A stretch of 36,042 bases of DNA from Clostridia bacterium BRH_c25 (lineage in GTDB: Bacteria > Bacillota_A > Clostridia > Lutisporales > Lutisporaceae). Positions 1-36,042 of the stretch are shown piece after piece. Where the stretch lies: the NCBI GenBank assembly GCA_001515955.1, contig LOES01000238.1, forward strand, positions 1-36,042, given 5' to 3'. Below the pieces are notes generated by a model. The model was given only the letters and a program-made list of their open reading frames with translations. It was not told the DNA's origin and did no database searches. How positions within the stretch are numbered: the first letter of the stretch is position 1; the number at the start of each line of letters is the position of its first letter. A program made the position numbers and the translations under genes.

Positions 1-195
1 CCGCCAAACAAAGGACCTCGACTTGTGGCTGGTATGGCACTTGCTATTGAACCCATGGTAAACTTGGGCAAATATGCAGTCAAGGTGCTAAAGGACGGTT
101 GGACAGTCGTGACGGCTGATGGAAAGCCATCGGCACATTATGAGAATACAATTGTTATTACCAATGGCAAGCCTGAGATATTAACGCTTTTGTAG
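1..195 (+). CDS. map: Methionine aminopeptidase, C-terminal part (5' end outside window)
   Basis: Frame 1 is open from the first base to TAG at 193-195 and encodes the last 64 residues of a type I methionine aminopeptidase, the enzyme that removes N-terminal Met from new proteins. Visible family marks are AIEPMV, which carries a metal-ligand Glu, and [11 protein letters not shown] near the end, which carries the last metal-ligand Glu. The window edge removes the N-terminal part with the other ligands. It lies upstream of the KOW gene and infA, the standard Firmicute order, and is probably co-transcribed with them. Confidence 0.95.
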
Positions 196-214
196 GTCAT
201 CGAAAGGTGAATAT

Positions 215-478
215 ATGCAGGATTTAAGTATAGGGCAGATAGTAATATCAACTGCCGGACGGGATAAAGATCATAAATTCGTTGTTTTATGTATAATTGA
301 TGACCAGTATGTCTATATTTCTGATGGAGGCATTAGAAAGCTTGAAAAGCCCAAACGGAAGAAAATAAAGCATCTTAGAAAGCTGAATCATGTTGCCGGG
401 GAAATAAAAGACAAATTGGAATCATGTGAGAAGCTTAATAACAGCGAGATCAGGAAACTGTTAAAATCTATTGATTGA
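215..478 (+). CDS. KOW-domain RNA-binding protein (L14e-like)
   Basis: An 87-residue basic protein between map and infA. Residues 1-45 look like a KOW-type beta-barrel ([18 protein letters not shown], then VYISDGG), followed by a Lys/Arg-rich segment ([12 protein letters not shown]) and a short helical tail. Firmicutes commonly carry a small KOW protein annotated as ribosomal L14E/L6E/L27E-like at this site, for example ybzG of B. subtilis. RNA or ribosome binding is inferred from that family and the charge; the exact role is unknown. The start follows the map stop by 19 bp with a GAAAGG motif upstream. The stop is 28 bp before infA. Confidence 0.8.
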
Positions 479-506
479 TATCGGGAACAGGAGGTCTGAT
501 TACCTT

Positions 507-856
<350 letters not shown>

Positions 857-949
857 AACCAATTTAGGGAGCGCGGCTGGCCCGTCTAAAAGGGTGTTCC
901 CAGTTGATTTTATTATAAACTATAAACCAAGTAGGAGGTGCAAGTACTA

Positions 950-1318
950 ATGGCGAGAATTGCCGGTGTTGACTTACCACGTGACAAAAGAACAGAAATT
1001 GGTCTGACATATATATTTGGTATTGGAAGAGCAACATCAAACAAGATTTTGGCAGAAGCAGGTGTAAGTCCTGATACAAGAATAAAGGATCTGACTGAAG
1101 CTGAAATAGGTAGATTAAGAGAAGTAATAGATAGGAAATATAAGGTTGAAGGCGACCTGAAAAGAGACACAGCTTTAAATATAAAAAGATTAATGGAAAT
1201 TGGATGCTACAGGGGATTACGTCACAGAAGAGGCCTTCCAGTTAGGGGACAGAGAACAAAGACAAACGCAAGGACAAGGAAAGGTCCCAAAAAGACTGTT
1301 GGTGTAAGAAGAAAGTAG
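950..1318 (+). CDS. rpsM: 30S ribosomal protein S13
   Basis: 122 residues starting [15 protein letters not shown]13 sits in the head of the 30S subunit and contacts the P-site tRNA and the large subunit through bridges. The helix-two-turn-helix core ([11 protein letters not shown]), the [14 protein letters not shown] segment and the basic tail ending KKTVGVRRK are all present. A GTG at 938 is in frame but lies inside the AGGAGGTG ribosome site at 933-940, so the ATG at 950 is the start. The 93-bp gap after rpmJ is longer than the other gaps nearby. Confidence 0.98.
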
Positions 1319-1337
1319 TTAAAGGAGGTTTGCTTGA

Positions 1338-1736
1338 ATGGTAGCAAAGCCAAAGGCTAAGAAAACTAGAAAAAGAAGAGAAAGAAAGAATGTTGAGAGG
1401 GGAGCTGCACATATACAGTCCACTTTTAACAATACCATAGTTACTTTGACGGACAGCGTGGGAAATGCACTGTCTTGGTCCAGCGCCGGTTCACTTGGCT
1501 TTAGAGGATCAAAGAAGAGCACGCCCTTTGCTGCACAGATGGCAGCTGAAGTTGCTGCAAAAGGTGCAATGGAACATGGTCTTAAGATAATAGAGGTATT
1601 TGTTAAAGGACCTGGTGCAGGCAGAGAAGCAGCGATAAGATCACTTCAAGCTGCGGGACTCGAAGTCAGCCTTATAAAGGATGTTACTCCGATACCTCAC
1701 AACGGTTGTAGACCGCCAAAGCGTAGAAGAGTTTAG
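1338..1736 (+). CDS. rpsK: 30S ribosomal protein S11
   Basis: 132 residues, typical length. S11 lies on the 30S platform near the mRNA exit and helps form the E site. Recognisable segments are [44 protein letters not shown] and the C-terminus [21 protein letters not shown] lies 8-9 bases before the ATG. The gap to rpsM is 19 bp, so they are co-transcribed. Confidence 0.98.
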
Positions 1737-1756
1737 TTATTGAGGAGGTGTGATAG

Positions 1757-2383
1757 ATGGCAAGATATACAGACGCTAAGTGCAGACTTTGCAGAAGAGA
1801 AGGATCTAAGCTTTATCTAAAGGGTGATCGCTGTTATACAGATAAATGTGCTATTGCTAGAAGGGCTTATGCTCCTGGACAACATGGACAGAGCAGAAAG
1901 AAAATGTCCGGATATGGCATACAGCTCAGAGAAAAGCAAAAAGTCAGAAGAATATACGGCATACTTGAGAAACAGTTCAGAGACTACTTTGCAGAAGCTG
2001 AAAGACGGAAGGGTGTAACAGGTGAAAACCTCTTAAGACTTCTGGAACTCAGACTTGACAATGTAGTGTACAGAATGGGCTTTGGTGAATCAAGAGCCGA
2101 AGCAAGACAGCTTGTCAGGCACGGGCATTTTACAGTGAATGGTGGGAAGGTGGATATACCATCCTATCAAACAGGTCTTAACGACCTTATCGCTGTAAGA
2201 CCGAGCAGCAAGAGTACAGAGAAGTTCAAAGGGCTTGCAGAAAATTCCGCAAGCAAGACAGCCCCACAGTGGTTGTCAGTAAATGCGGAAATGATGGAAG
2301 CAAGAATAATTGCTCTTCCAGTTAGAGAAGATATTGACCTTCCAATAGAAGAGCATCTCATCGTCGAGTTGTATTCAAGATAA
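1757..2383 (+). CDS. rpsD: 30S ribosomal protein S4 (zinc-type N-terminus)
   Basis: 208 residues. S4 nucleates 16S rRNA folding in the 30S subunit and helps keep decoding accuracy. The N-terminus carries four cysteines (Cys9, Cys12, Cys26, Cys31), the zinc-binding version of S4. The S4 RNA-binding domain follows at about residues 95-155 ([12 protein letters not shown], then [14 protein letters not shown]). The start ATG has GAGGAGGTG upstream. Placement between rpsK and rpoA is the common clostridial order; in B. subtilis rpsD lies elsewhere. Confidence 0.98.
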
Positions 2384-2496
2384 TGAGCTCCAGTGCAGCA
2401 TAAATAATAAGATATGTAGACTCTTTGATTTATTGAATGGATCAGTTACCCTCAGAATGTTTTTTAATGCTATAGATAAAAGGAGGGTTTTGTCGG

Positions 2497-3444
2497 ATGA
2501 TTGAAATAGAAAAGCCCAAAATAGAATGCATTGAGATGTCGGATGATTATACTTTTGGAAAGTTTATTGTGGAGCCTCTGGAAAGAGGTTACGGCACTAC
2601 ACTTGGGAATTCGTTGAGAAGAATATTGCTTTCATCTCTTCCCGGTGTAGCTGTCACATCTATCAAGATTGATGGTGTGCTCCATGAGTTTTCCACTATT
2701 CCTGGCGTAGCAGAAGATGTGACTGAAATAATATTGAATATCAAGAACCTTGCGCTTAAAATGCACGGGGATAATACCAAGATAATCAAGATAGACGTCC
2801 AGGGTGAAAGGGAAATAAAGGCTGGAGATATCATCTGTGATGCTGATATCGAAATCATGAACGAGGATCTTCATATAGCCACTCTTGATGAAGGTCATAG
2901 ATTCTATATGGAAATGACTGTAGAAAAGGGTAGAGGATATCAGACATCAGAGAAAAATAAACAGCCGGGACAGCCAATAGGACTGATTCCGATAGATTCA
3001 ATTTTCACGCCGGTTAGAAAGGTTAACTACCTGATTGAGAATACAAGGGTAGGTCAGGTTACTGATTTTGACAAGCTGGTGCTTGAAGTATGGACAAATG
3101 GTACAATAAAGCCGGATGAATCAATAAGCTTCGGTGCCAAGATACTCAGTGAACATTTGAAGTTATTCATAACCTTGACTGAGCATGTTGGCAGTGTAGA
3201 AATAATGGTGGAGAAGGAAGAAGACAAGAAAGAAAAGGTTCTTGAAATGACTATTGAAGAACTGGACCTTTCGGTCAGATCCTTTAACTGCCTGAAGAGA
3301 GCCGGTATAAATACAGTTGAAGAGCTTACCCAGAGGACAGAGGAAGATATGATGAAGGTAAGAAATCTGGGTAAGAAATCATTGGAGGAAGTGCAGCAGA
3401 AGCTTGAAGCCCTTGGCTTGGGCTTGAAGATGAGCGAGGAATAA
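2497..3444 (+). CDS. rpoA: DNA-directed RNA polymerase subunit alpha
   Basis: 315 residues, full length. The N-terminal dimerisation domain (about 1-230) shows [19 protein letters not shown] and [12 protein letters not shown], the region that scaffolds beta and beta'. A charged linker (KEEDKKEKV, about 240-250) leads to the C-terminal domain at about 255-315 ([28 protein letters not shown]), which binds UP elements and activators. AAGGAGGG lies upstream of the ATG. It is preceded by a 113-bp gap after rpsD and followed 47 bp later by rplQ. Confidence 0.98.
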
Positions 3445-3491
3445 TCTTTCAATGCACATAAACGATATATTGAACAAAAGGAGGTATTGCA

Positions 3492-3833
3492 ATGGCTGGA
3501 TATAGAAAGCTGGGACGTCCTACTGATCAGAGAAAAGCCATGCTTAGAAATTTAGTTACTTCTTTTCTTGAGCATGGGAGAATGATGACTACAGGGACAA
3601 GGGCGAAAGAAACCCAGAGCATTGCCGAAAAGATGATAACTCTCGGCAAACGCGGTGACCTGCATGCAAAACGTCAGGCCTTAGAATATATAACAAAAGA
3701 AGATGTAGTTAAGAAATTGTTTGATGAGATAGCGCCAAAGTACAAGGAGAGAAACGGTGGCTACACAAGAATAGCAAAAGTTGCTCCAAGACGCGGCGAT
3801 GCAGCAGAAGTAGTTGTATTGGAATTAGTTTAG
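3492..3833 (+). CDS. rplQ: 50S ribosomal protein L17
   Basis: 113 residues with the L17 signature at the start ([20 protein letters not shown]) and a typical C-terminus ([18 protein letters not shown]). L17 lies near the peptide exit tunnel of the 50S subunit. An AAAGGAGG site lies 8 bases before the ATG. A hairpin with a short T-run follows at 3860-3888, so this is probably the last gene of the alpha operon. Confidence 0.98.
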
Positions 3834-3859
3834 AAAGCAAAAATTATATCTAATAATTA

Positions 3860-3888
3860 GGGATTAAGTGACTGCTTAGTCCCGTTTT
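3860..3888 (+). terminator. Rho-independent terminator after rplQ
   Basis: A 9-bp stem (GGGATTAAG with CTTAGTCCC, one G-T pair) with a six-base loop, followed by GTTTTG. It lies 26 bp after the rplQ stop. The T-run is short, so some read-through into ecfA1 is possible. Confidence 0.75.
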
Positions 3889-3897
3889 GCTATGGAT

Positions 3898-3919
3898 GGC
3901 GTTTTGCGCGCAAAACGCC
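3898..3919. repeat. 22-bp perfect palindrome
   Basis: GGCGTTTTGCG followed by its exact reverse complement CGCAAAACGCC. It follows the rplQ terminator in the intergenic mosaic before ecfA1. There is no T-run, so it is not a standard terminator. It could be a mobile repeat arm or a protein-binding site. Confidence 0.8.
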
Positions 3920-3920
3920 G

Positions 3921-4011
3921 GGCACGAGGCACGAGGATTCAGGCAAAGCTTCGAAGCATTGCTTAAACCTATTGCCCATTGCTATAAGTCGAGGCGGGTA
4001 AAGCACCCGCC
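3921..4011 (+). repeat. Intergenic repeat mosaic upstream of ecfA1
   Basis: Three short elements follow one another. First is a tandem heptamer, GGCACGA twice, at 3921-3934, ending in GGATT. Second is a copy of the shared CTTCGAAG..TTGCTTAA module at 3947-3966, which recurs near 6614 and 9199. Third is a GC-rich hairpin, GGCGGGT with ACCCGCC, at 3993-4011, just before the ecfA1 ribosome site. A possible weak promoter, TTGCTT at 3959-3964 and TATAAG at 3983-3988 with an 18-bp spacer, lies inside the mosaic. Confidence 0.6.
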
Positions 4012-4031
4012 CGGGAGAAGAAGGAATTAAT

Positions 4032-4871
4032 ATGGCAAATATGATTACCACAGAAAATGTAAAATTTGAATACAGCACTCACAGCGGCAGCACTAATATA
4101 GCGTTGGATGAAATAAACATCAGTATAGGTAAGGGTGAGTTTGTAGCTATTCTCGGGCACAATGGATCGGGAAAGTCTACACTTGCGAAGCACTTCAATG
4201 CACTGCTGCTGCCCAGTGGCGGTACTGTATATGTAAAGGGAATGAATACAAAGGAAGAAAAGCTTTTGTGGAATATCAGACAGACAGCAGGTATGGTATT
4301 CCAAAATCCCGATAACCAGATAGTAGCCACCATAGTTGAAGAAGATGTGGCCTTTGGTCCTGAAAACCTGGGGATTGAGCCTTCTCTGATAAGAAAAAGA
4401 GTAGATGAATCCATAAAGACAGTGGAAATGACCGAATATGCAACCCACAGCCCGCACCTCCTGTCCGGAGGTCAAAAGCAAAGAGTGGCAATAGCCGGAA
4501 TTATAGCCATGAAGCCGGAATGCATTATTCTTGATGAGCCTACTGCACTTCTTGACCCATCGGGCAGAAAGGAAGTGCTTGATACCATTATAAAGCTTAA
4601 TAAGGAAGACGGGATAACCATAGTTCTTATTACCCATTACATGGATGAAGCGATAAAGGCAGACAGGATATGCGTCATGAGAAGCGGTAAGATTATTATG
4701 GAAGGAAAGCCCAAGGACATATTCAAGGAAGTGGAAGCAGTCAAGAATGCAGGACTTGATGTTCCTCAGGTTACGGAATTGAGCTACAGGTTGAGTAAGG
4801 AGGGGGTCAAGCTGCCTCCGGATATTCTGACTGTCGAAGAAATGGTGGTGGAGCTATGCCGGTTAAAGTAG
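4032..4871 (+). CDS. ecfA1: ECF transporter ATPase A1
   Basis: 279 residues. One of two ATPases that drive energy-coupling-factor transporters, which import vitamins and metals using interchangeable substrate-binding S components. Walker A is at 42-50 (GHNGSGKST), the Q-loop Gln at 91 (VFQNPDNQ), the signature LSGGQ at 144-148 and Walker B at 165-170 (IILDEP), with an H-loop in LITHYMDE. The start ATG follows GAGAAGAAGGA. The last 16 bases overlap ecfA2, a sign of translational coupling. Confidence 0.93.
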
Positions 4872-5704
4872 AAAATCTGACACACATATATATGAAGGAC
4901 TCAGTCTTTGAGCATGTAGCTATAGATAATATCAGCTTCGAAATACAAGATGGGGAATTCATTGGCTTGATTGGTCATACAGGCTCAGGGAAGTCAACCC
5001 TGATTCAACATCTGAACGGACTGTTGAAGCCTGACAGCGGAAAGATATTTGTTGATGGGGCTGAGTTGAATACCAAGGATGTACAGATGAAGAAAATCAG
5101 GCAGAAGGTAGGTTTGGTTTTTCAATATCCCGAATACCAGCTTTTTGAAGAAACGGTGTACAAGGATGTTGCCTTTGGCCCTCAGAATCTGGGTTTAAGC
5201 GAAGATGAGGTTGACAAAAGGGTTCGGGAAGCTATTGATCTTGTAGGTCTGAATTTTGACATGATAAGTAATATATCGCCTTTTGAACTCAGTGGTGGCC
5301 AAAAAAGAAGAGCAGCCATTGCCGGAGTGCTGGCCATGGAGCCTGGAGTGTTGATATTGGATGAGCCTGCTGCAGGGTTGGATCCCAAGGGCAGAGATGA
5401 AATTCTGGGTGGAATAAAAGCACTCCATGAAAAGCAAAAAATCACAGTGGTGCTGGTATCACACAGTATGGAGGATATAGCCAACCTGGTGGATAAGGTA
5501 TTGGTTATGAACAAAGGCAAAATTGCATTCTTTGATACTCCAAGAAATATTTTTAAGGAAGCTGAAACTCTTGAAAAGATTGGGCTGGGTGTTCCCCAGG
5601 TAACTTATCTTGTAAGGGAGCTAAGAAAAAAAGGGTTTGAAATATCTGACTGTATTAATATAGATGAAGCAAAAAATGAGCTGCTGAAGCTTTTTAAGAG
5701 GTAA
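4856..5704 (+). CDS. ecfA2: ECF transporter ATPase A2
   Basis: 282 residues, the partner ATPase of EcfA1; the two form a heterodimer bound to EcfT. Walker A is at 40-48 (GHTGSGKST), with [10 protein letters not shown] at the Q-loop, signature LSGGQKRR and Walker [12 protein letters not shown]. The ATG lies inside the end of ecfA1. The stop is 5 bp before ecfT, so the three genes form one unit. Confidence 0.93.
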
Positions 5705-5709
5705 TAAAT

Positions 5710-6501
5710 ATGATTAAGGATATTACCATTGGACAATATATTCCCGGGGATACCCCGATACATAACCTGGACCCCAGAATTAAGATAATTATAACCTTTG
5801 CTTTCATAACATTATTATTTTTGGTTGGGAATTATTTTTCATACCTGTATATTGTTGCATTCATGGGTTTGGTGCTTACACTTTCAAAGATTTCATTGAA
5901 GTTCATATTTAAAGGTCTGAAACCGCTGATGGTAATAATTTTGCTGACAGTGGCACTTAATACCTTCATGACACAAGGGGAAGTGCTTTATAGGGTATTT
6001 GGTCTTGCAATTACACGGGAAGGTTTGTACCAAGCGGGATTTATGGGATTAAGACTGGTATTTCTAATAACGGGAGCATCTCTCCTTACTCTGACAACAT
6101 CTCCTATCGCTTTGACCGACGGTATAGAAAAGCTGTTGAACCCCTTTAAGAAGATAGGAGTGCCTGCTCATGAGCTGGCAATGATGATGACTATAGCACT
6201 GCGGTTTATTCCAACCCTTCTGGAGGAAACAGACAAGATTATGAAGGCACAAATGGCAAGAGGTGCAGATTTTGAAACAGGGAATCTGATAAATCGCGCC
6301 AAGGCAATGGTGCCGCTGCTAGTACCGTTATTCATAAGCGCTTTTAGAAGAGCCGATGAGCTGGCACTTGCAATGGAGGCAAGATGCTACAGGGGCGGTG
6401 AGCAAAGGACCAGAATGAAGCAGCTGAAGCTGGAGTTCAGAGATTACAGTGCGATGCTTATCACAGCAGCATTTTGCTTCTTAGTGGTTTGGAGTAGGTA
6501 A
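5710..6501 (+). CDS. ecfT: ECF transporter transmembrane component EcfT
   Basis: 263 residues with several hydrophobic helices (about 25-60, 68-85, 105-127 and 240-260). EcfT is the membrane scaffold joining the two ATPases to the S component. The cytoplasmic coupling helices carry the family's short Ala-Arg-Gly type motifs: QMARGADF near 180 and EARCYRGG near 223. No S component is encoded in the window, as expected for a shared (group II) module in Firmicutes, where S proteins are encoded elsewhere. Confidence 0.93.
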   Translation: MIKDITIGQYIPGDTPIHNLDPRIKIIITFAFITLLFLVGNYFSYLYIVAFMGLVLTLSKISLKFIFKGLKPLMVIILLTVALNTFMTQGEVLYRVFGLAITREGLYQAGFMGLRLVFLITGASLLTLTTSPIALTDGIEKLLNPFKKIGVPAHELAMMMTIALRFIPTLLEETDKIMKAQMARGADFETGNLINRAKAMVPLLVPLFISAFRRADELALAMEARCYRGGEQRTRMKQLKLEFRDYSAMLITAAFCFLVVWSR

Positions 6502-6504
6502 CAC

Positions 6505-6637
6505 TACCCTAGGGTAAGGCTACGAAGCGGTTGCGCGTTTCGCGTTTCGAGTTGCGAGTGGTAGGGAACGACGCCCCCGTCGTTCCGTTGTAGGGGCGGC
6601 CATTGGCCGTCCGGAGGCTTTGGAGAATTTTTGTTAA
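6505..6637 (+). repeat. Intergenic repeat mosaic between ecfT and truA
   Basis: The 150-bp gap is almost wholly repeats. A palindrome TACCCTAGGGTA lies at 6505-6516. GGTTGCGCGTTTCG at 6529-6542 recurs inverted at 9240-9253. Hairpin type A lies at 6561-6587 (stem GGAACGAC/GTCGTTCC), also found at 8657-8683. Hairpin type B lies at 6590-6613 (stem GGGCGGCC/GGCCGTCC, one G-T pair), also at 9174-9197. It runs directly into the shared GAGGCTT...TTAA module at 6614-6637. The truA ribosome site lies just beyond. Confidence 0.8.
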
Positions 6638-6651
6638 GCAGGTATGCATAA

Positions 6652-7401
6652 ATGAGAAATATAAAGCTGACAATCGAATACGATGGGACTAATTACTGTG
6701 GGTGGCAGGTGCAGGAGAATGGGCCGTCAATTCAGGCAGAGATTGAGAAGGCTCTGCAGGTGACAACCGGTGAAAAAATCAGGATAAACGGTTCGGGCAG
6801 GACTGATGCAGGAGTACATGCCAGAGGACAGGTTGCCAATTTCACAACAGGCAGCACTATTCCCCAGGAAAAGTTTGCCTATGCCTTGAACAGCCTGCTT
6901 CCGCGGGATATCGTAATAAAGGATTCGGTAGAAGTGCCTGCTGATTTTCATGCGAGATACAGTGCTGTGGGAAAAAAGTATAGCTATCTTGTCGTTAATA
7001 GCAAATTTCCTTCTGCACTGCTTAGGAACTATGCATATCATACAGGCTATTGTGAAAGATTAGATATAGATAGGATTGAGAAGGGTGCAGAAGCCTTTAT
7101 TGGCACTTACGACTTTTTGGGATTCATGTCCACGGGCAGCAAGGTTTCTGATACTGTAAGGACAATATATGAACTTTCAATAAAAAAAGAAAAGGAACTG
7201 ATTCGTTTTAATTATAAGGGCAATGGTTTTTTGTACAATATGGTCCGCATCATTACAGGCACGCTCTTATATGCAGGAATAGGCAAAATAAATCCGGAGG
7301 ACATAAAGGAAATCATAATGTCAAAGAACAGGGACAGAGCCGGTATAACTGTTCCGGCATGCGGTTTGTATTTGGAAGAGGTATACTATAATTTGTCTTG
7401 A
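6652..7401 (+). CDS. truA: tRNA pseudouridine(38-40) synthase TruA
   Basis: 249 residues, normal length. It converts uridines 38-40 of the tRNA anticodon arm to pseudouridine. The catalytic Asp is Asp52 in GSGRTDAGVHA. Other family segments are IEYDGTNYCGWQ at the start, FHARYSAVGKKYSY and FLYNMVRIITGTLL. The ATG follows CAGGTATGCATAA, a weak ribosome site supplied by the end of the repeat mosaic. The stop TGA is inside the -35 box of the rplM promoter. Confidence 0.96.
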   Translation: MRNIKLTIEYDGTNYCGWQVQENGPSIQAEIEKALQVTTGEKIRINGSGRTDAGVHARGQVANFTTGSTIPQEKFAYALNSLLPRDIVIKDSVEVPADFHARYSAVGKKYSYLVVNSKFPSALLRNYAYHTGYCERLDIDRIEKGAEAFIGTYDFLGFMSTGSKVSDTVRTIYELSIKKEKELIRFNYKGNGFLYNMVRIITGTLLYAGIGKINPEDIKEIIMSKNRDRAGITVPACGLYLEEVYYNLS

Positions 7402-7426
7402 CACGCGTGGTTCAATGTATTACAAT
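7398..7426 (+). promoter_or_regulatory. Sigma-A promoter of rplM-rpsI
   Basis: TTGACA at 7398-7403, a 17-bp spacer and TACAAT at 7421-7426: near-consensus. The -35 box overlaps the truA stop codon. The predicted transcript starts near 7433, leaving a leader of about 215 bases before rplM. Confidence 0.85.
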
Positions 7427-7431
7427 ATTAT

Positions 7432-7630
7432 ATGTTGCGGATGGTGATTCATTAGCCCCGAATCACTTGCGGCATATTAATATGAATAGACTAGACAACA
7501 TGCAGTACGTTGAATTATATAAAACATACTCCTTTTTTGCTGGGGAGCGGCTTGCTTTTGTGATTGTGGGACACAAATGACGGTGGTAAAGTCAGTATTA
7601 AGAGGATGTAGTACGATTTTTAATTATCTA
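7432..7630 (+). promoter_or_regulatory. Structured 5' leader of rplM (L13-leader candidate)
   Basis: This stretch has no convincing gene. An outer pair ATGTTG (7432-7437) with CAACAT (7496-7501) encloses a perfect 7-bp hairpin GTGATTC/GAATCAC (7444-7450 with 7460-7466) and a palindrome CATATTAATATG. Further on, TTTGTG...CACAAA can pair. L13 leaders that act in autoregulation are a known Firmicute RNA class. Assignment to that class is inference from position and structure; I could not match its consensus. Confidence 0.5.
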
Positions 7631-7647
7631 GACAAGGAGTGAAGAAA

Positions 7648-8082
7648 ATGAAGTCTTATATACCAAGAGCCGAGGATGTGCAGAGAAAATGGTATGTAGT
7701 TGACGGAACCGACAAGGTTCTCGGGCGACTTGCAAGCGAAGTTGCAAAGATATTGAGAGGTAAGAATAAGCCGATATATACACCTCACGTTGATACAGGT
7801 GATCACGTAATAATTATAAATTGCGACAAGGTTGTGCTTACTGGCAAGAAGCTTGACCAGAAGATGCACAGGACTGTAACAACCCGTCCTGGCAGTATGA
7901 AGGAGACTCCATATAGAAAGTTCATGGCTGAACAGTCTGACAAAGCCGTATATGAAGCAATTAGAGGCATGCTTCCTAAAAACAGCTTGGGCAGAAAAAT
8001 GCTTAAAAAGTTAAGAGTGTACAAGGGTGCTGAACATGAGAATGAAGCTCAGATGCCTGAAGCTCTTGAACTGGACATATAG
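7648..8082 (+). CDS. rplM: 50S ribosomal protein L13
   Basis: 144 residues starting [20 protein letters not shown]13 is an early-assembly protein of the 50S subunit. Family segments are [16 protein letters not shown], the [19 protein letters not shown] stretch and [19 protein letters not shown] at 7639 is in frame but lies in the AAGGAG site at 7634-7639, so the ATG at 7648 is the start. It is followed 21 bp later by rpsI, the universal partner gene. Confidence 0.97.
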
Positions 8083-8103
8083 GTTTGAAAGGAGGAAGTA
8101 ACT

Positions 8104-8499
8104 GTGGCGAAGAAGGTTCAGTATTTTGGAACAGGAAGAAGAAAGCACTCCGTTGCGAGAGTTAGACTGGTTCCTGGAGAAGGTAAAATTGTAATTAACA
8201 ATAGAGAGATAGATGACTATTTTGGTTTGGAAACATTGAAGCTTATCGTTAGACAACCCCTGGTTCTTACAGAAACGCTTTCAAGGTTTAATGTTTTGGT
8301 AAATGTTGTTGGCGGTGGCTTTACAGGCCAGGCAGGTGCTATAAGACATGGTATTTCCAGAGCGCTTTTGGAAGCTGATAAGGAGCTTAGACCGATGCTT
8401 AAGAAAGCAGGATTCCTTACTAGAGATCCAAGGATGAAGGAAAGAAAGAAGTACGGACTCAAAAAAGCAAGAAGAGCTCCCCAGTTCTCAAAACGTTAA
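8104..8499 (+). CDS. rpsI: 30S ribosomal protein S9
   Basis: 131 residues with a GTG start 8 bases after AAAGGAGG. S9 lies in the 30S head, and its C-terminal tail reaches the P-site tRNA. Typical features are [35 protein letters not shown] and the basic C-terminus ending QFSKR. It is the last gene of the L13-S9 unit; a terminator follows. Confidence 0.97.
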
Positions 8500-8519
8500 G
8501 AATTACAATACAGAGGTCA

Positions 8520-8546
8520 AGAGAAGGTATTATGCCTTCTCTTTTT
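8520..8546 (+). terminator. Rho-independent terminator after rpsI
   Basis: AGAGAAGG pairs with CCTTCTCT (8 bp, seven-base loop), followed by a T-run at 8542-8546. It lies 21 bp after the rpsI stop. Confidence 0.9.
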
Positions 8547-8555
8547 GTATGACTT

Positions 8556-8572
8556 AGATACGAGATACGAGG
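8556..8572 (+). repeat. Tandem heptamer AGATACG x2
   Basis: Two copies of AGATACG at 8556-8562 and 8563-8569, ending AGGAAT. It has the same layout (tandem 7-mers closed by GAGGA-N-T) as 3921-3938 and 9099-9126, but a different 7-mer. The bases that follow, to about 8593 (GTGGGACGCTGGAG), also resemble those after the 9099 copy. Confidence 0.6.
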
Positions 8573-8619
8573 AATAAGTGGGACGCTGGAGTGCTGGTGG
8601 TAAGTGATATGTGTTAAAA

Positions 8620-8648
8620 ACGACAAATCATAATAAATTTGATATAAT
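8620..8648 (+). promoter_or_regulatory. Promoter of the MazG-like gene
   Basis: ACGACA at 8620-8625, a 17-bp spacer and a perfect TATAAT at 8643-8648. The -35 matches TTGACA at four of six bases. The transcript would begin at or just inside the type A hairpin at 8657-8683. Confidence 0.6.
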
Positions 8649-8656
8649 AATACCAT

Positions 8657-8683
8657 GTAGGGAACGACCCCCGTGTCGTTCCG
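8657..8683 (+). repeat. Type A hairpin repeat, second copy
   Basis: GTAGGGAACGAC, a six-base loop, then GTCGTTCCG. The 8-bp stem is identical to the copy at 6561-6587 but the loop sequence differs. It falls in the 5' untranslated region of the MazG-like gene. Confidence 0.8.
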
Positions 8684-8743
8684 CAATAAAAATGCCGCAA
8701 TAAGGATGGTTCACAACAAAATATATTAATTGGAGGATTCTCA

Positions 8744-9073
8744 ATGGATAAATTCGAAGGTACCGAGTTCAAGAGCATCAGCTTGCCCAGGCTTAACAAT
8801 CTTAAGCCGAATATTGAATCCACAGCTTTGAAGCTGATGGAGGAAGCGGGGGAATTGGCGCAGCTTATCGGGAAGTATAGGGGACTCAATGGCGAAAACT
8901 GTAAAATGGAAGAAAAGCAGGCAATAGACAGAATAGCAGAGGAACTGCTGGATGTTGCCCAAGTAGCGATTTCCATGATGTTTGTGCTGGAGGAAAGCTA
9001 CTCAATAGATATTCAGAATAAAGTCAAAAGTCATATTGAGAAGCTGATCAGGAAAGGGTACATTAAAGGCTGA
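8744..9073 (+). CDS. MazG-like nucleotide pyrophosphohydrolase
   Basis: 109 residues of all-alpha NTP-PPase type. These enzymes hydrolyse nucleoside triphosphates to monophosphate and pyrophosphate, often as house-cleaning of non-canonical nucleotides. The metal-binding pattern is seen: MEEAGELAQL (about 32-41), then after a spacer EELLDVAQVAISMM (about 66-79), giving the EExxE and ExxD pair. The start has TTGGAGG 8 bases upstream. It stands alone with its own promoter. The substrate cannot be told. Confidence 0.8.
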   Translation: MDKFEGTEFKSISLPRLNNLKPNIESTALKLMEEAGELAQLIGKYRGLNGENCKMEEKQAIDRIAEELLDVAQVAISMMFVLEESYSIDIQNKVKSHIEKLIRKGYIKG

Positions 9074-9098
9074 TTGGCCTGGTTACGTGGTCGAGACA

Positions 9099-9254
9099 CT
9101 AGTCGCTAGTCTCTAGTCGCGAGGACTGGGGAGTGGCGTTGGAGCATAATGACCTGGTGCGCAATTCAGAGTTGTAGGGGCGGTCATCGGCCGTCCGAGA
9201 GGCTTCGAAGAATTTGCTTAAATCGCGTAACGCGAAACTCGAAACGCGCAACCC
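9099..9254 (+). repeat. Intergenic repeat mosaic between the MazG-like and flavoprotein genes
   Basis: It begins with three tandem heptamers, CTAGTCG, CTAGTCT, CTAGTCG (9099-9119), closed by CGAGGACT. The type B hairpin at 9174-9197 and the GAGGCTTCGAAG...TTAA module at 9199-9221 follow in the same order as at 6590-6637. CGAAACGCGCAACC at 9240-9253 is the inverted copy of 6529-6542. A CGCGTAACGCG near-palindrome lies at about 9223. No promoter or gene is evident in this gap. Confidence 0.8.
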
Positions 9255-9309
9255 AATAACGGTATGCGTAACATTTCGTAAACTAGAAAGAAAGGGTATG
9301 TCATATTTT

Positions 9310-9891
9310 ATGATAAACGTTTTAGCCATTTACGGCAGTCATAGACGGGGACAGAACAGTGATATTCTGGTTGATAAGCTTCTGGAGGGCATAGGAAGCG
9401 ATGAGGTGAGTGTTGAGAAGATATATGCATCAGCACCTGGAATAAAAAGCTGTACAGCCTGTGAAGGCTGTTACAAGCTGGGCAGGTGCGTCATTAAGGA
9501 TGAAATGCAGCAGGTATATCAGGCTATAGATAAAGCTGATATTGTTATATCATCGTCACCGGTATATTTTTATACAGTGACCTCCCATATGAAGAAGCTT
9601 ATTGACAGGTGCCAGGCCGTCTGGGCCAGCAAGTACAAGAGGTCCGGCAGCTTAGTATCCAAAAAGCACAGGATCGGCTATATTGCATGTACGGCCGGGG
9701 AACCGGAGGAAAAAAGCTATTTTGGCTGTACAGTCAAGGTTTTTGAGTTATTCTACAAGTGCATAAATACAGAACTAATAGGAAGCATGCTTGTCTCTAA
9801 TGTGGATGACAAGCATGTAAAGGACAGAACCGATATACAGTTGGAAGCCTATGAAGCCGGGCGCCGATTGAAGGAGAGCCTCAGAAAATAA
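9310..9891 (+). CDS. Flavodoxin-fold reductase, iron-sulfur flavoprotein-like
   Basis: 193 residues. The N-terminus VLAIYGSHRRGQNSD is the FMN-phosphate loop of the NADPH-dependent FMN reductase/flavodoxin superfamily. SSPVYFYTVTSHMKKLIDR is the second FMN-contact segment. A cysteine cluster CTACEGCYKLGRC (Cys-x2-Cys-x2-Cys-x5-Cys) fits the iron-sulfur flavoprotein (Isf) type that can carry a 4Fe-4S cluster; cofactor binding is inferred. The start is uncertain: ATG 9298 is 1 base after AAAGGG and ATG 9310 is 13 bases after it. I prefer 9310 because homologues begin just before VLAIYGS. The frame is open to 9214 only through repeat DNA. The 3' end overlaps the convergent aminopeptidase by 11 bp. 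Confidence 0.8.
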   Translation: MINVLAIYGSHRRGQNSDILVDKLLEGIGSDEVSVEKIYASAPGIKSCTACEGCYKLGRCVIKDEMQQVYQAIDKADIVISSSPVYFYTVTSHMKKLIDRCQAVWASKYKRSGSLVSKKHRIGYIACTAGEPEEKSYFGCTVKVFELFYKCINTELIGSMLVSNVDDKHVKDRTDIQLEAYEAGRRLKESLRK

Positions 9892-10984
9892 ACTTACCAT
9901 TTTTATATACAAGTTCACCATCAGCGTAAACCTCTCCGCCTTCCCTCATATTACACAGCATATCCCAATGGAGCCCCGATTCATTTTTTGAACCTGTGGA
10001 GGGATATGCCGCACCAAGGGCTATATGAATGGTCCCGCCGATTTTTTCATCATAAAGCATATTGTTTGTAAAGCGGTTTATACCATAGTTTGTACCAAAG
10101 GCAAACTCTCCGGCATAACAGGAGCCGGAATCCATTCCTATCATTGTATTAAGGAATTCCTCACCCTGCTTTGCTTCAGCCTTAACAACCCTTCCGTTTT
10201 CAAAGGTCAGCCTTACGTCCTCCACCTGAGTCCCGGACTTTATAGCAGGGTATGTGTAGCGGATATGTCCATTCAGAGAATCCTCTACAGGGCCGGTAAA
10301 AACCTCCCCGCTGGGCAGGTTCGTTGTGCCGCAGCTATTTATCCAGGTCCGGCCTCCAACCCTTAAAGAAAGGTCAGTATCCAGGGCAACAATTCGGATA
10401 TGATCCTTTTTCATAAGGAAATCAACAATTCTCTGCTGATCCTCCTTAAGCTTTTTCCACTCTGCTATAGGGTCTTTCTTATCTGCAAAGCACGCCGAAA
10501 ACACAAAATCTTCATATTCAGACAGAGACATATTTGCTTCCATTGCACCTGCAATAGTAGGAAAATGAGTAATACTCCAGCGCAGATTACCTTCCAGAGT
10601 TCTTCGCTGCTCAGAGGCACCGGCTTTCCTTCGCGAAGCCTCATAGCTTCCCAGCTTTGCAGGATCTATACTGATAAGAGGTTTACTGTGAAAGCTGCCG
10701 CCTATTCTCAAGGTTGCATTATACTTTTCTGAACTGCATTGTATCACAGGAGAAACATATTTTATCTGCTTGTCATTTCCATATTTGAACAACATCTCCT
10801 GAAGCTCCTCCACAATTATCCTCACATCGGGATTCGCGCCCTTTAAAAGGGCCTCCTTATATACTTCCTTAATAAGAGGTATGGTAATCTCATGCCCCTG
10901 GATAAGAAAGCTGTCTCCATCTTTAATGGAGAGAGAGTAGTTTACAAGTACCTTGGCTAGTTTGCTAAGTCTTTCATCAACCAA
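9881..10984 (-). CDS. M29 family aminopeptidase (AmpS-like)
   Basis: 367 residues from a TTG start at 10984, which lies 9 bases after GGAGG. An upstream ATG at 11008 is in frame but sits before that ribosome site. M29 enzymes are dimetal aminopeptidases that release N-terminal residues from peptides in the cytoplasm. Probable metal ligands are seen as SGEVFTGPVEDS (Glu), YAGEFAFGTN (Glu), GTIHIALG (His) and GLHWDM (His and Asp), all in the usual order. It converges on the flavoprotein gene with an 11-bp overlap and no room for a separate terminator. Confidence 0.9.
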   Translation of the reverse strand: MVDERLSKLAKVLVNYSLSIKDGDSFLIQGHEITIPLIKEVYKEALLKGANPDVRIIVEELQEMLFKYGNDKQIKYVSPVIQCSSEKYNATLRIGGSFHSKPLISIDPAKLGSYEASRRKAGASEQRRTLEGNLRWSITHFPTIAGAMEANMSLSEYEDFVFSACFADKKDPIAEWKKLKEDQQRIVDFLMKKDHIRIVALDTDLSLRVGGRTWINSCGTTNLPSGEVFTGPVEDSLNGHIRYTYPAIKSGTQVEDVRLTFENGRVVKAEAKQGEEFLNTMIGMDSGSCYAGEFAFGTNYGINRFTNNMLYDEKIGGTIHIALGAAYPSTGSKNESGLHWDMLCNMREGGEVYADGELVYKNGKFIF

Positions 10985-11133
10985 AACATACAACCTCCAC
11001 AATAACATTATAGATTATTATAGCACATAAAAGGTTCAGTAATAATCGCTGTTCTTAATAAATAGCCGGATGAATATCATAAAATGATCGGTAATTTCTT
11101 GCGGCCAAGTCGGCGTATTGGGAGGTGTATTTT

Positions 11134-11868
11134 ATGAGGCTCTATATAATTGATAGAAAAAAAGCTGCCAGATACATGTTCAAATTTGTATGGTTGCTGG
11201 CACTGCTGTTAAGCGTAGGTTTTATAAGCAAAAGCACTACAACTGCGTTTTCTCTTCCCATAAGGAGTACTGTAGTAGTAATAGATGCAGGTCATGGGGG
11301 AAGGGATCCGGGGGCATCCGGAGCCAGCGGATTAACAGAAGAGGAAGTTAACCTCAAGATTGCTCTTAAGCTTAGAAAGCTTGTAGAGCAGGGTGGAGGT
11401 ACAGCCATTATGATAAGGGAAGACGACTCAGGTCTTTATACAGAGGGTGGAAACGGAAGAGAAACAAGAAAAAGCGAGGATCTGAAGAATCGGCATGCAC
11501 TTATTAACAGCTGCGGGGCAGATATTCTCATAAGCATACATATGAACAGCTTTCCACAGTCCCAGTATTATGGGGCTCAGACCTTCTATCTGCAGAATGA
11601 CGATAAGTCCAGAAAACTGGCAGAACAAATCCAGAACGAGGCCATAAAAGTATTGGGCAGAGGAAATACGAGGAAGGCAAAAGCCACAGACACTGTGCAT
11701 CTGCTGAAAAACAACACTATGCCGGGGGCCCTTATAGAATGCGGTTTTCTCTCGAACCACGAAGAGGAACGCCTGCTGGATGACGAGCATTATCAGGAGA
11801 AGGTTGCCTGGAGTATCTTTGTTGGTATTGTGAAGTATCTTGAAGAGGAAAAACGGACAGTGAAATAG
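11134..11868 (+). CDS. cwlD: N-acetylmuramoyl-L-alanine amidase CwlD-like
   Basis: 244 residues with one membrane segment (about 19-38) followed by an Amidase_3 domain that cuts the amide between muramic acid and the stem peptide. The zinc ligands and catalytic Glu are visible: His54 in DAGHGGRDPG, Glu71 in EEEVNLK, His136 in ISIHMNS and Glu202 in ALIECGFLSN. Size and single-domain form match CwlD, which makes muramic lactam in the spore cortex; a spore role is inferred. GGAGGTG at 11121-11127 sets ATG 11134 over the in-frame GTG at 11125. Confidence 0.88.
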   Translation: MRLYIIDRKKAARYMFKFVWLLALLLSVGFISKSTTTAFSLPIRSTVVVIDAGHGGRDPGASGASGLTEEEVNLKIALKLRKLVEQGGGTAIMIREDDSGLYTEGGNGRETRKSEDLKNRHALINSCGADILISIHMNSFPQSQYYGAQTFYLQNDDKSRKLAEQIQNEAIKVLGRGNTRKAKATDTVHLLKNNTMPGALIECGFLSNHEEERLLDDEHYQEKVAWSIFVGIVKYLEEEKRTVK

Positions 11869-11881
11869 CTTCTGGAAAGCT

Positions 11882-11928
11882 AAGCAGGGTGTAGATTTAT
11901 TACCTAGCTACACCCTGCTTTATTTTTT
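11882..11928 (+). terminator. Strong terminator after cwlD
   Basis: A 13-bp perfect stem, AAGCAGGGTGTAG with CTACACCCTGCTT, with a 13-base loop, followed by TATTTTTT. Confidence 0.95.
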
Positions 11929-11961
11929 CATGTAAACACAGAAAAAAATTCACAATAATGC

Positions 11962-11990
11962 ATGACAATGGAATACTATCTTGATATAAT
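11962..11990 (+). promoter_or_regulatory. Promoter of the peptidoglycan-binding protein gene
   Basis: ATGACA at 11962-11967 (five of six), a 17-bp spacer and TATAAT at 11985-11990. The leader is about 100 bases. Confidence 0.85.
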
Positions 11991-12097
11991 ATAACTGTTA
12001 ATATTTATACGGAATGATAATAAATTTCATAGTTTGATAATTAACAAGCTAAGTATTCCGTAGTAATATTAGCAAAAATACATAAGGAGGGTATTTA

Positions 12098-13426
12098 ATG
12101 AAAAAATTATTATCCTATGCACTAGTAGCAGTATTATTAATCTCAGTCTTAGTAAGTGGGCCAAACCCAGGACTATACGTTGTAGATGCTGTTTCAGCAG
12201 CTACAGGAGACGACACTGCACCTGCACCTGCAGCTGCATCTAAAGCACAAACAGCAACAGAGGTAGCAAGTTTACTTGTAGAAGGTTCTTTCGGCGGTGA
12301 AGTTGCGCTTCTGCAGACAATGCTTAACAATAATGGGTACACTTTAAAGGTTGATGGCTTCTTTGGACAGAAAACATTAGCTGCAGTTGAGGACTACCAA
12401 AGCAAAAATGGTTTAAAAACTGACGGTATAGTCGGACCCAAAACTCTTGCATTGTTAAATCCAGTTGCACCTGCAGCACCGGAAGTTGCAGCAGTTGAGC
12501 CTGAAGCAGTTGAGCCTGAAGCTGTGGAACCAGTAGCAGATGCAGTATCATCAGCTTCAATAGTAGATAACGGAGCTGCTTTTGAAAAGGCTATAAGCAA
12601 AGATGGTACATGGATTATATGTACTCTGAATGATTTAGCTATTGATAAGGATCTTGTTTTAGAAGGCGAATTCCATGATAAGAATGATCCGACTAAAGAT
12701 TTAAAGCGTAAGATAGGTCTTTATACTCAGGATGATGATCATAATGTAACAGCTAGATTCAGTTTGACAGCACCATCATTAACTATAAAAAGTCCAAATG
12801 CAAGAATTCAAAGTAGTACATTTATAGGAGATCTTTACATCTACGCAAAGAACTTCAGCCTGGTAGATGCTAAAATTGATGGAAATGTTTATTTTGCAAC
12901 ACAGGAAGCTAAAGATACATTCAATGCTGACGAAAAAAGCTCAATAACAGGAAAGCAGATACTATTTGATGTAGATGCAGTATCAACTGCAACGCCTACA
13001 CAAGTACAAGATGCAGCAGCTTTTGAAAAAGCAATAAGCAAAGATGGATATTGGATTATTGTTCCTATAATAGACCTTGCTATTGATAAGGATCTTGTAT
13101 TAGAAGGTGTATTCCATGATAAGAATGATCCGACAAAAGACCTTAAACGTAAAATAGGTCTCTATACTCATAACAATCCTGAAGACAAAAAGATTGCTAC
13201 ACATTCATTCACTTTAACAGCACCATCATTAACTATTAAGAGTCCATATGCTACTCTTCAATATGGATATTTTATCGGTGATATATATGTTGAAGCAAAC
13301 AACTTTTCTTTAGTGAAAAATAAGGTTACTGGAAATATATATTTCGCTAATCAGGAAGCTAAAGACACTTTCACGATGGATGCTGACAGCTCGGTAACAG
13401 GAGTGCAGGAAATAAAGACAAAATAA
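12098..13426 (+). CDS. Secreted peptidoglycan-binding protein with two unknown repeats
   Basis: 442 residues. A signal peptide at 1-34 (KKLLSYALVAVLLISVLVSG, probable cleavage after VSA) is followed by a PG_binding_1 domain at about 64-121 (EVALLQTMLNNNGYTLKVDG, FFGQKT, DGIVGPKTLALL). A Pro/Glu/Ala linker (EPEAVEPEAVEP) comes next, then two copies of a domain I do not recognise, at 160-287 and 307-437. Each runs from AAFEKAISKDG through DLVLEG.FHDKNDPTKDL and LTAPSLTIKSP to a G.(I/V)YFA.QEAKDTF end, with beta-strand character. The protein is probably anchored non-covalently to the wall by the first domain. No catalytic residues are evident. It is monocistronic, with a strong promoter and a following hairpin. 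Confidence 0.85.
   Translation: MKKLLSYALVAVLLISVLVSGPNPGLYVVDAVSAATGDDTAPAPAAASKAQTATEVASLLVEGSFGGEVALLQTMLNNNGYTLKVDGFFGQKTLAAVEDYQSKNGLKTDGIVGPKTLALLNPVAPAAPEVAAVEPEAVEPEAVEPVADAVSSASIVDNGAAFEKAISKDGTWIICTLNDLAIDKDLVLEGEFHDKNDPTKDLKRKIGLYTQDDDHNVTARFSLTAPSLTIKSPNARIQSSTFIGDLYIYAKNFSLVDAKIDGNVYFATQEAKDTFNADEKSSITGKQILFDVDAVSTATPTQVQDAAAFEKAISKDGYWIIVPIIDLAIDKDLVLEGVFHDKNDPTKDLKRKIGLYTHNNPEDKKIATHSFTLTAPSLTIKSPYATLQYGYFIGDIYVEANNFSLVKNKVTGNIYFANQEAKDTFTMDADSSVTGVQEIKTK
12575..13408 (+). repeat. Internal duplication of about 128 codons
   Basis: The coding segments 12575-12958 and 13016-13408 are two diverged direct copies. Some stretches are nearly identical in DNA, such as GCTATTGATAAGGATCTTGT and CATGATAAGAATGATCCGAC in both. 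This indicates a fairly recent gene-internal duplication or ongoing homogenisation. Confidence 0.9.
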
Positions 13427-13463
13427 TTTTGTAGATTAAAGCATCTGAATATCAAGTAAGAAG

Positions 13464-13514
13464 ACACCTTATGTGTTCTATAGTATAACTATATTACATG
13501 TAAGGTGTTCTTTT
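13464..13514 (+). terminator. Terminator-like hairpin after the peptidoglycan-binding protein
   Basis: ACACCTTA (13464-13471) pairs with TAAGGTGT (13501-13508), followed by TCTTTT. The long loop holds a small inner hairpin, TATAGT/ACTATA. Confidence 0.7.
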
Positions 13515-13676
13515 ATGCGGGTCGTATATTCCAAAGCATATAGCTCAAGGAATAATCAAATTATAAGAAAGAGAGCATGGACCGTTTACAGATGTACCAG
13601 TAAGCATAAGGATGGATTATCTTTTATTATCATGGAATTCTCTCTTGTTTTTATTGCTTTCTATCAGTATAATTCT

Positions 13677-13705
13677 TTGATTTTAAATACTTCCTAACCT
13701 ATAAT
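13677..13705 (+). promoter_or_regulatory. Promoter of the kinase-Ktr operon
   Basis: TTGATT at 13677-13682, a 17-bp spacer and TATAAT at 13700-13705. The histidine kinase ATG lies 40 bp downstream of the -10 box. Confidence 0.8.
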
Positions 13706-13744
13706 TATTATGTATACGGTTTTAGATTATATAGGAGAGTGCCT

Positions 13745-15607
13745 ATGTTAAAAACACTAAAAGGGAAAATTACCCTGGTCTATACCTGCCTTGTATTAAT
13801 GATAGCTATAATAGGGTCCGCATCTGTATTGAATTTATATAGATTGAGTAAGGCAATTGACGGATTAATGGTGGACAACTACAAAAGTATAAATGCAATA
13901 TCCTACATGCTGGAGGCTTTTGAACGCCAGGACAGTGCCACTTTGATTTACATTAACGTTGATATTGGGAAAGGTATTGAGCTATTTACACAGAATAGCA
14001 ATGAGTTCATGAAATGGTATATCACAGCAAGCAATAATACTACCGAGACAGGGGAAAAAGAGTTGTTGAACAAGGTTAATAAAGATTACATGGATTATTC
14101 AATGCTCTTTTCCAAACTCCAGGAAATCAGGAATAAAGAAGGTGCTGATGAGTCGGCATATTTCTATGATACCGAAATGATGCCGGAATTTGTAAAAATA
14201 AAAAATGAGCTGCGCGAGCTTACACATTTAAATGAGGTAGGTATGTTCAGTTCAAAGGATGAAGCAACGAAAAGCACACATGAGTCCATGTATGTAATAC
14301 TGGCGCTTTCAGCTTTGGCTGTTACCGGAGGGCTACTGCTGTCAATACACTTTACCAATAGATTTATGAAGCCGTTGGATAAATTAACTACCACAATAAA
14401 ATCAGTGAAGATGGGAAATTGGAACCAACAAATCAACGTTGTCAGCAGGGATGAGATTGGAGAGCTCTCTATAGAGTTCAACAAATTGACAAAAAGACTT
14501 TATCAGTATGAACAGAGCGCACTAGGCAAGCTTATGACAGAAAAAAACAAATCATTAGCTATAGTAAAAAGCATACCGGATCCATTGATTGTACTTGATA
14601 CAGCCTACAGGATTTTGCTGCTGAACGATACTTGTGAAATGTTTTTTGGTATTGAGGAAAAAAAGGTACTTAAGAAGCATTTTCTTGAAGCTATAAGGAA
14701 CGAAGAAATTTTTGAGATAGTATCAAATGCCTTCGAGGACATGGTGGAAATGGATGACCGGATCATAAAGATAGAGCATAAGGAGGAGTACTATTTTAAT
14801 GTAATAGTTACTGTGATAAAGGACAGAGAGTCCAGGGTTACAGGCCTCATTATACTCCTAAAGGATGTAACACAATTAAAACAGCTTGAGAAAGCCAGAA
14901 CAGACTTTGTTTCAACCATATCCCACGAATTTAAAACGCCGCTGACATCTATCATGATGGGAACAAGTATGGTGCTTGACGGAAGTATGGGTACATTAAA
15001 TGAAGAACAGCAAGATGTGATGAATACCATAAAGGAAGATGGTGAACGGCTTACAAGGCTTGTCAATGACCTTCTTGAATTGTCAAGGATTGAGTCGGGT
15101 AGCTCAGCTTTTGATATGGAGCCCTGCTCAATTGATACTGTTATAGATAATTCCGTAAAACAGTTTGCTATACAGGCAGCACACAAAAGCGTGAGCATCA
15201 GTACCAGGATTGAAGAAAATATGCCGAAGGTTATTGCCGATAATGAGAAGATAACCTGGGTTTTCAATAATCTTATAAGCAATGCACTGAAATACACCAA
15301 TCCCGGTGATGAAATAGTTATTGATGCTTTTATAGAAAATGGGAAGATGCATGTCTCGGTAAAAGATACGGGGATAGGCATTCCTGAAGAGTTCCAGGAG
15401 AAGATTTTTGATAAATATGTGCAGGTAAGGGGACAGGATCTGGAAGCCCGTGGAACAGGGCTTGGGTTGGCTGTTGTCAAAGAGATAATCAATACACACG
15501 GAGGGGAAATATGGTGTGAGAGCAAAATGGATACCGGCAGCATATTTACATTTACCCTTCCATTAAGTTTTTTGGAGGTACCAGGTGAAAAGAATTTTGG
15601 TAATTGA
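13745..15607 (+). CDS. Sensor histidine kinase (TM-HAMP-PAS-HisKA-HATPase)
   Basis: 620 residues. A membrane segment at about 9-31 is followed by an external helical sensor region of about 150 residues, a second membrane segment near 182-202, HAMP, a PAS domain at about 270-370 (IPDPLIVLDTAYRILLLND), then HisKA with phospho-acceptor His394 (STISHEFKTPLTS) and an ATPase domain with NLISNALKYT, DTGIGIPEE and RGTGLGLAVVKEI. AGGAGA with a 6-base gap sets ATG 13745 rather than the in-frame GTG at 13739. The end overlaps the response regulator by 23 bp, so they form a pair. The signal is unknown; potassium genes downstream suggest ionic or turgor sensing, which is inference. Confidence 0.93.
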   Translation: MLKTLKGKITLVYTCLVLMIAIIGSASVLNLYRLSKAIDGLMVDNYKSINAISYMLEAFERQDSATLIYINVDIGKGIELFTQNSNEFMKWYITASNNTTETGEKELLNKVNKDYMDYSMLFSKLQEIRNKEGADESAYFYDTEMMPEFVKIKNELRELTHLNEVGMFSSKDEATKSTHESMYVILALSALAVTGGLLLSIHFTNRFMKPLDKLTTTIKSVKMGNWNQQINVVSRDEIGELSIEFNKLTKRLYQYEQSALGKLMTEKNKSLAIVKSIPDPLIVLDTAYRILLLNDTCEMFFGIEEKKVLKKHFLEAIRNEEIFEIVSNAFEDMVEMDDRIIKIEHKEEYYFNVIVTVIKDRESRVTGLIILLKDVTQLKQLEKARTDFVSTISHEFKTPLTSIMMGTSMVLDGSMGTLNEEQQDVMNTIKEDGERLTRLVNDLLELSRIESGSSAFDMEPCSIDTVIDNSVKQFAIQAAHKSVSISTRIEENMPKVIADNEKITWVFNNLISNALKYTNPGDEIVIDAFIENGKMHVSVKDTGIGIPEEFQEKIFDKYVQVRGQDLEARGTGLGLAVVKEIINTHGGEIWCESKMDTGSIFTFTLPLSFLEVPGEKNFGN

Positions 15608-16169
15608 TGATACAAAAAATATACGAATGCTTTTGACAAAGTGTCTGGAGCACGAAGGCTACCAGGTGGATACTGCCAGTGATGGACAGGAGGCTTTGGA
15701 TATGTTCAGAAAGAGCAGATATGATCTTGCTTTTCTGGATATAAAGATGTCAAAGCTGAGCGGCACTGAGGTTCTTAAAAGCATCCGGGAGATAGGGATA
15801 GAAACACCTGTAATTATTATAACGGCATATGCAACTGTTAAGAACGCTGTAGAATGCACAAAGCTGGGAGCGGTAACTTATATTCAAAAGCCTTTTACTG
15901 CTGAAAAAATCAGGACAGTATTGAGTGAATTAATGAGCAGGCATGCGGATAGCTGTATACTTGGAGAAGCAGACAGCATACTGAGAGAATCAAGAGAATT
16001 GATAGATGCAGGTGCATTTATTGATGCTCTTGAAATGCTCAAAGGTATTATTGCAAAAGAAATCAGCAATCCTGAGGTTTACTTTCTTATCAGCAAGGCA
16101 TATCAAGGCATGGGGAATAGGGAAAGTGCAGACAGGTTCTATAAGACTTATCTGATATTCAGTAATTAG
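15585..16169 (+). CDS. Response regulator with receiver and TPR-like C-terminus
   Basis: 194 residues starting at GTG, 7-8 bases after GGAGG. The receiver domain (1-115) has the acidic pair Asp8-Asp9, phospho-acceptor Asp52 (LAFLDIKMS), Thr80 and Lys102 (QKPF). Residues 120-194 form two helical pairs resembling TPR units (ESRELIDAGAFIDALEMLKG, then PEVYFLISKAYQGMGNRESA). There is no DNA-binding domain, so output is probably through protein contact. Its gene overlaps the kinase gene and precedes the orphan RCK and ktrB genes. Nothing suggests truncation by frameshift. Confidence 0.9.
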   Translation: MKRILVIDDTKNIRMLLTKCLEHEGYQVDTASDGQEALDMFRKSRYDLAFLDIKMSKLSGTEVLKSIREIGIETPVIIITAYATVKNAVECTKLGAVTYIQKPFTAEKIRTVLSELMSRHADSCILGEADSILRESRELIDAGAFIDALEMLKGIIAKEISNPEVYFLISKAYQGMGNRESADRFYKTYLIFSN

Positions 16170-16272
16170 TGCTTATCAACACAACAAATCTCTAATCTTT
16201 CATAGTGTCAATAAGCACAACATTGATTCAGTGCCTCCCATGTTCTAGAAGGAATATACGCTGCGAGGCACT
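16169..16272 (+). promoter_or_regulatory. Two consecutive stem-loops before the RCK gene
   Basis: GTGCTTAT (16169-16176) pairs with ATAAGCAC (16211-16218), extended inward by ACAC/GTGT. AGTGCCTC (16230-16237) pairs with GAGGCACT (16265-16272). Neither is followed by a T-run. The first begins at the stop codon of the response regulator. They could stabilise or process the operon mRNA, or regulate the downstream potassium genes. They do not match the c-di-AMP riboswitch core. Confidence 0.5.
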
Positions 16273-16293
16273 AATAGTAAGGGGGAACTGTAG

Positions 16294-16698
16294 ATGGTAG
16301 TGACAATCATTGAAGGGCGCGAACTAAGCTATACACTGGCAAGGATTCTCAGGCTGTTTAATCACAGAGTAAATATCATCAGGCAGGAAAGTGAAGCAAA
16401 TGTGAATAGTTTGAACGAGCTTGGAGTGAATACCATCTTTGGTGCAGGTTTGGACGTAGATGTTCTTTCACAGTCCTGTGTCTCGGAATCAGATGTGTTT
16501 ATAGTTCTTATGGATGATGACCTGGATAACCTTGAAGCTTGCTTATATATTAAGAACAATTTTATTAACAAAAGAACGATAACAAAGGTTAATAACCCCA
16601 AATATGCTAAGAAATTTGAGCAAATAGGTATAGATATTGCTATAGATGGTGCATTTATTTCACCTAGTACTATTAGCTCAGATAAGGAAGTAAAATGA
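16294..16698 (+). CDS. Orphan RCK N-domain protein (TrkA-N-like), degenerate nucleotide site
   Basis: 134 residues covering one RCK N-terminal Rossmann-like domain with no RCK C domain. The fold order is recognisable (MVVTIIEG, ARILRLFNHRVNIIRQ, NTIFGAGLDVDVL, SDVFIVLMDDDLDNLEACL, KRTITKVNNPKYAKKFEQIG). The usual GxGxxG loop, however, reads EGRELS, so nucleotide binding is doubtful. It overlaps ktrB by four bases (ATGA), so the two are translationally coupled. It may be a regulatory partner of the KtrB channel or of KtrA; that is inference. GGGGGAACTG precedes the ATG. Confidence 0.75.
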   Translation: MVVTIIEGRELSYTLARILRLFNHRVNIIRQESEANVNSLNELGVNTIFGAGLDVDVLSQSCVSESDVFIVLMDDDLDNLEACLYIKNNFINKRTITKVNNPKYAKKFEQIGIDIAIDGAFISPSTISSDKEVK

Positions 16699-18038
16699 GA
16701 ATTTTTAAAATAAAGCAGACCCAGGCAATCGTTATTGTATTTGCTGCGATTATTATTATGGGAAGCATATTGCTGAATCTCCCCGTTTCCTCCAAGGACG
16801 GTCAGAGCATAGGTTTTATCAATGCACTGTTTACAGCAACCTCAGCCGTATGTGTCACAGGGCTGGTAGTTGTAGATACTTATACACACTGGACTGTTTT
16901 TGGACAGATAGTAATTCTCTTGCTTATACAAATAGGCGGTCTGGGCTTTATGACCCTGGCAACTTTGTTTTCATTGGCACTGGGACGCAGAATTTCTTTC
17001 AAAGAGAGACTGCTTATTGCGGAGTCTTTAAACCAGTTCAGTCCCCAGGGGATGGTTAAGCTTATTAAGGATATTATGTTGGGTACACTTATTTTTGAAG
17101 GCTTGGGAGCTATTATACTGTCTATCAGGTTTGCAGGCCAGTTTGGAATAAGGAATGGCATTTTTAAAGGAATTTTTCATTCTGTTTCTGCATTCTGCAA
17201 TGCAGGCTTCGACCTTATGGGGGAGAAGGGACAATTCTCCAGTCTGACGGCATATGCTGAAGATCCTGTAGTAAGCCTTACGGTTATAACTTTAGTTATT
17301 ATAGGGGGATTGGGGTTTGCTGTTTGGGAGGACGTATACAAAACAAGGAACTTCAGCGAGCTGAGATTGCATACTAAATTGGTATTGACAGTGACTTCCA
17401 TACTACTGATCTCAGGCTTTATATTTTTCCTGACAATGGAGTATTCAAATGTTAAAACCTTGCAGCCTCTAAGCTTTAAAGGCAAAATTCTTGCATCAAT
17501 GTTTCAGTCGGTTACTCCAAGGACTGCGGGTTTCAACACCTTGCCGACAGGTGACTTGACTAATGCTTCAAAGCTGATGACAATGGTATTAATGTTCATA
17601 GGAGGATCACCAGGATCAACTGCCGGAGGCATCAAGACTTCTACTGCGGGTGTGCTTTTATTTTCTGTAATTTCGGTGCTTAGAGGATGCAATGATGTTA
17701 ATATGTTCAGAAAAAGGTTGGAAACTGAAGTTGTTTTCAGGGCTATGGCTATTGTCATATTAAGCCTTATTGTTATTATAGGTACAACAATAGTACTGTC
17801 CATATCCGGGCAGGCGGCATTGTTGGAGTATTTATTTGAATCGATTTCTGCATTTGGCACTGTAGGTTTATCACTGGGGGTCACCACTACCCTTGGCAGT
17901 GTAGGCAAGGCAGCATTGATTATTACCATGTTCCTGGGCAGAGTCGGGGTTCTTACCATGGGTATGGCAATCACTGTAAGAATGCAAAAATCAGAAGTAA
18001 AGCTTAAATATCCCGAAGCAAAAGTATTGGTAGGATAA
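16695..18038 (+). CDS. ktrB: Potassium uptake channel subunit KtrB
   Basis: 447 residues, the TrkH/KtrB fold of four membrane-pore-membrane repeats. The four pore loops are visible as SAVCVTGLVVVDT, SAFCNAGFDLMG, TPRTAGFNTLPT and SAFGTVGLSLG, with the selectivity-filter glycine in each. GGSPGSTAGGIKTST after the third pore is the intramembrane loop that gates KtrB. The length and missing N-terminal helices fit KtrB better than TrkH. It is coupled to the RCK gene upstream and followed 14 bp later by ktrA. Confidence 0.93.
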   Translation: MRIFKIKQTQAIVIVFAAIIIMGSILLNLPVSSKDGQSIGFINALFTATSAVCVTGLVVVDTYTHWTVFGQIVILLLIQIGGLGFMTLATLFSLALGRRISFKERLLIAESLNQFSPQGMVKLIKDIMLGTLIFEGLGAIILSIRFAGQFGIRNGIFKGIFHSVSAFCNAGFDLMGEKGQFSSLTAYAEDPVVSLTVITLVIIGGLGFAVWEDVYKTRNFSELRLHTKLVLTVTSILLISGFIFFLTMEYSNVKTLQPLSFKGKILASMFQSVTPRTAGFNTLPTGDLTNASKLMTMVLMFIGGSPGSTAGGIKTSTAGVLLFSVISVLRGCNDVNMFRKRLETEVVFRAMAIVILSLIVIIGTTIVLSISGQAALLEYLFESISAFGTVGLSLGVTTTLGSVGKAALIITMFLGRVGVLTMGMAITVRMQKSEVKLKYPEAKVLVG

Positions 18039-18052
18039 ATAGGAGGATTTCT

Positions 18053-18745
18053 ATGCAGTCATTTATAGTATTAGGACTTGGCAGATTTGGACAAAGTGTG
18101 GCAAAAACTCTCTACGATTTGGGGCATGAGGTATTGGCAATTGATGAAAATGAAACCTTGATACAGAATATTGCGGACCATATTACTTATGCTCTGGTTG
18201 GGAATGTTACTGATGAGAATGTATTGAAATCAGCGGGCACGTATGCTCTGGTTGGAAATGTTACTGATGAGAATGTATTGAAATCAGCGGGAGCAAAGAA
18301 CTTTGACGCTGCGGTCGTTTCTACAGGTAAAAACCTGGAGTCCAGTATTCTTGTAACTCAGATGCTAAAAGAAATGGGGATAAAGTATATACTGGCCAAA
18401 GCTCAAAATGAATTGCATGCGAGAGTATTGAGCAAGCTGGGAGCTGACCGGGTAGTATTCCCTGAACAGGATATGGGCGTAAGAGTTGCACATAATCTGG
18501 TTTCTACCAATATAATTGATTATATTGAGTTATCGCAGGATTATACAATAATTGAAATAAACCCGCCTAAGCGCTGGGAGGGCAAGACATTAAAGGAATT
18601 GAACGTCAGAGCAAGGCATGGCATTAATATCATTGCAATAAAAAACGGGTCAAAGATAAATGTATCACCTACTGCTGATTATATTGTAAGCAGTGATGAC
18701 GTTTTAGTAGTAATCGGACCTAAAAGTGATATAGATAAGTTTTAG
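18053..18745 (+). CDS. ktrA: Ktr system RCK regulatory subunit KtrA, with an internal tandem duplication
   Basis: 230 residues. KtrA forms a cytoplasmic ring that binds ATP/ADP and opens KtrB. The nucleotide loop GLGRFG (8-13) and acidic residue Asp31 (IDENE) are intact. Residues 45-62 (TYALVGNVTDENVLKSAG) are repeated exactly at 63-80. The coding copies, 18185-18238 and 18239-18292, differ at three third-codon positions only. One copy aligns with the normal third strand and next helix of the RCK fold, so the second is an 18-residue insertion. The RCK C domain follows at about 150-230 (WEGKTLKELNVRARHGINII), the region that binds c-di-AMP in known KtrA proteins. The protein may be altered or inactive. 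AGGAGG lies 8 bases before the ATG. Confidence 0.92.
   Translation: MQSFIVLGLGRFGQSVAKTLYDLGHEVLAIDENETLIQNIADHITYALVGNVTDENVLKSAGTYALVGNVTDENVLKSAGAKNFDAAVVSTGKNLESSILVTQMLKEMGIKYILAKAQNELHARVLSKLGADRVVFPEQDMGVRVAHNLVSTNIIDYIELSQDYTIIEINPPKRWEGKTLKELNVRARHGINIIAIKNGSKINVSPTADYIVSSDDVLVVIGPKSDIDKF
18185..18292 (+). repeat. 54-bp in-frame tandem duplication inside ktrA
   Basis: Two adjacent 54-bp units, 18185-18238 and 18239-18292, identical at 51 of 54 positions. The three differences (18187/18241, 18202/18256, 18238/18292) are all silent. Confidence 0.97.
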
Positions 18746-18866
18746 ATTTTCCAAGTAAGAATTTCGGCATCTTTAGCGATATTTTATGATTACTTTTACT
18801 TGATTGACAACAAATATAAAGGAATAATATTTTCTCCATAAAACCTTCACATCAATGAATTATAAT

Positions 18867-18906
18867 AAATCTATGCTAAATGGTCCCCTCCATTTAACAT
18901 AGATTT
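18867..18906 (+). terminator. Long hairpin after ktrA, probable terminator
   Basis: AAATCTATG, one mismatch, TAAATGG, a six-base loop (TCCCCT), then CCATTTA, a mismatch and CATAGATTT: 16 paired bases. Only a weak T-rich stretch follows (ATTTAT). It ends the kinase-Ktr operon or protects its 3' end. Confidence 0.6.
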
Positions 18907-18969
18907 ATTTATAATGCATAGGAGAGTATAAATTTATCTTAAACAAACTTTCCGTTAAATGCATTTCAT

Positions 18970-19013
18970 AAAAGGCTTCCTTAGTCGTTAAAATGCTTCA
19001 ATAGAAGCCTTTT
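18970..19013 (+). other. Perfect 10-bp stem-loop in the leader of the small peptide gene
   Basis: AAAAGGCTTC pairs with GAAGCCTTTT across a 24-base loop. It lies 42 bp before the small secreted peptide gene. It has a short T-stretch in its 3' arm but no tail, so it could be a weak attenuator or stabiliser. Confidence 0.5.
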
Positions 19014-19054
19014 CCACAAATTTAAAAAACGTATTTTATTGGAGGTAATAACAG

Positions 19055-19240
19055 ATGAAGAAATTGGTTGCTCTAACTTTGGCAGGTATGATTATGATCG
19101 CTACCTCTGTATCAGTATTCGCTGATAATGCAGTGTCCGTCATGGCAACAGAAAAAGGCGGAAAGGCAGTAGCTGCTTGTGCAAAGGAAATGGACAAAGG
19201 TGTCTCGGAATGCGCCCGAATGACGGAGTGCAACGAATAA
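19055..19240 (+). CDS. Small secreted cysteine-containing peptide
   Basis: 61 residues. A clear signal peptide (KKLVALTLAGMIMIATSVSV, cleavage likely after VFA at 23) leaves a mature peptide of about 38 residues with Cys42, Cys53 and Cys59 and many charged residues (KEMDKGVSECARMTECNE). TTGGAGG lies 10 bases before the ATG, and a strong terminator follows, so this is a complete single-gene unit. I recognise no family. It could be a secreted metal-binding, signalling or bacteriocin-like peptide; none of these can be shown. Confidence 0.75.
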   Translation: MKKLVALTLAGMIMIATSVSVFADNAVSVMATEKGGKAVAACAKEMDKGVSECARMTECNE

Positions 19241-19273
19241 AACTCAAATAAGCCATTGTACCTGGATGATTAG

Positions 19274-19315
19274 CCTTCTTATACTTGGAAGTACTATAGT
19301 ATAAGAAGGTTTTTT
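19274..19315 (+). terminator. Strong terminator after the small peptide gene
   Basis: A 12-bp perfect stem, CCTTCTTATACT with AGTATAAGAAGG, followed by six T. Confidence 0.95.
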
Positions 19316-19453
19316 CTATGAGCAGGTATTTTACATGCATTTTATACTATCTGAATAGTAATTTAACATTCCTTGCGACAGGACTTAACAGAGCTCTTGT
19401 ATATTTAAATTAGAGATGATGCTATTTACTAATCTGAAGTAAGGAATGATAAC

Positions 19454-21553
19454 ATGAACAGACTGAACAATACCTCGCCATTCAATTTATTAAAATCTAC
19501 GCTTATAGGATTTAGAAAAAACAAAAGACCTTACCAAAAGCTTTCTAAGCTATCAAATGTTTCTATACGTAATAAAATCATCAGTATTGTTATCATAGCA
19601 GTTCTGATCCCAATGGGCATGTCTACATATATTTCGGGGAAAACAGTAGCGGACAAAATTGAAAATGAAGCAAAGGCAAGATTGTTTGATACGCTTGATT
19701 CATCAATTTTCTATATTGAAGATTATCAGAAAAGAGCAAAAGATAATGCATCTATTCTTTCTAATGCAGCAGAGCTTAGACAATATTGCACAGACGGTGA
19801 TAATTTAAAGGCCTCGCAGTTCCTAGTCCAGCTTTCAAGTGAGATTGAACTGGATTTTGCAATGGTTGCAGATAAGGATAAAAAGCTGCTTAGCAGAACT
19901 GATCAACCTATGAGATCCGGGGATGACCTATCAAATGACTATATGATTAAAAGCGGATTTGCCGGATTCAGAAACACAATTATATATCCAACAGCAAACG
20001 GGATGACAATTCAATCAGTCTCGCCAATCAAATCAAGTACTGCTGCAACCGGAGTACAGACAATAGGCGCGATAATCATCCAATACAATATTGATAGGCA
20101 CTTTGTTGAAAGTATAAAAGAAATGAATGGGATGGAGACTGCACTTTATGTTGGAGACAGCATAATTTCTACATTGGTGGATGAAAAAGATCCGAATTTA
20201 AGTGAGATCAAGTCAGAGTTAAGAATCAGCAGTGATATGCAGGACAGACTGGCTAAGTCAAAGGAACAGCAAATTGAGACCAAGAAAATTGAGGGTAAGC
20301 TTTATAGTGTTGCATACAAACCGATTTGTAATAATAAATCAGAAATTGTAGGTATATTATCAATAGCGATGCCCCAGGATGAGATTGTTACAGCTAAAAA
20401 AAATGTACAGATTTATATCTTTATGATAGGCCTGGCCGGTATCTTATTTGCAATCCTATTTACTGCCCTCACTTCCAAAAGCATTGTAAACCCGATCAGA
20501 AAGCTTGTGAGTGACACCAAGGTGATAGCAGAAGGAAACCTGATATATAAATCCGATATTAACGGTAAGGATGAAGTCGGCCGGCTTGCAAGTGAATTCA
20601 ATGCTATGGCGGACTCCCTGAGAAATCTTATATTGCAGGTGCGGCATACTGTTGATACAAGTACAAGCTCCTCAAAAACCTTAACTTTATATATAAAGGA
20701 TGTAAGAGAGATATCACATAAGGTGGAAGCAATATCAGAGAGTATAAAACAAGGTTCTCAGGAGCAATTTGAGTATTTGAACCAAACTAAGAGCGAAATT
20801 ACTAATGTTTCTATTTCGGCAACAGAAATATCCAGCCAGACTGAAGAAATTGTCAGGCACACGAATACAGCAAAGCAAGTTGTGGAAAAAGAGGCAAACT
20901 CGTTAAAAGAGCTAGCAAATAGTATGTATTTTACCAGAGATACAATCATGAATATGACTAATAAAATAGCTGATTTTAAGTTGAATCTGCAGCAGGTACG
21001 AAAAGCTGTTGGAATTATAACTGCCATAGCAGCTCAAACAAAGCTTCTCGCATTAAACGCTGCAATAGAAGCAGCCAGAGCCGGTGATGCAGGTAAAGGC
21101 TTCGGAGTGGTAGCTGAAGAAGTAAGAAAGCTTTCGGATGAGTCAAACAACTCAATTGCTATAATTAATGGAATAATAAAAGCCTTGTTTACTGAAATGG
21201 AAGCAACAATAAATGTTGTGAAGGAAAGTGCAAGTAATTTTGAGCGATGCAGTACTATAGCAAATAGCACGGAAAAATCCTTCGGAGACATTGTACATAC
21301 AATTAATGAAGTAAACAGTATGATATCGGATATATCGGGCAAGGCCGGCATGCAGGCCGCAAATACTGATAAAATATCAAACATCATACGTGATGCAAGT
21401 ATTATATCTCAAGACTCCTTCAGTCAATCGGAGCTTATGCACGAAGGTGCTTTAAAACAAAGCCGGCAGCTTGTCAAATTGATAGAAGAACTTGACATGC
21501 TGACGGGGGATATTGGGAAGACCCATTCGGTTATGGAGAAATTTAATGTGTGA
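19454..21553 (+). CDS. Methyl-accepting chemotaxis protein
   Basis: 699 residues. A membrane segment at about 40-60 is followed by an external sensor domain of about 260 residues, probably Cache-like (FAMVADKDKKLLSRT, TIGAIIIQYNIDRHFVE, LYSVAYKPI). A second membrane segment lies at about 320-342, then HAMP (VNPIRKLVSDTKVIAEGNL) and a long coiled-coil signalling domain. The conserved hairpin that contacts CheA and CheW is clear at about 520-565 (KLLALNAAIEAARAGDAG, then GFGVVAEEVRKLSDES). The ligand is unknown. It is a single gene between terminators. No chemotaxis kinase genes are in the window. Confidence 0.93.
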   Translation: MNRLNNTSPFNLLKSTLIGFRKNKRPYQKLSKLSNVSIRNKIISIVIIAVLIPMGMSTYISGKTVADKIENEAKARLFDTLDSSIFYIEDYQKRAKDNASILSNAAELRQYCTDGDNLKASQFLVQLSSEIELDFAMVADKDKKLLSRTDQPMRSGDDLSNDYMIKSGFAGFRNTIIYPTANGMTIQSVSPIKSSTAATGVQTIGAIIIQYNIDRHFVESIKEMNGMETALYVGDSIISTLVDEKDPNLSEIKSELRISSDMQDRLAKSKEQQIETKKIEGKLYSVAYKPICNNKSEIVGILSIAMPQDEIVTAKKNVQIYIFMIGLAGILFAILFTALTSKSIVNPIRKLVSDTKVIAEGNLIYKSDINGKDEVGRLASEFNAMADSLRNLILQVRHTVDTSTSSSKTLTLYIKDVREISHKVEAISESIKQGSQEQFEYLNQTKSEITNVSISATEISSQTEEIVRHTNTAKQVVEKEANSLKELANSMYFTRDTIMNMTNKIADFKLNLQQVRKAVGIITAIAAQTKLLALNAAIEAARAGDAGKGFGVVAEEVRKLSDESNNSIAIINGIIKALFTEMEATINVVKESASNFERCSTIANSTEKSFGDIVHTINEVNSMISDISGKAGMQAANTDKISNIIRDASIISQDSFSQSELMHEGALKQSRQLVKLIEELDMLTGDIGKTHSVMEKFNV

Positions 21554-21557
21554 ATGC

Positions 21558-21591
21558 AATAAAGAAGGTTCAATCTTGAACCTTCTTTATT
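21558..21591. terminator. Bidirectional terminator between the chemoreceptor and DUF2680 genes
   Basis: A 14-bp perfect stem, AATAAAGAAGGTTC with GAACCTTCTTTATT, with a six-base loop, between convergent genes. T-rich arms serve both strands. Confidence 0.85.
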
Positions 21592-21618
21592 ATAGAGAGG
21601 GTCTTAGATGTTACCGGT

Positions 21619-21984
21619 TTATTGGACGGAATTAAAACCATTCATCATATTGTAGCCATATCCTGTGCCCATCATACCACGGCCAAACCCATATCCTGTA
21701 TTAGCACCACCGCGGATTCCACCGCAAACTCCAAAGCCTGTGGCATTTGTAAAGCCATCTCCTAAATGAAATTTTTCCATTTGGTCAATATTACTTTTAT
21801 ACAATTCAGCCTGCTCCTTTGTTATTGAACCGGCTTGTTCGGCCTGTTCGATTTGTGCCTTTTTCCAGGATATCATATCCCTGAACCATTGTGGTACATC
21901 TGTAGTGTCATCTGCAAATACAAAAGCTGTAAGCATAAGTGACAGTACGGTCACTATAGTGACTAATGCTGTTATTCTTTTCAT
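21619..21984 (-). CDS. Secreted DUF2680 protein with Gly-rich tail
   Basis: 121 residues. A signal peptide at 1-24 (KRITALVTIVTVLSLMLTAF, then VFA) precedes a DUF2680-like segment at about 29-75 (VPQWFRDMISWKKAQIEQA, then GSITKEQAELY). The tail is rich in Gly, Tyr and Met (GYGFGRGMMGTGYGYNMMNG). DUF2680 proteins are small exported proteins of unknown function, frequent in Clostridia. GGAGG lies upstream of the start on this strand. Confidence 0.8.
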   Translation of the reverse strand: MKRITALVTIVTVLSLMLTAFVFADDTTDVPQWFRDMISWKKAQIEQAEQAGSITKEQAELYKSNIDQMEKFHLGDGFTNATGFGVCGGIRGGANTGYGFGRGMMGTGYGYNMMNGFNSVQ

Positions 21985-22018
21985 ATGTATAACCTCCTTG
22001 TAATTCTATATCTTTATA

Positions 22019-22032
22019 TTACCAGGGTAATG
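22019..22032. promoter_or_regulatory. Inverted repeat upstream of the DUF2680 gene
   Basis: ATTACC-AG-GGTAAT, six-base arms, 35 bp upstream of the DUF2680 start codon. It could be an operator; no regulator is identified. Confidence 0.35.
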
Positions 22033-22090
22033 TGAAGAAAATTTGAAGAAACATATTTTTTCAAATCTCTTGGAATATATAATAAAGTGC

Positions 22091-22119
22091 TTGAAATAAC
22101 TAAAACTGGATGATATAAT
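22091..22119 (+). promoter_or_regulatory. Promoter of cymR-cysK
   Basis: TTGAAA at 22091-22096, a 17-bp spacer and TATAAT at 22114-22119. The cymR ATG is 40 bp downstream of the -10 box. Confidence 0.88.
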
Positions 22120-22159
22120 AAAAATAAAATAAAACATATAGGAATAGTAGGAGATACAA

Positions 22160-22606
22160 ATGAAGATTTCTACAAAAGGCAGGTATGGGTTAAGGGCAAT
22201 GGTTGATCTGGCAGTATATTCCAGAGGGGATCATATATCCTTGAAGAGCATTGCTGAAAGACAGAATATATCAGAAGGTTATCTGGAGCAGGTTTTCTCC
22301 ATATTGAGGAAAGCCGGGCTGCTAAACAGCATTAAAGGTGCACAGGGAGGATATGTATTGGCAGAGAAGCCGACAAATATAACTGTTGGTGCGGTGTTGA
22401 GAGTACTGGAGGGAAATCTTTCGGTAATTGATGAGAAAAGTATGGAAGAGAAAACAAATGACAGAATTGAAGACTGTATAAGAGAAAAGGTGTGGAGTAC
22501 AATAAATACAAGTATTAACGAAGTGGTAGACAAGATAACTCTGGAAGAACTGATGGATGAGTATAACAAGATGGCAAACCTGGAAGCGGACATGTATTAT
22601 ATATAG
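22160..22606 (+). CDS. cymR: Rrf2-family regulator, CymR type
   Basis: 148 residues with the Rrf2 winged helix at the start ([52 protein letters not shown]). The protein has only one Cys, so it lacks the three-Cys iron-sulfur site of IscR and fits CymR, the repressor of cysteine and sulfur genes in Firmicutes. B. subtilis CymR uses CysK as its co-repressor, and here cysK lies 38 bp downstream in the same unit. A TTGAAA/TATAAT promoter precedes it. Confidence 0.85.
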
Positions 22607-22644
22607 ACAGAAAAAATGATAATTTATTTTGGAGGTATATTGGT

Positions 22645-23580
22645 GTGAAGAAAATATCGAGGAGTATTACTGAGCTTATAGGAAACACCCCGCTGCTTGA
22701 GATTAAGAATTATAATGAGCAAAATGGCATTGGAGGAAGGATTATTGCAAAGCTTGAATATTTCAATCCGGGAGGAAGCGTCAAGGACAGGATAGGTAAT
22801 GCTATGATAAAGGACGCAGAGGATAAAGGGCTTATAAACAAGGATACGGTAATAATCGAGCCTACAAGCGGAAATACAGGAATAGCTCTGGCGTTTGTTT
22901 CAGCCGCAAAGGGTTATCGTCTTATCCTTACAATGCCGGATACTATGAGTATTGAACGAAGGAGTCTTCTTTCTGCACTTGGGGCAGAGCTGGTTCTTAC
23001 TCCAGGAGCTGAAGGAATGAAAGGGACAATAAAGAAGGCTGAAGAGTTGGTTGCAGAAATACCCAATGCTTTTATGCCGCAGCAGTTTAAGAATCCCTCA
23101 AACCCTGAGATTCATAAGGTAACAACAGCGGAAGAAATTTGGAGAGATACAGAAGGGCAGATAGATGTATTTATTGCAGGAGTTGGAACCGGTGGAACAA
23201 TTACAGGAGTTGGAGAGGCACTTAAGGCAAAGAATCCTGATATAAGGATTATAGCAGTAGAGCCCGAGGATTCACCGGTGTTGTCGGGGGGGAGCCCGGG
23301 ACCTCACAAGATACAGGGAATAGGAGCCGGCTTTATTCCGGACATTCTAAATAAAGATGTTATTGATGAGATTTTCAAGGTAAAGAATGAAGAGGCTTTT
23401 GCAGCAGCCAGGAGGCTTGCGGGTACAGAGGGCTTGTTGGTCGGAATTTCCTCAGGGGCAGCGCTTCATGCAGCAACCGAGGTTGCCGGGAGACCGGAGA
23501 ATAAAAGTAAAAACATAATAGTGCTTCTGCCGGATACAGGGGAAAGATACCTGTCCACAACGCTATTCCAGAGTGTATAA
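22645..23580 (+). CDS. cysK: Cysteine synthase A (O-acetylserine sulfhydrylase)
   Basis: 311 residues, usual length. It makes cysteine from O-acetylserine and sulfide using pyridoxal phosphate. The PLP lysine is Lys47 in [14 protein letters not shown]; the substrate loop TSGNTG is at 74-79 and the phosphate-binding GTGGTITG near 181. Start GTG is 9 bases after GGAGG. The pairing with cymR suggests regulation through the CymR-CysK complex. Confidence 0.95.
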
Positions 23581-23589
23581 CAAAAAGCA

Positions 23590-23627
23590 AAACTTCTGCC
23601 TGATTAATAACAGGCAGAAGTTTTTTT
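23590..23627. terminator. Bidirectional terminator between cysK and the E1-like gene
   Basis: A 13-bp perfect stem, AAACTTCTGCCTG with CAGGCAGAAGTTT, followed by a T-run to 23627. On the other strand it also ends in a T-rich tail, and it sits between convergent genes. Confidence 0.93.
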
Positions 23628-25009
23628 CACTTGCCGCATAATTCGCAGTAGCGGTTTTTTGCGTGATCAGCAACATATATATCAGTATCAAAAACATCAA
23701 AAAGCAGTATTCTGTTTTTAAGGGATCTACCAATGCCTGTTAAAAGCTTTATAGCTTCTGCAGCTTGTATTATACCCATTACTCCCGGTACAAGACCCAA
23801 AACGCCTCTTTCAGAGCAGGAAGGCAATGAACTGTTCTCCTTTGACTCAGGAAAAATACAGCGGTAGCAGTGCCCCTCATCAGGAATGATGGATGTGGCA
23901 AGACCGGATATATCCAGTGCGCCGGCTTCTATCAGAGGTTTCTTTGCTGCATAGCAGGCATCATTGAGGATATATCTGGCGGGCAGATTATCAAGGCCTC
24001 CTATTATAATATCGTATGAGCTTATAATATCCCGGACATTATCTTTACTAATTCCGGTATAATATGTATCCAAGCTGATATTGGAATTTATTTGCCTGAG
24101 GAATATCTCCGCTGACTGCACTTTAGGCATACCTAATCTTAAAGTAGAGTGCATAATTTGCCTGTTAAGGTTGCTTAGCTCTACATCATCAAAATCAACC
24201 AGCCCCAGCCTGCCTATACCTGAAGCTGCCAGAGCATAAGCAGCAGGAGAGCCCAGGCCGCCACAGCCTATAATCAGTGCTTTAAAATCAGATAGAGCCG
24301 CAAGACTGTTTTCCGGCACCTTAATACTGCGAAGCTTGTTAAGCAAATCAGTCGAGCTGCCGACAAAATCAAATTCCATAGCTGACAAGTCGTGGTACAA
24401 TGCTTCTGACAAAGGCTTTCCAAGGGATAAAGTCAGCTTGATGTGTTCAATAACGGCTATTAAGCTTGAAAAGTAGGCGGAAATATTGTCAAAACAACAA
24501 GAAGCATTGATATTGCCGAGGTTCGGATACCCTCCCAATTCCTTTGAAAACGCCTCAAGCTCAAGCTGATTGATGAAGGTTTGCACAGCTCCACTCCATC
24601 CGTTATTTACAGCTACTATTGTCGGTATATATTTTTCACGGCAATCAGTTTTGAGAATGCTCCGCAAGGTTTTTTCAACATAACTGAGACTGCCCGAAAT
24701 TATCCTTGTCGTGGCTTGTACTTCTGAAGCTTCTGAGACTTCTTTAGCCAGAAGCTGGATTTTTGTATCGCTATTTAAATCAGAAAGATTTTCTGATAAT
24801 TTCTCCCAATTAGAAGCATTGGCTATGTGGCAGTATACTTGTCCAATTCCTGATGCTGAGATATAATATAACGCAAGGGATACATCCTTAAGGTCCTCAC
24901 CAAAAAAAACCGCTGAAGAATCAAGGATTTTTCTCTGACCTTGCCCGCTTATTTCAGGTATTAAAATATGTCTCATATATCTGCAAATCTGATCTTTTGA
25001 CAGTATCAT
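23627..25009 (-). CDS. Tandem E1-like (ThiF/MoeB) protein: degenerate N-half fused to active-looking C-half
   Basis: 460 residues, nearly twice the usual ThiF/MoeB length. The C-terminal half (about 238-460) is an intact adenylating domain: GCGGLGS at 248-254, Asp272, NLNRQ with Arg283, Lys296, Asp340, zinc-type pairs Cys381/Cys384 and Cys455/Cys458, and Cys398 in SLPSCSERGVLG. The N-terminal half (1-about 235) begins like a normal ThiF protein (RYMRHILIPEISGQGQRKIL), but the nucleotide loop reads FFGEDLKDVS. Residues 179-216 (HIKLTLSLGKPL) resemble the end of a second ThiF domain. It looks like a pseudo-E1/E1 fusion. The likely role is activation of a sulfur-carrier protein C-terminus; the partner is not in the window. 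It converges on cysK. AGGAGGT lies 7 bases before the ATG. Confidence 0.85.
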   Translation of the reverse strand: MILSKDQICRYMRHILIPEISGQGQRKILDSSAVFFGEDLKDVSLALYYISASGIGQVYCHIANASNWEKLSENLSDLNSDTKIQLLAKEVSEASEVQATTRIISGSLSYVEKTLRSILKTDCREKYIPTIVAVNNGWSGAVQTFINQLELEAFSKELGGYPNLGNINASCCFDNISAYFSSLIAVIEHIKLTLSLGKPLSEALYHDLSAMEFDFVGSSTDLLNKLRSIKVPENSLAALSDFKALIIGCGGLGSPAAYALAASGIGRLGLVDFDDVELSNLNRQIMHSTLRLGMPKVQSAEIFLRQINSNISLDTYYTGISKDNVRDIISSYDIIIGGLDNLPARYILNDACYAAKKPLIEAGALDISGLATSIIPDEGHCYRCIFPESKENSSLPSCSERGVLGLVPGVMGIIQAAEAIKLLTGIGRSLKNRILLFDVFDTDIYVADHAKNRYCELCGK

Positions 25010-25153
25010 CCGTCATACCTCCTGTGAAGCTAAAGAATTCATTATTATCGCAATTCTAATCATAAGCCTGAAATATGAAGATTGTATGAAGATAACGAGA
25101 AATAATCAATATACGGTGAAATTGTCAATAGTAGTCAAATAGTAGGATAACTC

Positions 25154-25182
25154 TTGCTTATACTTGCGGATAACTGTAAAAT
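25154..25182 (+). promoter_or_regulatory. Probable promoter of the PLD-like gene
   Basis: TTGCTT at 25154-25159, a 17-bp spacer and TAAAAT at 25177-25182. An overlapping alternative is TTGCGG 25164-25169 with TAAAAT 25188-25193 (18-bp spacer). Confidence 0.5.
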
Positions 25183-25232
25183 AATATTAAAATGTAAATG
25201 GCTGAACAGTAAAACTGTATGGGAGGTGTGCT

Positions 25233-25691
25233 ATGGGGAGTAAAGTTCGCTATATTTCAACCGGACAACAGCTTGTAGATACTGTGAAAGCACTGCTTGA
25301 AGCTTATCAAAAGCCGGATATCATGATTTCCGGAGTTTGGGTCAAGTCTCTGCATAAGGATATCATTGATTTGATCATTGATAAGCAATGCAGCAACTCT
25401 TGCAAGGTAATTATACCAAAATTGCTTTTTAAGGGCAACATATCCTTGACTCTGATGAGAAATGTGTGTAAAGCAGAGGGTCAGGTGAGGGTCAACAATT
25501 CAGTGACAAACAACCTTCTGATAATTGGCGGATATGCGTTTATACTTTCATTCTCCAGCAGACTGAACAGTCTCAATCAGTTGTGTACTAATTTTGAATG
25601 CGCAGTTATGTTTGACGATGAAGAGATTGTCAATGAACTTAAGGAACAGCTCAATGATACTTTTGAAAACAGTGTTCTTTTTAGAATGTAA
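25233..25691 (+). CDS. Hypothetical protein, possibly degenerate phospholipase D-like half-domain
   Basis: 152 residues, no signal peptide or membrane segment. The middle and end (VRVNNSVTNNLLIIGGYAFI, LSFSSRLNSLNQLCTNFECA, VMFDDEEIVNELKEQL) resemble the second half of a phospholipase D-like domain, where a catalytic HxK(x)4D motif would be followed by a ready-made strand and N.E..V.F. Here the His and Lys are replaced, so no catalysis is expected. The family call is inference from pattern. GGGAGGTG precedes the ATG. It lies 124 bp before trkA on the same strand. Confidence 0.6.
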   Translation: MGSKVRYISTGQQLVDTVKALLEAYQKPDIMISGVWVKSLHKDIIDLIIDKQCSNSCKVIIPKLLFKGNISLTLMRNVCKAEGQVRVNNSVTNNLLIIGGYAFILSFSSRLNSLNQLCTNFECAVMFDDEEIVNELKEQLNDTFENSVLFRM

Positions 25692-25815
25692 TAATATAAA
25701 TCGCATTCAGAAGAATACATTGAATAGCTGAAATTTGCAATACAATGAAAATGTTTTATACTATTGAACTATTATGTAATGGAATTAGTGTAAAATATAT
25801 ATGGGGGCTTAAGCA

Positions 25816-27171
25816 ATGAAAATAATCATTATTGGTGCCGGGAAAGTCGGATATAGCCTGGCTGAAAGCTTGTCGAAGAGCAATAACGATGTGATAATCA
25901 TAGACAAGAACTATGCTGCTTTGAGCAAAGCTGAAGAAAATCTTGAGGTACTTTGCATCAGAGGGAGCGGCGTCAGCACCAGTATTCTTATGGAAGCGGG
26001 AATAGACACCACTGATTTGCTGATTGCAGTAACAAGCAGTGATGAGGTCAATATGGTCTGCTGCCTTACTGCAAAAAAGCTTGGGGTTAAGTTTACAATA
26101 GCAAGGATAAGAGATCCTGAGTATGCTAAAGAGCTTTCTCTTTTAAAGGAGGAGCTTGATCTGGATCTTATTATAAATCCCGAACAAGCAGCAGCTGAGG
26201 AAATTGCCAACGTTCTGAACTTTCCTATTGCTATTAATGTAGAGAACTTTGCCAAGGGAAGAGTCAAAATGGTAGAACTGAAGGTTACAGAAGAAATGGG
26301 TATAATAGGCATTCCTTTGAGAGATATGGGCAGTAAGCTTATATCATCCATACTGATTGGAGTGGTTATAAGGAATGAAGAGGTCATAGTTCCAAATGGA
26401 GATTTTGTAATTGAGGAAAATGACAGAATCTATGTAATAGGAAAGCCGTCCAATCTCTATAATTTTTGCAAGATGTCAGGAAAATGTCCGCAGAAAATAA
26501 GAAATGTCATGATTGCAGGAGGCGGCCGAATAGCCATTTATCTTGCAAAACTATTGTCAGAAATGGATATTAAGGTGAAGTTGATCGAATTTGACAGGGA
26601 GAAGTGTATCCAACTGTCTGAATTGCTTCCGGAGGCACTTATAATACATGGGGATGGAACTGATGAAGAATTGCTGAAATCAGAGAATGTGAGTGATATG
26701 GATGGATTTATATCAATGACGGGTATGGACGAGGAAAACCTTATGTCAGCACTACTGGCGAAGCAGAATGGAGTAAAGAAGGTTATTGCAAAAGTCAGCA
26801 GGGTTAACTATATAAACATTATAAAAAGCTTGGGCGTTGACAGCGTGATAAGTCCAAAGCTTATTACAACCAATCACATATTAAAATTTGTCCGTGGCAA
26901 CAACATTGAGTCCTTATACAGAATAATCGAGGGGCAGGCTGAGATCACAGAGATTATTGCAGACAGCGCCAGCGATATCCTGAATATAAAAATCAAGAAG
27001 CTCGGACTTCCAAAGGATGTTATAATTGCGACAATTGTAAGGAAGAAAGAAGTTGTTATACCTCATGGAAATGACATAATCAGAGAGGGAGACCGGGTTA
27101 TTGTTATTTCGAAAAACAAAAACATTTCCAGCTTGAATGAGGTAGCAGCTAACTCAGCAGGAGGATTTTAG
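25816..27171 (+). CDS. trkA: Trk potassium uptake regulatory protein TrkA
   Basis: 451 residues with the full two-unit TrkA plan: RCK N1 (GAGKVG at 7-12, Asp30), RCK C1 (about 140-215), RCK N2 from about 229 (NVMIAGGGRIAIYLAKLL, EFDREK) and RCK C2 at the end (IIREGDRVIVISKNKN). TrkA binds nucleotides and gates TrkH. The start has GGGGGCTTAAGC upstream. One base separates its stop from the trkH start, so the two are translationally coupled. It has no duplication like the one in ktrA. Confidence 0.95.
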   Translation: MKIIIIGAGKVGYSLAESLSKSNNDVIIIDKNYAALSKAEENLEVLCIRGSGVSTSILMEAGIDTTDLLIAVTSSDEVNMVCCLTAKKLGVKFTIARIRDPEYAKELSLLKEELDLDLIINPEQAAAEEIANVLNFPIAINVENFAKGRVKMVELKVTEEMGIIGIPLRDMGSKLISSILIGVVIRNEEVIVPNGDFVIEENDRIYVIGKPSNLYNFCKMSGKCPQKIRNVMIAGGGRIAIYLAKLLSEMDIKVKLIEFDREKCIQLSELLPEALIIHGDGTDEELLKSENVSDMDGFISMTGMDEENLMSALLAKQNGVKKVIAKVSRVNYINIIKSLGVDSVISPKLITTNHILKFVRGNNIESLYRIIEGQAEITEIIADSASDILNIKIKKLGLPKDVIIATIVRKKEVVIPHGNDIIREGDRVIVISKNKNISSLNEVAANSAGGF

Positions 27172-27172
27172 G

Positions 27173-28624
27173 GTGAATTTTAGAGTAGTATCAAGAATCC
27201 TTGGTATGTTGCTGGTATGTGAAGCGTTATTGATGCTGCCGGCTCTCGTAGTATCGGCATATTATCAGGGTACGGATATACATGCCTTTGCGCTAAGCAT
27301 ATTGATAACAGGCTTAGTGGGTGCTCCATCGACGTTTTTAAAAACCGGAAAGAAAAGCATTTATGCCCGTGATGGTTTTGCTATTGTTGCTTTAGGTTGG
27401 ATTCTTATGTCTTTTTTTGGTGCACTTCCTTTTTTTATAAGCGGTGCCATTCCTTCATTCATTGACAGCTTTTTTGAAGCCAGCTCCGGTTTTACTACTA
27501 CCGGAGCAAGTATTTTAACTCACATAGAGGATTTGCCAAGAGGTATTCTATTTTGGAGAAGCTTTACCCACTGGGTGGGCGGCATGGGTGTAATTGTATT
27601 GACTCTTGCTATTCTGCCTTCAATTGGTGCCGGTGCAGTACAAATGATGAAAGCAGAAAGTCCCGGACCATCTCCGGGGAAAATTGTGCCAAGAGTGGCT
27701 GAAACGGCAAAAATACTGTATGGAATATATATCATGATTACAATTGTGGAAATCATTTTACTGAGGCTTGCAGGTTTACCTTTTTATGATGCAGCTATCC
27801 ATACTTTTGGTACTGTTGGTACGGGCGGATTTTCGAATATGAATGCCAGTGTGGGAGCATACAATAATATATATGTCGAGATTATTATTACTATATTCAT
27901 GTTTATATGCGGTGCAAACTTCACCCTGTATTATCAAATGCTTAAAGGTGACCTTAAAGCACCATTTAAAGATGAGGAATTCCGGTTTTATTCCGGAGTA
28001 GTGATATTATCAATTGCTTTAATCACAATTAACCTATATGGAAATGTGTTCAACTCCTTGTGGGAATCTCTGCGGCATTCGGCCTTTCAGGTTGTTTCCA
28101 TTATTAGTACAACTGGCTATACCTCAACAAATTTTGAAACATGGGGGATGTTCGGTAAGATTATACTTTTAATGCTGATGTTCGTTGGAGGCTGTGCAGG
28201 CTCTACCGGCGGTGCCATAAAAAATATCAGATTCATGCTGCTTTTCAAGGTTATGAAAAGAGAACTGCTGCAAATAATACATCCAAAGGCAGTTTATACT
28301 GTCAGATTTGGAAGCAGAGCAGTGGATGAGAAAACAATATCTGAGGTGTTGGGATTCTTTTTTATGTACATAGTAGTCTTCATTATCGCTGTACTCGCCG
28401 TTTCTCTTGATAATCTTGATTGGGCAACAACCATATCCTCTGTAGCAGCGACTCTCGGTAACATAGGACCCGGCTTTGGGATCGTCGGCGCAGCAGGCAA
28501 CTACTCATCATTGTCGAACTTCAGTAAGATAGTGTTGTCTTTGTGCATGATAATCGGACGGTTGGAGATATATCCCATACTACTTCTCGGTATGCCTTCC
28601 TTCTGGAAAAGAATTAATATATGA
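27173..28624 (+). CDS. trkH: Trk potassium uptake channel TrkH
   Basis: 483 residues, membrane protein with the extra N-terminal helices of TrkH. Four pore loops: EASSGFTTTGASIL, HTFGTVGTGGFSNM, ISTTGYTSTNFE and ATLGNIGPGFGI. The gating-loop equivalent is GGCAGSTGGAIKNIR. The start is GTG at 27173, with AGGAGG upstream inside the end of trkA. A strong terminator follows. Confidence 0.95.
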   Translation: MNFRVVSRILGMLLVCEALLMLPALVVSAYYQGTDIHAFALSILITGLVGAPSTFLKTGKKSIYARDGFAIVALGWILMSFFGALPFFISGAIPSFIDSFFEASSGFTTTGASILTHIEDLPRGILFWRSFTHWVGGMGVIVLTLAILPSIGAGAVQMMKAESPGPSPGKIVPRVAETAKILYGIYIMITIVEIILLRLAGLPFYDAAIHTFGTVGTGGFSNMNASVGAYNNIYVEIIITIFMFICGANFTLYYQMLKGDLKAPFKDEEFRFYSGVVILSIALITINLYGNVFNSLWESLRHSAFQVVSIISTTGYTSTNFETWGMFGKIILLMLMFVGGCAGSTGGAIKNIRFMLLFKVMKRELLQIIHPKAVYTVRFGSRAVDEKTISEVLGFFFMYIVVFIIAVLAVSLDNLDWATTISSVAATLGNIGPGFGIVGAAGNYSSLSNFSKIVLSLCMIIGRLEIYPILLLGMPSFWKRINI

Positions 28625-28626
28625 TA

Positions 28627-28660
28627 AAAAAATGAAGACCAATTTGGTCTTCATTTTTTT
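28627..28660. terminator. Bidirectional terminator between trkH and the SleB-like gene
   Basis: AAAAAATGAAGACC pairs with GGTCTTCATTTTTT around AATTT, with T-runs on both strands. It lies between the convergent trkH and hydrolase genes. Confidence 0.95.
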
Positions 28661-28664
28661 ATAA

Positions 28665-29366
28665 CTATTTGTAAAACACATGATCACCAATTCTTTTGAC
28701 AAGGGTTTTGTTATTTACAATCCATGTACCTTCTGACTTGTCCGGATTAAAGAAATATGTCGAATTCCCAACAATGCTTGTCCCGGCAAATACGGCTTTT
28801 GCCGCTTTTATACTATCAGCATTCGGGGTATTATAAATAGTACCATCTGCAACCGGGCTGAACTGAGGAATGTTTTTATAATACTCGAATATTACACCTT
28901 TAACTGTATTCGGGAACGAACTTGACTTTACCCTATTCATAATGACATTACCAACGGCAACCTTGCCTGAGTAAGGCTCAGCTTCCGCTTCGGCATTAAT
29001 TATTCTTGACAGCCAGTAAAGGTCGGTGGTTGAATATCTTGTCCCTCTTGCAGCAGTTGTATTAGCAGCAGTGGAGGCAAAAAGCTTTGTCTGAGTTTGT
29101 CTGCCTGCAATACCGTCAATTCTCAGGCCGTTCATCTGCTGATATCTAATAACTGCATTTTCAGTCTTTTTTCCATAAATTCCATCAACGGTCCCAACTT
29201 TGAAGTTATTGGCATTCAATTCTTTTTGCAGGTGAACTACAGCTTCTCCTCTGCTTCTGAATTTCAGGACACCATAATAGGTATCTGCAAACACACTTAG
29301 AGTTTGTCCCACTAAAAGCAAAGAAATAATTGTAACACAGATAATGGTCTTAAACTTATTTTTCAT
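28665..29366 (-). CDS. SleB-like cell wall hydrolase with peptidoglycan-binding domain
   Basis: 233 residues from ATG 29366, which follows GGAAGGAG; the frame stays open to 29408 but without a ribosome site. A signal peptide at 1-27 (KTIICVTIISLLLVGQTLSV, FA) precedes a PG_binding_1 domain at about 38-96 (VVHLQKELNANNFKVGTVDG, YGKKTENAVIRYQQMNG). The Hydrolase_2 (SleB) domain runs from about 117 to 233, with Glu126 in INAEAEAEPYSGK as the likely catalytic acid, and AVGNVIMNRV. SleB-type enzymes are lytic transglycosylases, often in spore germination but also in growth. Its leader carries a c-di-AMP riboswitch, which points to a role in wall turnover linked to turgor. Confidence 0.9.
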   Translation of the reverse strand: MKNKFKTIICVTIISLLLVGQTLSVFADTYYGVLKFRSRGEAVVHLQKELNANNFKVGTVDGIYGKKTENAVIRYQQMNGLRIDGIAGRQTQTKLFASTAANTTAARGTRYSTTDLYWLSRIINAEAEAEPYSGKVAVGNVIMNRVKSSSFPNTVKGVIFEYYKNIPQFSPVADGTIYNTPNADSIKAAKAVFAGTSIVGNSTYFFNPDKSEGTWIVNNKTLVKRIGDHVFYK

Positions 29367-29441
29367 ACACAATACACTCCTTCCATAGATATGTGCCCTC
29401 GAATGCAATACAAGAAGATACTGGACACATGAATCGTTAAT

Positions 29442-29489
29442 GCATTATTAAACTTTAAATGCAAATATAAGCTGAAAGTTTAATAATGC
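29442..29489 (-). promoter_or_regulatory. Long hairpin after the riboswitch, possible expression platform
   Basis: On the minus strand, a 15-bp perfect stem, GCATTATTAAACTTT with AAAGTTTAATAATGC, with an 18-base loop, starts directly at the 3' edge of the riboswitch core. No U-run follows (ATTAACGATTC), so it is not a standard intrinsic terminator. Confidence 0.65.
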
Positions 29490-29612
29490 CTGCCTCCGAA
29501 GTTAGCTGACGGGCTCGGGACAGAAGGTTCCCTACTATGGTTTTCCATAGATTAACCCCAGAATTGGTTCCTCCGTACCCGGCAAGACCGGGATTCAGCG
29601 AATGTCTGTGTT
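29490..29612 (-). promoter_or_regulatory. c-di-AMP riboswitch (ydaO-yuaA class)
   Basis: Read on the minus strand, the core motifs occur in the known order: CGCTGAATCC, GTACGGAGGAACC, GGGGTTAATC, an A-T rich hairpin CTATGG/CCATAG, TAGGGAACCTTCTGTCCCGA, then CCCGTCAGCTAACTTCGGAG. These match the conserved blocks of the ydaO-yuaA class, which binds cyclic di-AMP and often lies before wall hydrolase and potassium transport genes. In that class ligand binding usually lowers expression. The boundaries are approximate. Confidence 0.95.
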
Positions 29613-29624
29613 TACATAATGCAT

Positions 29625-29653
29625 ATTATATAACATATCAGGTTATATGTCAA
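29625..29653 (-). promoter_or_regulatory. Consensus promoter of the riboswitch-hydrolase transcript
   Basis: On the minus strand, TTGACA (29653-29648), a 17-bp spacer and TATAAT (29630-29625). Both boxes are perfect. The transcript begins near 29618, a few bases before the riboswitch, giving a leader of about 250 bases. Confidence 0.95.
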
Positions 29654-30010
29654 ATTAGCGCAAAAATTGGAAATTGCTAATAAACATACAGTTAAGTGCC
29701 AAGGTAAAAAGTCTATTTATATACAATAAATTATTTTAGAAAGATTAAAAATTATAGGGGGGACACAAATTGAAAAAACAGCGGAAACCATTGGGATTTC
29801 TGGAATGTGTAAAAAAACACATATTATTATGTTAAGCAATATAGAAAAATATTAAAAATATTTTAAGTATACTGAAAAGTAAGCAGGAATATTACAGTAA
29901 ATATAGAATATATATTTAAAATATTCAGTAATATTAGAATTGGATGATAATTGATTTTAAGGTAATGAAATTGGATAAAGACATTAGTAAAAAAATAATG
30001 GAGGACTAAT
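29654..30010 (+). other. AT-rich intergenic region, 357 bp
   Basis: It separates the divergent hydrolase and XRE genes. It holds a possible 21-codon ORF (29770-29835) and an inverted repeat AATATTAC (29888-29895) with GTAATATT (29928-29935), whose two sides both contain CAGTAA; this could be an autoregulatory operator for the XRE gene. No promoter at standard spacing is clear. Confidence 0.5.
29770..29835 (+). CDS. Possible 21-residue peptide
   Basis: TTG start 7 bases after AGGGGGG, reading KKQRKPLGFLECVKKHILLC after the initiator, then TAA. It is basic with a hydrophobic end and two Cys. The strong purine-rich site and the gap between divergent units are the only support. It could equally be chance. 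No family is recognised. Confidence 0.3.
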   Translation: MKKQRKPLGFLECVKKHILLC

Positions 30011-30568
30011 ATGCATAAGGAAATCGGAGAGAAAATAAACGAATTAAGAAGCTCCAAAGGGATGACCCTCAAGGAGCTGGGAGAGAAGGCCAATTTGTCG
30101 GTGAGCTTCCTATCACAGGCAGAGAGGGGATTAACATCTATTGCTATTAACTCGTTAAAAAAAATAGCACAAGCCCTTGATGTCGATCTGAATCACTTCT
30201 TCACACCTCCTGAAAGTCATCGTCCTATGATAATACGAAGCTACGAGCATGAAGTGATCAGAATTGACGAGTCCAAGCTTATTTATCATAACCTTGGCAG
30301 TGACATACCGGATCGGCAGATAGATCCTGTAATTGTAACAATCCTTCCATCTCAGAATGTCGAGGAAGTGATTCCATACGACCATCAGGGAGAGGAGTTT
30401 GTATACGTCCTGGAGGGTATTTTCACTATATTCCTGGAGGATAGGCAATATGAGCTGTATCCGGGAGACAGCATACACATATCATCCACAACACCGCATA
30501 ACTGGGCCAACTTCACCAATAAGCTGGTGAAGATACTTGCGGTCAGCACTCCAAGTGTATTTAAATAA
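30011..30568 (+). CDS. XRE-family regulator with cupin sensor domain
   Basis: 185 residues. A helix-turn-helix domain at about 8-62 (INELRSSKGMTLKELGEKAN, SVSFLSQAERG) is followed by a cupin_2 barrel at about 110-178 (YDHQGEEFVYVLEG, ELYPGDSIHISSTTPHNW). This architecture is common in regulators of amino-acid, polyamine or peptide use. Its position just before the M24 peptidase and opp genes suggests that it controls them, which is inference. TGGAGG lies 7 bases before the ATG. Confidence 0.9.
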   Translation: MHKEIGEKINELRSSKGMTLKELGEKANLSVSFLSQAERGLTSIAINSLKKIAQALDVDLNHFFTPPESHRPMIIRSYEHEVIRIDESKLIYHNLGSDIPDRQIDPVIVTILPSQNVEEVIPYDHQGEEFVYVLEGIFTIFLEDRQYELYPGDSIHISSTTPHNWANFTNKLVKILAVSTPSVFK

Positions 30569-30577
30569 GCTTTATCA

Positions 30578-30606
30578 TTGTAAATTAACTTAATACAAAT
30601 CATAAT
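30578..30606 (+). promoter_or_regulatory. Probable promoter of the peptidase-opp unit
   Basis: TTGTAA at 30578-30583, a 17-bp spacer and CATAAT at 30601-30606. It lies between the XRE gene and the peptidase gene. Confidence 0.6.
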
Positions 30607-30632
30607 TCTTACTTTTTAGGAGGGGTATTACA

Positions 30633-31709
30633 ATGTGCAGAGTTCAAAAACTTGAAGAAATTCTGAAAGCCGGAAATCTTGACGGGATGCTGCTTGTCAA
30701 TGATTCCAATATAAGGTATATCAGCGGGTTTACCGGCTCTGAGTCTTATGTGATTATATCAGCAAAAGCAAGGATATTCATAACTGATTCCAGATATACC
30801 GAGCAGGCAGAAGCTGAGTGTGACGGGTTTGAGATTGTCAGATGGAGATCTCCTATGCCGGGTTTGGTGGAGACTATTCAACAGGTCTGTAAGACTAATG
30901 GAGTAAAGGTACTGGGATTTGAACAGGGCAAGGTAACATATGAACTATACGAAAAGCTGGCAAAGGGACTTGAAGGAGTAAAACCAGTGCCAACTTCCCA
31001 ATTGGTTGAAGGTATAAGATATGTAAAGGACGAGGGTGAAACAGAGTGCATACGGAATGCTGCAAAGATAGCAGACGAGGCTTTTGAAGAGATTCTTAAG
31101 TATATAAAGGTTGGGGTTACGGAAAAGGATATCGAAAGAGAACTGCAATACCTGATCAAGAAAAAGGGAGCCGAGGATATAGGATTTCCAATAATAGTGG
31201 CTTCCGGCAAAAGAAGTTCACTTCCCCATGCAATTCCTTCAGATAAAAGCATAGAAAAAGGGGATTTTATTACCATGGATTTTGGTGCAATGTACAAGGG
31301 TTACAGATCTGATATGACAAGAACGGTAGTTGTTGGTGAAGCCGACGAAAAGCAGAGGGAGATATATAATATCGTCAAGGCAGCACAGGCAGAAGGCGTG
31401 CTGGCAATAAAGGCAGGGGTATCCGGCAAAATACCTGATGACTGTGCACGGGGCTATATAGAAAATGCCGGGTATGGAGACTTCTTTGGCCATGGTCTGG
31501 GACATGGGGTAGGTCTGGACATACATGAAGAGCCCTTTATGTCCCAAAGCTGTAAAAAAACACTTGTGGAAGGTAATGTGATAACTGTAGAGCCTGGCAT
31601 TTATCTGCCGGACTGGGGTGGAGTGAGAATTGAAGATACAGTACTTGTCAAAGCTGACGGGGCAGAGATACTTACGAAAGCATCAAAAGAGCTTATTGTG
31701 CTGGCGTAG
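30633..31709 (+). CDS. M24 family Xaa-Pro peptidase
   Basis: 358 residues. The creatinase-like N-domain (1-about 130, VNDSNIRYISGFTGSESYV) precedes a pita-bread catalytic domain. The five metal ligands are all visible: Asp in FITMDFGAMYKGY, Asp in RSDMTRTVV, His in GHGLGHGVGLDIHEEP, Glu in ITVEPGIYLP and Glu in GVRIEDTVLV. It cleaves bonds next to proline; whether it is an aminopeptidase (PepP) or a dipeptidase (PepQ) cannot be decided here. It precedes the peptide transporter by 61 bp, so imported proline peptides are a likely substrate. GGAGGGG precedes the ATG. Confidence 0.92.
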   Translation: MCRVQKLEEILKAGNLDGMLLVNDSNIRYISGFTGSESYVIISAKARIFITDSRYTEQAEAECDGFEIVRWRSPMPGLVETIQQVCKTNGVKVLGFEQGKVTYELYEKLAKGLEGVKPVPTSQLVEGIRYVKDEGETECIRNAAKIADEAFEEILKYIKVGVTEKDIERELQYLIKKKGAEDIGFPIIVASGKRSSLPHAIPSDKSIEKGDFITMDFGAMYKGYRSDMTRTVVVGEADEKQREIYNIVKAAQAEGVLAIKAGVSGKIPDDCARGYIENAGYGDFFGHGLGHGVGLDIHEEPFMSQSCKKTLVEGNVITVEPGIYLPDWGGVRIEDTVLVKADGAEILTKASKELIVLA

Positions 31710-31770
31710 GGTTATGCACAGGAATGAATAGGCAAGAGCCTTCATTATATTAAAATTAGGGGGGATAAAA

Positions 31771-33435
31771 ATGAAGAAAAGGCACCTGACATTAACAGCT
31801 ATGCTTTTGGTAGTATTAATGATTAGTTCCATACTGACCGGTTGTGGACCGAAAGAACAGCAGACTGTCGCAACGACCGAAGGCAGTGGAGAAAAGGTGG
31901 CAGAGGGTCAGACAACATTGACATTTACAGTAGCATCGGTACCCTCAATTGATCCTCAGCTTTCCAACTCAATACCGTCTGCTAATGTGATCAAGGGCTT
32001 CAGCGAAGGACTTATAAGAGGTTTTGAAGGACAGATCAAGCCCGGTATGGCAGAAAAGTGGGATGTATCAGAGGATGGGCTTACCTACACTTTCCATTTG
32101 AGAGATACAAATTGGAGCGATGGATCTCCTGTAACTGCACAGGACTTCGAGTATGGAATAAAAAGACTTCTTGACCCGGCAAATGCAACTTCATACTCCT
32201 TTGCAGCATACATTATCCAGAACGCGGCTGAATATAATTCCGGCAAAATAACTGATGCTTCGCAGGTAGGAGTTAAGGCAATTGACGATAAAACATTAGA
32301 GATAAAGCTTGTGAGTCCGACCTCCTACTTTGTTTCTACCTTGGATCTTTCATGTTTCTATCCGGCTAAAAAGGAATTTGTTGAAAAATATGGCACTGAC
32401 TTTGCAACTTCAGCTGACAAGATACTCAGCAACGGACCTTTTATTCTGAAGGACTGGAAGCATGAACAGGAAATAGTACTTGAAAAAAATCCCAACTACT
32501 GGGATAAAGACAGCATAAAGCTCGAAACTGTAAAGATTCTTCAGGTAAGTGATCCAAATACTGCATTGGGAATGTATGAAAACGGTGAAATTGATTTTTG
32601 TGACGTGCCTACAGCGCTGGTTGAAAAATATCAGGCAGACGGTAAGACAAAGGTGTATATGAGTGGTGCTGACGACTGGATGAGAATCAATTTTAAAAGG
32701 ACAGAAAAGCCATGGCTGCAGAATGTAAACTTCAGAAAGGCTCTCAACTATGCTATAGATAGAGAGAATTATGTAAAGACAGCTACCAAAGGATTATTCT
32801 TTCCGGCAACTCGTTTGGTCCTCCCTCTTATGGCAGGGGTTAACGGGTATTACTGTGAGGAATATCCGATAAATGTTTATCCTACAAAAGCTGATACTGC
32901 AAAAGCAAAGGAATATCTTGACAAGGCAATGAAAGAGCTTAATATTACCGATCCAAAGAAAATAGTAGTAGAATACACTATATCTGATGATGATGCTACA
33001 AAGCTTATGGCAGAAGTGCTGCAGGACCAGGTAAATACAAATTTGGGAATCTCTTTTGAAATAAAGATGGTTACATACAAGCAGAAGCTTGCCAATGACA
33101 CAAAGGGTGACTTTGACCTGATTTATAACGGTTGGGGTCCGGACTATAATGATCCAATGACTTATTTGGAGCTTTGGGAAACCACAAATTCACAGAATGG
33201 CGGCAAGTACAGCAATACTGAATTTGACAAGCTTATAGCTGCTGCAAGAGTAGAAAAAGATGCGAAAAAACGAATGGAGATGTTCCATAAGGCAGAGACA
33301 ATACTGTTGGAAGATGCAGGCTTTGTGCCTCTGCAGTTCCGGCAGAGAGCATGGCTTTCCAATGATAACCTTAAGAATCTGTCCAGATTCTTCATCGGTG
33401 CAGATACAGATTATGTTTATGCATACTTTGAATAA
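31771..33435 (+). CDS. oppA: Oligopeptide ABC transporter substrate-binding lipoprotein
   Basis: 554 residues. A lipoprotein signal ends in LTGC with Cys25 as the lipidated residue. The mature part is an SBP_bac_5 protein: GLIRGFEGQIKPGMAEKWDV, LTYTFHLRDTNWSDGSPVTA, FRKALNYAIDRENYV and the end FVPLQFRQRAWL. It binds peptides outside the membrane and delivers them to OppBC. The 5' end has a GGGGGGAT site. A long hairpin in the gap to oppB may protect this part of the mRNA. Confidence 0.93.
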   Translation: MKKRHLTLTAMLLVVLMISSILTGCGPKEQQTVATTEGSGEKVAEGQTTLTFTVASVPSIDPQLSNSIPSANVIKGFSEGLIRGFEGQIKPGMAEKWDVSEDGLTYTFHLRDTNWSDGSPVTAQDFEYGIKRLLDPANATSYSFAAYIIQNAAEYNSGKITDASQVGVKAIDDKTLEIKLVSPTSYFVSTLDLSCFYPAKKEFVEKYGTDFATSADKILSNGPFILKDWKHEQEIVLEKNPNYWDKDSIKLETVKILQVSDPNTALGMYENGEIDFCDVPTALVEKYQADGKTKVYMSGADDWMRINFKRTEKPWLQNVNFRKALNYAIDRENYVKTATKGLFFPATRLVLPLMAGVNGYYCEEYPINVYPTKADTAKAKEYLDKAMKELNITDPKKIVVEYTISDDDATKLMAEVLQDQVNTNLGISFEIKMVTYKQKLANDTKGDFDLIYNGWGPDYNDPMTYLELWETTNSQNGGKYSNTEFDKLIAAARVEKDAKKRMEMFHKAETILLEDAGFVPLQFRQRAWLSNDNLKNLSRFFIGADTDYVYAYFE

Positions 33436-33472
33436 CATCGGAAATCTGTAAGGAATATTTAGAGAGAGTTTA

Positions 33473-33513
33473 AATTATGAAGGTATATGTTTGCTGCATA
33501 TACCTTCATAATT
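33473..33513 (+). other. Intercistronic 17-bp stem-loop between oppA and oppB
   Basis: AATTATGAAGGTATATG pairs perfectly with CATATACCTTCATAATT across a seven-base loop. There is no T-run after it. Such hairpins downstream of binding-protein genes are known to raise the amount of that protein relative to the permease by slowing 3' decay or by partial termination. Confidence 0.75.
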
Positions 33514-33532
33514 AACGAAAAGTGGGGGTTTT

Positions 33533-34453
33533 ATGGTTAATTATATTTTCAGGAGATTAATAATATCTTTATTGACAGTATGGGTGCTGGTCACAGCTGT
33601 TTTTATATTGGTCAGAGTGCTTCCCGGCGACCCTTTTACAGGTGAGAAAACGACTCCCGAAATAAAAGCAAATATGATGAAATACTATGGATTTGACAAA
33701 CCTCTGCATGTCCAGTATGGCAGATATATAGTGAATCTCATGAAGGGCGACCTGGGTACATCACTGAAATACCATAATAAAAAGGTAACTGATATCATTG
33801 CCCAGACCTTCCCCTATTCTGCGGATCTGGGCATCAGGGCTCTTCTGTTTGCCTTGATTGCAGGGTTGTGCCTTGGTATAAACGCGGCATTGAATATGGG
33901 TAAGTTCTGGGATTACTTTTGTATCATTTTAGCGATAATTGGGGTATCGGTACCGGATTTTATACTGGGCTCGCTGCTGCAATATGTGTTTGCTTTACAG
34001 CTTAAATGGCTTCCTGTAGCCAGGTGGATGGGTTTTAAATATACTATACTTCCTGTATTTGCACTAAGTCTGTATACAGTGGCACTTATAACCCGGCTTA
34101 TGAGAGTAAGCATGCTGGAAGTAATCAACCAGGATTACGTTACTACCGCAGAAGCAAAAGGATTGTCAAGCTTTGAGGTAGTTTGGAGACATCAGATAAG
34201 AAATGCCATATTGCCTGTGGTAACGGTAATGGGGCCAATCACAGCTGCAGTGTTGACAGGCACCTTTGTCATAGAGATGATATTCGCGGTACCCGGAATG
34301 GGTAAGTTTTATGTGCAGGGCATACATGACCTGGATTACTCTCTGATTCTTGGAATGACAGTTTTTTATGGAGTTTTTCTTGTAGCTGCCAACTTTATTG
34401 TTGACATTGTATATGGCTTTGTGGATCCAAGAATAAGGATTACAGGAAAGTAG
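33533..34453 (+). CDS. oppB: Oligopeptide ABC permease, OppB/DppB type
   Basis: 306 residues, about six membrane helices. The N-terminus YIFRRLIISLLTVWVLVTAV and LVRVLPGDPF are typical of the family. The inner-loop coupling motif is at about 200-220 (AEAKGLSSFEVVWRHQIRNA). A GGGGG run lies close before the ATG. It pairs with OppC to form the channel. Confidence 0.93.
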   Translation: MVNYIFRRLIISLLTVWVLVTAVFILVRVLPGDPFTGEKTTPEIKANMMKYYGFDKPLHVQYGRYIVNLMKGDLGTSLKYHNKKVTDIIAQTFPYSADLGIRALLFALIAGLCLGINAALNMGKFWDYFCIILAIIGVSVPDFILGSLLQYVFALQLKWLPVARWMGFKYTILPVFALSLYTVALITRLMRVSMLEVINQDYVTTAEAKGLSSFEVVWRHQIRNAILPVVTVMGPITAAVLTGTFVIEMIFAVPGMGKFYVQGIHDLDYSLILGMTVFYGVFLVAANFIVDIVYGFVDPRIRITGK

Positions 34454-34463
34454 GGTGGAAAAT

Positions 34464-35411
34464 ATGGTGAACAAAATGCTGGAAATCGATTTAAATGACA
34501 TCAGCCTGTATGAGAATATTGCCAGGGATGAAAAGGACCTTAACATTGTTGTAAGACCAAGCCTTTCTTATTGGAAGGATGCTTGGATCAGACTGTCAAA
34601 AAACAAAGTTGCACTTATAAGCCTCGGTGTTATTTTATTGTATATTATTCTTGCTGTTGCGGGTCCGTATATGACGCCATATGACTTTAAGTCAAATAAT
34701 CCTGATGCTACAGATTTACTCCCAAACGCACAGCACTGGTTTGGAACTGATTCTTTGGGCAGGGATATGTGGGAAAGAATATGGATGGGTGGACGGGTAT
34801 CGCTGATGATAGGCTTTGTCGTTACCACAATAAATACATTCATAGGTGTTGTTATTGGCGGGATTTCGGGCTACTTTGGCGGAAAACTGGATATGTTTAT
34901 AATGCGGATTATTGATGTACTTTATGGAATTCCTACAATAATTGTTGCGATACTTGTAATGATGCTGCTTAATTCCGGAATAGCCAGTCTGATAATTGCC
35001 ATGGTCATTATTGGCTGGATAGGCAGTGCCAGATTTGTAAGGGGGCAGATACTGCAGCTTAAGAATCTTGAGTTTGTGTTAGCGGCAAAAACTCTTGGAG
35101 CTGGCAGCATTCGTATAATAGCGATGCATTTAATACCAAATATCATGGGGCTTATTATCACTAATTTGGCTATGGCAATACCCAATGCAATTTTTACAGA
35201 GGCATTTCTGAGCTATATCGGCTTGGGGATTCAACCACCTCAAACCAGCTGGGGGCAGCTGGCAAGAATAGGTGCAACGGTCTTTAGGGCTTATCCCTAC
35301 CAATTGTTCATACCTGCGTTTTTCATAAGTACTACAATGCTTGCTTTGAACTTGTTCGGCGATGGATTGAGAGATGCATTAGATCCGAGACTGCGTGGGC
35401 GGAATAAATAG
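34464..35411 (+). CDS. oppC: Oligopeptide ABC permease, OppC/DppC type
   Basis: 315 residues. The N-terminal OppC_N region (SLSYWKDAWIRLSKNKVALI) precedes six helices; HWFGTDSLGRDMWERIWMGG and the coupling loop AAKTLGAGSIRIIAMHLIPN are characteristic. The ATG at 34464 follows GGGTGGAAAAT; a GTG at 34455 is in frame but lies in that ribosome site. It begins 10 bp after oppB. Confidence 0.93.
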   Translation: MVNKMLEIDLNDISLYENIARDEKDLNIVVRPSLSYWKDAWIRLSKNKVALISLGVILLYIILAVAGPYMTPYDFKSNNPDATDLLPNAQHWFGTDSLGRDMWERIWMGGRVSLMIGFVVTTINTFIGVVIGGISGYFGGKLDMFIMRIIDVLYGIPTIIVAILVMMLLNSGIASLIIAMVIIGWIGSARFVRGQILQLKNLEFVLAAKTLGAGSIRIIAMHLIPNIMGLIITNLAMAIPNAIFTEAFLSYIGLGIQPPQTSWGQLARIGATVFRAYPYQLFIPAFFISTTMLALNLFGDGLRDALDPRLRGRNK

Positions 35412-35425
35412 TGGAGGTATGACAA

Positions 35426-36042
35426 ATGAGCAGATTAATTGAAATAAAGGACCTGGAGGTAGGCTTTAAAACCTATGGAGGAGAAGTGCAGGCAGTCAGG
35501 GGTGTATCCTTTCATCTGGACGAAGGAGAATGCATTGGCATAGTAGGTGAATCAGGATGTGGTAAAAGTGTTACCGCAAAGGCGCTTTTGAAGCTTATAC
35601 CGGAACCTCCCGGGAAAATTAAAAACGGGAGCATAATATTTAATGGCAGAGATATAATTTCATTTACAAAAAAACAGATCCGCCCAATAAGAGGGGCAGA
35701 GATTAGTATGATTTTTCAGGACCCTATGACCTCATTAAATCCTACCATGACAATAGAAAGACAAATAGGTGAAGTAATAATCAAGCATCAGCATGCAGAC
35801 AGAAGGCAGGTATATGGAAGAATCATTGAAATAATGAAATTGGTCGGTATCCCAAATCCGGAGAAAAGAGTCAAGCAATACCCTCATGAATTCAGCGGCG
35901 GGATGCGGCAGCGTGTAATGATAGCAATAGCTATGGCGTGTAATCCTAAGCTCTTGATTGCTGATGAGCCGACCACAGCTTTGGATGTTACAATCCAGGC
36001 TCAGATTCTGGATTTGATGAAGGATCTTCAAAAAAAGTTTAA
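35426..36042 (+). CDS. oppD: Oligopeptide ABC transporter ATPase OppD, 3' end outside window
   Basis: An open frame of 205 codons runs off the window. Walker A is at 41-48 (GESGCGKS), Q-loop at [12 protein letters not shown], signature FSGGMRQRV and Walker [13 protein letters not shown]. This is the first of the two ATPases expected in the system; an OppF would normally follow. GGAGG at 35413-35417 precedes the ATG by 8 bases. The C-terminal OppD motif is missing only because of the window edge. Confidence 0.93.

Follow-up and report, generated by a model that had tools for sequence, protein, structure and literature searches.

KtrA-type RCK regulators form octameric rings that are stimulated by ATP and not by ADP; the KtrA that we describe here is assigned to this type by its sequence. 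It is encoded in the window, as we call the whole analyzed stretch of 36,042 nucleotides, whose source is an uncultured clostridial bacterium. Its closest described counterparts are KtrA and KtrC of the KtrAB system of B. subtilis (PDB 4j90, 5but and 6i8v), with which it shares the TrkA_N and TrkA_C domains, the GxGxxG...D site, an equivalent of E125 and a gene that adjoins a TrkH/KtrB channel gene. It differs from them by 18 extra residues, which repeat strand 3 and helix C: when the three solved KtrA/KtrC chains are aligned to it residue by residue, they show a gap of 18. The features of the locus are collected in Table 1.

Table 1. Features of the window that bear on the ktrA repeat, with positions counted from the first base of the window.
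Feature	Position	Strand	Basis or remark
Sensor histidine kinase (4HB_MCP, HAMP, PAS, HisKA, HATPase)	13739..15607	+	Upstream of cluster; Pfam
Response regulator with receiver domain	15585..16169	+	Pfam
TrkA_N-only protein, 134 aa	16294..16698	+	Same gene cluster; Pfam TrkA_N 68.2 bits
trkH/ktrB-type K+ channel subunit, 447 aa	16695..18038	+	Directly upstream of ktrA; Pfam TrkH 195.5 bits
ktrA, RCK-domain K+ uptake regulator, 230 aa	18053..18745	+	ORF; TrkA_N and TrkA_C; KtrA/KtrC closest PDB sequences
ktrA copy 1	18185..18238	+	Residues 45-62: strand 3, GNVTD loop, helix C; repeat and sibling alignment
ktrA copy 2	18239..18292	+	Residues 63-80; repeat and sibling alignment
Seam bases CACG	18238..18241	+	Two of three silent differences; possible junction filler
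Second K+ system TrkA, 451 aa	25816..27171	+	NCBIfam TrkA equivalog NF007041 above cut-off
Second K+ system TrkH, 483 aa	27173..28624	+	Pfam TrkH 252.6 bits; NCBIfam TrkH matches below cut-offs

KtrA scores 111 bits against TrkA_N and 62.4 bits against TrkA_C (cut-offs 23.8 and 27), and the product of the adjoining KtrB/TrkH channel subunit gene reaches 359.5 bits against TIGR00933 (cut-off 331.15). According to the accessible part of PMC6957272, the Rossmann nucleotide motif consists of GxGxxG and then an acidic residue where strand 2 ends; KtrA carries it as G8-L-G-R-F-G13 and D31. E138 aligns with the E125-type glutamate that binds the bridging cation, and those nucleotide- and cation-site residues that can be mapped are intact.

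The repeat itself is clear. Residues 45-62 recur exactly and in frame as residues 63-80, and both 54-nt copies translate into TYALVGNVTDENVLKSAG. At the DNA level the copies differ at third codon positions only, namely at 18187/18241 (T/G), 18202/18256 (G/A) and 18238/18292 (C/A). Tandem Repeats Finder detected the repeat independently (18188-18291, period 54, 98% matches, score 201). A first-pass annotation had reported an 18-residue tandem duplication with three silent DNA differences, and its coordinates, length and translation are correct; its placement of the repeat inside the Rossmann (TrkA_N) domain is borne out by Pfam, the PDB relatives and the alignment, and so is its view that one copy corresponds to strand 3 and the following helix of the normal fold. 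The longest exact run between the copies is 35 nt, while 20 surrogates of the window, drawn from a first-order Markov model, had longest exact direct repeats of 11-13 nt at a distance of 12-400. The repeat thus lies far above the chance level, and a chance origin is ruled out.

Only the four-fold degeneracy of Gly and Thr codons lets the amino-acid identity extend to both ends of the 54-nt unit. At the DNA level it is equally valid to describe a 50-nt repeat (TATG...GGG, one mismatch) with CACG between the copies, and two of the three silent differences flank this seam. ACG, the codon at the seam, is the one least used for Thr across 18 ORFs of the window, at 8%. We also considered a seam filler copied from nearby: CGGGCACG has one further occurrence, at 3919, and CACGTATG has one near 21392 on the opposite strand, both being short words that are not evidence for such copying. 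Instability driven by a hairpin was likewise rejected, as the single-strand DNA fold at the repeat shows no unusual structure (z -0.07).

Does the extra segment belong to the regular fold? Of 7144 proteins matched in the protein search, 120 are listed and form our homologue set. Counted from D31 through the residue that follows the NF motif, 119 of these 120 have 37 residues, and the KtrA of the window is 18 residues longer; none of the 120 listed homologues carries the extra residues. The sole exception in length (P0002) has 29 residues over the same stretch. A genome-contig scan gave nothing closer than 71%, and none of its 50 matches is long enough for the duplicated gene, which requires 690 nt, the longest being 663 nt at 23% identity (L048). 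As the segment keeps its usual length in all but one of the 120 listed homologues and no genome-contig match spans the duplicated gene, we reject the repeat as a regular element of the fold. In the family of G001, with 22 genomes covered, nothing is closer than the sibling species G008, whose match has 89% identity. G008 aligns without a gap over 16281-18237 and again over 18239-18752, whereby 53 bases of its single copy are used a second time. A plasmid-borne copy was rejected as well: a search of 72,556 plasmid records gave, at its sensitivity, only two partial matches.

One database protein (P0001, 212 residues) corresponds to the KtrA of the window minus one copy, with 0 residue differences, and we take this single-copy form to be the normal ktrA product. 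P0002 (204 residues, from one contig of 10,718 bases) is P0001 minus eight residues, which are lost from within the same 18-residue segment. Otherwise identical KtrA proteins therefore come in three lengths, 204, 212 and 230 residues. P0001 represents a 90% cluster of 11 contigs, the longest of which (616,698) matches in length the longest contig of the clusters of the window's TrkH and TrkA and may thus be the window's own; P0001 and P0002 have two member sequences each, and the comparison was made at the protein level. The window is the only record that provably carries the 230-residue form. Because an otherwise identical protein without the repeat exists, a recent mutation (or an assembly error) is most likely, rather than a long-kept innovation. 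The first-pass annotation had asked whether the 18 residues are strain-specific or fixed: they are indeed extra, and they are not fixed, as they are missing from all 120 listed homologues and from the identical single-copy P0001.

We consequently read the ktrA repeat as a recent, strain-level allele that arose within the species by in-frame tandem duplication, and give this reading a probability of roughly 0.5. What counts against it is that the 230-residue form is certain for one record, the window, and that three silent changes are a high number for 54 nt if the duplication is very recent. The latter objection would be lifted if two of them were seam filler or if the copies came from two strains.

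These silent differences deserve a closer look. A random single change in the 54-nt unit is silent in 42 of 162 cases (0.26), so that three out of three would occur with a probability of about 0.017 without constraint. That all differences are silent mildly supports a KtrA still under selection, and with it a 230-residue protein that perhaps remains functional. The first-pass annotation had gone further, taking the silent changes as an argument against an assembly artefact and as a sign that the duplication persisted under protein-level selection or gene conversion. Neither conclusion holds up well: the seam is bordered by two of the three differences, and variation between strains, whether joined naturally or by an assembler, would also be mostly silent. 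An old duplication, kept by selection on the protein or by gene conversion and providing a new ring assembly or nucleotide response, could in principle account for the three silent differences, the intact ORF and the retained nucleotide-site residues that were mapped. It is nevertheless disfavored, and in our opinion very improbable, given that 0 of 120 listed homologues have the repeat, that P0001 is otherwise identical with a single copy and that two of the differences sit at the seam.

The main rival is a strain-chimeric assembly, in which two contigs with overlapping ends, or strain haplotypes from a mixed population, were merged and an overlap of about 54 nt was kept twice; the copy differences would then be strain SNPs or end errors. 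We consider this a possibility to be taken seriously, if a distinctly less probable one. The window has no whole-genome record, for which a metagenome origin is one possible reason, and near-identical protein variants are present, such as P0242, which deviates from the TrkA of the window by one residue. The otherwise identical single-copy P0001 also speaks for this reading, P0002 varies at the same place as if the site were locally troubled, and two of the differences, with the rare ACG codon, coincide with the seam. On the other hand, the reading frame is preserved, which happens by chance in one of three cases, and a 108-nt repeat lies within the span of a common short read, which also counts against an artefact. 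Simple repeat collapse in a short-read graph is a different matter. No exact repeat exists in the ktrA duplication at k = 36 or more, and plain collapse is therefore unlikely, while a haplotype join is unaffected by this argument. False duplications of the heterotype kind are well documented in vertebrate assemblies, as stated in the accessible part of PMC9516828. The ktrA copies resemble them in being near-identical and in differing as haplotypes would. They are unlike them in one respect: a gap between the copies is named there as one mark of such errors, whereas the ktrA sequence is continuous, with no N between the copies.

If the recent allele is real, what would it do to the protein? In the nucleotide-binding Rossmann domain, the duplication would double the unit made of strand 3, the loop and helix C. 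The native position of strand 3 and helix C could be occupied by one copy or the other, with the remaining copy looped out. With copy 1 in the native place, the loop would emerge between the equivalents of L66 and F71 of B. subtilis KtrA, possibly near the KtrA-KtrB contact; with copy 2, it would lie between helix B and strand 3. The AlphaFold register carries no prediction of which copy is native, because it is imposed by the placement of the alignment gap. The accessible part of PMC12059179 contains no list of KtrA contact residues. Since the mapped nucleotide- and cation-site residues are intact, the likeliest effect is a subunit that can fold but is impaired in gating. Such a KtrA would weaken ring packing or the coupling to KtrB, so that stimulation by ATP would be reduced or lost, KtrB would stay near its basal flux and the TrkA-TrkH system would cover K+ uptake. 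Judged from the sequence, the duplication thus probably weakens the ATP/ADP control of the K+ channel. The second TrkA-TrkH system, which the first-pass annotation had also recognized, was found at 25816-28624 by Pfam and NCBIfam.

Two length changes at one 18-residue segment are the one point here that goes beyond the ordinary, and the three KtrA length forms are worth following. They could mean that strand 3-helix C is a recurrent target at which in-frame gains and losses tune or abolish nucleotide control, with recombination between the repeats restoring the original state. We think such adaptive or reversible length variation unlikely. It fits two distinct in-frame changes in otherwise identical proteins, and no comparable change appears among the listed TrkH and TrkA hits. 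The neighboring TrkH shows no length forms there, with a 447-residue sequence identical to that of the window (cluster P0121, 8 contigs, two member sequences, one of them examined). The TrkA of the second system shows none either, having 451 residues in both P0241 (10 contigs, one member sequence) and P0242, and the only shorter near-identical hit (P0347, 300 residues) begins within the gene and is a perfect substring of its product. As controls the two are weak, since members of slightly different length may be concealed in a 90% cluster, a limit that also applies to P0001 and P0002. Moreover, each KtrA form comes from very few sequences, cluster counts are silent on the number of contigs per form, and the ordinary fold score at the repeat offers no structural cause for instability. 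A stronger version, in which strand 3-helix C is a natural length-switching site, would have the forms of 204, 212 and 230 residues coexist, the duplicated one as a reversible low-coupling state from which recombination reverts, so that K+ uptake would be set by mutation and not only by ATP/ADP. This version seems to us quite improbable.

Precedents for such changes come from other proteins. In E. coli carB, a 21-bp duplication and three deletions relieve the control by UMP (PMC6941894, accessible part). As in ktrA, a duplication and a deletion affect a regulated protein, and several carB length forms act in the same direction; unlike in ktrA, which is known from sequence, these effects on a different protein were measured. 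The E. coli rpoC allele K370_A396dup, an 84-bp in-frame duplication, was found in two independent osmotolerant mutants under osmotic stress (PMC5615307, accessible part). It is likewise an in-frame internal duplication, here in a core protein that stays functional, but the protein is another one, and the allele was obtained by laboratory selection and verified by reconstruction. Among suppressors of c-di-AMP-null Streptococcus, ktrA was mutated in one of nine, and the same study reports one 90-bp duplication (PMC5919688, accessible part). In the titles and abstract openings covered by our search terms we found no description of a KtrA with a tandem or in-frame duplication, and a literature search for intragenic or internal tandem duplication in bacteria gave no match for those terms. 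Of the duplications that did come up, the accessible parts of the sources place one upstream of pbp4 (PMC11077961) and describe the other as affecting a kup gene (PMC6108528), so that ktrA is not concerned.

Should the allele be real, it would be a natural experiment on RCK gating rings, in which a full strand-helix unit was added, possibly beside the KtrA-KtrB contact, while the mapped nucleotide- and cation-site residues were retained. Together with the form that lacks eight residues, it would mark one short segment of a K+ regulator as a recurrent target of length mutation. Should it be an artefact, it would usefully caution against taking silent differences between tandem copies as proof of a duplication when the sequence may stem from a mixed population.

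The surroundings of the gene offer some further observations. The TrkA_N-only gene (16294-16698) is located between the response regulator and the TrkH/KtrB genes, and its DNA is kept in G008. TM1088A/TM1088B form a two-subunit ring, according to the accessible part of PMC4380455. The pair of a TrkA_N-only protein and a full KtrA resembles this arrangement, and by analogy the ring at the ktrA locus may be of mixed composition. Upstream of the second TrkA, an ORF of 152 aa (25233-25691) has no Pfam match at E 0.001, and its DNA aligns with G008 at 73.7%. Adjoining the TrkA-TrkH genes is a c-di-AMP riboswitch (ydaO/yuaA leader, RF00379, 82.2 bits) at 29476-29610 on the - strand, upstream of a gene for a cell-wall hydrolase with a peptidoglycan-binding domain (28665-29408, - strand). 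Finally, a peptidoglycan-binding protein at 12098-13426, whose Pfam match is confined to the peptidoglycan-binding part, has two similar segments of about 120-130 residues after this domain, both with AAFEKAISKDG. It also contains a 15-bp tandem repeat (12490-12522, 2.2 copies, 100%) encoding a Val-Glu-Pro-Glu-Ala linker, which looks like an ordinary low-complexity linker.
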